A model generated the notes under the pieces. It made no database searches. It saw nothing but the letters and a program-made list of their open reading frames with translations, and was not told where the DNA came from. DNA of 64,000 bases from Thioalkalivibrio halophilus (lineage in GTDB: Bacteria; Pseudomonadota; Gammaproteobacteria; Ectothiorhodospirales; Ectothiorhodospiraceae), in contig NZ_MUZR01000007.1 in assembly GCF_001995255.1 (NCBI RefSeq), positions 1-64,000 of the forward strand, in the 5' to 3' direction. Position 1 is the first letter of the stretch, and each line of letters opens with the position of its first letter. The position numbers and the translations under genes were made by a program. This document shows, piece after piece, positions 1-64,000 of this stretch.

Positions 1-163
1 ACTCCCAGGCGCGCATCGCCTCCAGGCGCTCGGATTCGCTCATCTGCTCCCAGTGTTCCTCCGGCACGCCGTAGATGCGCGGGGCACAGGCGGCCAGCAT
101 CAGGGCCAGGCCCAGCACGGCGGAAACCAGGGCGAAGCGGGCAACGGATCGGGTCATGGTCAT
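1..163 (-). CDS. Small lipoprotein, N-terminal part only (runs off the window)
   Basis: The minus-strand frame opens with two ATGs two codons apart (163 and 157) and reads a positively charged start, a hydrophobic stretch and a lipobox ending Leu-Ala-Ala-Cys about 26 residues in. The Cys would be lipidated and the protein anchored to the inner or outer membrane. After it the chain is hydrophilic and acidic (Tyr-Gly-Val-Pro-Glu-Glu, then Ser-Glu-Ser-Glu-Arg). The gene is cut by the window edge after about 54 codons, so neither length nor family can be judged. The start lies about 95 bases from the inverted-repeat block, so its promoter should sit in that gap. Confidence 0.7.
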   Translation of the reverse strand, partial: MTMTRSVARFALVSAVLGLALMLAACAPRIYGVPEEHWEQMSESERLEAMRAWE

Positions 164-257
164 GGCGGCAATCCCTGTCGGATGGAACATGATGGCCGCC
201 GGGGCGGCTCGGTCAGTCTATCGTGCCGGGGCTGCCTGAGTGGCGGCTGAACGGCCA

Positions 258-499
258 TGCCCGTGCTTGACCGCTGCCGCGGGGTCTTGAGCTGGCGCTG
301 CGGAGTCCGGGGCTTTCGGCTGCCGCCGGGGGGTGCGCTCTCTCGCGAGCGCGCCGCGAGGTCCTTTCTTGCTTGCCCAAGAAAGGACCCAAAGAAGGGC
401 ACCCGGAGCTCGCCCGGGAACCTTGCTCCGGGCACCTCGCGCCGGCGGCGCCGAACTCGCGAAGCTGCGCTTCGCTCAGACATCCGGCGCCTTGTTTCC
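258..499. repeat. Left arm of a long inverted repeat
   Basis: Bases 258-397 recur in reverse complement at 1121-1262 with only scattered mismatches. A second block, whose exact 30-base core is 453-482, recurs in reverse complement at 1014-1043. Between the two blocks (398-443) the arms have diverged. Inside the arm, 361-370 and 379-388 are perfect inverted repeats of ten bases around an eight-base loop, so this arm alone can fold into a hairpin. No coding signal is seen: short open frames occur on both strands but give Arg/Pro/Gly-rich shadow protein. Similar GTCCTTTCTT...AAGAAAGGAC elements are, from memory, dispersed in several gammaproteobacterial genomes. Confidence 0.85.
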
Positions 500-999
500 G
501 GCGCGAGGCACCCTCCGCAAGGGGCTCGCAACGGGAGGGGGTAAACCGGAGGCGTTCCGGCCATTGGTGCCCGGGTCCCGGCCCGCTTCATCGCGGGGCG
601 CTCGAATCGTGCGTTTCCTGGTTCCTGATGCAAGGGCGGCCCGGTGCACCAACGGGTTCAAGCTTTGGTACGGGCCCTTCGCAGAGCTCATTTCCGTCCA
701 TCCTTGCAAAGGAATCGCGTGCGGGCAGGGGCCGGACCCACCCCCAAGCCCTGATGGAAGAAGGTCATGCGGCTCGGCAGGGCATGCCCATGGCCCTACC
801 CGGGCACCCTCCCGGTGCCGGGTGTGCAAAGGTGGCTGTGGGAGGCGAGCCCTCTCGCCGATCCGGCATGATCGGTCGCCAACGATCCTGTTCTCGGCCG
901 GGCCGTTCACAGCCGCGGCCTGCCCGCCTGGCGGAAAAGGAACGGGCGGTGGGCCGGCGGCCCCGTTTGCCGCACCGAGCGCAGAGGTCGGGTGCGGGA
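500..999. other. Gene-free spacer between the inverted-repeat arms
   Basis: About 500 bases lie between the arms. I see no credible gene here: open frames exist on both strands but have no ribosome-binding site, no recognisable family and the residue bias of GC-rich noncoding DNA. The only structures noted are the short palindrome around 800-822 (CCCGG...CCGGG) and a REP-like stem at 838-863. No transposase, integrase or terminal target-site duplication was recognised. Confidence 0.6.
838..863. repeat. REP-like short stem-loop
   Basis: The sequence GTGGGAGGCGAG-CCCT-CTCGCC has the shape of Pseudomonas-type REP units, which begin GTGGGAGC and carry a short GC stem. Only one copy is seen in the window, so identity as a REP rests on resemblance alone. 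Confidence 0.3.
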
Positions 1000-1262
1000 G
1001 AAAAGGCGCTGCTTGTCTGAGCGAAGCGCAGCTTCGCGAGTTCAGCGCCGCCCGCGCCCGGCCTCGGAGCGAGGGAATCCCGGGCCGCGTCAGCGGACCG
1101 GGATGCGGCAGTCGGGGTGACTTCTTTGGGTCCTTTCTTGGGCAAGCAAGAAAGGACCTCGCGGCGCGCTCGCGAGAGAGCGCAACACCCCCGGCGGCAG
1201 CCGAAAACCGCCGACTCCGCAGCGTCAGCTCAAGGCCTGGCGGCAGCGGTCAAGCACGGGCA
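1000..1262. repeat. Right arm of the long inverted repeat
   Basis: This is the reverse complement of the left arm: 1014-1043 matches 453-482 exactly and 1121-1262 matches 258-397 with few differences. It carries the same internal hairpin (1130-1139 pairing with 1148-1157). It begins 65 bases beyond the proS stop codon, so proS transcripts run into it and the hairpins could end or stabilise that message. That role is inference; no T-run typical of an intrinsic terminator follows the stem. Confidence 0.85.
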
Positions 1263-1327
1263 CCAGCAGCCCGATCGCTTGCTTGCAAGCTCCTGCAGCC
1301 GCATCCGGGCGCCGGTGCGGGTGGCGC

Positions 1328-3046
1328 CTACGCGCCGTGCCCCGTGCGTTCGCGCAGGGCCGCCACCAGCCCGTCCATCGGCAGGTGTTCGGCCTCGCCG
1401 GCGGTGCGGGCCTGGTATTCGAGCTCGCCGGCGTCCAGGCCGCGCTCGCCGATCACGATCCGGTGCGGGATGCCGATCAGCTCCATGTCGGCGAACATTA
1501 CGCCGGGGCGCTGTTCGCGATCGTCCAGCAGGACCTCGAAGCCGGCCGCCTGCAGCTCGTCGTGCAGCTGTTCCGCGGCCTCGCGCACGCGCTGCGACTT
1601 CTTCGCGCCGATCGGGCACAGGGCGATGTCGAACGGGGCGATGGCGGTGGGCCAGCAGATGCCGCGCTCGTCGGAGTTCTGCTCGATGGCGGCGGCGACC
1701 ACGCGCGAGACGCCGATGCCGTAGCAGCCCATGGTGACGATCTGCTCGCGCCCGTCCTCGTCCAGCACCCGGGCGCCCAGGGCCTCGGAGTACTTGTCGC
1801 CGAGCTGGAAGATATGGCCGACCTCGATGCCGCGGCGGATCTCGAGGGGGCCGGAGCCGTCGGGCGCGGGTTCGCCCTCGGTGATGTTGCGCAGGTCGGC
1901 ACTTTCCGGGCGCGGCAGGTCGCGTTCCCAGTTGACGCCGGTCAGGTGGTGGCCGTCCTCGTTGGCGCCGACCACCATGTCGGCCATGGCGAGCACGGCG
2001 TGGTCGGCCAGCACCGGGATCGGGCTGTCCACCGGGCCCAGCGAGCCGGGCTCGGCACCGAACGCGGTACGGATCTCGCCCGCCTCCGCCATGCGCAGGG
2101 GTTCGGCGATCCAGGGGTGCTTCTCGGCCTTGACGTCGTTGAGTTCGTGGTCGCCGCGCAGCACCAGGGCGACCAGATCGGCGTCGACCGCGTCGCTGGC
2201 GGCCACCACCAGGGTCTTGACCGTGCGTTCGGTCGGCACGTCGAGGAAGGCCGCGAGCTCGGCGATGGTGTGCACGTCCGGGGTGGCGATCTTCTGCAGT
2301 TCCTGCGCGGGCGCGGTCGGCGCCGCGGCGGACGGGCAGGGCGCGAGTTCGACGTTGGCGGCGAATCCGCCCGGGGAGAAGGCGATCGCGTCCTCGCCGG
2401 AGGCGGCCAGCACGTGGAATTCGTGCGAGGCGTTGCCCCCGATCGCGCCGGTATCGGCTTCCACCGCACGGAAGTCGAGGCCGCAGCGCTGGAAGATGCG
2501 GCAGTAGGCATCGTGCATCTGCTGGTAGGTCTGCCCCAGCGAGTCGGCATCCAGGTGGAAGGAGTAGGCGTCCTTCATCAGGAATTCGCGGGCGCGCATC
2601 ACGCCGAAGCGCGGGCGGCGCTCGTCGCGGAACTTGGTCTGGATCTGGTAGTAGTTCACCGGCAGCTGGCGGTAGCTGCGGATCTCGCGGCGGACCAGGT
2701 CGGTGATGACCTCTTCGTGGGTCGGGCCATAGCAGAAATCGCGTTCGTGGCGGTCCTTGATGCGCAGCAGCTCGGCCCCGTAGAAGTCCCAGCGTCCGGA
2801 TTCCTGCCACAGCTCGGCCGGCTGGATGGCCGGCATCAGCACCTCCAGGCCCCCGGCGCGGTCCATCTCCTCGCGCACGATGTTCTCCACCCGGCGCAGC
2901 ACGCGCAGGCCCAGCGGCAGCCAGGTGTACAGCCCGGAGGCGAGGCGGCGGATGTAGCCGGCGCGCAGCATCAGCTGGTGGGAGACGATCTCGGCGTCGG
3001 CCGGGGTTTCCTTCAGGGTGTTCAGCGGGAATTGCGAGACGCGCAT
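1328..3046 (-). CDS. proS: Prolyl-tRNA synthetase, bacterial type with editing insertion
   Basis: Charges tRNA-Pro with proline in the cytoplasm. At 572 residues it has the normal length of the bacterial class II ProRS. Seen in order: the N-terminal catalytic half with motif 1 around Ala-Gly-Tyr-Ile-Arg-Arg, motif 2 with Phe-Arg-Asp-Glu near residue 140 followed by the family stretch [10 protein letters not shown], the inserted YbaK-type editing domain (about 225-400) that clears mischarged Ala-tRNA, motif 3 with Gly-Ile-Gly-Val-Ser-Arg near 450, and an anticodon-binding C-terminal domain. The chosen ATG matches the conserved start. It lies 49 bases downstream of the tautomerase gene and is probably co-transcribed with it. 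Confidence 0.97.
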
Positions 3047-3095
3047 GGGGCTCGGGCCTTGTGGTCGGTGGTCGTTGAGCGGACGGGGTTCGGGA

Positions 3096-3437
3096 TCAGA
3101 ACGTGGTGCCGTTGGTGCCCCAGAAATGCCGCGGGGCGTCGGCGAACTCGATGTAGACGCGCGCCGGCTCCACGCCCAGTTCGGCCTGCAGGGCGTCGCA
3201 CAGCTTGCGTGACAGCTCGCGGGTCAGGCCCTCGGGCAGGCCGATGCTCTTGAGTTCGCAGTAGGCGAGTGCCTCGGTGCTGCCGCCGAAACGCATGTGG
3301 GCGTTGTGGCCGAGGGCGACCATCACGTAGCCCTCGGGCTTGTTCAGCCATTCGGCGACCGCGGTCGACAGGCGGGCGGTGACGGCATCCGGATCGGCGG
3401 GCAGGGCAACGTTGGTCTCGATACGCAGCAGTGGCAT
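3096..3437 (-). CDS. MIF-family (macrophage migration inhibitory factor) tautomerase homologue
   Basis: A 113-residue protein of the tautomerase/MIF superfamily, which act as trimers. After Met removal it starts with Pro, the catalytic base of the superfamily, and Lys33 sits in Asn-Lys-Pro-Glu-Gly-Tyr, matching the MIF active-site Lys32 and its Pro-x-x-Tyr context. Further MIF signatures are Gly-Ser-Thr-Glu-Ala-Leu-Ala near 53 and the C-terminal Trp-Gly-Thr-Asn-Gly-Thr-Thr-Phe. I start at 3437 rather than at an upstream in-frame codon because only this ATG puts Pro at position 2 and it has a GGGAGA ribosome-binding site. The family enolises phenylpyruvate or dopachrome in vitro; the bacterial substrate is unknown. 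Confidence 0.85.
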
Positions 3438-3598
3438 GGCGGTCTCCCGGGAATGAAACGGCGGTCGGGGAACGTCCCCGTGCGGGTGCCGACATGATAC
3501 GGACAGACGCGGCGCGGTGCAGGGGGTTGCAGGGCTTTGCTGCAAAACCGACGGGGAAAGCTATACTCCGGGCAGTTACCGGGGTTGCGGTCGGGGAT

Positions 3599-3647
3599 TT
3601 GCCTGCCCGTGGCCGGCTCCGTTACATTAGGGAAAACTAATATATTA
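3599..3647 (+). promoter_or_regulatory. Probable promoter and operator of the RND efflux operon
   Basis: An AT-rich island in otherwise GC-rich DNA, 78-125 bases before the adaptor gene. It holds a candidate -35 TTGCCT (3599-3604), an 18-base gap and a candidate -10 TACATT (3623-3628). Over the start region lie the inverted repeat ATTAG-N6-CTAAT (3626-3641) and the perfect palindrome TAATATATTA (3638-3647). Such a placement suits a repressor of the ArsR or TetR type, but no regulator gene is adjacent. A second possible -10 (TATACT, 3562-3567) lies further upstream. Confidence 0.45.
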
Positions 3648-3724
3648 AAGAACGGCCCCGTGACGGCTGACCGCCCCGCAAGAAGGGTGGCAGGAGAGGG
3701 CCGAATATCCGGAAGGACCACACC

Positions 3725-4774
3725 ATGACACGACTCCCGATCCTCGGGGCCGCGCTGCTTGCGCTGGCTCTGCCGCTGACGGCCCAGGCCGATGATCTGC
3801 CCTTTGAAACCGCCGAAGCCGAGCGTCTGACCCTGCCGCAGGAGCGTGTGCTGGATGGCCGTGTCGAGGCGGTCCAGCGCTCCACCATCTCGGCCCAGAC
3901 CTCCGGGCGGGTCCGCGAGATCTACGTGGACGTGGATGACTTTGTCGAGGAAGACGAGCTCCTGCTGCGCATCAGCGATGTCCAGCAGCAGGCGCGTCTG
4001 AGTCAGGCCGAGGGTGACCTGGCCGATGCGCGGGCACGTTTCCGCGAGGCGCGTTCGGAGTTCGAACGCATTCGCGAGGTGTTCGAGCAGAACGTGGTGT
4101 CGCGCTCGGAGTTCGAGCGGGCCGAGGCCCAGCTGGAATCGGCCCGTGCGCGCCTGCGCTCGGCCGAGGGGCGGGTGGACGAAGCCCGCGAACAGCTGGG
4201 TTACACCGAGGTGTATGCGCCGTACTCCGGGATCGTGACCGAGCGCATGGTCGAGGTCGGGGAATCGGTGTCGCCGGGATCGCCACTTCTGGCGGGACTG
4301 AGCCTGGATCGCCTGCGGGTCGAGGTGGACGTCCCGCAGCGCCTGATGCCCGGGTTGCGGGATCGCCGCGAAGCCGAGGTCATCCTGGATTCCGGTGAGC
4401 GGATCGCCGCCGAGAATCTGACCCTCTTCCCCTACGCGGATCCGCGGAGCGGCACCTTCCGGGTGCGCGTGAACCTGCCCGAGGACGAGAACAATCGTGG
4501 TCTGTTTCCCGGCATGTTCGTGAAATCGGCTTTCGTGCTGGACGAGGTCGAGCGGCTGATGGTGCCGCAGGAGGCCGTGGCCTATCGCTCCGAGGTGATC
4601 GCGGTGTACGTGATCGACGAACAGGGCCGGGTGCGCTTTCGTCAGGTCCGGACCGGGCGCGAGCATGACGGCATGATCGAGATCCTCGGTGGTCTGCGCG
4701 AGGGTGAACGCGTCGCCCTGGATCCGGTGCATGCCGCGATCTTCATGAAGGAACACCAGCAGGTGACGCGATGA
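3725..4774 (+). CDS. RND efflux periplasmic adaptor (membrane fusion protein)
   Basis: 349 residues. A signal peptide is evident (Thr-Arg-Leu-Pro, hydrophobic core, Ala-Gln-Ala at about 22). The mature protein has the adaptor plan: a lipoyl-like half around 45-75 with Ser-Gly-Arg-Val, a long charged alpha-helical hairpin of about 90 residues rich in Glu, Arg and Ala, the second lipoyl half with Tyr-Ser-Gly-Ile-Val-Thr-Glu-Arg, then beta-barrel and membrane-proximal domains. It bridges the inner-membrane pump encoded next, with which its stop overlaps (ATGA), and an outer-membrane TolC-like channel not present here. There is no lipobox, so it is soluble or held by the complex. Substrate cannot be told. 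Confidence 0.9.
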   Translation: MTRLPILGAALLALALPLTAQADDLPFETAEAERLTLPQERVLDGRVEAVQRSTISAQTSGRVREIYVDVDDFVEEDELLLRISDVQQQARLSQAEGDLADARARFREARSEFERIREVFEQNVVSRSEFERAEAQLESARARLRSAEGRVDEAREQLGYTEVYAPYSGIVTERMVEVGESVSPGSPLLAGLSLDRLRVEVDVPQRLMPGLRDRREAEVILDSGERIAAENLTLFPYADPRSGTFRVRVNLPEDENNRGLFPGMFVKSAFVLDEVERLMVPQEAVAYRSEVIAVYVIDEQGRVRFRQVRTGREHDGMIEILGGLREGERVALDPVHAAIFMKEHQQVTR

Positions 4775-7700
4775 GCGGCGGCAGCGCGGAAGCGGCCCCG
4801 GAGCGCATGGGGATCTCCGGGCGCATCGCGAAGGCGTTTCTGACGACCCAGATCACGCCCCTGCTGGCGCTGGTGGGTCTTTTGCTGGGGTTGTTCGCCA
4901 TCCTGGTGACCCCGCGCGAGGAAGAGCCGCAGATCAACGTCACCATGGCGGACGTGTTCATCCCGTTCCCCGGAGCCAGCGCCGAGGAGGTGGCCCACCT
5001 GGTTTCCACGCCGGCGGAGCAGGTGCTGTCCGAGATCGAGGGGATGGATGACATCTACTCCACCTCGCGTCCGGACATGGCGCACATCACCGTGCAGTTC
5101 GAGGTCGGCGAGGACCGCACCGCGGCGCTGGTACGGCTGTACAACCAGATCTTCTCCAACGATGACTGGATACCGCAGAACCTCGGGGTCGGCGAGCCGA
5201 TGGTGCGGCCGATGGGCATCGACGACGTGCCCATCGTCAACGTGACCCTGTGGACCGAGGACGAGGAGCGCGGCGGACACGACCTGCTGCGGGTGGCCCA
5301 CGGGCTGGAAACGCAGCTCAAGCGCGTCTCCGGCACGCGCGACATCTACACCGTGGGCGGGCCCGATCACGTGGTTCACGTGCGCTTCAAGCCGGAGATG
5401 CTGGCGGCGCACAACCTCGCGGTGGACGACCTGCGCGAGGCCCTGGCGGTGTCGAACTTCTCGCGCGATGCCGGGCATCTGTATCAGGACGACGAGGAGA
5501 TCCTGATCCAGGCCGGCGATTTCATCACCGAGCCCGAGGCGTTCGCGCGGCTGGTGGTGGGGATGCATGACGGACGTCCGGTGCATCTGGAAGACGTGGC
5601 CGAGGTCGAGCAGGGCCCCGGCTATCCGAGCGAGCACGTACGCTTCGCCCATGGTGCCGCGGCCGAGGGCGGCGGGCACATCGGCCAGAGTCACCCGGCG
5701 GTGACCGTGGCGGTGGCCAAGCAGCCCGGCACCAACGCCCCTGACATCGCCGACCAGGTCATCGAGCGTCTGGATCAGCTGAAGGGGAGTTACATTCCCG
5801 AGGGCGTGGAGGTCTCGATTACCCGCAATTACGGGCAGACGGCCGAGGACAAGGCGTCCACGCTGATCCAGAAGCTGATGCTGGCGACCGCATCGGTGAT
5901 CATTCTGGTATGGATCGCCCTGGGCTGGCGTGAAGCCTTCATCGTCGGCGTGGCGGTGATCATTACCCTGGCGCTCACGCTGTTCGCGTCCTGGGCCTGG
6001 GGCTTTACCCTCAACCGGGTGTCGCTGTTCGCGCTGATCTTCGCCATCGGCATCCTGGTGGACGACGCGATCGTGGTGGTGGAGAACATCCACCGGCACA
6101 TGGTCCAGGGCGGGCGCAAGTTCCTCGAATCCATCCCGCTGGCGGTGGACGAGGTGGGCGGCCCGACCATCCTCGCGACCTTTACCGTGATCGCGGCGCT
6201 GCTGCCCATGGCCTTCGTTACCGGGCTGATGGGGCCGTACATGAGCCCCATCCCGATCAACGCCTCCATGGGGATGGTCCTGTCGCTGGCGGTGGCCTAC
6301 GTGGTGACTCCGTGGCTGACCTACAAGGTGCTGCGGCGTCAGGGCGAGCAGCTGGAGGCCGGCGGCGGCCATGGTGCGCACGAGGGCGAAGCTGCTTCTG
6401 CCGGCCTGATGCGCCTGTTCAATTTCGTCCTGCTTCCGTTCCTGGGAACCGGCGGGCGGAAGAAGGTGAATCGCATGGTGCTTTGGGGCGGCACGCTCGT
6501 GCTGATCCTGGGCTCGGTGTCGCTGGCCTATTACCAGCTGGTGGTGCTGAAAATGCTGCCATTCGACGACAAGTCGGAGTTCCAGGTCGTGCTGGACATG
6601 CCCGAGGGCACCAGTCTGGAACGCACCGGCCAGGTGCTGGGCGAGATGGCCGACTACCTCAAGACGGTGCCCGAGGTGCACGACGTGCAGACCTACGCGG
6701 GCACGGCCACGCCCATCAACTTCAATGGCCTGGTGCGGCAGTACTACCTGCGCGAGGGCAGCCATGTCGGCGACATCCAGGTGAACCTGGTGCACGACTC
6801 CGAGCGTGACCGCCGCAGCCACGACATCGCGCTGTCGGTGCGCGACGAGATCAATGCCATCGCCGGGCGCTATGACGGCGCGGCGGTCAAGGTGGTCGAG
6901 GTGCCGCCGGGACCGCCGGTGATGTCGCCGATCGTCGCGGAGATCTACGGTCCGGACTACGACGGTCAGATCGAGGTGGCGAAGCAGGTGCGCGAGGTGT
7001 TCGAGGACACCGAGGGTCTCACCGACATCGATGACTCGGTGGAACACCCGGGGCCGAAGAAGATCCTGCAGGTGGACCGCGAGCGCGCCGCGCACCTGGG
7101 TGTGCCGCAGATGGCCGTGGTCGAGGCCATCGATACCGCGCTGTCGGGCGAGGATGTCACCTACCTCTACGGCTCGAACATCAAGTACGCGGTACCGGTC
7201 CGTCTGGAGTTCGATCGCGCGGAGAAGGGCAGCCTGGAGCCGGTTCTGGGACTCAAGGTCCGCTCGCAGAGCGGGGAGCTGGTGCCGCTGTCCGAGGTAG
7301 TGACCGTGGTGGATTCGAGTCGCGAGCACTCCATCCATCACAAGAACCTGCTGCCGGTGGTCTATGTCCAGGGTGACCTGGCGGGGGGTCTGGACAGTCC
7401 GCTGTACGGCATGTTCGACATGTTCTTCGGGCTGCGCGACACGCCGATGGTCCATGGCGAGCCGCTGGAACAGCGGTTCATCAGCCAGCCGGGCGATCCG
7501 TATAACTACAGCCTGAAATGGGACGGCGAGTGGCAGGTGACCTACGAGACCTTCCGCGACATGGGCATCGCCTATGGCGTGGGGCTGATCCTGATCTATC
7601 TGCTGATCGTCGCGCAGTTCCGCTCGTACATGGTGCCACTGGTCATCATGGCACCGATCCCGCTCACGGTGATCGGGGTGATGCCGGGACACGCCCTGGT

Positions 7701-8070
7701 GGACGCGTTCTTCATGGACGCCAAGTTCACGGCGACCTCCATGATCGGGATGATCGCGCTGGCCGGGATCATCGTGCGCAACTCGATCCTGCTGGTGGAC
7801 TTCATCAACGAGGAGCTGCGCCGCGGGGTGGATACCATCGAGGCGGTGGTGCATGCCGGTGCGGTACGGGCCAAGCCGATCGTGCTGACGGGGCTGGCGG
7901 CGATGGTCGGCGCCGGGTTCATCCTCGATGACCCGATATTCTCCGGGCTGGCGATCTCGCTGATCTTCGGGGTGTTCGTCTCCACGGTGCTGACCCTGGT
8001 CATCATCCCGGTGCTGTACTACCTCTACGTGCGCAACCGGGTGGACCAGATCCGCGAACAGGAGGCGTAA
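4771..8070 (+). CDS. RND-family efflux transporter, inner-membrane permease
   Basis: 1099 residues, the usual size of the proton-driven AcrB-like superfamily. A first membrane helix at about 25-45 precedes a large periplasmic loop. The TM4 segment carries Val-Asp-Asp-Ala-Ile-Val-Val-Val-Glu-Asn, the paired proton-relay aspartates of the family. In TM10 the relay Lys of AcrB is replaced by Arg (Ile-Val-Arg-Asn-Ser-Ile-Leu). TM11-12 near the end carry the Gly-rich family pattern. The start overlaps the adaptor stop by four bases, so the two are translated together. No metal-site signature or substrate clue is obvious. An outer-membrane partner must come from elsewhere. Confidence 0.93.
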   Translation: MSGGSAEAAPERMGISGRIAKAFLTTQITPLLALVGLLLGLFAILVTPREEEPQINVTMADVFIPFPGASAEEVAHLVSTPAEQVLSEIEGMDDIYSTSRPDMAHITVQFEVGEDRTAALVRLYNQIFSNDDWIPQNLGVGEPMVRPMGIDDVPIVNVTLWTEDEERGGHDLLRVAHGLETQLKRVSGTRDIYTVGGPDHVVHVRFKPEMLAAHNLAVDDLREALAVSNFSRDAGHLYQDDEEILIQAGDFITEPEAFARLVVGMHDGRPVHLEDVAEVEQGPGYPSEHVRFAHGAAAEGGGHIGQSHPAVTVAVAKQPGTNAPDIADQVIERLDQLKGSYIPEGVEVSITRNYGQTAEDKASTLIQKLMLATASVIILVWIALGWREAFIVGVAVIITLALTLFASWAWGFTLNRVSLFALIFAIGILVDDAIVVVENIHRHMVQGGRKFLESIPLAVDEVGGPTILATFTVIAALLPMAFVTGLMGPYMSPIPINASMGMVLSLAVAYVVTPWLTYKVLRRQGEQLEAGGGHGAHEGEAASAGLMRLFNFVLLPFLGTGGRKKVNRMVLWGGTLVLILGSVSLAYYQLVVLKMLPFDDKSEFQVVLDMPEGTSLERTGQVLGEMADYLKTVPEVHDVQTYAGTATPINFNGLVRQYYLREGSHVGDIQVNLVHDSERDRRSHDIALSVRDEINAIAGRYDGAAVKVVEVPPGPPVMSPIVAEIYGPDYDGQIEVAKQVREVFEDTEGLTDIDDSVEHPGPKKILQVDRERAAHLGVPQMAVVEAIDTALSGEDVTYLYGSNIKYAVPVRLEFDRAEKGSLEPVLGLKVRSQSGELVPLSEVVTVVDSSREHSIHHKNLLPVVYVQGDLAGGLDSPLYGMFDMFFGLRDTPMVHGEPLEQRFISQPGDPYNYSLKWDGEWQVTYETFRDMGIAYGVGLILIYLLIVAQFRSYMVPLVIMAPIPLTVIGVMPGHALVDAFFMDAKFTATSMIGMIALAGIIVRNSILLVDFINEELRRGVDTIEAVVHAGAVRAKPIVLTGLAAMVGAGFILDDPIFSGLAISLIFGVFVSTVLTLVIIPVLYYLYVRNRVDQIREQEA

Positions 8071-8079
8071 GCCGGCCCC

Positions 8080-8187
8080 GTCATTGCGAGGAGCGTAGCG
8101 ACGAAGCAATCGCCATGGCGACCCCCGGCCCCGGTGCACTGCGGGCAGCAACCGATTGCCACGTCGCCTTCGGCTCCTCGCAATGAC
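8080..8187. repeat. Palindromic dispersed repeat (MITE- or REP-like)
   Basis: Left arm 8080-8111 (GTCATTGCGAGGAGCG...) and right arm 8154-8187 are imperfect inverted repeats of 32-34 bases around a 42-base loop. The first 14 bases pair perfectly with the last 14. It begins ten bases after the pump stop codon and, in RNA, would fold into a large hairpin. The GTCATTGCGAGGAGC end is, from memory, a repeat found in many unrelated bacteria. Seventeen bases of it (8102-8118) recur exactly at 15290-15306. Confidence 0.85.
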
Positions 8188-8313
8188 GCAGGCGGGGGCG
8201 AGTAGCGGCCCCGGCACGTTGTTGCATGGCAATGGCACGACCGGAGTCCGGCGTTTTCGCCGGGCGACGGTACCGGCATACAATTGGGGGCCCGAACGAA
8301 CCGGAGTGGCTCG

Positions 8314-8532
8314 ATGAATGTGGACATGGGAGACGAGGGCCTGGATGTCACCGGGATCAGCCGCGAACAGTGCGCGACCCTGGTGGAGGCCCTGAAGGCC
8401 AGCAGTGATCAGAGTTTCATGGAGGATCCGGAGCTGCGCAAGCTGTTCAAGCTGCTCGCCGTGCTGCAAAGCGATCTGTGGGACGAGATGACCGCGGGTC
8501 AATTCGATTTCAGTCAGTACAAGAAGCAGTAA
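8314..8532 (+). CDS. Small conserved-looking protein of unknown function (72 aa)
   Basis: I do not recognise the family. The protein is acidic and soluble, with no membrane segment or Cys cluster. It reads as mostly helical: a Val-Thr-Gly-Ile-Ser motif, then Cys-Ala-Thr-Leu-Val-Glu-Ala-Leu-Lys and a second amphipathic helix with Leu-Arg-Lys-Leu-Phe-Lys-Leu-Leu, ending in aromatic and Lys residues. ATG at 8314 is chosen because GGAG stands about eight bases before it; an in-frame upstream codon has none. It is followed 19 bases later by a small membrane protein and then the hybrid kinase, so the three are likely one unit. Confidence 0.7.
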   Translation: MNVDMGDEGLDVTGISREQCATLVEALKASSDQSFMEDPELRKLFKLLAVLQSDLWDEMTAGQFDFSQYKKQ

Positions 8533-8551
8533 GCCACTGCAGGAGACTGTC

Positions 8552-8758
8552 ATGTCCGATCCGTCCGGCGGCCGCCCCTCGAATTTCGTCATCGGCAATA
8601 TCCTGCTGGGGCTGGCGGCCCTGATGCTGTTCTTCTTCGTTCCGCTGTGGGAGCGGATCGGCGTGGTGGCCCTGTTCCTGTGGATGGTCCTCGCTGCGGC
8701 GGGGGTGTACTTCATCGTGAAGGACAAGGACATAACGCCCGGTGGACCGCCGAACTGA
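8552..8758 (+). CDS. Small membrane protein, two transmembrane helices (68 aa)
   Basis: Not recognised by family. After a short polar N-terminus it has one hydrophobic helix (about 13-31, Phe-rich), a short turn with Trp-Glu-Arg, a second helix (about 37-56), then a charged Lys-Asp-Lys-Asp tail ending Pro-Gly-Gly-Pro-Pro-Asn. It would be a two-pass inner-membrane protein with both ends on the same side. A good AGGAG site precedes the ATG. Its last codons overlap the GTG start of the kinase gene by 17 bases, which suggests coupled translation. Confidence 0.75.
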   Translation: MSDPSGGRPSNFVIGNILLGLAALMLFFFVPLWERIGVVALFLWMVLAAAGVYFIVKDKDITPGGPPN

Positions 8759-11700
8759 TGCCCCCCGGACGGGGGAGCAGGCAGCCGGTATCGAGACCCC
8801 GGACACCGTGTCCGGCGGGCGCTCGCGGGCCGCTTTTCCGGCCTTTCTGAGCGAGCGCCTCGCACGCCTGCGCGACGCCGCGGGCGAGCTCGATCAGGGT
8901 GAATGCTCCGGGGACTGCGTGGACCGGCTGTATCGCGAGGTCAGCGCCCTGGCCCGCGTGGCCCGGACTCACGGGGTGCAGGAGATCCTGCGCCTGGCCG
9001 AGTCACTACAGGCGACCCTGGCCGGGCTGCGGGCCCGTCCGAACACTGCCGATCGCGAACTGCTGCGTCTGGGCCTCGCGCGCCTGGAGGCCGCCGCGGA
9101 GGCCTGGGCGCGTCAGGAACAGGGGGTGCCGGAGACGCGCCTCCAGCCGCAGGTGTCGGCGGATGCGGGTGGCGGCCGGGTGCAGGTGGTCGCGGAGGTC
9201 CCGGAAGTCGGCGAGGCAGTGGCGGGCATGCTGCGTGATCACGGCTTCGCCGTGGTGCTGACCGGCGCCGAACCGGACGCGGCGGGCGCCGGCGGGGTCA
9301 CCGCGCGGGTGGTCTGCGTCGGCGAGGTAACCCCGGAGTCCGCGGTGCTCACGCGACTGCAGGAACCGGGACGCGGGTTTTTGCCGACCCTGGTGGTGGC
9401 GCGCTCCTGGAGCCCCGGGGCGCGCCTGCAGGCCGTGCGCGAGGGAGCGGCCCGCTGCCTCGATTACCCGCTGGCGGACGATACTCTGCTGGAGCAGCTG
9501 GTGCAGATCGGCGGGGTGGTCGCGGATACGGGGTATCGGGTTCTCCTGGCGAGTGCCCGCCCCGAGGCTGCCGACGACACCCTGGTGGCGGGTCTGCGGG
9601 AGGCCGGACTGACGGTGGAGGTCCAGCCGGACCCCGATGCGGCGCTGGCCGGCCTCCACGGCGGCGAGGTCGAGGTCCTGGTGCTGGATCTGGACGAAGG
9701 GGGGTGCAGCGCCGAGGAGTTCGCGGCCCTGCTGCGCACCCGCGACAACGGTTCCTCCATCCCCATGCTGGTCCTGACCGCCGATCCCGGACGGGTGAAC
9801 GAGCTGATGGCCCTGCACCCCGGGGCGAGCGGGGTGTTCCTCAAACCGGTGGAGCCGCGCCGGCTGGCGGACGCGGTGGTGGCCCGGGCCCGTCAGCAGC
9901 GCCAGGTCGACGGGGTCACCTCCGCGTATCGTCAGGCGCTGTATGAACGCGAACGCGAGCATCTCGCGGTCAACGAGCACGCGCTGGTGAGCATCACGGA
10001 CGTGGCCGGCGACATCATCTATGCCAACGAACGGTTCGCGCGGGTCAGCGGCCATGCGGTGTCCGACCTTCTGGGGCGCAACCATCGCCTGCTGAAATCG
10101 GGGGTGCACACTCCCTCGGTCTATGCGGAACTCTGGGAAACCATTGCCGCGGGCCGCATCTGGCAGGGCGAGCTCTGCAACCGCGCGCGGGACGGCTCGC
10201 TGTACTGGGTCGAGACCACCATCGTTCCCTATCTGGATGGCGACGGCCTGCCGTATCAGTACGTGTCGATCCGCACCGACATCACCACGGTGAAGCGTCA
10301 GGAGCATCGCCTGCGCAGCAGCCAGCGCTTCGCCAACATGGGGACCTGGGAATGGACCCCGGGACGCGAGGAACTGCAGTGGTCCGAGCGTATCGCGCCC
10401 CTGCTGGGCCACTCTCACGGAGACCTCGAGCCCACGGTGGAAAACTTTCTCGGTGCCGTGCACCCGGAGGATCGCGAGCGGGTGGAAAACGCCATCCGCA
10501 GTTCCCTGCGTCGCGGGTCCTATCTCGAACTGGAGCACCGGGTGGTCTGGCCGGATGGCACGGTTCGCTGGCTGCTGCAGCGCGGTGACGTCGAGCGCGA
10601 CGCCAGTGGCGGCGTGCTGCACATGCTGGGTGTGTCGCAGGACATCACCAAGCGCAAGCAGTCCGAGCTGGCGTTGACCCGTCAGACCACGCGGCTGCGC
10701 GAAGCCCAGCGCCTTGCGCGCGTGGGGCACTGGGAACACGATCCGGTGACCGGGGCGCTGTGGTGGTCCGACGTGGTCTACGAGATCTTCGCCCTGTCCC
10801 CGGGCGACGCCCCGGTGAGCATGGAGGGCTTTCGTGCGTTCGTGCACCCCGAGGATCGCGAGCGGCTCGACCGCGAATATGCCGGGGTGCTGGCCGAGGG
10901 GCGGGGTGAGGTGTTTCTGCGCATCCGGCGCGATGACGGCGAACTGCGGCACCTGCATCTGATTGCCCATGGCGAAAGCACCGGGGGCCGGGAACAGAAC
11001 GGCCGGCTGACCGGAACCGTTCAGGATGTCACCGAACTGCAGCAGGCCCAGGAGGAACTGTCGCTGTTCCGGCGCATCTTCGAGGCCTCGGAACAGGCGA
11101 TCTCGGTCGCCGACCGGGAAGGCCGCATGGTGTACAACAACCCCGCGGTGCTGGAGATGACCGGCTTCGAGGAGGCCGATCTGGCGGGCCGATCCTATCG
11201 CGAACTGATCCCGGCGGAGGCGGAACAGTCGGCGCGCGAGATCGACGAAATCCGCGAGGCTGGCGGGGCCTGGACCGGTCAGCTGCCGATCCGCTGCCGC
11301 AACGGCGCGGTGTTCATGTCCAGCAGTACCATCGGCGTGGTGCGTGACAGCCGTAGCGAGCCGCAGTACATCTTCAACATCTTCGGGGATTTCACCGCGG
11401 AGCTGCAGCGGCGCGCCGAGCTGCAGTGGGCCCGCGAGGAGGCCGAGCAGGCGAGCCGGGCGAAGTCCGACTTCCTGTCCAACATGAGCCACGAGCTGCG
11501 CACGCCGATGAACGCCATCCTGGGCTTTGCCCAGCTGTTGCAGCGCGACACGTCGCTGGGCGAGCGCCAGCAGAGTCAGCTGGACGAGATCGCCCGCGCC
11601 GGCCGGCACCTGCTGGAGCTGATCAACGAGATCCTGGACCTCGCGCGTATCGAGTCGGGGCGGCTGCAGGTGACGCCGGAACCGGTGGACGTGGCGGACG

Positions 11701-12602
11701 TGGTGGACGAGTGCCTGTCGCTGCTGCGGCCGCTGGCGCAGGAGCGCGAAGTTCGCCTGGAAGGCGCGCGGGCGGCCACCGCGGATGCCCCGCGCGTGCA
11801 GGCCGACCGTACCCGGCTCAAACAGGTCCTGCTGAATCTCTTGTCCAACGCCATCAAGTACAACCGCGAAGGCGGGCGGGTGACGCTGCTGGGCGCTGCG
11901 GGGCAACAGGGGCTGCAGCTGGAGGTGCACGACACCGGCCCCGGACTGACTGCCGAGCAACAGGAACGGCTGTTCCAGCCCTTCGACCGGCTGGAGGCGG
12001 ACTCCAGCGGGGTGGAGGGCAGCGGCGTGGGGCTCACCATCACCCGGCACCTGGTGGAGATGATGGACGGCCGGCTGGGCGTGACGAGCACGCCGGGCGA
12101 GGGTTCCTGCTTCTGGTTCGAACTGCCGCTGGCCGCGGACAGCGATCTCGGGGCAACACCCGGGGGCGGGCCCGATCACCCGGCCGCGGCCGGCGCATCG
12201 GAACTGCCGGCGTCCGGCACGCCGCGCACGGTGCTGTGCATCGATGATCAGCCGGCCAACCTGCGCCTGATGGAAGAGGTCCTGGGACCGGAGTCGGACC
12301 TGGAAACGGTGGTGGCCGAGACCCCCCTGAAGGGCCTGGAGGAGGCGGCGCGGCTGGCGCCGGAACTGATTCTGCTGGATCTGGCGATGCCCGGCATGGA
12401 CGGTTATCAGGTGCTGCGCGCGCTGCGGGCCGACGACCTGCTGGCCGGCGTCCCGGTGCTGGCGGTGACCGCCGATGCCACCGACCCGACGCGTGAGCGT
12501 GCGCTGGCGGCCGGTTTCGCGGAGGTGATCACCAAGCCGGTGGATCCGGCCGGACTGCGTGAACGGGTGCGCCAGGCGTTCGCGGGCAGCGCTCAGAGGT
12601 AG
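8742..12602 (+). CDS. Large hybrid sensor histidine kinase, Hpt-like/REC/REC/PAS x4/HK/REC
   Basis: 1286 residues, no membrane helix, so cytoplasmic. In order: a helical Hpt-like segment (about 35-125) lacking the His of H-x-L-K-G; a receiver-like domain without a phospho-acceptor Asp (about 145-255); a second receiver (about 264-385) with Leu-Asp-Leu-Asp, a Thr and Lys-Pro but no N-terminal acidic pair; PAS-type domains at about 405-520, 525-640, 650-770 and 775-890; a HisKA domain with His917 in Ser-His-Glu-Leu-Arg-Thr-Pro; an ATPase domain with Asn, Asp-Thr-Gly-Pro-Gly-Leu and Gly-x-Gly-Val-Gly-Leu boxes; and a complete C-terminal receiver (Asp-Asp, Asp in Asp-Leu-Ala-Met-Pro-Gly-Met-Asp-Gly, Thr, Lys-Pro). 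The GTG at 8742 is the likeliest start (AGGA upstream); a later GTG is possible. Signal and output are unknown. Confidence 0.93.
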   Translation: MDRRTDAPRTGEQAAGIETPDTVSGGRSRAAFPAFLSERLARLRDAAGELDQGECSGDCVDRLYREVSALARVARTHGVQEILRLAESLQATLAGLRARPNTADRELLRLGLARLEAAAEAWARQEQGVPETRLQPQVSADAGGGRVQVVAEVPEVGEAVAGMLRDHGFAVVLTGAEPDAAGAGGVTARVVCVGEVTPESAVLTRLQEPGRGFLPTLVVARSWSPGARLQAVREGAARCLDYPLADDTLLEQLVQIGGVVADTGYRVLLASARPEAADDTLVAGLREAGLTVEVQPDPDAALAGLHGGEVEVLVLDLDEGGCSAEEFAALLRTRDNGSSIPMLVLTADPGRVNELMALHPGASGVFLKPVEPRRLADAVVARARQQRQVDGVTSAYRQALYEREREHLAVNEHALVSITDVAGDIIYANERFARVSGHAVSDLLGRNHRLLKSGVHTPSVYAELWETIAAGRIWQGELCNRARDGSLYWVETTIVPYLDGDGLPYQYVSIRTDITTVKRQEHRLRSSQRFANMGTWEWTPGREELQWSERIAPLLGHSHGDLEPTVENFLGAVHPEDRERVENAIRSSLRRGSYLELEHRVVWPDGTVRWLLQRGDVERDASGGVLHMLGVSQDITKRKQSELALTRQTTRLREAQRLARVGHWEHDPVTGALWWSDVVYEIFALSPGDAPVSMEGFRAFVHPEDRERLDREYAGVLAEGRGEVFLRIRRDDGELRHLHLIAHGESTGGREQNGRLTGTVQDVTELQQAQEELSLFRRIFEASEQAISVADREGRMVYNNPAVLEMTGFEEADLAGRSYRELIPAEAEQSAREIDEIREAGGAWTGQLPIRCRNGAVFMSSSTIGVVRDSRSEPQYIFNIFGDFTAELQRRAELQWAREEAEQASRAKSDFLSNMSHELRTPMNAILGFAQLLQRDTSLGERQQSQLDEIARAGRHLLELINEILDLARIESGRLQVTPEPVDVADVVDECLSLLRPLAQEREVRLEGARAATADAPRVQADRTRLKQVLLNLLSNAIKYNREGGRVTLLGAAGQQGLQLEVHDTGPGLTAEQQERLFQPFDRLEADSSGVEGSGVGLTITRHLVEMMDGRLGVTSTPGEGSCFWFELPLAADSDLGATPGGGPDHPAAAGASELPASGTPRTVLCIDDQPANLRLMEEVLGPESDLETVVAETPLKGLEEAARLAPELILLDLAMPGMDGYQVLRALRADDLLAGVPVLAVTADATDPTRERALAAGFAEVITKPVDPAGLRERVRQAFAGSAQR

Positions 12603-13942
12603 AGCCAGGCGACGATCGCGACCGCGGCGACCACCGCCACCGCGTCGGCGCTCAGCGCGGCCGCCAGGGTATGGCGGACCCGCTTGACCCCGATCGCGCC
12701 GAAATAGACCGCGAGCACGTAGAAGGTGGTCTCGGTGGAGCCCTGCAGGGTGGACACCAGCATGCCGACGTGGGTATCCGGCCCGGTGGCCGGGTCCTGC
12801 ATGATCCCGGCCATGATGCCGTAGGCGCCCGACCCGGACAGTGGCCGCAGCAGTGCCATCGGCAGGGCCTCGGCGGGCAGCCCGAAGGGCGTGGTCCACG
12901 GCCCGACCAGCCCGACGAACATCCCCAGCGCGCCGCTCTCGCGCAGCATGCCCACCGCGACCAGGATCGCCACCAGATACGGGATGATCCGCAGGGCCAC
13001 GTTGAAGCCCTCTTTCGCCCCCTCGACGAAGACCTCGTATACCGGCACGCCGCGGATGACGCCATAGGTGAGGAAGCCCACCACCAGTCCCGGGATGATC
13101 CACGGGGCGATGGCCTGGCCGTAGATGATGGTCAGCGGGATGATCGCCAGCACCCCCAGCAGGACCAGGATCGAGACCCAGGCGGGATAGCCCTCGGCCG
13201 GGACCTCGATGTTCATCGGCTGGGGCTGCTCGCCCGGCTCCGTGTCCCGGTCCGCATCGGAACGCCGGTCCCCGGCGGGGTCGGCTTCGGCGTCGGGGTC
13301 GTCAAGGCCGCCGGGCGGGATCTCGCGGGTGGCCGCCGGGGGGCGGAACCAGCGTTGCAGGACCAGCGCGCTGGTGATCCCGGCGACCGTCGCGAACAGC
13401 GTCGCGAACAGCGTGGTCGGCAGGATGGCGGCCGGATCCTCCGAGCCCAGCGAGGCACGCAGCGCGATCACCCCGGTGGGCAGCAGGGTGATGCTGGAGG
13501 TGTTGATCGCCAGGAACAGCGCCATCGCGTTGGTGGCGGTGCCCGGGTGGGGGTTGAGCTTCTCCAGTTCCTGCATCGCGCGGATGCCGAAGGGCGTGGC
13601 GGCGTTGCCCAGGCCCAGAATGTTGGCGGAGAAGTTGAGGATCATCGCGCCCATTGCCGGATGTTCCGGCGGAACATCGGGGAACAGGCGCACCATCAGC
13701 GGCCGCAGCAGGCGGGCGAGGACGGTGAGCAGGCCGCCGGCCTCGGCGATCTTCATCAGGCCCAGGAACAGCGCCATTACCCCGACCAGCCCCAGCGCCA
13801 GTTCCACCGCGGCGCCGGCTGCCTCCACTGCGCCTTCGGAGAGGTCCGCCATGGGGCGTTCCTCCGGATCGGTGGAGCGCAGCTCGCGCAGCGCCGCGGT
13901 GGTGAACGCGATGACGACCAGCGCAAGAAAGATCGCGTTCAT
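12593..13942 (-). CDS. SpmA-SpmB fusion, nucleoside-recognition (Gate) domain membrane protein
   Basis: 449 residues with about ten membrane helices in two halves. The first resembles Bacillus SpmA, with Asn-Phe-Ser-Ala-Asn-Ile-Leu-Gly-Leu-Gly-Asn-Ala-Ala-Thr-Pro and Asn-Thr-Ser-Ser-Ile-Thr-Leu-Leu-Pro. The second (from about 240) resembles SpmB, with Gly-Ser-Gly-Ala-Tyr-Gly-Ile-Met and Gln-Gly-Ser-Thr-Glu-Thr-Thr-Phe-Tyr. A Pro- and Asp-rich linker (about 200-245) joins them. Spm proteins act in spore core dehydration in Bacillus; fused forms are common in non-sporulating proteobacteria, where the transported molecule is not established. The gene converges on the kinase gene and overlaps its end by ten bases. 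Confidence 0.85.
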   Translation of the reverse strand: MNAIFLALVVIAFTTAALRELRSTDPEERPMADLSEGAVEAAGAAVELALGLVGVMALFLGLMKIAEAGGLLTVLARLLRPLMVRLFPDVPPEHPAMGAMILNFSANILGLGNAATPFGIRAMQELEKLNPHPGTATNAMALFLAINTSSITLLPTGVIALRASLGSEDPAAILPTTLFATLFATVAGITSALVLQRWFRPPAATREIPPGGLDDPDAEADPAGDRRSDADRDTEPGEQPQPMNIEVPAEGYPAWVSILVLLGVLAIIPLTIIYGQAIAPWIIPGLVVGFLTYGVIRGVPVYEVFVEGAKEGFNVALRIIPYLVAILVAVGMLRESGALGMFVGLVGPWTTPFGLPAEALPMALLRPLSGSGAYGIMAGIMQDPATGPDTHVGMLVSTLQGSTETTFYVLAVYFGAIGVKRVRHTLAAALSADAVAVVAAVAIVAWLYL

Positions 13943-13961
13943 GCGCCGGGGGCCGTGATGT

Positions 13962-14822
13962 TCAGCGGTTCTCGCCGCGCGAGACCAGCCGCAGGAAGGC
14001 GTCCATCCAGCGCGCCGGCAGGATCGCCTTGAGGAAGGCGAACAGATGCGTGGGGAAGGTCACGCGGTAGCGCAGCTTCGGCCGCCGCGCCTCCAGGGCG
14101 TGGATCACGCAGCGGGTCACGGCCTCCGGCCCGAGGGTGAACGGGGCGTCGGCCTCCGCGTTCGCCATGCGCGCCTCGGCGGCCTCGTAGGTCCGCGCCC
14201 AGGGGCTGTGTGCCCGGTGGATGTGCTGGCGGAAGGCCTTCAGCGCGTTGGCGCGGAATTCGGAGCGGATGGGACCCGGCTGGATGATGGAGACCCGGAC
14301 GCCGCTGCCGTGGAGTTCCTGGCGCAGGGTGTCGGACATCCCCTCGATCGCGAACTTGGAGGTGACGTAGGCCCCGCGCAGGCGCAGCGGGGCGAAGCCC
14401 AGCACCGACGAGTTCTGGATGATGCGCCCCTCGCCGGCGCGGCGCATCGCCGGGATCACCAGGTTGGTGAGCTCCAGCCAGCCCAGCACGTTGGTTTCGA
14501 GCTGAGCACGCAGGGCCGAGCGCGAAAGGTCTTCCACCGCGCCCGGCTGGCCGTAGGCGCCGTTGTTGAACAGGCCGTAGAGCTTCCCGCCGGTGCGGTG
14601 CAGGACCTCGTGCGCCGCGCTGCGGATGCTGGCGGAGTCGTTGAGGTCCAGTTGCAGGGCTTCGAAACCATCGTTCTTCAGACGCGAGATGTCTTCCGCG
14701 GCGCGCGCGGTGGCGAACACGCGATAGCCACGGTCGCGCAGAGAACGGGCTGCGTGGGCCCCGATCCCGGAGGAGCAGCCGGTGATCAGGACGGCGCGGG
14801 CATCGGTATCGGCGGCACTCAC
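13962..14822 (-). CDS. Short-chain dehydrogenase/reductase (SDR)
   Basis: 286 residues from the chosen GTG. The nucleotide-binding motif Thr-Gly-Cys-Ser-Ser-Gly-Ile-Gly is near residue 14, the Asn-Asn-Gly-Ala-Tyr-Gly stretch near 86, and the catalytic set is an Asn-Ser-Ser, then Tyr-Val-Thr-Ser-Lys (Tyr-x3-Lys). The pattern fits classical SDRs that reduce lipid or sterol-like ketones with NADP(H). I placed the start at 14822 because a GGGGGA site precedes it and the coding sequence then begins 17 bases after the DsrE-like gene; a longer frame upstream would overlap that gene and has no SDR homology. The substrate cannot be inferred. Confidence 0.85.
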   Translation of the reverse strand: MSAADTDARAVLITGCSSGIGAHAARSLRDRGYRVFATARAAEDISRLKNDGFEALQLDLNDSASIRSAAHEVLHRTGGKLYGLFNNGAYGQPGAVEDLSRSALRAQLETNVLGWLELTNLVIPAMRRAGEGRIIQNSSVLGFAPLRLRGAYVTSKFAIEGMSDTLRQELHGSGVRVSIIQPGPIRSEFRANALKAFRQHIHRAHSPWARTYEAAEARMANAEADAPFTLGPEAVTRCVIHALEARRPKLRYRVTFPTHLFAFLKAILPARWMDAFLRLVSRGENR

Positions 14823-14838
14823 GAGGGATCCCCCGGAA

Positions 14839-15216
14839 TCAGTAGGTGAGGGAGGCGACACCGTCCTCGACGACCTCGCCGATGAAGGCCCCGCCGCCAC
14901 GCATGCCATCGAGCTCGGGCACCGCGTTGTCCAGCGTCAGGCCGTTTTCGTCCATCGCGCCGGCGCAGGCGTAGAATCGCGCGCCGGCCTCGTGGGCGTC
15001 CTGCATGAAACTGTAGACCGATTTTTCCTGCGCTTCGCCCGGGTACATCTGCTCGGCCACGCCCCGGCGCAGCAACCGGGTGGTCTGCGCGGCGAAATAG
15101 ATCTCCACTTCCAGATCCATGGCGGCGGCCACGGTGGCCTGGAAGAACGGCGCGCCCAGGGTGCCGGGGCGGTCGAGGTCCAGGTTCAGGAGCATGATCA
15201 CGATCTTGTCGGCCAT
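14839..15216 (-). CDS. DsrE/F-like family protein
   Basis: 125 residues with the DsrE-like fold pattern: beta strand Lys-Ile-Val-Ile-Met-Leu-Leu-Asn-Leu, helix with Phe-Phe-Gln-Ala-Thr-Val-Ala-Ala-Ala, strand Val-Glu-Ile-Tyr-Phe-Ala, then a single Cys in Phe-Tyr-Ala-Cys-Ala-Gly-Ala-Met at about 83, the position that carries sulfur in DsrE/TusD relatives. It is a monodomain soluble protein. Relatives work in sulfur relay or are annotated as peroxiredoxin-like; activity here is not proven. It leads a two-gene unit with the SDR. Confidence 0.8.
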   Translation of the reverse strand: MADKIVIMLLNLDLDRPGTLGAPFFQATVAAAMDLEVEIYFAAQTTRLLRRGVAEQMYPGEAQEKSVYSFMQDAHEAGARFYACAGAMDENGLTLDNAVPELDGMRGGGAFIGEVVEDGVASLTY

Positions 15217-15289
15217 CTCTTCTCTCGCTTTTCAGGGCGGGTTGGATACGGTTTGCGCAATGCGCTGCATGATCCGACCTCCGGCCGCG

Positions 15290-15306
15290 CGAAGCAATCG
15301 CCATGG
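15290..15306. repeat. 17-base fragment of the 8080-8187 repeat
   Basis: CGAAGCAATCGCCATGG is identical to 8102-8118, from the end of the left arm into the loop of the palindromic repeat. The rest of the element is missing here, so this looks like a decayed remnant between the divergent DsrE-like and FmdB-type genes. Confidence 0.5.
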
Positions 15307-15386
15307 ATGCTTTTAATCCGGGCCGCCGCCCGCATAATACGGCTATCCACTGTTGATCGATGAACCGACTTCGGGAGAATACCGTC

Positions 15387-15683
15387 ATGCCGATCTATGA
15401 ATACGCCTGCCAGGAATGCCGCCAGGTCTCCGAGATCCTGCAGAAGATCTCCGACCCGCCCGCCACCACCTGCCCGCAGTGCGGCGCCGAAGCCCTGACC
15501 AAGCAGGTCTCGGCCGCCGGGTTCCGCCTGTCGGGCGGCGGCTGGTACGAGACCGACTTCAAGCAGGGCGGGCAGCGCAACCTGAAGGACGGTGCAGGTT
15601 CCGGGGGGAGTTCCGGTGCGGACAGTTCGGGGAGTTCGGGTTCCGGTGACAGCGGTGGCAAGGCTGCCGCGTCCGGAGGCTGA
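15387..15683 (+). CDS. FmdB-family zinc-ribbon regulatory protein
   Basis: 98 residues starting Met-Pro-Ile-Tyr-Glu-Tyr-Ala-Cys, the hallmark of the FmdB/CxxC_CxxC family. Two Cys pairs, Cys-Gln-Glu-Cys at 8-11 and Cys-Pro-Gln-Cys at about 31-34, form the zinc ribbon. The C-terminal third is a low-complexity Gly/Ser tail, usual for the family. The proposed role is transcriptional regulation, but the function of most members is unknown. It is followed five bases later by the DUF502 gene, a common pairing upstream of aspS in proteobacteria. The ATG at 15387 is set by the family start. Confidence 0.88.
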   Translation: MPIYEYACQECRQVSEILQKISDPPATTCPQCGAEALTKQVSAAGFRLSGGGWYETDFKQGGQRNLKDGAGSGGSSGADSSGSSGSGDSGGKAAASGG

Positions 15684-15688
15684 GCCGT

Positions 15689-16339
15689 ATGCTGGCCGCG
15701 CTCCGGCGTTACGTGATCGCGGGCCTGCTGGTCTGGTTGCCACTGGTGGTGACCGGCTACGTCATCAAGCTGCTGGTGGACCTGCTGGATTACAGCGTGC
15801 TGGTGCTGCCGGAGGCCTGGCGCCCGGAGGCATGGCTGGGCTTCGACCTGCCGGGTGCCGGGGTGGTGCTGGCGGTGGCGATCGTGCTGGTGACCGGGAT
15901 GATCGTGGCCAACATCGTTGGCCGCCGTCTGGTGCACCTGGGCGAGGCGGTGGTGCGGCGCATCCCGCTGGTGAGCACCATCTATGGCGCGGTGAAACAG
16001 GTTACCGAGACGGTCTTCAGCAACGGCGGGGAGTCGTTTCGCAAGGTGGTGATGATCGAGTATCCCCGTCGGGGGACCTGGTCCATCGCGTTTCTGACCG
16101 GTACCGCCACTCCGGAGACCCGCGAACGCACCGGCGAGGACATGGTGACGGTGTTCGTGCCCACCGCCCCCAACCCGACCTCCGGCTTCGTCCTGCTGAC
16201 CCCGCGCACCGAGGTCACCGAGCTGGACATGTCGGTGGAGGACGGGCTCAAGTTCGTGATGTCGCTGGGGGTGGTGATACCGTCCGATGATCCCGTCAGC
16301 GCGCCGCTTCCGGTTGCGCGGGACGGGGGCAGGCCGTAA
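15689..16339 (+). CDS. DUF502 family inner-membrane protein
   Basis: 216 residues. Two hydrophobic helices (about 8-28 and 56-78) bracket a short loop; after the second comes [10 protein letters not shown], the strongest family motif. The C-terminal half is soluble, with Gly-Phe-Val-Leu-Leu-Thr-Pro near 170. Function of DUF502 proteins is not established. It lies between the FmdB-type gene and aspS. Confidence 0.88.
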
Positions 16340-16355
16340 CATTTCCGCCCCTTTG

Positions 16356-16378
16356 ACGGGCGTGACGCGCCCGTTTTC
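16356..16378 (+). terminator. Hairpin with T-run between DUF502 and aspS
   Basis: ACGGGCG (16356-16362) pairs with CGCCCGT (16368-16374) and is followed by more T residues. It starts 16 bases after the DUF502 stop and 65 bases before aspS, so it probably ends the upstream transcript or attenuates read-through. Confidence 0.55.
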
Positions 16379-16439
16379 CCCGATCAACCCGCGCGGCCGC
16401 CATCACCGGCATGCCGCGCCCGGCAGCTGGAACGGCGCA

Positions 16440-18227
16440 ATGCGAACGCATCTCTGTGGGCAGGTCACCGAAAGCGACCTCGATTCCGAAGTGACCCTGT
16501 GTGGCTGGGTCAACCGCCGCCGCGACCACGGCGGCGTGATCTTCGTCGATCTGCGTGATCACGCGGGACTGGTGCAGGTGGTGTTCGATCCCGACCGTGA
16601 GGAGGTCTTCGCGCGCGCCGAGCAGCTGCGCAGCGAATACGTGATCCGCATGACCGGTCGCGTGCGCCGGCGCCCGGAGGGTACCGAGAACCCGGAGTTG
16701 ACGACCGGGGCGGTCGAGATCCTCGGCCTGGAACTGGAGGTGCTGAACGCGGCAAAGACCCCGCCGTTCCCGCTGGATGACGAGGACGTGGGCGAGGATA
16801 CCCGCCTGCGCTATCGCTACATGGATCTGCGCCGCCCGGTGATGCAGGAGCGCCTGCGCCTGCGCGGCCGGGTCACCGCGGCGATGCGCCGGTTCCTCGA
16901 GGAGCGCGACTTCCTCGATCTCGAGACGCCGATGCTGACGCGCGCGACCCCCGAGGGCGCGCGCGATTACCTGGTGCCGTCGCGCACCCACGCGGGCAGC
17001 TTCTTCGCCCTGCCGCAGTCGCCGCAGCTGTTCAAGCAGCTGCTGATGATGTCCGGCATGGACCGCTACTACCAGATCACCCGCTGCTTCCGCGATGAGG
17101 ATCTGCGTGCCGACCGCCAGCCGGAGTTCACCCAGCTGGACATGGAGATGGCGTTCGTCGACGAGGCCGACGTGATGGGCGTGACCGAGGAGCTGATGCG
17201 TCATCTGTTCCGCGAGGTCATGGGCATCGAGCTGGACGATCCGTTCCCGCGCATGAGTCATGCCGAGGCGATGACCCGCTTCGGCTCCGACAAGCCGGAT
17301 CTGCGCATCCCGCTGGAGTTCACCGAGCTGACCGAGGTGATGCAGGCGGTGGAGTTCAAGGTCTTCAACGCGCCGGCGAACGACCCCGAAGGGCGGGTGG
17401 CCGCCCTGCGCGTGCCGGGCGGGGCGGAGCTGACCCGCAAGGAGATCGACGGCTACACCGAGTTCGTCGGACGCTACGGGGCGAAGGGTCTTGCGTACAT
17501 CAAGGTCAACGACCCCGCCGATCCTGCGAACGGGCTGCAGTCGCCGATCCTGAAGTTCCTGCCCGAGGACGTGATCCGCGAGATTCTCGCGCGTACTGGC
17601 GCGGCCGCCGGCGACCTGATCTTCTTCGGCGCGGACCGCGCCGACGTGGTGAACGAGGCGCTGGGTGCGCTGCGCGTGCAGGTCGGCCATGATCGCGGCC
17701 TGGTCGAGCCCGGCTGGCGCCCGCTGTGGGTGGTGGATTTCCCGATGTTCGAGTGGGATCCGGACGACAAACGCCTGTACGCCCTGCATCACCCGTTCAC
17801 CGCCCCGGCCACCGACAGCCCCGACGCTCTGCGCGAGAACCCGCGCGAGGCCATGTCGCGGGCCTACGACATGGTGCTTAACGGCACTGAGGTCGGCGGT
17901 GGCTCCATCCGTATCCACAACCCGGAGATGCAGCAGGCCGCGTTCGAGGCGCTGGGCATCGGCGAGGAAGAGGCACGCGAGAAATTCGGCTTCCTGCTGG
18001 ATGCGCTGAACTTTGGCGCCCCGCCGCATGGCGGCCTGGCGTTCGGGCTGGATCGGCTGGTGATGTTGATGAGCGGCGCCCACTCGATCCGCGACGTGAT
18101 GGCGTTCCCCAAGACCCAGACCGCGGCCTGTCTGCTGACCGACGCCCCGGCGCCGGTGGGCGAGAAGCCGCTGCGCGAACTGGGCATCCGCCTGCGGGCC
18201 GGGGTTGCCGGCGACGGCGCGCAATAG
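16440..18227 (+). CDS. aspS: Aspartyl-tRNA synthetase
   Basis: 595 residues, the length of the bacterial class IIb enzyme (E. coli 590). The N-terminal OB-fold anticodon domain begins Met-Arg-Thr-His-Leu-Cys-Gly with [12 protein letters not shown]. Motif 1 contains Phe-Leu-Asp-Leu-Glu-Thr-Pro; motif 2 has [15 protein letters not shown]; the bacterial GAD insertion lies in the middle (about 290-420); motif 3 is Gly-Leu-Ala-Phe-Gly-Leu-Asp-Arg near 550. ATG at 16440 aligns with the family start. Discriminating or non-discriminating type was not decided. Confidence 0.97.
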
Positions 18228-18246
18228 GCCCGGGGGCAGCGCGGCG

Positions 18247-18876
18247 ATGACGGCCATGCGGACCACGGTGGTGACCCTGCATGGCTGGCACATGACCGGG
18301 GTGGAGATGGTGCTGCTGCGGCGCCGTCTGCGCGCGGCGGGCTACCGGGTGCGGGCGTTTCGCTATCCGTCGCGCCGGGCCAGTCCCGAGGAAGTCGCGC
18401 GCGCCCTGGCGGCCTGGCTGGAGACCCTGCCGGACGACATGGTGCACCTGGTCGGCCACAGCCTTGGCGGGGTGATCCTGCGGCACCTGTTCGCGGTGGC
18501 GCCGGTGCAGCGGCCGGGGCGCGTGGTGATGCTGGGTTCCCCGCTCGCCGGCAGTCGGGTGGCCGCGCGGCTGGCCGCCAACCGGGCCGGGCGCTGGTGG
18601 TTGGGGCGCGCGCTGGATCGCGGTCTGCTGGGCGGCAGCCCGGTGCTGCGCGGGCGTCAGGTGGGGATGATCGCCGGTACCCGCGGGCGTTTTCCGGGGC
18701 CGCTGCTGACCGAACTGCCCGAACCGCATGATGGCCTGGTCGCGGTGGAGGAGACCCGGGGGCCGGAAGTGTCCCGGCATCTCCAGGCACCGGTCACCCA
18801 CATGGGCCTGCTCTTCAGCGATCCGGTCGCGCAGGCCGTCGCGCATTTCCTGGAGCACGGGGAATTCGACCTCTGA
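18247..18876 (+). CDS. Alpha/beta hydrolase, lipase-like
   Basis: 209 residues. A strand then His-Gly-Trp-His opens the fold, and Gly-His-Ser-Leu-Gly-Gly near 80 is the nucleophile elbow of lipases and esterases. A catalytic Asp-Gly-Leu-Val (about 165) and a late His in Pro-Val-Thr-His-Met-Gly-Leu-Leu complete a plausible triad. There is no signal peptide, so it is probably cytoplasmic. It follows aspS by 19 bases, and a second in-frame ATG three codons on is an alternative start. Substrate unknown; the short form resembles the RES/PGAP1-like lipases that act on acyl esters. Confidence 0.8.
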   Translation: MTAMRTTVVTLHGWHMTGVEMVLLRRRLRAAGYRVRAFRYPSRRASPEEVARALAAWLETLPDDMVHLVGHSLGGVILRHLFAVAPVQRPGRVVMLGSPLAGSRVAARLAANRAGRWWLGRALDRGLLGGSPVLRGRQVGMIAGTRGRFPGPLLTELPEPHDGLVAVEETRGPEVSRHLQAPVTHMGLLFSDPVAQAVAHFLEHGEFDL

Positions 18877-18933
18877 ACCCCGTTACACTGAGCAGCGTTT
18901 CCCTGAGCACAGGCAACGAGGAGGCGGAACACC

Positions 18934-19677
18934 ATGGCCGGTCACAGCAAGTGGGCGAACATCAAGCACCGCAAGAGTGCGCAGGACGCCAAGCGCGGCA
19001 AGCTGTTCACCAAGCTGATCCGCGAAATCACCGTCGCCGCGCGCCATGGCGGGCCGGATCCGGAGACCAATCCGCGGCTGCGTCTGGCCTTTGACAACGC
19101 CCTCAAGAACAACATGACGCGCGACACCATCGAGCGCGCTGCGAAGCGGGGTGCCGGGGAGACCGAGGGCGAGGCCTACGAGGAGCTGCGCTACGAGGGC
19201 TACGGCCCCGGGGGGGCGGCGATCATGGTCGACTGCATGACCGACAACCGCAATCGTACGGTGTCGGAGGTGCGCCATGCCTTCAACAAGATGGGCGGCA
19301 ATCTCGGCACCGACGGTTCGGTGGCCTATCTGTTCGAGAAGAAGGGCGTGATCAGCTTTGCTCCGGGGCTGGACGAGGAGACGGTGATGGAGCCGGCGCT
19401 GGAGGGCGGTGCCGAGGACGTGCTGGTGGACGATGACGGTTCCATCGAGGTCCTCACCGACCCGGACGCCTATCAGGACGTGCGTCAGGCCCTGCTGGAT
19501 CACGGTCTGGAGCCGGAAAATTCGGAGGTCACCATGCGTCCGGAGACCCTTTCCCCGCTGGACGAGGAAACCGCCGAGACGGTGCTGAAGCTCCTGAACA
19601 TGCTGGACGATCTGGACGATGTGCAGAACGTCTACACCAACGCCAACTTTCCCGAAGGGGTGGGCGGCGATGGTTGA
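18934..19677 (+). CDS. yebC: YebC/PmpR-family protein (TACO1 family)
   Basis: 247 residues beginning [14 protein letters not shown], the invariant N-terminus of the family, with the Gly-Tyr-Gly-Pro-Gly-Gly motif near 90. Members were described as DNA-binding regulators (PmpR) and more recently as factors that help ribosomes through proline stretches. A strong GAGGAGG site precedes the ATG. It leads the ruvCAB cluster, as in most gammaproteobacteria. Confidence 0.95.
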
Positions 19678-19706
19678 GCTCCGGATTCGGCGGCGGGGCT
19701 GAAGCG

Positions 19707-20219
19707 GTGCGCATCCTCGGCATTGATCCCGGTTCGCGCCTGACCGGTTTCGCGGTGATCGAAACCGGGTCGCGGCAGTCGCGCTCGCTGGGGCACGGCG
19801 TGGTGCGCCCGCGGGCGAAGGCGTTCCCCGAGCGCCTCGGCGAGATCTTTGCGGGGATCGAGGAGGTGATCGCCGAGCTGGCCCCCGACGTGCTCGCGAT
19901 CGAGAGCGTGTTCGTCGCACGCAATGCGCAGTCCGCGATCAAGCTCGGGCAGGCGCGCGGGGCGGCAATCTGTGCCGCTACCCGGGCGGGGTTGCCCGTC
20001 CACGAATACACCCCGCGCGCGATCAAGCTGGCCGTGGTCGGGGTTGGCGGTGCCGGCAAGGAGCAGGTACAGCACATGACGCAGCAGATCCTTTCTCTCG
20101 GCGAACCGGCGTCCAGCGACGCCGCCGACGCCCTGGCCGTGGCGCTGTGCCATGCGCATACCGATGCCAGCCAGGCGCGGTTGCAGCCGGCCGCCGCCAT
20201 CGGCGGAGGCCGCACATGA
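19707..20219 (+). CDS. ruvC: Crossover junction endodeoxyribonuclease RuvC
   Basis: Cleaves Holliday junctions in the RuvABC resolvasome. 170 residues from the GTG at 19707 (E. coli 173). Catalytic acids are visible: Asp7 in Gly-Ile-Asp-Pro-Gly-Ser-Arg, Glu near 67 in Ala-Ile-Glu-Ser-Val-Phe, and the late pair in Ser-Asp-Ala-Ala-Asp-Ala-Leu-Ala. A TTG 33 bases upstream, overlapping the end of yebC, is in frame, but the family starts directly before Ile-Leu-Gly-Ile-Asp, so GTG is preferred. The stop overlaps the ruvA ATG. Confidence 0.95.
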   Translation: MRILGIDPGSRLTGFAVIETGSRQSRSLGHGVVRPRAKAFPERLGEIFAGIEEVIAELAPDVLAIESVFVARNAQSAIKLGQARGAAICAATRAGLPVHEYTPRAIKLAVVGVGGAGKEQVQHMTQQILSLGEPASSDAADALAVALCHAHTDASQARLQPAAAIGGGRT

Positions 20220-20827
20220 TCGCGCGTCTGGAGGGGACCCTGATCAGTCGCGAGCCCGGCGGCGTGCTGCTGGACGTTGGCGGCGTCGGCTACGAGGTGG
20301 ACGTGCCGGTGTCCACGCTGGCCCTGTTACCGGACCCGGGCGAGACCGTGGTGCTGGCCACCCATCTGGTGGTGCGCGAGGACGCCCATCAGCTGTACGG
20401 GTTCCATCATCGCCGCGACCGTGACCTGTTCCGCCGGCTGATCCGGGTGAACGGCATCGGTGCGCGTCTGGCGCTGGCGATGCTGTCGACCTATGCCGGC
20501 GACGAGCTCGCCGGGCTGATCCGGTCCGGCGACACCACCGGGCTGGCGAAGGTGCCCGGGATCGGCAAGCGCACAGCCGAACGCGTGGCCCTGGAGCTGG
20601 GCGAGCGTCTGGGCGAACTCGGCTTTGGCGGGTCGGCTCCGGAGGCGGGGGGCGATGCGGCGCCGGTTACGGCCGGCCCGTCGATGGAGGACGAGGCCCT
20701 GGCGGCGCTGGAGGCCCTGGGCTATGCGCGTGCCAGCGCGGAGAAGATGGTGGCCGCGGTGCGCGAACAGGCGGATTCGGTGGAGACCCTGGTGCGCCTC
20801 GCCCTGCGTGCGACCGTGCGTTCCTGA
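20216..20827 (+). CDS. ruvA: Holliday junction branch migration protein RuvA
   Basis: 203 residues. The N-terminal OB-like domain starts Met-Ile-Ala-Arg-Leu-Glu-Gly-Thr-Leu. Two helix-hairpin-helix motifs follow: Val-Asn-Gly-Ile-Gly-Ala-Arg-Leu-Ala and Val-Pro-Gly-Ile-Gly-Lys-Arg-Thr-Ala-Glu-Arg. The C-terminal UBA-like domain that touches RuvB comes after an Ala/Gly linker. The tetramer grips the four-way junction. ATGA overlap with ruvC implies coupled translation. Confidence 0.96.
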   Translation: MIARLEGTLISREPGGVLLDVGGVGYEVDVPVSTLALLPDPGETVVLATHLVVREDAHQLYGFHHRRDRDLFRRLIRVNGIGARLALAMLSTYAGDELAGLIRSGDTTGLAKVPGIGKRTAERVALELGERLGELGFGGSAPEAGGDAAPVTAGPSMEDEALAALEALGYARASAEKMVAAVREQADSVETLVRLALRATVRS

Positions 20828-20925
20828 GGCTGCATGCCGGGCGGGCGTGATCCGGCCCGGATTCCGCGAAAACCACAGCCGGGAGCCCCTGTAAATGGTT
20901 CCCGGCAGGATGCATACTGCAGCGC

Positions 20926-21954
20926 ATGGAATCCCGCCTGGTCGACATGCAGCATCAGTCCGAGGACGCCGGCGCCGAAGTGAGCCTGCGGCCGAAACGG
21001 CTGACGGACTACACCGGCCAGCCGCAGGTCGTGGAACAGCTGGGTCTGTTCATCGATGCCGCCCGCGGCCGGGGCGAGGCCCTGGATCACACCCTGGTGG
21101 CCGGTCCGCCGGGGCTGGGCAAGACGACCCTGGCGCACATCGTCGCCCACGAACTGGGGGTGGGGCTGCGCCAGACCTCCGGCCCGGTGCTGGAACGCGC
21201 CGGGGATCTGGCCGCGATCCTCACCGCGCTGGAACCGCGCGATGTGCTGTTCGTCGACGAGATCCACCGCCTGCCCACGGTGGTGGAAGAGGTGCTGTAC
21301 CCCGCGCTGGAGGACTCGCAGCTGGACATCGTGATCGGCGAAGGGCCGGCCGCGCGCTCCATCAAGGTCGATCTGCCGCCATTCACGCTGGTCGGGGCCA
21401 CCACCCGCGCGGGGCTGCTGTCGGCGCCGCTGCGTGACCGTTTCGGCATCGTGCAACGCCTCAATCATTATTCCGTCACCGACCTGGCGCATATTGTCGA
21501 GCGGGCCGCCGGGCTGCTGGGCGTGGGCATCGATGCCGCCGGGGCCGAGGCCATCGCGCGGCGCGGGCGTGGCACCCCGCGGCTGGCCAATCGCCTGCTG
21601 CGGCGGGTGCGCGATTATGCCGAGGTGCGCGCCAGCGGGGTGATCACCGCCGAGGTTGCGGAGCACGGTCTGGATCTGCTGGCGATCGACGCCGGTGGCC
21701 TGGACGCCCAGGACCGGCGACTGCTGGAGGTGCTGGTGGACAAGTTCGACGGCGGGCCGGTGGGCGTGGAGAGCCTGGCCACCGCGCTCAACGAGGATCG
21801 CGGGACCCTGGAGGACGTGGTCGAGCCCTTCCTGATCCAGCAGGGCTACCTGCAGCGCACCCCGCGCGGCCGCCAGGCGACCCGGCGCACGCTGGCGATG
21901 TTCGACCTGCCCGGCGGGGACGGGGACCTGCTGGCCGGCGGAGGGCGTGCATGA
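20926..21954 (+). CDS. ruvB: Holliday junction DNA helicase RuvB
   Basis: 342 residues, AAA+ ATPase that drives branch migration. Walker A Gly-Pro-Pro-Gly-Leu-Gly-Lys-Thr-Thr, Walker B Val-Leu-Phe-Val-Asp-Glu-Ile-His-Arg, sensor 1 Gly-Ala-Thr-Thr-Arg, the Arg finger in Leu-Arg-Asp-Arg-Phe-Gly, sensor 2 [12 protein letters not shown], then a winged helix domain with Thr-Pro-Arg-Gly-Arg. The second in-frame ATG (20947) is another possible start. The 98-base gap after ruvA is wider than the other junctions here. Confidence 0.97.
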
Positions 21955-22388
21955 CGGCAGCCACGGATTTTCACTGGCCGGTGCGCGTCTATTACGAGGA
22001 TACCGATGCCGGTGGCGTGGTCTATCACGCCAATTATCTGAAATTCATGGAACGTGCGCGCACCGAGTGGTTGCGGGAACTTGGCTTCGAACAGGACCGT
22101 CTGAGGGCCGACTGCGGCGTGGTGTTCGCGGTCCGCCGCGCCAGCCTGGACATGCGCCGGCCGGCGCGTTTCAACGAGGCACTGGAAGTGACCTGCGAAC
22201 CGCGTCGCCTGCGCCGCGCCAGCGTCGAGTTCGTCCAGGTCGTGCGCCGCGAGGGCGTGCCGCTGGTTATCGGCGAGATCATGATTGCCTGCGTGGATCC
22301 CGAGCGGGCCGTGCCGGCCGCCGTGCCGGAATCCGTTTACCGCGCGATGCACGCGGCGATCGCAACCGATACCGAAGCAACAGGCTGA
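21951..22388 (+). CDS. ybgC: YbgC-type acyl-CoA thioesterase, Tol-Pal associated
   Basis: 145-residue hotdog-fold enzyme. The family active-site stretch [14 protein letters not shown] is near 17-30, with Asp and His catalytic, and Phe-Met-Glu-Arg-Ala-Arg-Thr-Glu follows. In E. coli YbgC hydrolyses acyl-CoA or acyl-ACP thioesters and is the first gene of the tol operon. The ATG overlaps the ruvB stop by four bases. Confidence 0.93.
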
Positions 22389-22400
22389 GGGAGAAGATCC

Positions 22401-23096
22401 GTGGAAGTCGATTTTTCGATGTACCAGCTCATCATGGAGGCCAGCCTGGTGGTCCAGCTGGTGATGATCATCCTGGTCCTGGCCTCGGTGTTCTCGTGGC
22501 TGGCCATCATCGTGAAGGCGCGCACGCTGCGCGGTGTGGACCGGGCGGCCGATGACTTCGAGGAACGTTTCTGGTCGGGCGCGGATCTGTCCCATCTCTA
22601 CGAGGGATTGCGGCGCAAGACCGTGCTGAACCCGATGGAGCATGTGTTCTCCTCCGGGTTCAAGGAGTTCCTGCGTGCGCGCCAGCACGGCATGCCGCCC
22701 GCCGAGCCGGCCCAGGGCGCGATGCGGGTGGCGATCTCGCGCGAGCTGGACGGCATGGAACGCTATCTGCAGTTCCTGGCCACGGTCGGGTCGACCAGCC
22801 CGTACATCGGCCTGTTCGGCACCGTCTGGGGCATCATGCACGCGTTTCTCGGGCTTTCCGGGGTGCAGCAGGCGACCCTGGCAATGGTCGCCCCGGGCAT
22901 TGCCGAAGCCCTGATCGCCACCGCGCTGGGGCTGTTCGCGGCGATCCCGGCGGTGATCGCCTATAACCGTTTCTCCGGGGACGTGGATCGTATTGCCGGG
23001 CGGCTGGAGAACTTCAGCGAGGAGTTCGCGGGCCTGCTCAACCGCCAGTCCCATCCGCGCGCAAGCGAGGCGTCGGTCGCCACGACCGGCGAATAA
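22401..23096 (+). CDS. tolQ: Tol-Pal system protein TolQ
   Basis: 231 residues, inner-membrane proton-channel subunit of the ExbB/MotA type. One N-terminal helix (about 15-37) is followed by a large cytoplasmic loop, then two helices after about 135, with Gly-Leu-Phe-Gly-Thr-Val-Trp-Gly-Ile and Ala-Pro-Gly-Ile-Ala-Glu-Ala-Leu-Ile-Ala-Thr-Ala, the conserved core of the family. It starts with GTG, preceded by a GAGGGAGAAG region. With TolR it energises TolA for envelope constriction at division. Confidence 0.95.
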   Translation: MEVDFSMYQLIMEASLVVQLVMIILVLASVFSWLAIIVKARTLRGVDRAADDFEERFWSGADLSHLYEGLRRKTVLNPMEHVFSSGFKEFLRARQHGMPPAEPAQGAMRVAISRELDGMERYLQFLATVGSTSPYIGLFGTVWGIMHAFLGLSGVQQATLAMVAPGIAEALIATALGLFAAIPAVIAYNRFSGDVDRIAGRLENFSEEFAGLLNRQSHPRASEASVATTGE

Positions 23097-23099
23097 ACC

Positions 23100-23549
23100 A
23101 TGGCGAAGACCTCGCTCCGCAGTCAGCGTCGCAGCCGGCGGCCGATGTCGCAGATCAACGTCGTGCCGTTCATCGACGTGATGCTGGTGCTGCTGATCAT
23201 CTTCATGATCACCGCGCCCATGCTGCAGCAGGGGGTGGAAGTGGATCTGCCCGAGGCTCAGGCCGAGGCGCTGGATGACGGGACCGAGGCGGCCGAACCG
23301 CTGGTCGTCACGGTGGACGCCGCGGGCGCGCTGAGCCTCAACCAGGGGCCGCGGGTGAATGAACCGCTGGCGCCCGAGGAGATGACCGAGATCGTTATCC
23401 AGTTCCTCGAGGACCACCCGGGCACGCAGACCTACGTGCGCGGCGACCGCAACGTGGACTACGGACGGGTGATCGACGCGATGATCGCGCTGCAGCGGGC
23501 AGGGGGCGGCCGCGTGGGCCTGATCACCGAACCGCCGCGCGACGACTGA
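23100..23549 (+). CDS. tolR: Tol-Pal system protein TolR
   Basis: 149 residues, ExbD family. A basic N-terminus leads into one membrane helix with the proton-carrying Asp in Val-Pro-Phe-Ile-Asp-Val-Met-Leu-Val-Leu-Leu, then a periplasmic domain that binds peptidoglycan, with Tyr-Val-Arg-Gly-Asp and Tyr-Gly near 120. It starts three bases after tolQ. Confidence 0.95.
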   Translation: MAKTSLRSQRRSRRPMSQINVVPFIDVMLVLLIIFMITAPMLQQGVEVDLPEAQAEALDDGTEAAEPLVVTVDAAGALSLNQGPRVNEPLAPEEMTEIVIQFLEDHPGTQTYVRGDRNVDYGRVIDAMIALQRAGGGRVGLITEPPRDD

Positions 23550-23559
23550 ACCGGCCGCC

Positions 23560-24519
23560 GTGTTCGAACTGCTGCGACAACATCCGTTTGCCCTGCTGCT
23601 GGTGCTGGCGCTGCATGGCGTGCTGTTCGCGGCGCTGTTGCTGAACGTCAACCTTGCGCCGGACAGCCGTTCCGGGGAGCCCCTGGAGATCACGACCGGC
23701 GACGAGGTGGAAGTGGTTCAGGCCGAGGCGGTGGACGCCGAGACCTTCGACCGCATCCAGCATGAACGCGAAGTCGCGGAGCAGGAGGCGATCGCCGAGG
23801 CCCTGCGCGAGGAAGAGGAACGCCGCCGCGCCGAGGAACAGCAGCGGCTGGAAGAACAACGCCGGCGCGAGGCCGAGGAGCAGGCCCGACGCGAGGCACT
23901 GGAAGAGGCGGAACGGGCGCGGCGGCAGGCACAGGAAGAAGCCGAACGTCTGGAGCGCGAGCGCGAGGCCGCTGAACAGGCCCGGCGCGAGGCGGAAGCG
24001 GAACGCGAGCGCGCGGAGCAGGAACGGCGCGAACGCGAGGAAGCGGAGCGTCGGGCACGGGAAGAGCAGGAGCGTCGCGAGCAGGAGGAGGCCGAACGGC
24101 GCGAGCGTGAAGAGGCCGAGCGGCGCGCCGAAGCCGAGCGCGAACTCGAGGAGCAGCGCCGGCGCGAACGCATGGAAGAGGAGATGCAGCGCATGGCCGA
24201 GGCCGCGGAACGGCGCGAGGCGGCGCAGGCGGCGGCCGAACGCCGCGAGGCGATCGAGGAGTGGCAGGCACGGGCCAGCGCGGCAGTCCAGGAACGCTGG
24301 CGAGAGCCGGCGGACGTCAGTGCGTCGGACCGGGCCACGGTGCAGGTGCGGGTCAACGAGACCGGGCGTATCATCAGTTTCGAGGTGGAGCGCTGTGCCG
24401 GAGGGCCGGCCTTCTGCGCGTCCGTGGAGGAGGCGATCGAGCGCCTGCGTGCCCTGCCGGAGCCACCGGATGCCGAGGCCGCGGCGCGCGGAGTCCGGAT
24501 CCAGTTCGAACCGCAATGA
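23560..24519 (+). CDS. tolA: Tol-Pal system protein TolA
   Basis: 319 residues. An N-terminal membrane anchor (about 7-30) is followed by a very long charged helix (about 65-240) built of Glu, Arg and Ala repeats that spans the periplasm, then a C-terminal domain with the paired Cys of TolA-III (Glu-Arg-Cys ... Phe-Cys-Ala-Ser). The C-terminal domain contacts TolB and Pal. GTG is the start. The middle region is highly repetitive at DNA level (GAGGCCGA-type units), so copy number may vary between strains. Confidence 0.93.
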   Translation: MFELLRQHPFALLLVLALHGVLFAALLLNVNLAPDSRSGEPLEITTGDEVEVVQAEAVDAETFDRIQHEREVAEQEAIAEALREEEERRRAEEQQRLEEQRRREAEEQARREALEEAERARRQAQEEAERLEREREAAEQARREAEAERERAEQERREREEAERRAREEQERREQEEAERREREEAERRAEAERELEEQRRRERMEEEMQRMAEAAERREAAQAAAERREAIEEWQARASAAVQERWREPADVSASDRATVQVRVNETGRIISFEVERCAGGPAFCASVEEAIERLRALPEPPDAEAAARGVRIQFEPQ

Positions 24520-24532
24520 CGGTGAGGTTTCA

Positions 24533-25852
24533 ATGGCATTGCAGGCACCAATGATGAAAAAGATGTTGCGGCCCCTGACGGGCCTGCTCGGGATCGCCCT
24601 GATGCTGGGGGCCTCCCAGGCGCACGCGGTGCTGGAGGTCACGGTGACCGAGGGCGTGTCGGGGGCGATCCCGGTAGCCGTGGCGCCGTTCGAGTGGCGC
24701 GGAGAGGGTGAACCGGAGACCCGCATGAGCGGGATCCTGGGGGACAACCTGCACCGCAGCGGGCTGTTCGAGGTGCTGCGCGAGGACCTGCCTTCGGGAG
24801 CCACCGGGCCCGGGGATTTCATTCCGGAGCCCTGGCGTGCGGCCGGGGCCGAGTACGTGGTGGTCGGCAGCAAGCGCCCGGACGGCGACCGCGTGGTGGT
24901 GGATTTCCATGTGTTCGACGTGCTTGCCGAGGAACGCCTCGGCGGCTGGCGCATCCCGGTGCCGGCCGACATGCTGCGGCGCGGCGGGCACCGAGTGTCG
25001 GATCTCGTGTTCGAGGCCATCACCGGCGATCCGGGGGCGTTCAGTGCGCGCATCGCCTTCGTGCAGGTGCAGCGCGACGGCGACGAACGTGAGTTCCGCC
25101 TGCAGGTCGCTGATTCGGACGGCGCGAACCCGCGCACCCTGTACCGCTCGTCGGATCCGGTGATGTCGCCGGCCTGGTCGCCGGATGGCAACGAACTGGT
25201 GTATGTGTCGTTCGAGAACCGCCAGTCCGAGGTCTTCCGCCACGACGTGCGCAGCGGCGAGCGGGTGAGCCTGGCCCGGTTCCGGGGAATCAACAGTGCG
25301 CCGGCGTGGTCGCCGGACGGACGCTACCTGGCGCTGAGCCTCTCGCGCGACGGCAGTCCCAATATCTATCGGCTGGATCTGCAGAGCGGGGACCTGGAGC
25401 AGCTGACGCGGTCCTCCGCGATCGAGACCGAGCCGGCGTGGTCGCCGGACGGCGGGACCATCTATTTCACCTCCGACCGTGCCGGGGCACCGCAGATCTA
25501 CCGCATGGACGCCGACGGCGGGGATGTCCGGCGGCTGACCTTCGAGAGCGGATATGCGGCGGGTGTCACGGTGTCCCCGGATGGCGATTCGGTAGTGTAT
25601 GTCGAGGGGGGCGATGGCGGCTTCCGTCTGGCCCGCCTGGATCTCGGCGACCGTCGTGTCACGCGACTGACCGATTCCGGTAACGCCGAATCCCCGAGCT
25701 TTGCTCCCAACGGAAGCATGATCCTTTACGCCATCAGCGAAGGCACTCGTGGCGTCCTGGGCTCGGTGAGCCGGGATGGCCGGGTACACCAGCGGCTGGA
25801 GGGCCGGGACGGCGAGGTGCGTGAACCGGCCTGGTCGCCACTCGGCGAATAA
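24533..25852 (+). CDS. tolB: Tol-Pal system beta-propeller protein TolB
   Basis: 439 residues including a signal peptide that ends Ala-His-Ala near 35. The mature protein has an N-terminal alpha/beta domain and a C-terminal six-blade propeller; the blade motif Trp-Ser-Pro-Asp-Gly (or Ala-Trp-Ser-Pro) occurs at least five times between 210 and 435. It is periplasmic and binds Pal and TolA. ATG at 24533 is chosen because GGTGAGG stands five bases before it; an in-frame ATG-ATG pair six codons later would also leave a signal peptide. Confidence 0.95.
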   Translation: MALQAPMMKKMLRPLTGLLGIALMLGASQAHAVLEVTVTEGVSGAIPVAVAPFEWRGEGEPETRMSGILGDNLHRSGLFEVLREDLPSGATGPGDFIPEPWRAAGAEYVVVGSKRPDGDRVVVDFHVFDVLAEERLGGWRIPVPADMLRRGGHRVSDLVFEAITGDPGAFSARIAFVQVQRDGDEREFRLQVADSDGANPRTLYRSSDPVMSPAWSPDGNELVYVSFENRQSEVFRHDVRSGERVSLARFRGINSAPAWSPDGRYLALSLSRDGSPNIYRLDLQSGDLEQLTRSSAIETEPAWSPDGGTIYFTSDRAGAPQIYRMDADGGDVRRLTFESGYAAGVTVSPDGDSVVYVEGGDGGFRLARLDLGDRRVTRLTDSGNAESPSFAPNGSMILYAISEGTRGVLGSVSRDGRVHQRLEGRDGEVREPAWSPLGE

Positions 25853-25905
25853 TGAGGGTCTGCCCGGATTCTTTGATGATTGACAACACCCTGAGGAAAC
25901 AAACG

Positions 25906-26475
25906 ATGAACCACCTGATTCGCTGGGGCATTCTGGCCCTTGTCGTGGGCTCGCTGGCGGCCTGCGCCCAGCCGGTGCGCGATGCCGAGGATCCGGCCGA
26001 GCGTGAGGCACGTGAGGCGGCCGAAGCCGAAACCGAGGCCGAGCGTGAGGCCCGCGAGCGGCGCGAGCGCGAGGCACGCGGGCTGGGCGAGGACCGGCGC
26101 CTGGACGCCGCGGCACTGGATGACCCGGACAGCCTGCTGGCCGACCGTCTGGTGTATTTCGAATTCGACCGTGACGAGGTGAAGCGCGAGTACGAGGAGA
26201 TGCTGGAGGCGCATGCCGAGTATCTCGCGGCCAACCCCGGTGCGCGGCTGCGTCTGGAAGGGCATACCGACGAACGGGGTACCCGTGAATACAACCTGGG
26301 GCTGGGCGAGCGTCGCGCGCAGTCCGTGCGTCGGGTGCTGAACCTCAACGGGGCCGCGGACGAGCAGATCGAGGTCGTCAGCTACGGCGAGGAAATGCCG
26401 GTGGCCTTCGAACAGACCGAAGAGGCCTGGGCGCAGAACCGGCGCGTGGAACTGGTATACGACCGTCGGCAGTGA
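25906..26475 (+). CDS. pal: Peptidoglycan-associated lipoprotein Pal
   Basis: 189 residues. A signal peptide ends in the lipobox Leu-Ala-Ala-Cys at about 19-22. A Glu/Arg-rich linker (about 30-65) precedes an OmpA-like domain with Val-Tyr-Phe-Glu-Phe-Asp, Leu-Glu-Gly-His-Thr-Asp-Glu-Arg-Gly-Thr and Asn-Arg-Arg-Val-Glu-Leu, which grips diaminopimelate in peptidoglycan. The ATG follows a good AGGA site. Outer-membrane anchor of the Tol system. Confidence 0.96.
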   Translation: MNHLIRWGILALVVGSLAACAQPVRDAEDPAEREAREAAEAETEAEREARERREREARGLGEDRRLDAAALDDPDSLLADRLVYFEFDRDEVKREYEEMLEAHAEYLAANPGARLRLEGHTDERGTREYNLGLGERRAQSVRRVLNLNGAADEQIEVVSYGEEMPVAFEQTEEAWAQNRRVELVYDRRQ

Positions 26476-27302
26476 TGATGGTGATGGATACGCGTCCCAT
26501 GCAGGCGATTCGGCGGCGGGCCGGGCAGCGTTTCCCGCAGGGTGCCCTTCGGGGCGCCCTGCTGGCCGGGATGCTTCCGGTCCTGCTGCTGGCCGGGCCC
26601 CCGGTGCTGGCGCAGGAAGACGGCATCGTGGCGACGCAGTCGCAGGTGCGGGAGCTGGACCGCCGGCTGGATCGCATCGAACGCAGGCTGGATTCCAGTG
26701 CGCTGGCGGACATGCTGCGCGGCGTCGAGGAGATGCAGCGGGATCTGCGCAATCTGCGCGGAGAAGTCGATACCCTGAATCACCGCCTTGACCGCCTGGA
26801 AGAGCGCCAGCGGGACCAGTTTGCTCATCTCGACGAGCGGCTGGCGACGCTGGAGGCCGGCGGTGTCGCCAGCGAAGGCGAGGCGCCGCAAGAAGAAGTG
26901 GTGGATTTCGATCTGCCGGACGCGGGCGAGCAGGAGGCCTACCAGGAGGCCTTCTCGGTCCTGATGGACGGGGATTATGCCGGGGCGATCCGGCAGCTGG
27001 AGGCGTTCATCGAGCGGTTCCCGGACGGGGATTTTGCCGCCAACGCCTGGTACTGGCTGGCCGAAGCCAAATACGCCAGTGGCGATTTCGAGGCCGCGCT
27101 GGAAGACTTCGAGCGGTTGCGTGAGCAGTTCCCGGAAAGCGACAAGCAGGGTGATGCCCTGCTGAAGATCGGTTACTCGCATTACGAGCTCGAGGATTTC
27201 GAGGCCGCAAGCGAGGCGCTGGAACAGGTGCGCGAGGAATACGGCGGCACCACGCTGGATCGCCTCGCGCGCGAACGCCTGCAGCGGATGGACGGCTCGT
27301 GA
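26475..27302 (+). CDS. cpoB: Cell division coordinator CpoB (YbgF)
   Basis: About 275 residues, periplasmic. A charged N-terminus and hydrophobic stretch end Val-Leu-Ala-Gln near 47. A coiled coil (about 60-120, Leu-Asp-Arg-Arg-Leu-Asp-Arg-Ile heptads) gives the trimerisation arm; three TPR motifs follow, with Ala-Trp-Tyr-Trp-Leu-Ala-Glu-Ala and Gly-Asp-Ala-Leu-Leu-Lys-Ile-Gly. In E. coli it links Tol to PBP1B. Several close ATG and GTG codons overlap the pal stop (TGATG), so the exact start is uncertain; an ATG at 26484 is equally possible. Confidence 0.93.
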   Translation: MMVMDTRPMQAIRRRAGQRFPQGALRGALLAGMLPVLLLAGPPVLAQEDGIVATQSQVRELDRRLDRIERRLDSSALADMLRGVEEMQRDLRNLRGEVDTLNHRLDRLEERQRDQFAHLDERLATLEAGGVASEGEAPQEEVVDFDLPDAGEQEAYQEAFSVLMDGDYAGAIRQLEAFIERFPDGDFAANAWYWLAEAKYASGDFEAALEDFERLREQFPESDKQGDALLKIGYSHYELEDFEAASEALEQVREEYGGTTLDRLARERLQRMDGS

Positions 27303-27997
27303 GCGTGGAAGCACCGCTGCGCCGCACCTCGGCACCGGCCTCCGCGTCCGGGGGCGCGCTCCGGCTGCGCCTGAGCGAGATGTTCGTTTCGTTGCAGGGC
27401 GAGGCCGCGCAGGTGGGCTGGCCCACGGTGTTCGTGCGCCTGACCGGCTGCCCGCTGCGCTGTCGCTGGTGTGACACCGAATACGCCTTCGAGGGTGGCG
27501 AGACCACCGACGTGGCCACGGTGCTGCAGCGGGTGACGGGCGAGGGGGCGCGCCACGTGTGTGTCACCGGGGGTGAGCCGCTGGCCCAGCCGGGCAGCCG
27601 TGCCCTGATCACGGGCCTGTGCGATGCCGGCCTGGCGGTCACGATCGAGACCTCCGGTGCCATGGACGTGAGCGACGTGGATCCGCGCGCCGGGCTGGTC
27701 ATGGACTGGAAGGCACCCGCGTCCTGCGAGTCCGGGCGTAACCGGGCGGAAAACCTCGCATATCTGGGGGAGGGCGACCAGCTGAAGTTCGTGCTCGCCA
27801 ACCGGGCGGATTTCGAATGGGCGCGTGACGCCCTCCCCGGGATGGGCCTGGATCCGGCGGTGGAAGTCCTGTTTTCCCCGGTACATGGCGAGCTGGAGCC
27901 GCGGCTGCTGGCCGACTGGATCGTGGCCGAACGCCTGCCGGTACGTTTTCAGGTGCAGCTGCACAAGTGGCTGTGGGGCGACGAGCCGGGGCGTTGA
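27299..27997 (+). CDS. queE: 7-carboxy-7-deazaguanine synthase
   Basis: 232 residues, radical SAM enzyme making the deazapurine core of queuosine from CPH4. The cluster motif Cys-Pro-Leu-Arg-Cys-Arg-Trp-Cys is near 58-65, preceded by Glu-Met-Phe-Val-Ser-Leu-Gln-Gly-Glu, and Val-Thr-Gly-Gly-Glu-Pro follows. The GTG start overlaps the cpoB stop (GTGA), and the first 25 residues extend beyond the conserved core. Placement after cpoB and before queC is the usual gammaproteobacterial order. Confidence 0.93.
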
Positions 27998-28683
27998 TGG
28001 CCACGGGGGTGAATGAACGCTCCGTGGTCCTGCTGTCGGGCGGACTGGACTCGGCCACCTGCCTGGCGCTGGCGCAGGAGCAGGGGCTGGAATGCCACGC
28101 CCTGTCGGTGGACTACGGGCAGCGCCACGCCACCGAGCTGCAGGCGGCGCGGCGTGTGGCCGCGGCCGCCGGGGTGGCCGACCATCGCGTGGTGCATGTC
28201 GACCTGGCTGCCATTGGCGGCTCCGCGCTGACCGACTCGGCCATCGAGGTGCCCGAGGCCGGCGGCGAGGGTATCCCGGTGACCTACGTGCCGGCGCGCA
28301 ACACCGTGTTTCTGTCGCTGGCACTGGGGTTTGCCGAGACCCTGGGCGCCCACCGCCTGGTGGTGGGCGCCAACGCGGTCGACTACTCCGGCTATCCCGA
28401 CTGCCGCCCCGCGTTCATCGAGGCCTTTCAGTCGCTGGCGCGCGTCGCGACGGCCACCGGCGTGGAGGGCGCGCCATGGTCGGTGGAGGCCCCGCTGATG
28501 CATCTGAGCAAGGCGCAGATCATCCGCGAAGGGGCGCGTCTGGGCGTGGACTATTCGCTGACGGTGTCGTGTTACCGGGCCGACGCGGACGGGCGCGCCT
28601 GTGGCACCTGCGATTCCTGCCGCCTGCGTGCCGACGGTTTCGCGGCGGCCGGGATCCCCGATCCCACCCGTTATGCCGGATGA
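27997..28683 (+). CDS. queC: 7-cyano-7-deazaguanine (preQ0) synthase
   Basis: 228 residues. The PP-loop Leu-Ser-Gly-Gly-Leu-Asp-Ser-Ala-Thr is at about 11-19 and the zinc site is formed by Cys near 189 and the Cys-Gly-Thr-Cys-Asp-Ser-Cys group at about 198-204. The enzyme turns the QueE product into preQ0 with ATP and ammonia. It overlaps the queE stop (TGATG). Confidence 0.95.
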
Positions 28684-28851
28684 GGCCCGGCCCCGGGCCC
28701 GGCAGGTTCGCCCGGGGAAGCACGGAATGAAACCTCTCTCGATCTCGTCTGGTGGTCGATGTATGCTGCGCGGCCCTGAACGGCGAAACCGGATGCCTTG
28801 CTCCGGTCGGTCGTGCAGCCCGAGTGACAACTGATCAAGAGGGTTTGACGC
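28684..28851. other. Intergenic leader of the YeeE-like transporter
   Basis: The stretch opens with a perfect seven-base-pair hairpin (28684-28690 with 28693-28699) without a T-run, directly after the queC stop. The transporter start is preceded by AGAGGGTTT. I see no convincing promoter pair or riboswitch fold; a weak TATGCT at about 28759 is the only -10 candidate. Confidence 0.35.
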
Positions 28852-30123
28852 ATGGAATTCTCCAGCTTTTCCGCAGCCGCCACGGCGGTGCTGGTCGGGA
28901 CGTTCATCCTCGCCTTCATCATGGGGGCGGTCGCCAACAAGACCAACTTCTGCACCATGGGCGCGGTCTCCGACTGGGTGAACATGGGTGACACCGGGCG
29001 CATGCGCTCCTGGCTGCTGGCCATCGCCGTGGCCATGCTGGGCGTGAGCACCCTGGAATTCTTTGGCGTGCTGAGCGCCGAAGGTTCGTTTCCTCCCTAC
29101 CGCATGGATAACCTGAACTGGCTCGGGCACGTGCTGGGCGGTTTCCTGTTCGGGATCGGCATGACCTACGGCTCGGGCTGCGGTAACAAGACCCTGGTGC
29201 GCGTGGGCGGCGGCAACATCAAGTCGGTGATGGTGATGGTCCTGATCGGCATCGTCGCCTACTTCCTGCTGAGCACGCAGTCGGTGTTCGGCACCGGCGA
29301 GACCCTCAACCAGCTGCTGTTCGGCTGGATGGACGCCACCGCGATCACGCTGTCCGGCGGCCAGGATCTCGGCTCGATCGTCGCGGGCGATGCCGACGGC
29401 ACCGCGCGTCTGGTGCTGGGCCTGGTCATCGGCGTGCTGCTGCTGGCGCTGATCTTCAAGGCGGCGGACTTCCGCAAGAGCTTCGACAACATCCTGGGCG
29501 GGCTGGTGATCGGCCTGGTGGTGATCGGTGCCTGGTGGCTGACCAGCAACGTGCAGGTCGCCGACGAGATGGGTGACACCTACACCCCGACGGCCTATCT
29601 GGCCGACTGGGATTTCCTGGGCGAGCCCGGTGAAGAGCGCCCGGCCGACCAGCTGCGTTTCTGGAACAACCAGTCCTTCACCTTCATCGCGCCGATGGGC
29701 CAGAGCGCGGCCTACGTGAAGGAAGGCTTCGACAGCCGCTTCCTGTATTTCGGCGTGATGGCGCTGGCGGGCGTGATCCTGGGCTCGTTCTTCTGGTCGC
29801 TGGTGTCGCGCAGCTTCCGCATTGAGTGGTTCTCGTCCCTGCGCGATTTCTGGAATCACTTCGCCGGGGGCATCCTGATGGGCGTGGGCGGCATCCTCGC
29901 GATGGGCTGTACCGTGGGGCAGGCCATCACCGGGGTCTCCACGCTGGCCATCGGCGGGTTCCTGACCTTCATCTTCATCGTGTTCGGCGCGGCCCTGACC
30001 ATGAAGATCCAGTACTACAAGATGGTCTACGAAGACGAAGCCAGCTTCGGCAAGGCGCTGATCACCTCGCTGGTGGACATGAAGCTCCTGCCGTCGAAGA
30101 TGCGCAGCCTCGAGGCGATCTGA
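28852..30123 (+). CDS. YeeE/YedE (TsuA-type) sulfur-compound transporter
   Basis: 423 residues, about ten membrane helices. Three Cys-centred family motifs are visible: Asn-Phe-Cys-Thr-Met-Gly-Ala (Cys34), Gly-Ser-Gly-Cys-Gly-Asn-Lys (Cys110) and Met-Gly-Cys-Thr-Val-Gly-Gln near 345. In the TsuA structure equivalent cysteines line the path and relay thiosulfate. A soluble-looking insertion rich in Asp, Glu and Pro (about 228-290) separates the two halves. It stands alone between queC and tRNA-Lys, away from other sulfur genes, so thiosulfate is a likely but unproven substrate. Confidence 0.88.
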   Translation: MEFSSFSAAATAVLVGTFILAFIMGAVANKTNFCTMGAVSDWVNMGDTGRMRSWLLAIAVAMLGVSTLEFFGVLSAEGSFPPYRMDNLNWLGHVLGGFLFGIGMTYGSGCGNKTLVRVGGGNIKSVMVMVLIGIVAYFLLSTQSVFGTGETLNQLLFGWMDATAITLSGGQDLGSIVAGDADGTARLVLGLVIGVLLLALIFKAADFRKSFDNILGGLVIGLVVIGAWWLTSNVQVADEMGDTYTPTAYLADWDFLGEPGEERPADQLRFWNNQSFTFIAPMGQSAAYVKEGFDSRFLYFGVMALAGVILGSFFWSLVSRSFRIEWFSSLRDFWNHFAGGILMGVGGILAMGCTVGQAITGVSTLAIGGFLTFIFIVFGAALTMKIQYYKMVYEDEASFGKALITSLVDMKLLPSKMRSLEAI

Positions 30124-30152
30124 TCGCCGGCGGGGCGGGAACCTTCTGCCCG

Positions 30153-30185
30153 GGCGGGCCGCGATCGCGGCCCGCCTTGCGTTTT
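30153..30185 (+). terminator. Intrinsic terminator after the YeeE-like gene
   Basis: A perfect 24-base palindrome (30153-30176, centred on GCGATCGC) gives a very stable GC stem and is followed by TTGCGTTTT. It lies 30 bases after the stop codon. Confidence 0.7.
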
Positions 30186-30204
30186 GGTGACGGGGCCGTA
30201 CACT
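30177..30204 (+). promoter_or_regulatory. Candidate sigma70 promoter for tRNA-Lys
   Basis: TTGCGT (30177-30182), a 16-base gap and TACACT (30199-30204) would start transcription about 16 bases before the tRNA. The -35 box overlaps the tail of the upstream terminator. Confidence 0.4.
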
Positions 30205-30226
30205 ACGCCCCCGTTGCAGATCACAC

Positions 30227-30302
30227 GGGTCGTTAGCTCAGTTGGTAGAGCAGTGGACTTTTAATCCATTGGTCGTAGGTTCGAATCCTACACGACCCAC
30301 CA
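30227..30302 (+). tRNA. tRNA-Lys (anticodon TTT)
   Basis: 76 bases. The acceptor stem GGGTCGT pairs with ACGACCC; D-arm TTAGCTCAGTTGGTAGAGC; anticodon loop CTTTTAA with TTT; T-arm with GGTTCGAATCC; encoded CCA end. Its place just after the tol-queEC region is the common gammaproteobacterial position. Confidence 0.97.
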
Positions 30303-30327
30303 TCTCCCCGGTCCCGGACCGGCTCAA

Positions 30328-30353
30328 GGCCCGTTCAGCGGGCCTTTTGTGTT
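30328..30353 (+). terminator. Terminator after tRNA-Lys
   Basis: GGCCCG pairs with CGGGCC across a TTCAG loop and is followed by TTTTGTGTTT, a typical intrinsic terminator, 26 bases after the tRNA end. Confidence 0.75.
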
Positions 30354-30397
30354 TCCGGCATGCAGACACGCTACAATGTCGGGTTACGAAACCAACG

Positions 30398-30484
30398 GCG
30401 AAAGTGGCGGAACTGGTAGACGCGCTGGGTTTAGGTCCCAGTGGGGTAACACCCGTGAGAGTTCGAGTCTCTCCTTTCGCACCA
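30398..30484 (+). tRNA. tRNA-Leu (anticodon TAG)
   Basis: 87 bases, class II tRNA. The acceptor stem GCGAAAG pairs with CTTTCGC; anticodon stem CTGGG/CCCAG with loop TTTAGGT (TAG); a long variable arm around TGGGGTAACACCCG; T-arm GAGTTCGAGTCTC; encoded ACCA end. A possible -10 TACAAT lies at 30372-30377. It sits 76 bases before tig. Confidence 0.97.
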
Positions 30485-30560
30485 GGAACCCCGTCCGGCC
30501 GCGAGACGACGGCCCCGCGCCCGGACACGACGATTTCCGAACCATTTGACGAGGCCCTCC

Positions 30561-31868
30561 ATGCAAGTTTCCGTTGAAGCCACTGGCAACCTGGACCGCA
30601 AGATGACCGTCCAGGTCCCCTCCGAACGCGTCGACACCGAGGTCGACAACCGCCTGAGGAACCTCGCCAAGCGGGTCCGGCTCGACGGGTTCCGCCCGGG
30701 CAAGGTGCCGCTCAAGGTGGTGCGTCAGCGCTACGGGGCCGGGGTGTACCAGGAGGTGCTCAGCGAAGTCCTGCAGGAGAGTTACCGCGAGGCGGTGCAG
30801 CAGGAGGGCCTGGAGCCGGCCGGCAGCCCGAGCATCGAGCCGAAATCGGTGGAAAACGGTCAGCCGATCGAGTTCGAGGCGTCCTTTCAGGTCTTCCCGG
30901 AGATCGAGGTCGCCGACCTGTCCGGGGTCGAGATCGAACGCCCGGTGGCCGAAATCGGTGACGAGGACATCGATCGCGTGATCGACACCCTGCGCGAACA
31001 GCACAAGGAATGGCAGGCGGTCGAGCGTGCGGCGGCCTCGGGCGACCGCATCACCCTGGACTTCCTCGGCAAGCTCGACGGCGAGGCCTTCGAGGGCGGA
31101 CAGGCCGAGGACTTTCAGGTGGAGATCGGCAGCGGGCGGCTGCTGGCGGAGTTCGAGAACCAGCTCGAAGGCGTGAAAACGGGCGAGGAAAAGACCATCG
31201 AGGTCACCTTCCCCGAGGATTACCCGGCGGAGGTCCTCAAGGGCCGGACCGCGACCTTCGATATCACGGTCAAGGCGGTGGAAGAGGCCCGGCTGCCCGC
31301 GGTCGACGCGGCCTTCGCGGAGAAATTCGGCATCGAGGACGGCTCGGTGGAGAAACTTCGCGAGGATGTGCGGTCCAACATGGAGCGGGAGCTGAATCAG
31401 GCTCTGAAGAGCAAGATCAAGCAGCAGGTCATGGATGCGCTGGTGGAACGCCACGGCTTCGACCTGCCGGATGCCCTGGTGAAGTCCGAAATCAACCGCC
31501 TGCGCGAAGACGCCGAGAAGCGGTTCGGCGGGGCGGAGCAGACGCAGCCGCTGCCGGACAGCCTGTTCGAGGAAGAGGCGAAACGGCGGGTGCGCCTGGG
31601 CCTGGTGCTGCGGCATCTGATCGACGACAAGGGCTTCGAGGTGGATCGCGAGCGGGTCGAGCAGGAGCTCGACAACATGGCCGCGACCTACGAAGACCCC
31701 GAAGAGGTCAAGCAGTACTACCGCACGCAGCCCCAGGCCATGCAGAACCTGGAGTCCATCGTCCTGGAAGACCAGGTGGTGGACTGGGTGGTGGAACAGG
31801 GCAACGTCACCGACAAGCCCACCACCTTCCAGGACGTAATGAATCCGAACAAGGAGTCGAGCGAATGA
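30561..31868 (+). CDS. tig: Trigger factor, ribosome-bound chaperone
   Basis: 435 residues. The N-terminal ribosome-binding domain carries Gly-Phe-Arg-Pro-Gly-Lys-Val-Pro (about 44-51), the signature loop that docks on L23. An FKBP-type prolyl isomerase domain follows (about 150-245, Gly-Asp-Arg-Ile-Thr-Leu-Asp-Phe and Leu-Glu-Gly-Val-Lys-Thr-Gly-Glu), then the helical chaperone domain. It meets nascent chains at the exit tunnel. ATG at 30561 follows GAGG; the upstream TTG in the same frame is not needed. Confidence 0.97.
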
Positions 31869-32518
31869 CGCACGACATGGGCGATCAGGGCGCGCAGCAT
31901 ACCCAGGGCCTGAACCTGGTGCCGATGGTGGTCGAACAGACCGCCCGCGGGGAACGCGCCTATGACATCTACTCCCGGCTGCTGAAAGACCGGGTGATCT
32001 TCTGCGTGGGGCCGGTCGAGGACTACATGGCCAACGTGATCGTCGCGCAGATGCTGTTCCTGGAATCCGAGAATCCGGACAAGGAAATCAGCCTCTACAT
32101 CAATTCGCCCGGTGGTGCGGTCACCGCCGGCATGGCGATCTACGACACCATGCAGTTCATCAAGCCGCAGGTGTCCACGCTTTGCGTGGGCCAGGCGGCG
32201 AGCATGGGGGCGGTGCTGCTGGCCGGGGGCGCCGAGGGCAAGCGCTATGCGCTGCCGCATTCGCGCGTGATGATCCACCAGCCGCTGGGTGGCTTCCAGG
32301 GTCAGGCGACGGACATCGACATCCATGCCCGCGAGATCCTCAAGATCAAGGAAGAGCTCAACCGCGTGCTGGCGAAGCACACCGGTCAGACGGTGGAACA
32401 GATCGAGCAGGACACGGATCGCGACCGCTTCATGACCGCGGCCGAAGCGCAGGAATACGGCCTGGTCGACAACGTGCTGGCCGATCGTGCGGAAGCCGGC
32501 GAGAAAGCCGGATCCTGA
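31865..32518 (+). CDS. clpP: ATP-dependent Clp protease proteolytic subunit
   Basis: 217 residues, serine protease forming the 14-mer chamber. The nucleophile Ser is in Ala-Ala-Ser-Met-Gly-Ala-Val-Leu, His in [10 protein letters not shown], and Asp in the Asp-Thr-Asp-Arg-Asp region. The short N-terminal propeptide (first 14-18 residues before Val-Pro-Met-Val) should be removed. The ATG overlaps the tig stop (ATGA); a second ATG three codons on is possible. Confidence 0.97.
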
Positions 32519-32609
32519 TGCCTAGACCGCACGAACACTTGGCTCGTTTGCACCGGTCGGCGAAACGGGGCATGTTCGAAAGGAATTGCAATCCAATCGA
32601 GGGCAACGG

Positions 32610-33890
32610 ATGAGCGACGACAAGACCCCTCCCGCGGACGGCAAGCTGCTGTACTGCTCCTTCTGCGGGAAAAGCCAGCACGAGGTGCGCAAGCTGATCG
32701 CGGGACCCTCCGTGTTCATCTGCGACGAGTGCGTTGAGCTGTGCAACGACATCATCCGCGAGGAAATGCAGGAGGCCGGCCAGACCGAACATGCCTCGCT
32801 GCCGCGGCCCCGTGAAATCCGGGACACCCTGGATGATTACGTGATCGGCCAGAACGACGCGAAGAAGATCCTCTCCGTCGCCGTCTACAACCATTACAAG
32901 CGAATGGAGGCGCGGGCCGGCAAGGACGAAGTGGAGCTGTCGAAGTCCAACATCCTGTTGATCGGCCCGACCGGATCCGGCAAGACCCTGCTGGCGGAGA
33001 CCCTTGCGCGGGTGCTCAACGTCCCGTTCACCATCGCCGACGCGACCACCCTGACCGAGGCGGGCTACGTTGGCGAGGACGTCGAGAACATCATTCAGAA
33101 GCTGCTGCAGAAGTGCGATTACGACGTCGAGAAGGCCGAGAGCGGGATCGTCTACATCGACGAGATCGACAAGGTGTCGCGCAAGGCCGACAACCCCTCG
33201 ATCACCCGTGATGTCTCGGGCGAGGGCGTGCAGCAGGCCCTGCTCAAGCTGATCGAGGGCACGACCGCCTCGATCCCGCCGCAGGGCGGACGCAAGCATC
33301 CGCAGCAGGAATTCCTGAACGTCGACACCAGCAACATCCTGTTCATCTGCGGTGGTGCCTTCTCCGGCCTGGACAAGGTGATCCAGCAGCGGGCGGAGAA
33401 AGGGACCGGCATCGGTTTTTCCGCGGCGCTGGCGAGCAAGGACGAGGACGCCTCCTCGGACCGCTGGCTGAAGCAGCTGGAGGCCGACGATCTGGTGCGT
33501 TACGGCCTGATCCCGGAATTCGTCGGGCGTCTGCCGGTGCAGGCGACCCTGGACGAGCTCGACGAGGATGCGCTGATCACGATCCTCACGCAGCCGAAGA
33601 ATGCGCTGATCAAGCAATACGCGCGGCTGTTCGAGATGGAGGGCGTCGAGCTGGAGTTTCGCGACGATGCACTGCACGCGATCGCCGCGAAGGCGCTGGA
33701 GCGCAAAACCGGTGCCCGCGGCCTGCGGACCATCCTGGAGAACATTCTGCTGGATACGATGTACGAACTGCCGTCCATGGAGGGGGTTACCAAAGTCGTG
33801 ATCGACGAGGCGGTGATCCGCGGGGACGCCGAGCCCTATCTGATTTACGACAACACCCCGTACACCCGGCAGGCCGCCGCGGACTCCTGA
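32610..33890 (+). CDS. clpX: ATP-dependent Clp protease ATP-binding subunit ClpX
   Basis: 426 residues. The N-terminal zinc-binding domain has Cys-Ser-Phe-Cys and Cys-Asp-Glu-Cys-Val-Glu-Leu-Cys (four ligands). The AAA+ module has Walker A Gly-Pro-Thr-Gly-Ser-Gly-Lys-Thr-Leu, Walker B Ile-Val-Tyr-Ile-Asp-Glu-Ile-Asp-Lys, pore loop Gly-Tyr-Val-Gly and an Ile-Gly-Phe loop (Gly-Ile-Gly-Phe-Ser) that docks on ClpP. Start chosen at the ATG after GAGGGCAACGG. The 91-base gap to clpP holds no clear promoter. Confidence 0.97.
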
Positions 33891-33914
33891 GCGGGAAACA
33901 TCGGCCGGGCGACC

Positions 33915-33943
33915 CTTGAAAACCGCGCGGGTCGCCCCCATTT
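33915..33943 (+). promoter_or_regulatory. Sigma32 heat-shock promoter of lon
   Basis: CTTGAAA (33915-33921), a 14-base gap and CCCCATTT (33936-33943) match the sigma32 consensus (CTTGAAA and CCCCATnT) at essentially every informative position and at the right spacing. It lies 34 bases before the lon ATG, so lon is expected to rise on heat shock independently of clpX. Confidence 0.85.
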
Positions 33944-33977
33944 CCCCCCTACATTCGCCCAGCCCTGAGGGGGCCAC

Positions 33978-36458
<2,481 letters not shown>

Positions 36459-36470
36459 TCGGTCCGCACA

Positions 36471-36498
36471 CCCGGGGGAGAGGGCCCGGGGGAGAGGG
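36471..36498. repeat. 14-base perfect tandem duplication
   Basis: CCCGGGGGAGAGGG occurs twice head to tail (36471-36484 and 36485-36498), 13 bases after the lon stop, and is followed by CTTTTGTC. A role in ending lon transcription is conceivable but the fold is weak. Confidence 0.6.
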
Positions 36499-36536
36499 CT
36501 TTTGTCGAGCCGGTCGCAGGGAGCGGCGACCGGCGT

Positions 36537-36566
36537 TTGACACCATTTTCGCAGCCTTGCTATAAC
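36537..36566 (+). promoter_or_regulatory. Strong sigma70 promoter of hupB
   Basis: TTGACA (36537-36542), an 18-base gap and TATAAC (36561-36566) are near-consensus. The start would be about 130 bases before the hupB ATG, leaving a long leader. The remaining gap holds no other evident signal. Confidence 0.75.
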
Positions 36567-36705
36567 CCTGATCGCATTGTCCGGATCCGGCTGTCGAACC
36601 CATTCCCGTTCCCTGCACAGGCCGTGGCGGCATCGGCCCGGATTGTTGTAAGCTTGGCTCTGCCGGCTGCACGCCCGAGTCACCAAAACGATAAGGAACC
36701 GTTTC

Positions 36706-36978
36706 ATGAATAAATCCGAATTGATCGACGCGATCGCCGCGGAAGCCGATGTTCCCAAGGCTCAGGCCGGCAAGGTGGTCGATGCCATGGTCAGCGTAAT
36801 CGGGGATTCCCTTGCCAAGGGTGATCAGGTATCATTGGTTGGCTTCGGGACGTTCCTCGTCCGCGAGCGTGAGGCGCGCACGGGGCGCAACCCGCGCACC
36901 GGCGAGACGATTCAGATCGCCGCGTCGAAAACGCCCGGTTTCAAGGCTGGCAAAGCGTTGAAGGATCGGGTAAACTAA
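36706..36978 (+). CDS. hupB: DNA-binding protein HU-beta
   Basis: 90 residues, the standard HU length. It starts Met-Asn-Lys-Ser-Glu-Leu-Ile-Asp, and the DNA-binding arm has Gly-Arg-Asn-Pro-Arg-Thr-Gly-Glu near 55-62, with Gly-Phe-Gly-Thr-Phe before it. A dimeric nucleoid protein that bends DNA. tRNA-Val begins only 11 bases after the stop with no terminator between. Confidence 0.96.
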
Positions 36979-36989
36979 AGAGCTTTACC

Positions 36990-37065
36990 GGGTGCTTAGC
37001 TCAGTTGGTAGAGCGTCGCCCTTACAAGGCGAATGTCGGCGGTTCGAATCCGTCAGCACCCACCA
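36990..37065 (+). tRNA. tRNA-Val (anticodon TAC)
   Basis: 76 bases. Acceptor GGGTGCT with AGCACCC, D-arm TTAGCTCAGTTGGTAGAGC, anticodon loop CTTACAA (TAC), T-arm GCGGTTCGAATCCGT, encoded ACCA. Probably cut from a hupB read-through transcript. Confidence 0.97.
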
Positions 37066-37105
37066 GGCGCAGACCTGCTCGATTCGGCTGCGCTGAAAAG
37101 AATAC

Positions 37106-37182
37106 GGAGCGGTAGTTCAGTTGGTTAGAATACCGGCCTGTCACGCCGGGGGTCGCGGGTTCGAGTCCCGTCCGCTCCGCCA
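37106..37182 (+). tRNA. tRNA-Asp (anticodon GTC)
   Basis: 77 bases. Acceptor GGAGCGG with CCGCTCC, D-arm with GTTCAGTTGGTTAGAAT, anticodon loop CTGTCAC (GTC), T-arm CGGGTTCGAGTCCCG, encoded GCCA. It lies 40 bases after tRNA-Val with no terminator between. Confidence 0.97.
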
Positions 37183-37192
37183 TATTTCGAAA

Positions 37193-37218
37193 GGCGCCCT
37201 CCGGGGCGCCTTTTTTGT
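37193..37218 (+). terminator. Terminator after tRNA-Asp
   Basis: GGCGCCC(T) pairs with (G)GGGCGCC across a three-base loop, followed by TTTTTT. It closes the hupB-tRNA-Val-tRNA-Asp unit. Confidence 0.85.
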
Positions 37219-37300
37219 TGGTGCGTCCGACAGACGGCGGAGGACGCGCCTGCTACCATTGATCTGTTTTTCCTGCTGAACCCGAACGGACAAAACCAGC

Positions 37301-39190
37301 ATGCTGCAAGCAATTCGAGATCGGGCGACCGGCTGGCTCGCCTACGTAATCATCGGCCTGATCGCGGTCCCCTTCGCCCTGTGGGGCGTGGGCGAATACT
37401 TCGGCGGAGCCGGCGACATCGTGGCTGCCGAGGTCGACGGCGTGGACATCGATACCCGGTCCGTGCATCAGGAGGCGCGCGCCCAGCGTGATGAGCTCCG
37501 CCGCATGTTCGGCGGCGAGATCCCGGACGAATTCGACGACGAGGGGATTCGGCTGCAGGCGCTGGAGAGCCTGATTCGCGAGACCCTGTTGCGTCAGGCG
37601 GCTGCTGATCTCGGGTTTACCGCCGCCAGCGAATCCGTGCGCCGCGAGATCCGTGCGATGCCGGTGTTTCAGGAGGGCGGGCAGTTCAGTGCCGAGCGCT
37701 ATTCGCAATTGTTGTCGGCCCAGCGCATCAGCCCCGCGGATTTCGAGGATGACATCGGTCGCTCGCTGGTGATGTCGCAGATCCAGACCGGGATTCGCGA
37801 GTCGGGGCGTTTCGATGAAGCCCTGGTGGACGAGTACGCCGCGCTGCGCAATCAGGTGCGCACGGTGAGCTGGCGGGTGTTCGCGGCGGAAGACTTCGAT
37901 CGCCCCGGCGTGGTGGATGAGGACGCCGTTGAGGCGTACTACGAGGCGAATCCGGACGAGTTCACGACCGAAGAGCGTCTGCGGGTGGAGTATCTTCAGC
38001 TCGATCCGGCATCGCTGGAAGAGGCCGTCGAGCTGAGCGAGGAAGACATCGAGGAGCACTACCGTGCCAACCGGTCGCGTTACGAGGAACCGGAACTGCG
38101 TGATGTCCGGGTCATTCGCCTGGCGGACGAGGATGACGCCGAGGCACGGATTGGCGAGCTGCATCAACGGGTCGAGGACGGCGAAGATTTTGCAGAGCTT
38201 GCCGAGGAATACTCCGAGGACTCCCTGAGCGCGCCGCGGGGCGGACGCATGGGTGAGCTGGCCCGCGGGGATCTGGGATCGTCGACCCTGGAGACGGTGA
38301 TTTTCAGTCTGCCCGAGGGGATGGTGAGCCAGCCGGTGCGGACCGATCAGGGCTGGTACATCATCCAGGTGACTGCGGTCGAGGATGCCCGCGCACAGCC
38401 GCTGGAGCAGGTGCGTGACGACGTGGAATCCGACCTGCGCGACCGGCGTGCCGAGCAGATGCAGATCGATGCGCTGGACGACCTGATGTCGCTGAGTGTC
38501 GAGTTCCCGGAAAGTCTGGAGCCCGCGGCCGAGGCGACCGGGCTGGAGATCCGCACGAGCGACTGGTTCACCCGCAACTTGGGCAGCGGGATCGCGGACT
38601 CGCGTTCCGTGCGCGATGCGGCCTTCGGCGAGCGGGTGCGCGAGCGCGGAGAGAACAGCGATGCGCTGGATCTTGATGATGGCTCGACGATCGTGCTGCG
38701 CGTGGCCGAGCGGGAAGAGGCGGAGCTGCGTCCTCTGGCCGAGGTCGAGGACGAGATTCGGGCCCGGCTGCAGGCCGAAGCGGCCGCCGACGCGGCGCGC
38801 GAAGCCGGCGAGGCCCTGCTGGAAGATCTGCGCGAGGCCGACGACTGGGCGGCCGCCATCGAAGACGAGGGCAGCTGGACGCGCTCGCGCGAGCTGCGCC
38901 GGGATACCCGCGACGGTGACGTGCCGGACGGCCTGGTGGCACCGGTGTTCCGTCTGGCCGCAGCCGAGGAGGACGCACCGCGGCTGGCGGGCCTGACGCT
39001 GTCCGGTGGTGACTTTGCCGTGGTGGCCCTGGAGGCGGTGCAGGCCGGGGGCATGCAGGAGGACCCGGCTCTGCGCCAGCAGGCCCGCGATCAGCTGCGC
39101 AACGCCTACGGCGGTGCCGAGATGCGTGCCTATCTGGCGTGGCTGGAGGCCGAGGCGGATATTCAGCGGTATCCGGAGAACCTGGAGTAG
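37301..39190 (+). CDS. ppiD: Periplasmic folding chaperone PpiD (SurA/parvulin family)
   Basis: 629 residues. One N-terminal membrane helix (about 12-32, Leu-Ala-Tyr-Val-Ile-Ile-Gly-Leu) anchors it in the inner membrane. A SurA-N-like helical domain follows, then a parvulin domain (about 265-365) with Tyr-Ser-Glu-Asp-Ser-Leu-Ser-Ala-Pro-Arg-Gly-Gly and Gly-Trp-Tyr-Ile-Ile-Gln-Val, then a second non-catalytic unit. It helps proteins leaving the Sec translocon; E. coli PpiD has little isomerase activity. The protein is very acidic. Confidence 0.94.
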   Translation: MLQAIRDRATGWLAYVIIGLIAVPFALWGVGEYFGGAGDIVAAEVDGVDIDTRSVHQEARAQRDELRRMFGGEIPDEFDDEGIRLQALESLIRETLLRQAAADLGFTAASESVRREIRAMPVFQEGGQFSAERYSQLLSAQRISPADFEDDIGRSLVMSQIQTGIRESGRFDEALVDEYAALRNQVRTVSWRVFAAEDFDRPGVVDEDAVEAYYEANPDEFTTEERLRVEYLQLDPASLEEAVELSEEDIEEHYRANRSRYEEPELRDVRVIRLADEDDAEARIGELHQRVEDGEDFAELAEEYSEDSLSAPRGGRMGELARGDLGSSTLETVIFSLPEGMVSQPVRTDQGWYIIQVTAVEDARAQPLEQVRDDVESDLRDRRAEQMQIDALDDLMSLSVEFPESLEPAAEATGLEIRTSDWFTRNLGSGIADSRSVRDAAFGERVRERGENSDALDLDDGSTIVLRVAEREEAELRPLAEVEDEIRARLQAEAAADAAREAGEALLEDLREADDWAAAIEDEGSWTRSRELRRDTRDGDVPDGLVAPVFRLAAAEEDAPRLAGLTLSGGDFAVVALEAVQAGGMQEDPALRQQARDQLRNAYGGAEMRAYLAWLEAEADIQRYPENLE

Positions 39191-39238
39191 AGGAAGCAGG
39201 GAAAGAGTCGGGCGGCGGCAGGTCGCCCGCTCGCGGAC

Positions 39239-39276
39239 AAAAAAGGCCCGGCCAGTCATCTGGCCGGGCCTTTTTT
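39239..39276. terminator. Bidirectional terminator between ppiD and fabI
   Basis: A perfect ten-base-pair stem (39245-39254 with 39261-39270) is flanked by AAAAAA before and TTTTTT after, so it can stop transcripts of the convergent ppiD and fabI genes. Confidence 0.92.
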
Positions 39277-39318
39277 CGGGTTCCGAACGAAACGGCTGGC
39301 AGGCCGCCCGTGCGTGGC

Positions 39319-40119
39319 CTAGCTGTCGAGGCCGATCTCGTGCTGGCCGAGGCCGACGGTGTTGTAGCCGGAGTCGACGTACATCACCTCGCCGGTGATT
39401 CCGGAGGCCAGGTCGGAGCACAGGAACGCCCCGGCATTGCCAACCTGATCAATGGTGACGTTGCGCCGCAGCGGGGCGTTGCTCTCGACATGGTCGAGGA
39501 TGCGCTTGAAATCCCCGATCCCGGATGCCGCGAGGGTGCGGATGGGGCCGGCGGAGACGGCGTTCACGCGGGTGCCCTCCGGACCGAGGGTGTAGGCCAG
39601 ATAGCGGACATTCGCTTCGAGGCTCGCCTTCGCCAGACCCATCACGTTGTAGTTGGGCATGGATCGCTGGGCGCCCAGGTAGCTGAGCGTCAGGATGGAG
39701 GCATCGCGATCCTTCATCATCGCGCGTCCGGCCTTGGCGAAGGCCGCCAGCGAGTAGGAGCTGACATCATGCGCGGTGCGAAAGCCGTCGCGCGTCATGT
39801 TGTCGAGGAAATCGCCGTCCAGTTCCTCCTTGGGCGCATAGGCCACGGAGTGAACCAGAATGTCGACGCCGTCCCAGTAGTCGTCCAGGTGTTCGAAGAC
39901 CTGTTCGATCTCTTCGTCACTCTCGACGTTGCAGGGGATCAGGATGTCCGAGTCGAAATCGGCGACCAGTTTTTCCACGCGGTCGCGCATCCGTTCGTTC
40001 TGATAGGTGAAGGCCAGCTCCGCGCCCTCCCGGTGCAGCGCCGCGGCGATGCCATAGGCGATGGAACGGTTGCTGGCGACCCCGACGACCAGGGCGCGCT
40101 TGCCGGTGAGAAAGCCCAT
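39319..40119 (-). CDS. fabI: Enoyl-[acyl-carrier-protein] reductase (NADH), FabI type
   Basis: 266 residues. It catalyses the last step of each fatty-acid elongation round. The variant SDR nucleotide motif [11 protein letters not shown] is near 12-22. The catalytic pair Tyr-x6-Lys appears in Tyr-Asn-Val-Met-Gly-Leu-Ala-Lys (about 156-163), with the extra conserved Tyr at Ser-Tyr-Leu-Gly-Ala. The ATG at 40119 has a strong AAGGAGAG site. FabI is the triclosan target, and gene order next to ppiD matches Pseudomonas. Confidence 0.96.
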
Positions 40120-40207
40120 GAAACTCTCCTTGCTGGTTTGATGCGATTGGCGTCGCGGACGCGTGTTTCCGGGATCATACCGATGTGCCCCGGGTCGGGC
40201 CAGCGCG

Positions 40208-41803
40208 TCAGGTGTCCGCGCGGGCCACGGTCGCGTCATCGTCGCGCTCGATGTGCAGGACCAGGGTCTCGCCGGCGCGGATGCGGTCGCCGTTAAGGCC
40301 GTTCCAGCGCCGCACGTCGTCCACCGAGACCTCGAAGCGCCGGGCGATGCCGGACAGCGAATCCCCCGGGCGGACCTCGTACTGCACCGTGCCTTCATCG
40401 CCGTGTGCCGCCGCGACCTGGAGTACATCCCCGGGCTGCAGGGTGGTGTCGCGCCCGAGGTCGTTGACCCGGCGCAGTTCGCTCAGGCTCATGCCGGTGG
40501 ACTGGCTGATGGTCCAGAGGCTGTCGCCGCGGCGGACTTCGTATTCCGTCAGTGAATCCGCATCGCCGGCCTCGGCGACGGCGGTGGTGGCCCCGGCGTC
40601 GTCCCCGCCCACTGGCAGGCGCAGGGTCTGGCCCGCGCGAATCAGGTCGCCATTGAGATCGTTCATCTGCCGTACGACCGCGACCTCGGTGCCGGCGTCG
40701 CGTGCGATACGGCCGAGGTTGTCGCCCGCGCGCACGGTGTATTCGCGGAAACGCAGCAGCGGATCGTCGCCGTGTTCCGCCAGCGCGGTTTCCAGACGGT
40801 CCGCGGCTTCGGCCGGCACGAACAGGTGCCGCGCATGTTCGGGATGCGTGGCGTGCCGGTGGTAGCCGGGGTTCAGGCGTTCCAGCTCGGCGCGGTCCAG
40901 CTCGGCCATGTCCGCGACCAGGGCCAGATCCGCCTGGCGTTCCGGGCGGATGATCTCGAGTGCCGGTTCGTTGGCCACGGGGGTCAGGGTCACGCCGTGT
41001 TCATCCGGGGCGCGGAACAGCTCGCGCAGGGCCAGCAGGCGGGGAACGTAGGCATGCGGTTCGGCCGGCAGGTCGAGGCTCCAGTAGTCGGTGTCGCGGC
41101 CCTGCGCGGCATTGGCATCCATCGCCCGGCGGACGTTCCCCTGGCCCCAGTTGTAGGCGGCCAGGGCGAGGTACCAGTCGTCGAAGCGGGAATGCAGGTA
41201 TTCGAGATAGTCGAGTGCCGCCAGGGTCGACTGGTAGACGTCGCGCCGGCCGTCGTACCAGTCGTCGCGGTGCAGGTCGAAATGATCCCCGGTGGACGGT
41301 ATGAACTGCCAGATCCCGGCGGCACGTCCACTGGAGGTGGCTTCCGGGGCATAGCCGCTCTCCACGATGGGAAGCAGCAGGAGTTCCGCCGGCATGTCGC
41401 GAGCCTCGAGCTCCGACAGGATAAAATAGGCGAAGGGTTCGGCCCGCCGCGTGGAGAGTTCGATGATCCGCGGCTGATCGCGATAATGGTCGAGATAACG
41501 CTGGACGCGATCGTGGTCGAGTTCGTCGCTGAAACCGTAGTTCAGTCGGGCACGTTCCCACAGGTCGTCGGTTTCGGCAGCACGCTTTTCCGCCTTTTCG
41601 GCCTGGCGCTGCATGGCGGATTCGACGTCTTCGGTGTCGTAGGTGCGCGCCTGTGGCGTACGCGCCTCGGCCGGACTCCCGGTACCGGTGTCGGCGGTAT
41701 CCAGTGACCGCTCGCGGTCGTGTAGGCTACAACCGGAGAACAGGGCCACGGTAACGGCGAGGGCCAGCGGGCGAACGGGGACAGCGGGGCATCGAAGTTT
41801 CAT
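40208..41803 (-). CDS. mltD: Membrane-bound lytic murein transglycosylase D with LysM domains
   Basis: 531 residues. The signal peptide ends in a lipobox Phe-Ser-Gly-Cys near 21-24. The SLT domain has the catalytic Glu in Leu-Pro-Ile-Val-Glu-Ser-Gly-Tyr and the Gly-Ile-Trp-Gln-Phe-Ile-Pro motif. Three LysM repeats follow (each with Tyr-x-Val-Arg-x-Gly-Asp-[Asn/Ser]-Leu and Arg-x-x-Asn-x-Leu-x-Gly-Asp) at about 365-415, 430-475 and 480-525. It cuts peptidoglycan glycan strands. ATG at 41803 gives the lipoprotein signal; an upstream codon would lengthen it. Confidence 0.94.
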
Positions 41804-42569
41804 GGGGACGAAGGATAAACCAGCCAACCCGGAGCACCAAGCACGCGCACGCGATTGCCTCGCCCGGTGGTATGCCCAGCCTCAGGGCCAGCGGGTGCGC
41901 GCGCGCCTGCTGGACCGCATGCGCCGCCACGCGACCGGGAGCCCGCTGAACGTCGCGGTGGAGCTGGCGCCGGCGCCGTTGATGGATCCCGACGCCCCGG
42001 ATCAGGCACGGGTGCTGCGCGTGGCGGATCCGGGGGCGCAGGTCCGGATCGATCCGGAGGCCTGGGCGCTGGAATCCGCCGGGGCACGGATCATCGTGCT
42101 GGGCCATCCCTGCAGCTGGAGTCCGGAGCCGCAGGTGGTGGTCAACGAGGCTGCCCGGGTGCTGGAGCCCGAGGGGCATCTGTTCATGCTGGAGGCCAAC
42201 CGGCTGCACGGCGATCCGGAGGCGGGCCTCTGGCCGTCCCCACTGCCCGAGGGGCTGCGCAGCGTGCGCTACCGCGGGATGCTGGCGGCCGCCGGCCTGG
42301 AGGTGCTGGAGCAGTGGAATCTCAGCGTGCTGCCGCCCGGCCTGTCGGTGGCCTGGCAGCGCCGGCTGGCACGACTGGACCGCTGGGCCCTGCGTGGACT
42401 TCCCCCGCTGGCCGGGGTCATCCTGACCATCGCGCACAAGCGGGTGGAGGAGCCCCTGCGGCCGGCACGTGCGCTGCGCTTCGCGCCGCCGACGGGTGCT
42501 CCCGGCGTGGCCGTTTCGCGCGTATCATGCGCCGGCGAACGCGGCCGAACGAGGGACGGCAATGAGTGA
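41802..42569 (+). CDS. YafS-like SAM-dependent methyltransferase homologue
   Basis: 255 residues. Position between mltD (divergent) and rnhA-dnaQ matches E. coli yafS, a class I methyltransferase-like protein. A late fold segment is visible ([13 protein letters not shown], the typical post-motif), but the glycine-rich SAM-binding motif I is not recognisable in the Asn-Val-Ala-Val-Glu-Leu-Ala region, so activity is doubtful. The start codon shares CATG with the divergent mltD start. Confidence 0.75.
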
Positions 42570-43023
42570 CGACGACGAGCAGGTGTACATCTATACCGAC
42601 GGCGCCTGCCGCGGCAACCCCGGTCCCGGCGGCTGGGGGGCGGTGCTGCGCTACCGCGGGCACGAGCGCGAGCTGTACGGCAGCGAGGCCGAGACCACCA
42701 ACAACCGCATGGAGCTGACCGCGGCCATCCGGGCGCTGGAGACCCTGCAGCGGCCCTGCCGGGTGGAGCTGGTCACCGATTCCAAGTACGTGAAGCAGGG
42801 CGTGACCGAATGGCTGCCCGGCTGGAAACGGCGCAACTGGCGCTCGGCCAGCGGCCAGCCGGTGAAGAACCGGGATCTTTGGGAGGCCCTGGATGCCGAG
42901 GCGGCGCGCCATTCGATCGAGTGGTACTGGGTCCGCGGCCACAGCGGGCACCCGGAGAACGAACGCGCCGACGAGCTGGCGAATGCCGGCATCGATGAAC
43001 TCCTGAGCGGGGCGGCCAGCTGA
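42562..43023 (+). CDS. rnhA: Ribonuclease HI
   Basis: 153 residues (E. coli 155). It removes RNA from RNA-DNA hybrids. The catalytic acids are seen: Asp in [11 protein letters not shown], Glu in Asn-Arg-Met-Glu-Leu-Thr, Asp in Thr-Asp-Ser-Lys-Tyr-Val and Asp in Asn-Glu-Arg-Ala-Asp, with the mobile His in Gly-His-Ser-Gly-His. The basic handle Trp-Lys-Arg-Arg-Asn-Trp is present. It overlaps the preceding gene by eight bases. Confidence 0.97.
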
Positions 43024-43060
43024 GCCATCCGCGGGACGACCGAACCGAAGGGAACGCAAC

Positions 43061-43777
43061 ATGCGCCAGATCGTGCTGGACACCGAGACCACCGGCCTGG
43101 AACCGGCGGACGGGCACCGCATCATCGAGATCGGCTGTCTGGAGGTGGACAATCGCCGGCCGACCGGCCGGGTGTGGCATCACTATATCCAGCCGGACCG
43201 GGAGATCGACGCCGGTGCGGTGGCGGTGCACGGGATCGACAACGAGTTTCTCGCGGACAAGCCGCGTTTCGCCGATCTGGCCGGGGAATTCGTGGAGTTC
43301 GTGCGCGGGGCGGAACTGGTGATTCACAACGCCCCGTTCGACATCGGCTTCCTCGATCACGAGCTGGCGCTGCTGGGCGAGCAGGCGCCGGCGGGCTCCA
43401 TCGGCGAGATCTGCGGGGTGCTGGATTCGCTGGTGCTGGCGCGGCGCATGCATCCGGGCAGCCGCAATTCGCTGGACGCGCTGTGCAAGCGCTACGGGGT
43501 GGATGCCTCGGACCGGACGCTGCACGGCGCGCTGCTGGACGCGGAGCTGCTCGCCGATGTCTACCTGGCGATGACCGGCGGGCAGGTGAGCCTGACCCTG
43601 GACAGCGACAGCGAGCAGGATGCGGGGGATCAGGCGCCGGCGCGGGCGCGGCGGTCGGGGCAGCCCCTGCCGGTCGTGGAGCCGTCGGCGGAGGAGGCGG
43701 CCGCCCATGCCGAGCTGCTGGCGGTGCTGGACGAGGCGGCCGGGGGTGCCTGCCGCTGGCGCGCGGCCCGCGAGTGA
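43061..43777 (+). CDS. dnaQ: DNA polymerase III epsilon subunit (proofreading exonuclease)
   Basis: 238 residues. Exo I Leu-Asp-Thr-Glu-Thr-Thr-Gly, Exo II His-Asn-Ala-Pro-Phe-Asp-Ile-Gly-Phe and Exo III His-Gly-Ala-Leu-Leu-Asp-Ala-Glu (the DEDDh class) are all present in the first 175 residues. The C-terminal tail that binds the alpha subunit is rich in Glu and Ala. The rnhA-dnaQ order is conserved, but in E. coli the two genes diverge, whereas here they are in tandem. Confidence 0.96.
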   Translation: MRQIVLDTETTGLEPADGHRIIEIGCLEVDNRRPTGRVWHHYIQPDREIDAGAVAVHGIDNEFLADKPRFADLAGEFVEFVRGAELVIHNAPFDIGFLDHELALLGEQAPAGSIGEICGVLDSLVLARRMHPGSRNSLDALCKRYGVDASDRTLHGALLDAELLADVYLAMTGGQVSLTLDSDSEQDAGDQAPARARRSGQPLPVVEPSAEEAAAHAELLAVLDEAAGGACRWRAARE

Positions 43778-43784
43778 GGCCGCG

Positions 43785-44264
43785 TCAGCCGTTCTTCATG
43801 ATGCGCGCGCGTTCGCGCTGCCAGTCCTTTTCCTTCTTGTCGGCGCGCTTGTCGTAGGACTTTTTGCCCTTGGCCAGGCCGATCTCCACTTTGGCCCGAC
43901 CGCGTTTCCAGTACAGGGCCAGCGGGACCAGGGTGAAGCCGCGGCGTTCCACCGCACCGATCAGTCGGTTGATCTCGGAGCGGTGCAGCAGGAGCTTGCG
44001 CGTGCGGCTCGGATCCGGATTGATGTGCGTGGAGGCGGTGGGCAACGGGGTGAAATGGGCGCCGAACAGGTATGCCTCGCCGTTGCGCAGCAGGACATAG
44101 GCCTCGCTGATCTGTGCGCGGCCGGCCCGCAGCGACTTGACCTCCCAGCCCTCGAGGGCCAGCCCGGCTTCCAGCCGGTCCTCGATGTGGTAGTCGTGAC
44201 GCGCGCGGCGGTTGAGCGCGATGGTACTGGAGCCGTCCCCGGCGGTTTTCTTCTTCTTGCCCAT
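43785..44264 (-). CDS. smpB: SsrA-binding protein
   Basis: 159 residues. It carries tmRNA to stalled ribosomes. OB-fold signatures are Asn-Arg-Arg-Ala-Arg-His-Asp-Tyr, [10 protein letters not shown] and His-Arg-Ser-Glu-Ile; the basic tail has Asp-Lys-Arg near 140 and ends Arg-Ala-Arg-Ile-Met-Lys-Asn-Gly. The ATG at 44264 follows the family; no tmRNA gene was seen nearby. Confidence 0.96.
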
Positions 44265-44374
44265 GGGGGCGGAGTGTACTCCAGGCGTCAACGTCGGGCA
44301 TCCATGGACCGGCACTCAGTTGAGTGCCGGCCGGCCTTGGCTCACAATCCACGGGCAAAAACACGGAGATCCGC

Positions 44375-45733
44375 ATGCCACCCACCGCATCGATCCATGG
44401 TCAATGGACCACCCGTCTGGCCTTCATCCTCGCGGCGACGGGCTCGGCCGTCGGGCTCGGGAATATCTGGCGTTTCCCCTACATCGCCGGCGAGAACGGC
44501 GGTGGCGCCTTCGTGCTGGTGTATCTGGGCTGCATATTGCTCATTGGCCTGCCGGTGATGATCGCCGAGATCATGCTGGGCCGTCGCGGGCGGCAGTCGC
44601 CGATCAACACCATGACCAGCCTGTCGCGCGAGGAAGGGGTGTCGGCCGGCTGGTCGTCCATCGGCTGGATCGGCGTGGTGACCGGTTTCCTGATCCTGTC
44701 GTTCTACTCGGTGGTCGCGGGCTGGGCCCTGTCGTACATCTTCAAGAGCGGGGCGGGCGGCTTTGTCGGCCTGGACGCCGGGGGCTCCGAGGCGATGTTC
44801 GACGGCATGCTGGCATCGCCCGAGGCGCTGCTGGCCTGGCACACCATCTTCATGGTGATGGTGGGCATTGTGGTCGCGCGCGGGGTGCAGTCGGGGCTGG
44901 AGAAGGCCGTGACCATCCTCATGCCGCTGCTGTTCGTGATGCTGCTGGTGATGGTCGGCTACGCGGTGGTGCAGGGCAACTTCGCCGAGGGCCTGGCGTT
45001 CATGCTGGCGCCGGACTTCTCCGAGCTGTCGGCCAACGCGGTGCTGCTGGCCATGGGGCAGGCCTTCTTCACCCTGAGCCTGGGCATGGGGGCGATCATG
45101 ATCTACGGCAGCTATCTGCAGAGCGACGCCTCCATCCCGCGCACCGCCGGGGTGGTCGTGGGGGCGGATACCCTGGTCGCGATCGTGGCCGGGCTGGCGA
45201 TCTTCCCGATCGTGCTGGGCGCCGGACTGTCGCCGGGCGAGGGGCCGGGGCTGATCTTCGTGACCCTGCCGCTGGCCTTCGGCGAGATGCCCGGCGGGCT
45301 GATCTTCGGCACGGTGTTCTTCATTCTCTTGAGCTTCGCGGCCTGGACCTCGGCGATCTCGATCGCCGAGCCGGCCGTGGCCTGGCTGGTGGAAACCGTG
45401 GGCATGACGCGGGTGGCCGCGACCACGGTGCTGGCGATCGCGGCATGGACTCTGGGGCTCGCCGCGCTGCTGTCGCTCAACGTCTGGTCGGACTACACCC
45501 TGTTCGACATGGGCGTACTCGATTTCCTCGACTACCTGACCGCGAACATCCTGCTGCCGCTGGGCGGATTCCTGATTGCCGTGTTCGCCGGCTGGCGCAT
45601 GACTCGCGGGTCGGTGAGTGCGGAGCTGGCGATGCGCTCCCCGGCGCTGTTCGGGCTGTGGTACTTCCTGGTGCGTTTCGTCGCGCCGGTCGCGATCCTG
45701 CTGGTGTTCCTGCGTGCGGTGGAGCTGATCTGA
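44375..45733 (+). CDS. Sodium-dependent transporter, NSS (SNF) family
   Basis: 452 residues, about 11 to 12 membrane helices. TM1 has the unwound-helix motif Gly-Ser-Ala-Val-Gly-Leu-Gly-Asn-Ile-Trp-Arg-Phe-Pro-Tyr of LeuT-type symporters, and TM2 follows with Gly-Gly-Gly-Ala-Phe. The usual substrates are amino acids or related amines, driven by sodium, which would suit a saline or soda habitat; the exact substrate is not readable. CGGAG precedes the ATG at 44375. It is followed without a gap by ratA. Confidence 0.9.
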   Translation: MPPTASIHGQWTTRLAFILAATGSAVGLGNIWRFPYIAGENGGGAFVLVYLGCILLIGLPVMIAEIMLGRRGRQSPINTMTSLSREEGVSAGWSSIGWIGVVTGFLILSFYSVVAGWALSYIFKSGAGGFVGLDAGGSEAMFDGMLASPEALLAWHTIFMVMVGIVVARGVQSGLEKAVTILMPLLFVMLLVMVGYAVVQGNFAEGLAFMLAPDFSELSANAVLLAMGQAFFTLSLGMGAIMIYGSYLQSDASIPRTAGVVVGADTLVAIVAGLAIFPIVLGAGLSPGEGPGLIFVTLPLAFGEMPGGLIFGTVFFILLSFAAWTSAISIAEPAVAWLVETVGMTRVAATTVLAIAAWTLGLAALLSLNVWSDYTLFDMGVLDFLDYLTANILLPLGGFLIAVFAGWRMTRGSVSAELAMRSPALFGLWYFLVRFVAPVAILLVFLRAVELI

Positions 45734-46173
45734 TGGGCTCGAAGATCCAGCGTTCGGCCGACGTACCGCATTCGCGCGAACAGATGTTCGACCTGGTGGA
45801 CGACATCGACGCCTACCCGGAATTCCTGCCGGGCTGTCGCAGCGCGTCCGCACGCAACCGGACCGAGACCCAGGTGGAGGGCACCATCGAGCTTGCCAAG
45901 GGGGCGCTGCACAAGTCCTTCACCACCCGCAACACGCTGCGGCGGCCGGAGTCCATCGACATCCGTCTGGTGAAGGGGCCGTTCCAGCGCCTGCACGGTA
46001 CCTGGCGCTTCACCGAGCTGGAGGGCGGCGGCACGCGTATCTCGCTGGAGCTGGAATTCGAGTTCGCCAGCCGGCTGATGTCGTTCGCCATCGGACCGGT
46101 GTTCCACCAGATCGCCAACTCCCTGGTGGACGCCTTCGTCCGTCGCGCGCAGGAGGTGCACGGGAATGGCTGA
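45733..46173 (+). CDS. ratA: RatA/COQ10-like START-domain protein (SRPBCC)
   Basis: 146 residues. The family pattern is clear: Met-Phe-Asp-Leu-Val-Asp-Asp-Ile-Asp-Ala-Tyr-Pro-Glu-Phe-Leu-Pro-Gly-Cys and a C-terminal helix Phe-His-Gln-Ile-Ala-Asn-Ser-Leu-Val-Asp-Ala-Phe. E. coli RatA was reported to block 70S ribosome formation, but mitochondrial homologues bind coenzyme Q, and the latter function is the more widely accepted. The ATG overlaps the transporter stop (TGATG). Confidence 0.9.
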   Translation: MGSKIQRSADVPHSREQMFDLVDDIDAYPEFLPGCRSASARNRTETQVEGTIELAKGALHKSFTTRNTLRRPESIDIRLVKGPFQRLHGTWRFTELEGGGTRISLELEFEFASRLMSFAIGPVFHQIANSLVDAFVRRAQEVHGNG

Positions 46174-46495
46174 GGCAGACGATGGCGGCGAGGGGCCGAT
46201 GACGGTCGAGGTCGCCTATGCGCGGCCCGACCGTCAGGTGATCCTTGCGCTGGAGGTCTCGCCCGGAACGACCGTGGAGCAGGCGCTGCGCCAGTCCGAG
46301 ATCGACCGGCAATTTCCGGAGATCGATCTGGACAATGCGAAGGTCGGCATCTTCGGCAAGATTACCCGCCGCGATACCGTGCTGCGGCCGCGCGACCGGG
46401 TGGAGGTCTATCGGCCGCTGATCGCGGATCCGAAGGAGGTCCGGCGCCAGCGCGCCGGCAAGGGCAAGACGAAAGAAAAGGGCGGGGAGGCGTGA
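46166..46495 (+). CDS. ratB: RatB / RnfH family ubiquitin-like protein
   Basis: 109 residues with a beta-grasp fold: Thr-Val-Glu-Val-Ala-Tyr-Ala-Arg-Pro-Asp-Arg-Gln start, Ile-Gly-Ile-Phe-Gly-Lys type middle (Val-Gly-Ile-Phe-Gly-Lys) and Arg-Val-Glu-Val-Tyr-Arg-Pro-Leu, all family signatures. A Lys-rich tail ends the protein. It overlaps ratA by eight bases. Function is not established. Confidence 0.9.
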   Translation: MAEADDGGEGPMTVEVAYARPDRQVILALEVSPGTTVEQALRQSEIDRQFPEIDLDNAKVGIFGKITRRDTVLRPRDRVEVYRPLIADPKEVRRQRAGKGKTKEKGGEA

Positions 46496-46523
46496 CCCCG
46501 GTGACGCAGCTCGCTCGTCTCCC

Positions 46524-46883
46524 TCAGTCGTCCATGTCCACCGGGTGGTCCTCCAGGGCGACCGGCTGCGGCACGTCGGAGTCGATGTAGGCGACCACGC
46601 CGTCCTGGAAATACACGCTCACGCGCTGGCGTTCGGTGGGGCCGATCCCCGGACGCCGATAATAGACGTAATCCCAGCGGTCCTCGCTCTTGAAGGCCGC
46701 GTCCAGTTGCGGCGTCCCCAGCAGGAAACGCACCTGGCCGGGCGTCATGCCGGGCTGGACGCGCGCGACGTCGGTGGCGTCGATCACGTTGCCCTGCTGC
46801 ACGTCGAGACGGAACTGGTTAAAGCCACTGCACGCGGTAAGCGTGCTTGCGGCGACCGCGATAGTAATGAGAATCTTGTACAT
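46524..46883 (-). CDS. bamE: Outer-membrane assembly lipoprotein BamE
   Basis: 119 residues. A lipobox Leu-Thr-Ala-Cys ends a short signal. The BamE core is visible: Gln-Gly-Asn-Val-Ile-Asp, Val-Gln-Pro-Gly-Met-Thr-Pro-Gly-Gln-Val-Arg-Phe-Leu-Leu-Gly-Thr-Pro and Trp-Asp-Tyr-Val-Tyr-Tyr. It supports BamA in folding outer-membrane beta barrels. Start at 46883 puts the signal peptide at the N-terminus; upstream in-frame codons belong to the shared intergenic region with fur. The divergent bamE-fur pair is conserved. Confidence 0.94.
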   Translation of the reverse strand: MYKILITIAVAASTLTACSGFNQFRLDVQQGNVIDATDVARVQPGMTPGQVRFLLGTPQLDAAFKSEDRWDYVYYRRPGIGPTERQRVSVYFQDGVVAYIDSDVPQPVALEDHPVDMDD

Positions 46884-46984
46884 CAAGCGCGCGGGACCTT
46901 GAACGAGTCTGGAAACGCGCATGGTACACCAAAGCATCCGGTGGCTCTCAATGCCCGGAGCCCGACGCGATGCAGGGATCGTGC

Positions 46985-47410
46985 ATGGAAACGAGCAATC
47001 TCAAGAAGGCCGGCCTGAAAGTCACGCTGCCGCGGATGAAGATCCTGGAGATCCTGGATCAGTCGGAGACGCGGCACCTCACGGCCGAGGCGATCTACCG
47101 CGAGCTGCTGGATTCCGGCGAGGAGATCGGCCTGGCCACCGTGTATCGCGTGCTCACCCAGTTCGAGGCCGCGGGCCTGGTGTGCCGGCTGCATCTGGAA
47201 GGCAATCAGGCGGTATTCGAGCTGGAGCGTGGCGGTCATCACGACCACATCGTCTGCAACCAGTGCGGGCGGGTCGAGGAGTTCTACGACGAGACCATCG
47301 AGCAGCGCCAGCAGAAGATCGCCAGTGACCATGGGTTTTCGATCCGGGATCATGCCCTGGTGTTGTACGGCGACTGCAGCGACGAGGCCTGCCCTCGCCG
47401 CCCCGCCTGA
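46985..47410 (+). CDS. fur: Ferric uptake regulator Fur
   Basis: 141 residues. Winged helix with Gly-Leu-Lys-Val-Thr-Leu-Pro-Arg-Met-Lys-Ile and Thr-Val-Tyr-Arg-Val-Leu-Thr-Gln-Phe, then the metal-binding dimer domain with His-His-Asp-His-Ile-Val-Cys-Asn-Gln-Cys-Gly. A late Cys pair occurs near the end (Asp-Cys and Ala-Cys-Pro). It binds iron and represses uptake genes. The ATG at 46985 matches the family start; in-frame codons upstream are ignored. Confidence 0.95.
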   Translation: METSNLKKAGLKVTLPRMKILEILDQSETRHLTAEAIYRELLDSGEEIGLATVYRVLTQFEAAGLVCRLHLEGNQAVFELERGGHHDHIVCNQCGRVEEFYDETIEQRQQKIASDHGFSIRDHALVLYGDCSDEACPRRPA

Positions 47411-47433
47411 ACCTTCTCCCCCGGGAGCGGGGA

Positions 47434-49098
47434 TCAATCGCCGGGCGTTTCCAGCAGCTCCCGTGCGTGGGCGCGACTGCTCTCGGTGAGGGCGCTGCCG
47501 CCGATCAGACGGGCCAGGGCGTCCACCCGGTCCTCGTGATCCAGGCGGCGGATGCCAGTGCAGGTGTGATCCTCGGCCGTGGTCTTGGCCACTTCCAGCT
47601 GATGATGGGCCTGCGCGGCGACCTGCGCGAGGTGGGTGACGCACAGCACCTGATGGCGTTCCCCCAGTCGCCGCAGCTTGCGCCCGACGACCTCGGCCAC
47701 CGCGCCGCTGATGCCCGAATCGACCTCGTCGAAGATCAGGGTGGGCACGGTCTGCTGCTGGCTCGCGAGCACCTGCAGGGCCAGGCCGATACGTGACAGT
47801 TCGCCGCCCGATGCCACCCGGGCCAGTGGCTGCGGGGTCTGGCCGGGGTTGGCGGCGACGCGGAATTCCACCCGGTCGGCGCCGTGGGCGCGGGGTTCGT
47901 CGTCGGGTTCCACGGCGATCTCGAAGCGCCCGCCGGCCATGCCCAGTTCCTGCATGGTTTCGGTGACAGCGGTCTCGATGCGCCGCGCGGCCTGTTCGCG
48001 TGCGCGGGTGAGTTCCGCCGCGGCGTCCTCCAGCGCGGAACGCGTCTGTGCGGCCCGGGTTTCCAGTTCTTCTACCGTGCGGTCTCCGGATTCCAGACGC
48101 TCCAGTTCGTCCATCAGACGCCGTTGCAGCCCGGGCAGTTCCTCCGGTTCCATCCGGTGCTTGCGCGCCAGACGCAGGTATTCCCCCAGTCGCGTATCCA
48201 GCTCCGCCAGGCGCTGCGGGTCGGGGTCGATGTCCTCGGCCAGACGGCGCAGGGTGTCTCCGGCCTCGTCGATCTGGATGCGGGCCGATTCCAGCAGCTC
48301 GATCCCGGGCTGCAGGCGGTTGTCATGGCGGGCCGCCTCCTGCAGCCGGTGCAGCATCTGGCCGAGGAGGGCATCCAGCCCGTTGTCCTCGCCGATGGTG
48401 TCGTCGGCGGCCTGGAGGGCCTGCAGGACCTCGGTGCCGTGCGCCAGCCGGCTCTGTTCGGTGGATAGCTCGGGGTATTCGTCGGGCTCCGGCGCCAGTT
48501 CGGCCAGTTCGCCGGTCTGAAAGCGCAGCAGGTCCAGCCGGTCGCCGGCCTCGGCCAGTTCCGCGCGGGCCTTTTCCAGGGCGCTGCGGGCCTCGCGCCA
48601 TTGCTGGAAAGCCGTGGTGACTGCGTGGCGCAGGGGCGCCTCGACAAAGCCGTCGAGCCAGGCCCGCTGGGTATCGCGCCCGAGCAGCTGCTGATGGGCA
48701 TGCTGCCCGTGGATGTCGACCAGCCATTGGCCCAGTTCCCGCAGCTGGGTGACGGTCGCGGGGCGCCCGTTGATCCAGGCGCGGCTCTTGCCCTGGCGCG
48801 TGAGCACGCGCCGCAGCAGGAGTGGGTCGCCGTCCTCGCCGGCCAGGCCGGCCTCGGCGAGCCAGGCATGCGCCGGGCTGTTGTCCGGGAGTTCGCATTC
48901 GGCCCCCAGTTCCGCCTGTTCGGCGCCCTCGCGCACCATGGAAGCGTCGGCCCGGTCGCCCAGCAGCAGGCCGACCACGTCGACCAGGATGGACTTGCCG
49001 GCGCCGGTCTCGCCGGTCAGGGCGTTGAGGCCGTCGTCGAGCTCGAGTTCGAGTTCGTCGACGATGGCGAAATCGCGGATGTGGATCAGGCGCAGCAT
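47434..49098 (-). CDS. recN: DNA repair protein RecN
   Basis: 554 residues, SMC-like ATPase for double-strand break repair. Walker A Gly-Glu-Thr-Gly-Ala-Gly-Lys-Ser-Ile is near 31-39; the middle is a long coiled coil; the C-terminal half has the signature Leu-Ala-Arg-Val-Ala-Ser-Gly-Gly-Glu-Leu-Ser-Arg and Walker B Leu-Ile-Phe-Asp-Glu-Val-Asp-Ser-Gly-Ile-Ser-Gly. It starts one base after nadK ends, so the two are one unit, as in other gammaproteobacteria. Confidence 0.96.
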   Translation of the reverse strand: MLRLIHIRDFAIVDELELELDDGLNALTGETGAGKSILVDVVGLLLGDRADASMVREGAEQAELGAECELPDNSPAHAWLAEAGLAGEDGDPLLLRRVLTRQGKSRAWINGRPATVTQLRELGQWLVDIHGQHAHQQLLGRDTQRAWLDGFVEAPLRHAVTTAFQQWREARSALEKARAELAEAGDRLDLLRFQTGELAELAPEPDEYPELSTEQSRLAHGTEVLQALQAADDTIGEDNGLDALLGQMLHRLQEAARHDNRLQPGIELLESARIQIDEAGDTLRRLAEDIDPDPQRLAELDTRLGEYLRLARKHRMEPEELPGLQRRLMDELERLESGDRTVEELETRAAQTRSALEDAAAELTRAREQAARRIETAVTETMQELGMAGGRFEIAVEPDDEPRAHGADRVEFRVAANPGQTPQPLARVASGGELSRIGLALQVLASQQQTVPTLIFDEVDSGISGAVAEVVGRKLRRLGERHQVLCVTHLAQVAAQAHHQLEVAKTTAEDHTCTGIRRLDHEDRVDALARLIGGSALTESSRAHARELLETPGD

Positions 49099-49099
49099 G

Positions 49100-49978
49100 T
49101 CAGGGCTGTTCTCCCCAGCGCAGCTTGGAGCGCAGCATGCGCAAGAACTGGTGGTTGTGCGGGTGGATCAGGGTCATGCCGTATTCGCGGCGGCGGATGC
49201 GCAGGCGGTCGCCGGGCCCGAAGTCGACGTTCTCCTGACCGTCCAGCGCGACCTGTGCCGGCGAGCGGCTGTCGGGGGACAGCTGGATCTCGATGACCGA
49301 ATCACCGCCTACCACCAGCGGGCGGTGGTTCAGGCTGTGCGGCGCGACCGGGACGATCACCATGCCGTCCATCTGCGGGGTGAGGATGGGGCCGCCGGCC
49401 GACAGGGCGTAGGCGGTGGAGCCGGTGGGTGTGGCTACCACCAGCCCGTCGGCCCGCAGGCGCCCGACGTCCACGCCATCGATGGTGGTGTCGAACTCGA
49501 TGATGCGCACCACGCTGAGTACGTGCAGCACGGCGTCGTTGACCGCGACCCCGGTGTGCACGGTCACGCCGTCGCGCACCACTTCGGCCTCCAGCATGGA
49601 GCGCGGTTCCAGCACGTAGGCGCCGTCCAGGACCTCCCCCAGTTCCTCCGGCGCGGTATCGGGGGATACGTCGACCAGGAAGCCCAGGCGGCCGAGATTG
49701 ATCCCCAGCAGCGGCGTGCCGATCCCGGCGGTGACCCGGGCGGTCGCCAGCAGGGTGCCGTCGCCGCCGATCACGATCAGCAGGTCGGCTTCGCGCGCCA
49801 GCTCGCCGACCGGCCGGATCGGTACATCGGCCGGGCGCTGGAAACCCTCGATGTCGGCCTCCATCAGTATGTGTCGCTCGCGCTCGCACAGCAGCTGCAC
49901 CAGCCGGTCCACCAGCGGAGCGGTGCGCGGGTCGTTGGCCTTGCCGATCAGGCCGACGGTCTTGAACTCTGGCATCAT
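49100..49978 (-). CDS. nadK: NAD kinase
   Basis: 292 residues. It makes NADP from NAD. The Gly-Gly-Asp-Gly-Thr motif is near 73-77, followed by Gly-Ile-Asn-Leu-Gly-Arg-Leu-Gly-Phe-Leu, Asn-Asp-Ala-Val-Leu and Thr-Pro-Thr-Gly-Ser-Thr-Ala-Tyr. The start is one of two adjacent ATGs (49978, 49975). It is divergent from hrcA with 115 bases between; no clear sigma70 promoter for nadK was found there. Confidence 0.96.
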   Translation of the reverse strand: MMPEFKTVGLIGKANDPRTAPLVDRLVQLLCERERHILMEADIEGFQRPADVPIRPVGELAREADLLIVIGGDGTLLATARVTAGIGTPLLGINLGRLGFLVDVSPDTAPEELGEVLDGAYVLEPRSMLEAEVVRDGVTVHTGVAVNDAVLHVLSVVRIIEFDTTIDGVDVGRLRADGLVVATPTGSTAYALSAGGPILTPQMDGMVIVPVAPHSLNHRPLVVGGDSVIEIQLSPDSRSPAQVALDGQENVDFGPGDRLRIRRREYGMTLIHPHNHQFLRMLRSKLRWGEQP

Positions 49979-50020
49979 GCCGGCATTATCCGGAAAACGG
50001 GGTGGTCCTGCATCCAGCCG

Positions 50021-50047
50021 CTTGACGCTGGCGCAACGCCCCCGAAA
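50021..50047 (+). promoter_or_regulatory. Weak candidate sigma32 promoter of hrcA
   Basis: CTTGACG (50021-50027), a 12-base gap and CCCCGAAA (50040-50047) resemble a sigma32 promoter, but the gap is one base shorter than usual and three positions deviate. If used, transcription would start just before the CIRCE-like element. Confidence 0.35.
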
Positions 50048-50059
50048 ACTTGGACGGTT

Positions 50060-50086
50060 GTGGCACTCGTCCGGAAGGAGCGCTGA
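50060..50086 (+). promoter_or_regulatory. CIRCE-like HrcA operator
   Basis: GTGGCACTC-N9-GAGCGCTGA matches seven of nine positions in each arm of the CIRCE consensus (TTAGCACTC-N9-GAGTGCTAA) and has the exact nine-base spacer. The right arm ends seven bases before the hrcA ATG and includes its purine-rich AGGAG region, so HrcA bound there could block both transcription and translation of its own operon. Confidence 0.75.
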
Positions 50087-50093
50087 TACCAGC

Positions 50094-51155
50094 ATGAATG
50101 ACTCGTCGATCCAGCTCGATTCCCGCGAGCGGACCCTGCTGCGGACGCTGATCGAGAGCTATATCAGCGACGGTCAGCCGGTGGGGTCCCGCAACCTCGC
50201 GCGCGCATCGGGCCTCAAGGTGAGCGCCGCGACGGTGCGCAACGTGATGGCCGATCTCGAGGATCGTGGCCTGATCCAGGCGCCGCACACCTCGGCCGGG
50301 CGGGTTCCGACCACCGCCGGCTACCGGCTGTTCGTCGACAGCCTGCTGGAGGTGCGCAAGCCCAGTCGCGAGCAGATCGATGCGATCGAATCGCGCTTCG
50401 ATCCCGGCGCCTCCACCCAGGACCTGCTGGACAGCGCCAGCAGCGTGCTGTCCCAGGTGACGCGCATGGCCGGGATGGTGCGGCTGCCACGGCATCGCAA
50501 CGTCGCGTTGTCGCAGATCGAATTCCTGCGCCTGGGCGAGGGCCGGGTGCTGGCGATCCTGGTGATCGACGGCCGCGAGGTGCAGAATCGTGTCCTCGAA
50601 CTGGAGCGGGACTTCAGCCAGGACGATCTGCAGCGCATGGCCAATTATCTCAACGCGCATCTCGCCGGGAAGAGCCTGCACACGGTGCGCGCCGAACTCC
50701 TGCGGGAAATGCGCGAGGTGCGCGACGACCTGGACGCGCAGATGCTGGCCGCCATCGACCTGGGCGAACAGGCGCTGGGCGACGAGGACCCCGACGATGT
50801 CGTCGTGGCCGGCCAGACCCAGCTGCTGGGCTACGAGGAACTTGCCGACATGGAGCGCCTGCGGCAGCTGCTGGAAGCGTTCAACGAGAAGCGCGAGATC
50901 CTCGGCATCCTCGACCAGTGCATCCGTGGCGACCGGGTGCAGATCTTTATCGGCCGCGAATCCGGCCTCGACTGGTTCGAGAACTGCTCGGTGGTGACCG
51001 CGCCCTACAGCGTGGACGGCGAGGTGGTCGGTGTGCTGGGCGTGATCGGCCCGACGCGCATGTCCTACGACCGGGTCGTGCCTATCGTGGACGTCACCGC
51101 ACGATTGCTGGGCTCGGCCTTGAATGTGCGCGGGGAATCCCCAGACTCCCAGTAA
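50094..51155 (+). CDS. hrcA: Heat-inducible transcription repressor HrcA
   Basis: 353 residues. N-terminal winged helix with Ser-Arg-Asn-Leu-Ala-Arg-Ala-Ser-Gly-Leu-Lys-Val-Ser-Ala-Ala-Thr-Val-Arg-Asn and Leu-Ile-Gln-Ala-Pro-His-Thr-Ser-Ala-Gly-Arg-Val-Pro-Thr; the C-terminal domain has Val-Leu-Gly-Val-Ile-Gly-Pro-Thr-Arg-Met-Ser-Tyr. It represses CIRCE-bearing heat-shock operons until heat or GroEL shortage. E. coli lacks it. It heads the hrcA-grpE-dnaK-dnaJ cluster. Confidence 0.96.
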   Translation: MNDSSIQLDSRERTLLRTLIESYISDGQPVGSRNLARASGLKVSAATVRNVMADLEDRGLIQAPHTSAGRVPTTAGYRLFVDSLLEVRKPSREQIDAIESRFDPGASTQDLLDSASSVLSQVTRMAGMVRLPRHRNVALSQIEFLRLGEGRVLAILVIDGREVQNRVLELERDFSQDDLQRMANYLNAHLAGKSLHTVRAELLREMREVRDDLDAQMLAAIDLGEQALGDEDPDDVVVAGQTQLLGYEELADMERLRQLLEAFNEKREILGILDQCIRGDRVQIFIGRESGLDWFENCSVVTAPYSVDGEVVGVLGVIGPTRMSYDRVVPIVDVTARLLGSALNVRGESPDSQ

Positions 51156-51165
51156 ACACCGTGAA

Positions 51166-51191
51166 GGCGGGGCCGCGAGCCCCGCCTTCCT
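51166..51191 (+). terminator. Weak terminator or attenuator after hrcA
   Basis: GGCGGGG pairs with CCCCGCC (51180-51186) around a seven-base loop and is followed by TTCCT, a poor T-run. It may lower read-through into grpE, 68 bases downstream. Confidence 0.45.
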
Positions 51192-51254
51192 GCTTGTGCG
51201 CCGGCGACAGGCGGCGCCCGTCCGAACAACACTCGATACGAACGCGAGGGAAGC

Positions 51255-51833
51255 ATGTCCGAACAGCCGGAATCCCGGGAAACCCCCGAAAACGAAGCGC
51301 AGGAGTCGCCCTCCCCCGAGGAGCAGGAAGCGGCCGCGGCGGCCGGCGAGGCCGACCGCATCCAGGAGCTGGAGGCGCTGGCCGAGGAGCGGCGCGATCA
51401 GGCTCTGCGTGCGCAGGCCGAACTGGAGAACCAGCGCCGGCGCTTCGAACGCGAGCTGGAGAACGCGCACAAGTATGCGATGGAGAAATTCGCCTCCGAG
51501 ATGCTGGAGGTCTGTGATTCCCTGGAGATGGGGCTGCAGGCCGCGCGCGAGTCGCAGGACGTGGACCGCGTCATCGAGGGCGTGGACCTGACCCTCAAGA
51601 ACCTGCACAAGGTCTTCGACAAGTTCGGCATCCAGGCCGAGGAGCCCACCGGCGAGCGTTTCGATCCGGAGCGCCATCAGGCGATGTCGATGCAGGAGGA
51701 TCCCGAGCAGCCGCCGAACACCGTGGTCGCGACCATGCAGAAGGGTTACATGCTGCAGGACCGGGTCCTGCGTCCGGCGATGGTCATGGTCTCGAAGGCG
51801 CCCAGTTCCCCGGGCATCGACGAGAACGCCTGA
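51255..51833 (+). CDS. grpE: Nucleotide exchange factor GrpE
   Basis: 192 residues. A disordered acidic N-terminus (first 30) leads to the long dimer helix, then Phe-Ala-Ser-Glu-Met-Leu-Glu-Val-Cys-Asp-Ser-Leu-Glu and the C-terminal beta domain with Gln-Lys-Gly-Tyr-Met-Leu-Gln-Asp-Arg-Val-Leu-Arg-Pro-Ala-Met-Val. It releases ADP from DnaK. An AGGGAAGC site precedes the ATG. No own promoter is evident. Confidence 0.96.
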   Translation: MSEQPESRETPENEAQESPSPEEQEAAAAAGEADRIQELEALAEERRDQALRAQAELENQRRRFERELENAHKYAMEKFASEMLEVCDSLEMGLQAARESQDVDRVIEGVDLTLKNLHKVFDKFGIQAEEPTGERFDPERHQAMSMQEDPEQPPNTVVATMQKGYMLQDRVLRPAMVMVSKAPSSPGIDENA

Positions 51834-51865
51834 CCACTCGCCGGTCACGAATTCCGGCCGGGGCG

Positions 51866-51893
51866 GTTGAAAAGGCCGCCACGGCCCCCAGAT
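51866..51893 (+). promoter_or_regulatory. Sigma32 heat-shock promoter of dnaK
   Basis: GTTGAAA (51866-51872), a 13-base gap and CCCCAGAT (51886-51893) match the sigma32 consensus except for the first base and one position in the -10. It lies 63 bases before the dnaK ATG and allows dnaK to be induced apart from hrcA-grpE. Confidence 0.75.
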
Positions 51894-51956
51894 CACCGTA
51901 CAAACGGGCAGGGCGTCCCCTGTGCCGCGAACTTTCAATTTCAGGAGAATTCAGCC

Positions 51957-53891
51957 ATGGGCAAGATGATCGGAATCGACCTCGGGACCACCAACTCCTG
52001 CGTCGCCGTGATGGAAGGCGACCAGGCCAAGGTCATCGAGAACGCCGAGGGCGCGCGCACCACGCCGTCCATCGTCGCCTTCAGTGAAGACGGCGAGGTG
52101 CTCGTCGGCCAGGCGGCCAAGCGCCAGGCGGTGACCAACCCGCAGAACACGATCTTCGCGGCCAAGCGTCTGATCGGCCGCAAGTTCGACGAAGGCGAAG
52201 TGCAGAAGGACATCGATCTGGTGTCCTACAGCATCGTCAAGGCCGACAACGGCGACGCCTGGGTCGAGGTGCAGGGCAAGAAGATGGCCCCGCCGGAGAT
52301 CTCCGCGCGCGTGCTGCAGAAGATGAAGAAGACCGCCGAGGATTACCTCGGGGAAGAGGTGACCGAAGCGGTCATCACCGTGCCGGCCTACTTCAACGAC
52401 TCGCAGCGCCAGGCGACCAAGGACGCCGGCAAGATCGCCGGGCTGGAGGTCAAGCGCATCATCAACGAGCCGACGGCCGCCTCGCTGGCCTACGGCATGG
52501 ACAAGCAGCGCGGTGACCGCAAGATCGCGGTGTACGACCTGGGTGGCGGTACCTTCGACATCTCGATCATCGAGATCGCCGAGGTGGATGGCGAGCACCA
52601 GTTCGAGGTGCTGGCGACCAACGGCGATACCTTCCTCGGTGGCGAGGACTTCGACAACCGCCTGATCGACTACCTGGCCGACGAGTTCAAGAAGGACCAG
52701 GGCATCGACATCAAGGGCGATCCGCTGGCCATGCAGCGCGTGAAGGAAGCCGCCGAGAAGGCGAAGATCGAGCTGTCCTCCGCGCAGCAGACCGAGGTCA
52801 ACCTGCCGTACATCACGGCCGACAATACCGGGCCCAAGCACCTGGCGATCAAGGTCACCCGGGCCAAGCTGGAGAGCCTGGTCGAGGACCTGATCCAGCG
52901 CTCCATCGAGCCCTGCAAGGTCGCCCTGAAAGACGCCGGCCTGTCCGCCTCCGAGGTGGACGACGTGATCCTGGTCGGCGGTCAGACCCGCATGCCCAAG
53001 GTGCAGGAAGCGGTCTCCGGCTTCTTCGGCAAGGATGCGCGCAAGGACGTGAACCCGGACGAGGCGGTCGCGGTCGGCGCCGCGGTGCAGGCCGGCGTGC
53101 TGGGCGGCGACGTCAAGGACGTGCTGCTGCTGGACGTGACCCCGCTGTCGCTGGGCATCGAGACCATGGGCGGCGTGATGACCAAGCTGATCGAGAAGAA
53201 CACCACCATCCCGACCCGGGCGCAGCAGGTGTTCTCCACCGCCGAGGACAACCAGACCGCGGTGACCGTGCACGTGCTGCAGGGTGAGCGCGACATGGCC
53301 AGCGCCAACAAGTCGCTGGGCCGCTTCGACCTGCAGGACATCCCGGCCGCGCCGCGCGGCGTTCCGCAGATCGAGGTCACCTTCGACATCGACTCCAACG
53401 GCATCCTGAACGTCTCGGCCAAGGACAAGGCGACCGGCAAGGAGAACAAGATCGTCATCAAGGCCTCCTCCGGCCTGTCCGAGGACGAGGTCGAGCAGAT
53501 GGTCAAGGACGCCGAGGCCCATGCCGAAGAGGACAAGAAGTTCCAGCAGCTGGTGCAGGCGCGCAACCAGGCCGATGCGATGGTGCACTCCGCCGAGAAG
53601 TCGCTCAGTGATCTGGGCGATCAGGTCTCCGACGAGGAACGCTCCGAGATCGAGTCGGCGGTGAGCGAGGTCAAGACCGCGATGGAAGGCGACGACGCCG
53701 AGGCGATCGAGCAGGCCACGCAGAAGCTGACCGAAGCCTCCGGCAAGATCGCCGAGAAGGCCTACGCGCAGCAGGGCGGTGACGCCGGGGCGGCCGAAGC
53801 CTCCGGGGAAGCCGGTGGCCAGCAGCAGGGCGACGACGTGGTCGACGCCGAGTTCGAGGAAGTCGACGACAACGACAAGAAGAACGGCTGA
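51957..53891 (+). CDS. dnaK: Chaperone protein DnaK (Hsp70)
   Basis: 644 residues. Hsp70 signatures: [12 protein letters not shown] at 5-16, [10 protein letters not shown] near 195, Leu-Val-Gly-Gly-Gln-Thr-Arg-Met-Pro near 340, the [12 protein letters not shown] linker, and a C-terminal lid rich in Glu and Ala ending Glu-Val-Asp-Asp. ATG at 51957 with a strong CAGGAG site is used; upstream in-frame codons are ignored. Confidence 0.98.
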
Positions 53892-53901
53892 TCGGCCGTG
53901 G

Positions 53902-53930
53902 CCGGCCGGCCACGCGCCGGCCGGTTTCCC
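53902..53930 (+). terminator. GC-rich hairpin with TTTCCCTT after dnaK
   Basis: CCGGCCGGC (53902-53910) pairs with GCCGGCCGG (53916-53924) and is followed by a short T-rich tail. It would partly stop transcription between dnaK and dnaJ. Confidence 0.5.
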
Positions 53931-53943
53931 TTGCCAGCTACCA

Positions 53944-53983
53944 CGCCCGGGCCCGCGCATGCGCGAACCCGGGCGCTTTCGTT
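53944..53983 (+). terminator. Second hairpin between dnaK and dnaJ
   Basis: CGCCCGGG (53944-53951) pairs with CCCGGGCG (53968-53975); its loop is itself a perfect 12-base palindrome (53954-53965, CGCGCATGCGCG). CTTTCGTT follows. Together with the hairpin 20 bases upstream it suggests reduced dnaJ expression relative to dnaK. Confidence 0.45.
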
Positions 53984-54028
53984 CCCGGCAACGGCTGAAC
54001 GCCCCGGACCATCCGCAGGAAAACGATC

Positions 54029-55174
54029 ATGGCAAAACGCGATTACTACGAGGTGCTGGGGGTGTCGAAGGACGCCTCTGCCGCCGACATCAAGAAAGCC
54101 TTTCGCCGTCTGGCGATGAAGTATCACCCCGACCGCAACCCCGGGGATGAAGATGCCGAGGCCCGTTTCAAGGAGGCTCGCGAGGCGCACGACGTCCTGA
54201 GCGACGATCAGAAACGGGCGGCCTACGACCGTTACGGCCACGCGGGTGTGGACGGCTCGGCCGCCGGCGGCTTCGGCGGCGGTGCCGGAGGGTCCAACTT
54301 CAGCGATATCTTCGAGGACATCTTCGGCGACATCTTCGGTGGCGGCGGTGGTCGCGGCGGGCAGCGTGCCTACCGCGGCTCCGATCTGCAGTACAACCTG
54401 GAGCTGACGCTGGAGGAAGCGGTCTTCGGGACCGAAGTGCAGATCCGGATCCCGACCACCAGTTCCTGCGAGGCCTGCGACGGGTCGGGGGCCGAGCCCG
54501 GGACCTCCACCGAAACCTGCCCGACCTGTAATGGCATGGGCCAGGTCCGTATTCAGCAGGGGTTCTTCTCGGTGCAGCAGACCTGCCCGCGTTGCCACGG
54601 CAGCGGACGCATCATTCCCACGCCCTGCAAGGCCTGCGGCGGCCAGGGCCGGGTGCAGGAACAGAGCACCCTGGACGTCAAGGTCCCTGCCGGAGTGGAC
54701 ACCGGCGATCGCATCCGCCTGTCCGGGCAGGGCGAGGCCGGACTCAACGGGGGCCCGCCGGGGGATCTCTACGTGCAGGTGCGGGTCAAGCCGCATCAGT
54801 TGTTCCGGCGTGACGGCAACGACCTGCACTGTGAGGTCCCGATCTCCTTCGCCACCGCCGCTCTGGGCGGCGAGCTGGAGGTGCCGGCGCTGGACGGCCG
54901 CGTGAACCTCAAGATCCCGCCGGAGACCCAGAGCGGCAAGCAGTTCCGCGTCAGCGGCAAGGGCGTGAAATCGGTGCACGGTGGCGGCGTGGGCGATCTG
55001 ATCTGCCGCGTGGTGGTGGAGACGCCGGTTAACCTGACCAAACGGCAGAAGGAACTGCTGCAGGAATTCGAAGAAGAGACCCGGGCCGGCGGCACCAAGC
55101 ACAGCCCCAAGGAACACTCCTTCTTCGACGGGGTGCGCTCGTTCTTCGACGACCTGAAGTTCTGGTCGAAATAG
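54029..55174 (+). CDS. dnaJ: Chaperone protein DnaJ (Hsp40)
   Basis: 381 residues, class A J-protein. The J domain has Tyr-His-Pro-Asp-Arg-Asn near 32-37 (the His-Pro-Asp that stimulates DnaK), then a Gly/Phe region with Gly-Gly-Gly repeats, four zinc-finger repeats (Cys-Glu-Ala-Cys, Cys-Pro-Thr-Cys, Cys-Pro-Arg-Cys, Cys-Lys-Ala-Cys, each with Gly-x-Gly), and the C-terminal substrate and dimer domains. AGGA precedes the ATG. It converges on the FimX-like gene with 24 bases between. Confidence 0.97.
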
Positions 55175-55198
55175 GGGCGCGAGCCGGCCCCGATTGCC

Positions 55199-57265
55199 TC
55201 AGACGGACTCGAAGTCGAAGTCCGGCTCGGGCATCGGGGCCTGCAGGAAGAAGCCCTGCACCAGGTTGACGTTGAGGCCGTACAGCACGGCAAGCGCGGA
55301 GGCGTCCTCGATGTGCGGGACGATGACCTGCTTGCCCTTGGCGTGGGCGGCCTCGGTATATTCGCGGATCGTCTCCTGGTTTTCCTCGCTTTCGGCGAGG
55401 TTCTTGACGAACGAGGCGTCCAGCTTGATGTGGTCGGCATCCAGGTGTTGCAGCAGCTGGAACGGCTTGAGGCCGTTGCCGAAATCGTCCACGCACAGGT
55501 GACTGTGCATTTCCTTCAGCCCGCGGCCCGCGTTCATCGCCGGCTTGAGATGGGTGACGATGGTCGGTTCCTTGAGTTCCACCACCACGTTGTCCGCGGG
55601 GATGCGCAGGGCGTGCAGGTCGTCGTTCAGCCAGGTCAGGACGGACGGGTCGCCCAGCGAACCGTTGGTCAGCTTGAGGAAGAACTGCGTGCGCGAGTCC
55701 TTCTTCAGCTGCCGGGCCAGCACCGCCAGGGCATGGCGCAGGATCCAGCGGTCGATCCGGGTCGCCACCTCGGTGCGTTCGGCGCTGGGCAGGAATTCCA
55801 CTGGCTCGTGTACCGTGCCGTCGGCGTCCAGCAGGCGTACGAACACGCTGTAGCGCGGCCGGTCGGCGCCGTGCAGGTTGACCACCGGCTGATAGCGCAG
55901 CTCCAGACGGTTCTCTTCCAGCGCCTCGAGGATGCGGTTCTTCCATTGCTGATCCAGCTGCGCCTGGGTCAGCTCGCCCTCGGCGGGGCGGTAGAAGCGA
56001 TGGGTGCCGCCACCGGCCTTCACCGCGTCTTCCAGTGCACGGTCGGTCTGCGCCAGCAGTTCCTCGGTGTCCGGCGCGGTCTCGTCGGCGATGACCCCGC
56101 CGGCCGAAACGCTGCCGTGGGTGGACAGCGTGCCCACCTCGAACACCCGCGAGGCGATGGCCTCCTGCAGCGCATTCAGGCGTTCTTCTGCGGCGGCCTG
56201 CTGGGCTTCGGGCAGCAGCACACCGAAGCGTTCGGCCTCCAGCCGTGCGATCACCGCGGTTTCCGGGAAATGGCTCTCGATGATCTGGCCGACGTCGGCC
56301 AGCATCAGGTCGGCCCCGGACATCCCGGCGTTGGCGCGGATTTCGGGGAAATGGTCCACCGCCACGGTCAGCAGGGCGAAGGGCTTTTCGGTTTCCGCGG
56401 CCCGCGTGCGCGTGGTTTCGATGGCGTCCTGGAAGTACTGCCGGTTGTACAGGCCGGTGACCAGGTCGCGCTGTGACAGATAATCGATCTTCTGCGCCAG
56501 CTCCTTGTCTTCGCCGGAGCTGAGCTGGACCTGGGTCGCGGCCTCGCCTTCCACGGTCGTGGAGGACAGGTGCAGCTCCGCCTCGAAGGCCTCGCCGTCC
56601 AGCGTGCGTAACTGGAAATGTTGCGCCATGGCCTCCTCGCTGCCCTCCTGGTAGCTGCGCAGGAAGCGCTTGAGGTCGTCGCGGCTGTCCGGCGCGACCA
56701 GATCCATCAGCGGCAGACCCTCGATGTCGTCGGGATCGTCAACGCCGAAGCGTTCGCGCCAGGAGGCGTTGGCGTACACATGCATGCCGTCATGGATGTA
56801 GGCGATGGCGTCGCGCGAGTTGTCCAGCAGCAGCTGGCTGCGCCGCTCGGACTCCTGCAGCGAGTTCTCCATGCGCTTGATCTGCTGTCGCAAATGCAGC
56901 GAGTCGGCCGCACGCAGGGTCAGGATCGCGGTGAGCTCCACCAGCTGATGGTCCACCACGGCGAATACACCGGCCTCGTAGTCGGGCAGGCGTTCCTCCT
57001 CCGGGCGTTCCGTCATCAGGACCAGGGGGGTGCGGCGGCCACTGGCCTGCAGGGCCGCATCCACGTCGCTGCGCGCCAGATTGAGACCAGGTTCGGTGAA
57101 GACGACGACCTCGAAGCGGGTTTCCCGCAGCGCCGTGGTCAGACCCTCGCCGTCATCGACCTGTTCCGGGCGCACCGCGCACCCGCGGGACCGGATGCTG
57201 CTGATGACCTGTTCCGCCAGGTTGGGATTGGCGGTCACGAAGAGGACGCGAATGGATTCGATCAT
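55199..57265 (-). CDS. FimX-like protein, REC-PAS-degenerate GGDEF-degenerate EAL
   Basis: 688 residues, no membrane helix. A receiver-like domain without a clear phospho-Asp set (about 1-115) is followed by a PAS domain (about 140-250), a diguanylate-cyclase fold in which the GGDEF motif reads Glu-Ala-Glu-Arg-Phe (343-347), and an EAL fold in which the Glu-Ala-Leu motif reads Ser-Val-Phe (473-475), while Asp-Asp-Phe-Gly and the later Lys are kept. This is the architecture of Pseudomonas FimX, a c-di-GMP receptor for type IV pilus assembly and twitching. The gene follows its partner by 18 bases. FimX function is inference; neither cyclase nor esterase activity is expected. Confidence 0.85.
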   Translation of the reverse strand: MIESIRVLFVTANPNLAEQVISSIRSRGCAVRPEQVDDGEGLTTALRETRFEVVVFTEPGLNLARSDVDAALQASGRRTPLVLMTERPEEERLPDYEAGVFAVVDHQLVELTAILTLRAADSLHLRQQIKRMENSLQESERRSQLLLDNSRDAIAYIHDGMHVYANASWRERFGVDDPDDIEGLPLMDLVAPDSRDDLKRFLRSYQEGSEEAMAQHFQLRTLDGEAFEAELHLSSTTVEGEAATQVQLSSGEDKELAQKIDYLSQRDLVTGLYNRQYFQDAIETTRTRAAETEKPFALLTVAVDHFPEIRANAGMSGADLMLADVGQIIESHFPETAVIARLEAERFGVLLPEAQQAAAEERLNALQEAIASRVFEVGTLSTHGSVSAGGVIADETAPDTEELLAQTDRALEDAVKAGGGTHRFYRPAEGELTQAQLDQQWKNRILEALEENRLELRYQPVVNLHGADRPRYSVFVRLLDADGTVHEPVEFLPSAERTEVATRIDRWILRHALAVLARQLKKDSRTQFFLKLTNGSLGDPSVLTWLNDDLHALRIPADNVVVELKEPTIVTHLKPAMNAGRGLKEMHSHLCVDDFGNGLKPFQLLQHLDADHIKLDASFVKNLAESEENQETIREYTEAAHAKGKQVIVPHIEDASALAVLYGLNVNLVQGFFLQAPMPEPDFDFESV

Positions 57266-57283
57266 GGAAGTGGGGGCACTCGG

Positions 57284-59152
57284 TTAATGCGGGTCCAGGG
57301 AGAGCGCATCTCCCGCATCCGGGGTTCCCGGTTCGTCCGTCGGGGCCTCGTCCAGCTCGATATCGGTCATGCGGCAGCCGACTTCCGTGAACAGTGTAGT
57401 GCCCGTGCGCTCTGCGTCCAGAGCCAGCACGCGTGCGCGGCCGTTGAGCCAGACCACGAGGCGCTGTTCGTGATCCAGTTCCTGTGCCGGCAGCATAAGT
57501 GCCGCCCCCTCCTGACCGATGCGGACCGGCGCGAACAGCCCCGGTCGTGGCTCGCGCACGGCACGGCCGGCGCGATACAGCTGGACCAGGACCGGCATGC
57601 AGCGCTGGGCGAGATATTCCACGCCGATGCTGATCTCGTCGTCGGTTTCGAAGCGGATCCAGCGCAGCACGCCCACGGTCCACCCGATCTGACCGGGGTC
57701 CTGTTCGCGCAGTCCGACCAGATCCCCGATCAACAGTGTCTGCTGCGGATTCTGCAGGCGCAGGCGGACACCGCCGGCGCCGATGTCCTCGACCTGCCAG
57801 TGCTCCGGCTGCTGGCGCTTGACGATCGGGGCCTTTGGCTCTTCGTGGTCTGCGATTTCCAGGCCCCGGCCAACGTCCTCCCAGGCGTGGCCGGCCCGGT
57901 CGGTACCCTGGTCGGCCAGGGGGTGCGGATCGTCGTCGGGCTCCGTGGAACGGTGGCCGTCACTGAGGCTCAGTCCGCTGTCGGCGCGCGCAGCATCCGA
58001 CATCTGAATCACGTTAACCGTGGCCGGTCGTCCATCGGGATGAACGTCGTCGTCTTGCGGGGCCTCGGTTGTCGCCGTATCGGTGGGTGCCGGCCGGGCA
58101 GGGCCCTGCCGGCTGTCCAGTGCCGCCTGCATGTAGGCCTGGATGCGGGTCAGGCCGAACAGGCAGTAGCGTTGTTCGTTGACGCTTTCGCGCGAGTGGC
58201 GGCGGGTGGGCAGGCGCGACCACAGGCGCAGCATGCGCTCGGCCAGAGTGCGACCGTCGGCCCGGCGTGCGGGGTCCAGCGATTCGGGCTGGTTGCGCAG
58301 GGCTTCGAGCAGGGGGCCGAGTTCAACATGCGTGCTGTTTTCTCCGGCCGGCAGGTTGCGCAGTACGAGGCCGGGCGGGTGATCGGTATCGAGGTCCGCG
58401 CGCAGCACCGGAAGATCCGGGTGCTCCTCCGGATTCGGGGTCGCGCTGCCGTGCACCGGGAGCTCGGCGATCCAGCGTGCCAGGAGGTCGATGTCGCCGA
58501 TCTCCAGCGCGTTGACGCCGGTGCTGCCCAGCACGAACAGGCGTGCCGTGGTGGCGTCGATGGTGTCGGGGTCCAGCGGGCTGATGGCCTCCCGGCGCAG
58601 CGCTTTTTGCTGATCCACGCCCAGCTCACGGGCGAAGAACAGCAGGCCGTAGATCTGTCGCCACAGCCCCCGCGGCAGCGGCTGGTACAGGCGCCAGTGA
58701 TGGATGGCCAGCGCGGCCAGGGCATCCACGGCGGCCTGCAGGTGGGGAACGGCCTTTTCGCGCGATGCCTTGTTGCTGGGCACGCTGACCGGGGTCAGCA
58801 GAAGGTGCATGTTGGCCAGTTCGCGCAGGGCGTCGCCGAAGATCCGGGCACGATGCAGACTGCGGTTGGCCAGAGGCAGCGGCCGGCGACGCAGGCCGCG
58901 TTCGACTTCCGGGATCAGCGGCAGCAGATGTTCTTCGATGAGGTCTGCTAGTTCGTCCCGCACGCCGGGCTTGAGCGCGACCCGGTTGAGGGAGCCGAGA
59001 ACGGCGCAGAGCTTTTCGATGGCCGCCTCGCGGTCGGCGCGGGGCAGATCTTCGCACCACGTACGCAGGGCCCTGACCGTGTGCGGCGGGAAACCCTCCG
59101 GCTCGGGTTCGGTCTCGGGCAGGGGTGGAAAGACGGCATCCGAATCGATCAT
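57284..59152 (-). CDS. Large uncharacterised protein encoded upstream of fimX-like gene
   Basis: About 622 residues, soluble, with a long helical N-terminal half and Asp/Glu-rich, Pro/Thr-rich linker at about 385-460. Residues about 490-550 (Gly-Ala-Gly-Gly-Val-Arg-Leu-Arg-Leu, then Trp-Thr-Val-Gly-Val-Leu-Arg-Trp-Ile-Arg and Ser-Ile-Gly-Val-Glu-Tyr-Leu) have the look of a PilZ-like barrel, but the Arg-x3-Arg c-di-GMP signature is not evident. From memory, PA4958 next to fimX in P. aeruginosa is the positional equivalent. The ATG at 59152 is used; an in-frame ATG at 59239 would add 29 residues that include a tandem repeat. Function unknown. Confidence 0.75.
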   Translation of the reverse strand: MIDSDAVFPPLPETEPEPEGFPPHTVRALRTWCEDLPRADREAAIEKLCAVLGSLNRVALKPGVRDELADLIEEHLLPLIPEVERGLRRRPLPLANRSLHRARIFGDALRELANMHLLLTPVSVPSNKASREKAVPHLQAAVDALAALAIHHWRLYQPLPRGLWRQIYGLLFFARELGVDQQKALRREAISPLDPDTIDATTARLFVLGSTGVNALEIGDIDLLARWIAELPVHGSATPNPEEHPDLPVLRADLDTDHPPGLVLRNLPAGENSTHVELGPLLEALRNQPESLDPARRADGRTLAERMLRLWSRLPTRRHSRESVNEQRYCLFGLTRIQAYMQAALDSRQGPARPAPTDTATTEAPQDDDVHPDGRPATVNVIQMSDAARADSGLSLSDGHRSTEPDDDPHPLADQGTDRAGHAWEDVGRGLEIADHEEPKAPIVKRQQPEHWQVEDIGAGGVRLRLQNPQQTLLIGDLVGLREQDPGQIGWTVGVLRWIRFETDDEISIGVEYLAQRCMPVLVQLYRAGRAVREPRPGLFAPVRIGQEGAALMLPAQELDHEQRLVVWLNGRARVLALDAERTGTTLFTEVGCRMTDIELDEAPTDEPGTPDAGDALSLDPH

Positions 59153-59197
59153 GGCCTGTTCCGGCAATAGTGGGATATCCCCAGAAGGTACCCGATC

Positions 59198-59221
59198 AAA
59201 AGTCGGGGTAAAAGTCGGGGA
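59198..59221. repeat. 12-base tandem duplication
   Basis: AAAAGTCGGGGT is followed directly by AAAAGTCGGGGA, 11 of 12 bases alike, in the gap between epmB and the fimX-partner gene. In the partner frame it encodes Thr-Pro-Thr-Phe twice, which favours the shorter start. Confidence 0.6.
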
Positions 59222-59256
59222 ATGACGATTGTTTCGCATTGGCGTCTGTCGGGGGA

Positions 59257-60297
59257 TTATTCAGGCGTGTTCCCCCCGAGCGGGGTCTTTCCCGGCTCGC
59301 CGGGGATCTCGCGGACCCGGCGCGGCAGCAGGTAGCCCGGCAGACGGCGGTGCATCTCCGCGTACAGCACGGCAGCACGCTCCGCTCCGACCTCGAAATG
59401 GGCGGTGCCGCGGGTGCGATCGAGGCAGTGCAGATAGTAGGGCAGCACGCCGTGGCGGAACCCGGTTTCCTGCAGGTCGACCAGGGTGTCGGCGTCGTCG
59501 TTGACGCCGGCGAGCAGTACGGCCTGGTTGAGGAGGGCGATGCCGCTCGCCCGCAGGCGTTCCAGGGCGCGATCGGCGGGGGCCGCGAATTCACGCGGGT
59601 GGTTGGCATGCAGCACCAGCACGTGCTGCAGGCGTCCCCGGCCCAGCCAGTCCAGCAGGGCGTCGTCCACCCGCTCCGGCAACACCACCGGGAGCCGAGT
59701 GTGGATGCGCAGGCGTTCGACGTGAGGAATGGCTTCCAGACGCGCTACCAGACGCGCCAGCCGGGTGTCGGACTGGCTCAGGGGATCGCCACCGCTGAGG
59801 ATGACCTCGTGGATGTCGGGGTGCGCCGCGAGATAGTCCAGCGCCGGGCCCCAGTCGTCGCGCGCCGGGTTGTGGTCGGCGTAGTCGAATTCGCGGCGGA
59901 AGCAGTAGCGACAGTGGATGGCGCAGGCCCCGGTGGTCAGCAGCAGGGCGCGTCCGGCGTACTTGTGCACCACGCCCGGAGCCGCCAGCGCGTCATGGTC
60001 GCCGACCGGGTCGGCGACGAAGCCGGGCACCTCGTCGGCCTCCTCCGCCAGCGGAAGCACCTGGCGCAGCAGCGGGTCCGCCGGGTCGCCGGGCGCGATG
60101 CGTGCGAGCCAGCTCTCGGGCACGCGGATCGGGAAACTTGCGTGGCCGGCGTGCATCCCGGGCAGGTGCTCCGGGGCGAGGGACAGGCGCCGGGCGAGGG
60201 TGGCCGGGTCGCGGATTGCGGTGGCCAGCGCGCGCTGCCAGGGGGGCGTATGGGTTGCCGGCGGCGTACGCGTTATCATGATCGGATTTTTGGGCAT
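59257..60297 (-). CDS. epmB: EF-P beta-lysylation protein EpmB (lysine 2,3-aminomutase-like)
   Basis: 346 residues. The radical SAM motif is in [11 protein letters not shown] near 123-130, and the KamA-type PLP/lysine site pattern Ile-Leu-Ser-Gly-Gly-Asp-Pro-Leu-Ser follows. It converts alpha-lysine to (R)-beta-lysine, which EpmA attaches to EF-P Lys34. It is divergent from efp with 82 bases between. The first ATG has GGGA at a good distance; an ATG six codons on is possible. Confidence 0.94.
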
Positions 60298-60379
60298 GGT
60301 CGGTTCCCGGCGGGACGGCCGGCCCGCGTTGTTTGAACGGCTGGAAGAACTGGCTGGAAACCCTCGAGGACTACGCGCA

Positions 60380-60943
60380 ATGGCAACCTACAGTACCAAC
60401 GAATTCAAGGGCGGTCTCAAACTCCTGCTGGACGGCGATCCGATGTCGATCGTGGAGAACGAGTTCGTCAAGCCGGGCAAGGGGCAGGCCTTCAACCGCG
60501 TGAAGCTGCGCAACCTGCGCACCGGGCGCGTGGTGGAGAAGACCTTCAAGTCGGGCGAGTCGGTGGAGGCCGCCGACGTGCTCGAGACCGAGATGCAGTA
60601 TCTCTACAACGACGGCGAGTTCTGGCACTTCATGACCCCGGAGAGCTTCGAGCAGTATGCGGTGAGCAAGGCCGCGCTCAACGGCTCCGACCAGTGGCTG
60701 AAGGAACAGGACATGTGCACCGTGACCCTGTGGAACGGCGAGCCGCTGTCGGTGGAGGCCCCGGCCTTCGTCGAGCTGCAGATCACCCAGTGCGACCCGG
60801 GCATCCGCGGCGACACCGCCCAGGGCGGGACCAAGCCGGCCACCCTGGAGACCGGCGCGGTGGTCAAGGTGCCGCTGTTCGTCGAGGAGGGTGAAACCAT
60901 CAAGGTGGACACCCGCAAGGGTGAATACGTCTCGCGCGTCTGA
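60380..60943 (+). CDS. efp: Elongation factor P
   Basis: 187 residues. It starts [10 protein letters not shown] and has Lys34 in the loop Lys-Pro-Gly-Lys-Gly-Gln-Ala-Phe, the residue that EpmA/EpmB modify so that EF-P can rescue ribosomes paused at polyproline. The C-terminal OB domains show Gly-Ile-Arg-Gly-Asp-Thr near 150. The modification genes flank it on both sides, so the pathway is local apart from the hydroxylase EpmC, which was not seen. Confidence 0.97.
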
Positions 60944-60953
60944 TCCGGCGTCC

Positions 60954-61934
60954 GTGTCGGACTGGCGGCCGCGGGCCGCCGGGTCGCGCGTGGCCCGGGC
61001 CCGCCTGCTGGCCGAACTGCGGGGCTTCTTCGCGCGCCGCGGCGTGCTGGAGGTGGAGACCCCGATCCTCGGCCGGGGCACGGTCCTCGACCCCGCCATG
61101 GAGAGCTGGCATGCGCAGGCCGGCGATGGCGCCGGCGGGCGCGAGGGGGGCTGGCTGCAGACCTCGCCGGAATACCCGATGAAGCGCCTGCTGGCAGACG
61201 GCTCCGGGGACATCTACCAGATCGCCAGGGTGTTCCGCGGCGGCGAAAGCGGTGCCCGCCACAACCCCGAGTTCAGCCTGCTGGAATGGTATCGCCTCGG
61301 GTTCGACGACCGGACGCTGGCCGACGAGGTGGTGACCCTGCTGCAGGAGGTCGCTGCGGCGGACCCGGCCTGGCACGCGCCCGCCCCGGAGCCGCGGGTC
61401 GTCGCCTACCCGGACCTGCTTGACGAGGCGCTGGGCGTCGATGCGCTGCACGACGACGCGGCGCGCCTGCAGGCCGTGGCCGCGCAGCGCGGCCTGACCG
61501 TCCACGGCGAACTGGACCGCGATGCCTGGCTGGATGCGCTGATGTCGCTGTGCGTGGTGCCCGGGTTCCCGCCGGGACGTATCACCATCCTGCACGACTA
61601 TCCGGAAAATCAGGCGATCCTCGCGCGGCGCAGTCGCGAGCGTCCCGGCTGTGCCGCGCGTTTCGAGGTCTACTGGGGCGATCTGGAGCTGGCCAACGGC
61701 TACTTCGAGCTGACCGACCCGGTGGAATTCCGCCGGCGCCGCGAGCAGGACCGGGCGCGGCGGCGCGCGCGCGGCCAGCCGGAACCCGCGGCCGATCCGT
61801 TCCTGGAGGGTGCGCTGGAGGCGGGACTGCCCGACTGCGCCGGGGTGGCGCTGGGGGTGGACCGCCTGCTGATGCGCCTGCTGGGCGAGGACGATATCCG
61901 GCGGGTGATCGATTTCCCCTGGGGACGCGCCTGA
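60954..61934 (+). CDS. epmA: EF-P lysine ligase EpmA (GenX/PoxA)
   Basis: 326 residues from the GTG at 60954 (E. coli 325). It is a truncated class II lysyl-tRNA synthetase without the anticodon domain: Glu-Val-Glu-Thr-Pro-Ile-Leu near the start, Thr-Ser-Pro-Glu-Tyr-Pro-Met-Lys-Arg-Leu-Leu, Val-Phe-Arg-Gly-Gly-Glu and a C-terminal Gly-Val-Asp-Arg-Leu-Leu-Met-Arg-Leu. An in-frame ATG at 60891 would overlap efp by 53 bases and add residues not typical of the family. The GTG has a poor ribosome-binding site. Confidence 0.94.
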   Translation: MSDWRPRAAGSRVARARLLAELRGFFARRGVLEVETPILGRGTVLDPAMESWHAQAGDGAGGREGGWLQTSPEYPMKRLLADGSGDIYQIARVFRGGESGARHNPEFSLLEWYRLGFDDRTLADEVVTLLQEVAAADPAWHAPAPEPRVVAYPDLLDEALGVDALHDDAARLQAVAAQRGLTVHGELDRDAWLDALMSLCVVPGFPPGRITILHDYPENQAILARRSRERPGCAARFEVYWGDLELANGYFELTDPVEFRRRREQDRARRRARGQPEPAADPFLEGALEAGLPDCAGVALGVDRLLMRLLGEDDIRRVIDFPWGRA

Positions 61935-61952
61935 AGTGCCCGCGGGGTTGGC

Positions 61953-62816
61953 TCAGTCCCGGCCGGTGTAACGGCCCAGGGCGCTGCGAACCTGCACCTC
62001 GGTTTCGGGCGTCAGCGCCGGTTCCAGTTCCAGCGGGCCCGGGGGCAGCAGGAGGACCACCGAGGACCCCAGGTTGAAGCGGCCCATCTCCGCGCCGCGC
62101 TCCAGTGCGATGTCGCGTTCCGGCCAGGTCACGCAGCTGGCCTCGCGGGCCGCGGGCGGCGTGATCTCCCCGGCCCATACGGTCTCGATCGAGCCCACGT
62201 TCTGGGCGCCGATCAGGGCCGTCGCCATAGGGCCGAAGCGGGTGTCGAACAGCGCCACCACGCGCTCGTTGCGGGCGTAGATGCGCGGCACGTGACGCAC
62301 GATACGCGGGGCCACCGAAAACAGCCGCCCGGGGACATGGATCGCGTGGGTTAGCGTGCCGTCCAGCGGCATATGCAGGCGGTGGTAGTGGCGCGGGGAC
62401 AGGTACAGGGTGACGAAATGCCCGTCGCGAAATGGCACCGCGAGGTCGTTCTCGCCGCCCAGCAGTTCTTCCACCGAGTAGTCGTGCCCCTTGGCCTGGA
62501 AGATGCGCCCGGCCTCGATGCGCCCGCTGGCGCTGACCCGCGCATCCGCCGGGCTGACCACGGTGGCGGGATCGCCCTCCAGCGGGCGTACCCCGTCGCG
62601 CAGGGCGCGGGTGAACAGGGCGTTGAAGCTGGGGTAGGCGGCGATGTCCGGCTCCGCGGCCTCGCTCATGTCGAGCCCGAACCGGCGGACGAAGGCACGC
62701 AGCAGCGGCTGCACGCGCGGGGACTCGATGCGGGCCAGCCGGTGCACCAGCCGCGACAGGGCGTGATGGGGCAGGGCGTGGGACAGGCGGGCAAGCCAGG
62801 GATCGACGGCGCTCAT
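61953..62816 (-). CDS. psd: Phosphatidylserine decarboxylase proenzyme
   Basis: 287 residues from the ATG at 62816. It makes phosphatidylethanolamine at the inner membrane. The chain self-cleaves at Leu-Gly-Ser-Ser (near 250) to create the pyruvoyl group; the Asp-Ala-Arg and His-Tyr-His-Arg-Leu-His motifs of the active site are also seen. An in-frame ATG ten codons upstream is less likely. Convergent with epmA (18 bases) and divergent from prmB. Confidence 0.95.
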   Translation of the reverse strand: MSAVDPWLARLSHALPHHALSRLVHRLARIESPRVQPLLRAFVRRFGLDMSEAAEPDIAAYPSFNALFTRALRDGVRPLEGDPATVVSPADARVSASGRIEAGRIFQAKGHDYSVEELLGGENDLAVPFRDGHFVTLYLSPRHYHRLHMPLDGTLTHAIHVPGRLFSVAPRIVRHVPRIYARNERVVALFDTRFGPMATALIGAQNVGSIETVWAGEITPPAAREASCVTWPERDIALERGAEMGRFNLGSSVVLLLPPGPLELEPALTPETEVQVRSALGRYTGRD

Positions 62817-62900
62817 GGGGTTCTCGTGGCGTGGGATCGGGTGCATGATGCCGGTCGCGGTTTATCATGACGACCCTTCAACCCCTCCCGGAGTGTGAAA

Positions 62901-63794
62901 ATGGAACCCGGTACCGGTTTGCTCACCCTGCGCGACTTCATTCGCTACGGCGCGTCGCAGTTCCGTGCGGCGGGGCTGTCCTTCGGGCACGGCACCGACA
63001 ACGCCTTTGACGAAGCCGCCTGGCTGACCCTGCACGCGCTGCACCTGCCGCTGGACCTGGAGGCGCACTGGTGGGACAGCCGGTTGACCGAGGCGGAGCG
63101 CGAACGGGTCGAGGGCCTGCTGCGCGAGCGCATCCAGTCGCGCAAGCCGGCGGCCTATCTGGCGCGCGAGGCGTGGTTCGCCGGGTTGCCCTTCCACGTG
63201 GACGAGCGCGTGCTGGTACCGCGTTCACCCTTCGCCGAAGTGATCGAGTCGGGGTTCGAACCGTGGGTGGATCCGGACGCCGTGGAGCGCGTGCTGGACC
63301 TGGGCACCGGCGCGGGCTGCATCGGCATCGCCGTGGCGCTGGTGCTGCCGCAGGCGCGCGTCGATCTGGCCGACATCTCGCCGGATGCGCTGGCGGTGGC
63401 GCGCGACAACGTGGCGCGTTACCAGCTGGAGGACCGGGTCCGGCTGGTCGAGAGCGATGTCTTCGAAGGGCTGGGGCCGGAGGATCGCTACGATCTCATC
63501 GTGACCAATCCGCCGTACGTGGACGCCCGCGACATGGCCGAACTCCCGGACGAATACCGCCACGAACCCGAACTGGGGCTGGCGGCCGGGGAAGACGGTC
63601 TCGACATCGTGCGCCGCATCCTCGCCGGCGCGCGCCGGCATCTGACCGACGAGGGGGTGCTGATGGTGGAGGTCGGCAACAGCCAGGAGGCCGTAGAGGA
63701 TGCGTTCCACGACATCCCGATGGTGTGGCTGGATTTCGAGGCCGGCGGTCACGGGGTGTTCGTGGTGCGGGCAGAGGACCTGCCCGCGGACTGA
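62901..63794 (+). CDS. prmB: 50S ribosomal protein L3 N5-glutamine methyltransferase PrmB
   Basis: About 297 residues. It methylates a Gln of L3. The helical N-terminal domain is followed by a SAM fold with Leu-Asp-Leu-Gly-Thr-Gly-Ala-Gly-Cys-Ile near 136 and the substrate motif Asn-Pro-Pro-Tyr-Val near 204. Val-Pro-Arg-Ser-Pro just before the SAM fold is typical of PrmB rather than PrmC. A GTG two codons earlier is an alternative start. Confidence 0.93.
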   Translation: MEPGTGLLTLRDFIRYGASQFRAAGLSFGHGTDNAFDEAAWLTLHALHLPLDLEAHWWDSRLTEAERERVEGLLRERIQSRKPAAYLAREAWFAGLPFHVDERVLVPRSPFAEVIESGFEPWVDPDAVERVLDLGTGAGCIGIAVALVLPQARVDLADISPDALAVARDNVARYQLEDRVRLVESDVFEGLGPEDRYDLIVTNPPYVDARDMAELPDEYRHEPELGLAAGEDGLDIVRRILAGARRHLTDEGVLMVEVGNSQEAVEDAFHDIPMVWLDFEAGGHGVFVVRAEDLPAD

Positions 63795-63816
63795 AGCCGC
63801 ACCGGAGGGGCGCGGA

Positions 63817-64000
63817 TCAGCACTGCTCCCAGGGCAGGCCGTGGTAACGCCACCCGCCCACGGTGGAACGGTGGTGCTGCTCGTCCAGCGGACCCTCGAA
63901 ACCCTCTTCCACCGAATACACGTTGTGCACCCCGGCCTGCAGCAGGGCCTCGGCGGCCGCCAGGGTGCGCTTTCCGCTGCGGCAGATCAGGTACACCGAC
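63817..64000 (-). CDS. Rhodanese-like sulfurtransferase, C-terminal part only
   Basis: The minus strand reads an open frame that ends with TGA at 63817 and enters from beyond the window. The visible 60 residues hold the active-site loop Cys-Arg-Ser-Gly-Lys-Arg-Thr of single-domain rhodanese proteins, then Val-Tyr-Ser-Val-Glu-Glu-Gly-Phe-Glu-Gly-Pro-Leu and a His-rich end with Gly-Trp-Arg-Tyr-His-Gly-Leu-Pro-Trp. It transfers sulfane sulfur. The start and full length lie outside the window. Confidence 0.85.
   Translation of the reverse strand, partial: SVYLICRSGKRTLAAAEALLQAGVHNVYSVEEGFEGPLDEQHHRSTVGGWRYHGLPWEQC

Follow-up and report, generated by a model that had tools for sequence, protein, structure and literature searches.

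What is the long inverted repeat that lies beside proS in Thioalkalivibrio halophilus, and why does it lie there? The window, meaning the whole stretch of 64,000 nucleotides that was analysed, opens with this repeat. The original prediction had offered three explanations for it: a pair of dispersed repeats in opposite orientation, a non-autonomous element, or a structured RNA end for proS.

Structure of the element

The repeat predicted at 258-1262 is real and consists of three pairs of inverted arms, 85-97% complementary. The outer arms (258-397 with 1121-1262) agreed in position with the arm comparison, which gave the pairs 258-354/1166-1262 (97 nt, 85% complementary) and 328-397/1121-1190 (70 nt, 97% complementary). 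The inner arms had been placed at 453-482/1014-1043; they are inverted copies, and the actual pair is longer (439-502/994-1057; 64 nt, 88% complementary). Each outer arm carries its own hairpin as predicted, with a stem of 12 bp rather than ten (360-371/378-389 and 1129-1140/1147-1158). The arm hairpin pattern was matched twice in the window and never in 100 shuffles. The features, with the basis of each in parentheses, were as follows; G012 is another genome of the genus.

1-163, minus strand: 5' portion of a likely lipoprotein gene across the element from proS, running off the window (sequence)
258-1262, no strand: the composite inverted repeat in full, first of two copies in its own genome (arm comparison and second copy)
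258-334, plus strand: outer terminal arm, left, of a type found in the own genome and G012 (arm and copy alignments)
335-352, plus strand: GC-rich hairpin GCGCTC..GAGCGC, left, 5' of a U-rich tract (read from the sequence)
341-361, plus strand: terminator-like stem and TCCTTTCTTG, left arm (terminator scan)
360-401, plus strand: pseudoknot-like motif, left, with stem 360-371/378-389, loop 372-377 (CTTGCC), linker 390-397 and loop complement GGCA at 398-401 (sequence)
439-502, plus strand: inner arm, left, with a GCGAAGC/GCTTCGC hairpin at 459-475 (arm comparison; hairpin read from the sequence)
503-993, no strand: centre with no recognisable gene (ORFs and Pfam; aligned with the second copy and the G012 copy)
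838-861, plus strand: REP-like palindrome GTGGGAGGCGAGCCCTCTCGCCGA in the centre, dispersed in the own genome (genome search)
994-1057, minus strand: inner arm, right (arm comparison)
1117-1158, minus strand: right motif, with left-type loop (CTTGCC) and downstream tetranucleotide TCAC (motif alignments)
1166-1262, minus strand: outer arm, right (arm and copy comparison)
1274-1300, minus strand: degenerate REP-like sequence next to the element, toward proS (copy and G012 comparison)
1328-3046, minus strand: proS, its 3' end toward the element and about 65 bp from it (ORF, Pfam and relatives)

The best named relative of the proS product was that of Thioalkalivibrio sp. ALJT (90% amino-acid identity). 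The gene at 1-163 is presumably a lipoprotein gene, judged by what we take to be a lipobox, and the stretch is collinear in G012. The degenerate REP-like sequence at 1274-1300 has its counterpart beside proS in G012 despite the inverted element there.

The core was predicted to be gene-free, and it holds mechanical ORFs only. A protein-coding centre was rejected, since the four ORFs tested across 160-1145 matched no Pfam family; proS was clear in the same comparison. Positions 1-3200 contained no known Rfam RNA family, the only two matches lying far below their gathering scores. Terminator-like matches amounted to one weak site per arm, on both strands (2 against 1.0 expected), each a GC hairpin followed by TCCTTTCTTG, and no U-run directly follows the conserved hairpin. 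In the left arm of the window copy the motif is intact, loop CTTGCC being accompanied by GGCA downstream. In the right arm loop pairing is broken because the left-type loop CTTGCC faces the tetranucleotide TCAC; the right arm of copy 2 has loop TGTGAA with TCAC, and a matching loop is also present in G012.

The own genome (G000; 97 contigs, 2.87 Mb) has the roughly 1-kb element twice in full, so the arms are not single-copy, the outcome that had been named as counting against the prediction. Copy 2, at C7:126495-127637, is 125 kb from copy 1 on one contig, runs the opposite way and is 93.5% identical to it. It is situated between a cytochrome b561 gene and valS (named from the sequence), both converging on it, and its centre has an extra REP-bearing insertion beside the REP-like palindrome. 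The REP-like 24-mer of the centre had 22 short matches in the own genome besides the two element copies. No DNA similar to the element was found in the plasmids searched. Copy 2 was considered as the valS site of other species and rejected, because the element is 5' of valS there and 3' here. In the cytochrome b561-valS interval of the closest relative, G012 (L199), all that is present of the element is about 65 bp of one outer arm, probably the scar of a deletion.

Related elements in Thioalkalivibrio

Relatives of the element, their inverted arms about 200 bp long, were found in many genomes of this soda-lake genus in a search of 58 genomes including the own, a search that scored eight candidates per genome and is therefore not a copy count; matches in another genus of the family were short. 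Thirty genomes of the genus were then searched for exact matches to the arm hairpin patterns (left CTTTCTTGCTTGCCCAAGAAAG, right CTTCTTTGCACGAGCAAAGAAG). Fifteen of the 30 had matches, against none in the reversed control: 17-31 per genome in 12 of them, seven in G008, three in G000 and one in G012. At two matches per intact element, the richer genomes carry roughly 8-16 copies.

The 73 loci examined represent 72 distinct elements in 14 genomes, L030 and L267 being one element. Most are 0.7-0.85 kb long. Where both hairpins were found they stand in constant order, mostly 505-635 bp apart; two spacings were short (70 and 348 bp) and two long (788 and 1804 bp). A 55-bp terminal inverted repeat, sometimes doubled, ends nearly every element outside G000 and G012, whose elements have similar arms and a different outer terminus; G012 yielded only one copy. 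Of the predicted pair of dispersed repeats, the inward-facing dispersed arms were confirmed, and they belong to one composite dispersed element, not to a separate pair.

Several elements have been altered internally. One, in the K90mix-like genome G029, has an IS110-family transposase gene between its arms (L230:4379-5371). Further hairpin-forming sequence resembling TAGGGTGCGGTTGAGCGCAGCGAAACGCACC is nested in the centres of L050, L056, L061 and L064. In L237, L231, L060 and L058 the outer stem half of some arms is swapped, as a module, for a palindrome resembling GTTGTTGATCAACAAC.

The pseudoknot-like motif and its spread

The arm set comprised 90 distinct left arms, a few of them from G222 of another family, and 81 distinct right arms. 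All 12 stem pairs were present in 66 of the left and 56 of the right arms, and 8-11 pairs in the remainder. The four outer stem pairs, which lie outside the search pattern, covary (GGTA/TACC, GGTC/GACC, GGCA/TGCC, GTTA/TAAC, GTGA/TCAC). The hairpin is followed on its 3' side by an A-rich linker and often by a tetranucleotide complementary to loop positions 3-6, of which there are seven versions.

Among 369 gammaproteobacterial genomes of 271 genera, 20 genomes (18 genera) had a related hairpin (TTTCTTTGCTTGCCCAAAGAAA, one mismatch allowed), with at most 19 per genome and none in the reversed control. A stricter search gave 4 of 274 genomes, two of them outside Thioalkalivibrio. Counted on the sense strand, loop pairing was present in 19 of the 32 sense hairpins from outside the genus, where shuffling gave a mean of 4.4 and a maximum of 11, and in 22 of the 29 from inside it (shuffled mean 9.7, maximum 18). 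The failures include true exceptions, L362, L377 and L378 among them, and some antisense matches that passed the filter.

A MAFFT alignment of 40 motifs displaced the loop complement between groups. Pairs were counted on 23 rows from other families, leaving out 15 Thioalkalivibrio rows, L370:582-637 and L180. In these 23 motifs the structure pairs in 92.4% of cells and the loop helix alone in 79.3%. Two-sided changes occurred in 53 cells against 16.1 in shuffled data (0 of 500 shuffles as high), and slid versions of the structure gave 5-13. Two of the five covariation measures were unremarkable: pairs with two-sided change (7 against 6.1) and further pair types (15 against 14.3). Template-switch correction of quasi-palindromes can also yield stem covariation.

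Fixed sites, both orientations and exchanged content

Sites were classed by comparing 3.5-kb flanks, with one cluster split by hand and 'mixed' links set aside. This gave 24 site classes for the 72 elements; 17 of the classes occur in two or more genomes with homologous flanks. Both orientations occur at 13 of the 17. Among 72 pairs with both flanks homologous, which are not mutually independent, 37 had the element in the same and 35 in the inverted orientation; left out of this count were 31 pairs with one homologous flank, 17 whose flanks paired inconsistently and 16 whose alignments were short. The mix was steady with flank identity (10 of 22 pairs inverted at flank identities of at least 93%). 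Site S6 had a single orientation in all 10 pairs.

Short-read assembly of repeats might by itself produce such differences of orientation and content. Copies within one genome share exact runs of up to 247 nt, so some swaps are possible in draft genomes, and several contigs start within elements. Against this, the inverted halves of one element share at most 64 nt, with one exception (99 nt, L243). G029 takes part in 28 of the 72 pairs, 17 of them inverted, and appears to be the K90mix genome, finished with Sanger/454 sequence according to parts of its description (PMC3368412). In G012, with its one copy found, there is no second copy to mix in. Assembly error is accordingly limited, and as the general explanation it is highly improbable.

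Programmed inversion, in which a recombinase turns the element round at its site to switch the two neighbouring genes, would be consistent with the 35 inverted pairs and with the window site. In G012 the element at that site is inverted and 94.9% identical, between collinear flanks (93.8% over 257 bp and 91.9% over 2.7 kb). Of the inverted pairs measured, this alone is compatible with the same DNA having been flipped where it lay. Other measured inverted pairs are about as alike as paralogues: in L060/L249 the flanks are 99.2% identical and the inverted elements 85.9%, paralogue means being 73.9-85.0% in four genomes. The terminal inverted repeats of inverted pairs match the same flank no better than the same element end (80.6 against 79.5%; 19 of 21 pairs measurable). 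Positions 1-1700 of the window have no promoter-like site. Simple in-place inversion as a general rule was rejected on the L060/L249 identities and the terminal repeats, and a programmed switch is very unlikely. The same two observations instead suggest that the measured orientation differences are mostly replacements by another copy. Elements in the same-orientation pairs L059/L245 and L242/L251 are about 99% identical, and exchange must therefore be intermittent.

The element centres give a similar picture. In a comparison covering 61 of the 72 elements (G000, G012 and some elements that could not be delimited were left out), 52 had both an orthologous and a same-genome partner available; the best match of the centre was at the same site in 9, in the same genome in 19 and elsewhere in 24. 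Since interiors have mostly been exchanged between sites, recombination between element copies is likely. Two sites of G005 (L239/L241) have swapped flanks, as would be expected if recombination between two elements had rearranged the chromosome.

Element-less alleles were examined at three sites. They contained a remnant of the terminal inverted repeat (G005), two terminal repeats fused directly or nearly so (G001, G029), or intergenic DNA so different that it would not align. At none of the three was there a clean empty site with a target duplication, so an insertion event was never captured.

These alleles bear on the main rival account, that the element is selfish, REP/MITE-like DNA. It would be bounded by terminal inverted repeats, non-autonomous, mobilised in trans and tolerated where promoters are absent, as between converging genes, with the hairpins recognised by a single-stranded-DNA transposase. 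The 55-bp terminal repeats fit this well, as does the patchy spread of both the family and the related hairpin. Y1 transposase domains are found in 26 of the 30 genus genomes, including all 15 with the element. They are also found in 11 of the 15 without it, and the four genomes lacking both are incomplete assemblies (58-80%); no specific link therefore follows, and a role of RAYTs is neither supported nor excluded. Because different species share sites whose flanks are homologous, elements seem to have moved to new sites only rarely in recent times. Besides the missing clean empty sites and target duplications, the sole transposase within a copy is the nested IS110, and no other gene-bearing version was found among the 72 elements. 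The predicted non-autonomous element, for which no encoded partner was found, is thus possible and unproved. A selfish element at promoter-free sites accounts for most of the facts nearly as well as the 3'-end reading developed below, and we regard it as a credible but somewhat less probable explanation.

Gene context and proposed function

Converging genes flank 18 of the 24 site classes as judged by a simple ORF caller, with five sites tandem and one divergent. Other neighbouring gene pairs at the same loci were convergent in 54 of 411 cases, and in 20 of 115 where the gap was 60-400 bp. The gene caller is crude, and Pfam was used as a check at 9 of the 24 sites inside the genus and at part of the loci outside it. 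At every one of the nine sites tested, all in G029, the genes on both sides had Pfam matches on the strands assigned to them (for example nadC/scpB, proC/inositol-phosphatase and lipA/lipoyl-ligase); at one site the neighbour is a transposase.

Outside the genus, 17 of 33 motifs lie in sense after a Pfam-supported gene within about 300 bp, 5 do not and 11 were unassigned. The genes so followed include anmK and citrate synthase (converging, L359), citrate synthase (L360), metG, dnaJ, an OmpA-family gene and a TauE gene. The neighbouring gene points away at five motifs (L361 GST, L365 helicase, L368 fliL, L369 proC, L374 yebC), and the 3'-end rule is therefore a tendency. Inverted motif pairs occur here too (L359, L360, L365, L366, L368, L374).

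The 3' end of citrate synthase carries the motif in two different families (L359, L360), and TauE and proC genes are neighbours both at Thioalkalivibrio sites and in other families (L370/L229, L369/L060). These recurrent neighbours may hint at shared ancient sites.

With moderate confidence, we favour a REP-like, non-coding composite that serves the 3' ends of converging transcripts, putatively as RNA, and whose copies are kept alike by recombining with one another. The element has two inward-facing, multi-hairpin arms around a variable centre, and each arm points from the gene end to the centre, so that read-through from either gene would make the same kind of fold first. A transcript entering from the neighbouring gene would then fold as a pseudoknot at the mRNA 3' end, where it might help to end transcription or protect that end, and the mirror-image layout could serve two converging genes at once. 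Against this reading, 6 of the 24 sites are not convergent, including that of the window copy, which stands in tandem after proS and before the probable lipoprotein gene. The structured RNA end proposed for proS was partly right, as to location at gene 3' ends; a role as RNA is putative.

Long palindromes are cut by nucleases such as SbcCD. The palindrome formed by the arms may break or stall replication, with repair from another copy. Repeated repair of this kind would homogenise the family, randomise orientation, sometimes delete the centre and occasionally rearrange the chromosome.

A broader proposal is put forward only tentatively, and as a whole it is more doubtful than not. It holds that the widespread motif (TTTCTTTG, a six-nucleotide loop, CAAAGAAA, an A-rich linker and a loop-complementary tetranucleotide) may be a mirror-paired, two-way 3'-end device. 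The Thioalkalivibrio family would be a self-maintaining set of 'placeholders': their addresses would stay fixed, and palindrome-triggered repair would repeatedly replace the occupant with a sister copy facing one way or the other.

Fixed addresses with exchangeable two-way occupants make it possible to follow palindrome-driven recombination as it occurs naturally in a bacterial chromosome. The covarying loop pairing supplies a testable fold of RNA, or of single-stranded DNA, from a sequence with neither gene nor Rfam match. A 3'-end role, if true, would explain why such repeats occur as mirror-image pairs.

Comparison with known systems

MITEs and related elements share with this one the terminal inverted repeats and the absence of any coding capacity found. 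They differ in that the three sites gave no target duplication or clean empty site and the 72 elements included no autonomous parent. The location between convergent genes and the mirror symmetry recall intrinsic bidirectional terminators; the present element is far larger, is multi-copy with exchange, and has no canonical U-tract after the conserved stem.

REPINs likewise consist of two inverted repeats around a spacer, as set out in parts of PMC3116915, where RAYTs are also reported for Thioalkalivibrio HL-EbGR7. Here, however, the arms are about 200 bp, positions are kept across species, and Y1 domains extend beyond the element-bearing genomes.

A further likeness is to REP/BIME sequences (GTAG and CGTC superfamilies), which the relevant sections of PMC3733652 describe as intergenic, palindromic, multi-copy and located at 3' ends and between convergent ORFs; convergent and unidirectional sites are favoured by REPs too, and GTAG-1 REPs are recorded there for Thioalkalivibrio K90mix. 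A REP-like unit lies inside the element, and the intergenic, convergent enrichment is shared (18 of 24). A short unit in very many copies was not observed. As the original prediction noted, the block exceeds usual REP/BIME units, being a single composite of 0.7-1 kb (about 1 kb in the window) against 20-40 bp, and its roughly 8-16 copies in the richer genomes compare with usually more than 100 for REPs in the account given in part of PMC2817692. It further differs in having two distinguishable arms in fixed order and a loop that pairs with a downstream tetranucleotide. No description of the element was found in the open-licence literature searched. Its parts are familiar, namely REPs, inverted pairs and convergent sites; relative to that literature, what is new is that one large composite unites loop pairing that covaries with fixed addresses whose occupants are interchangeable and face either way.
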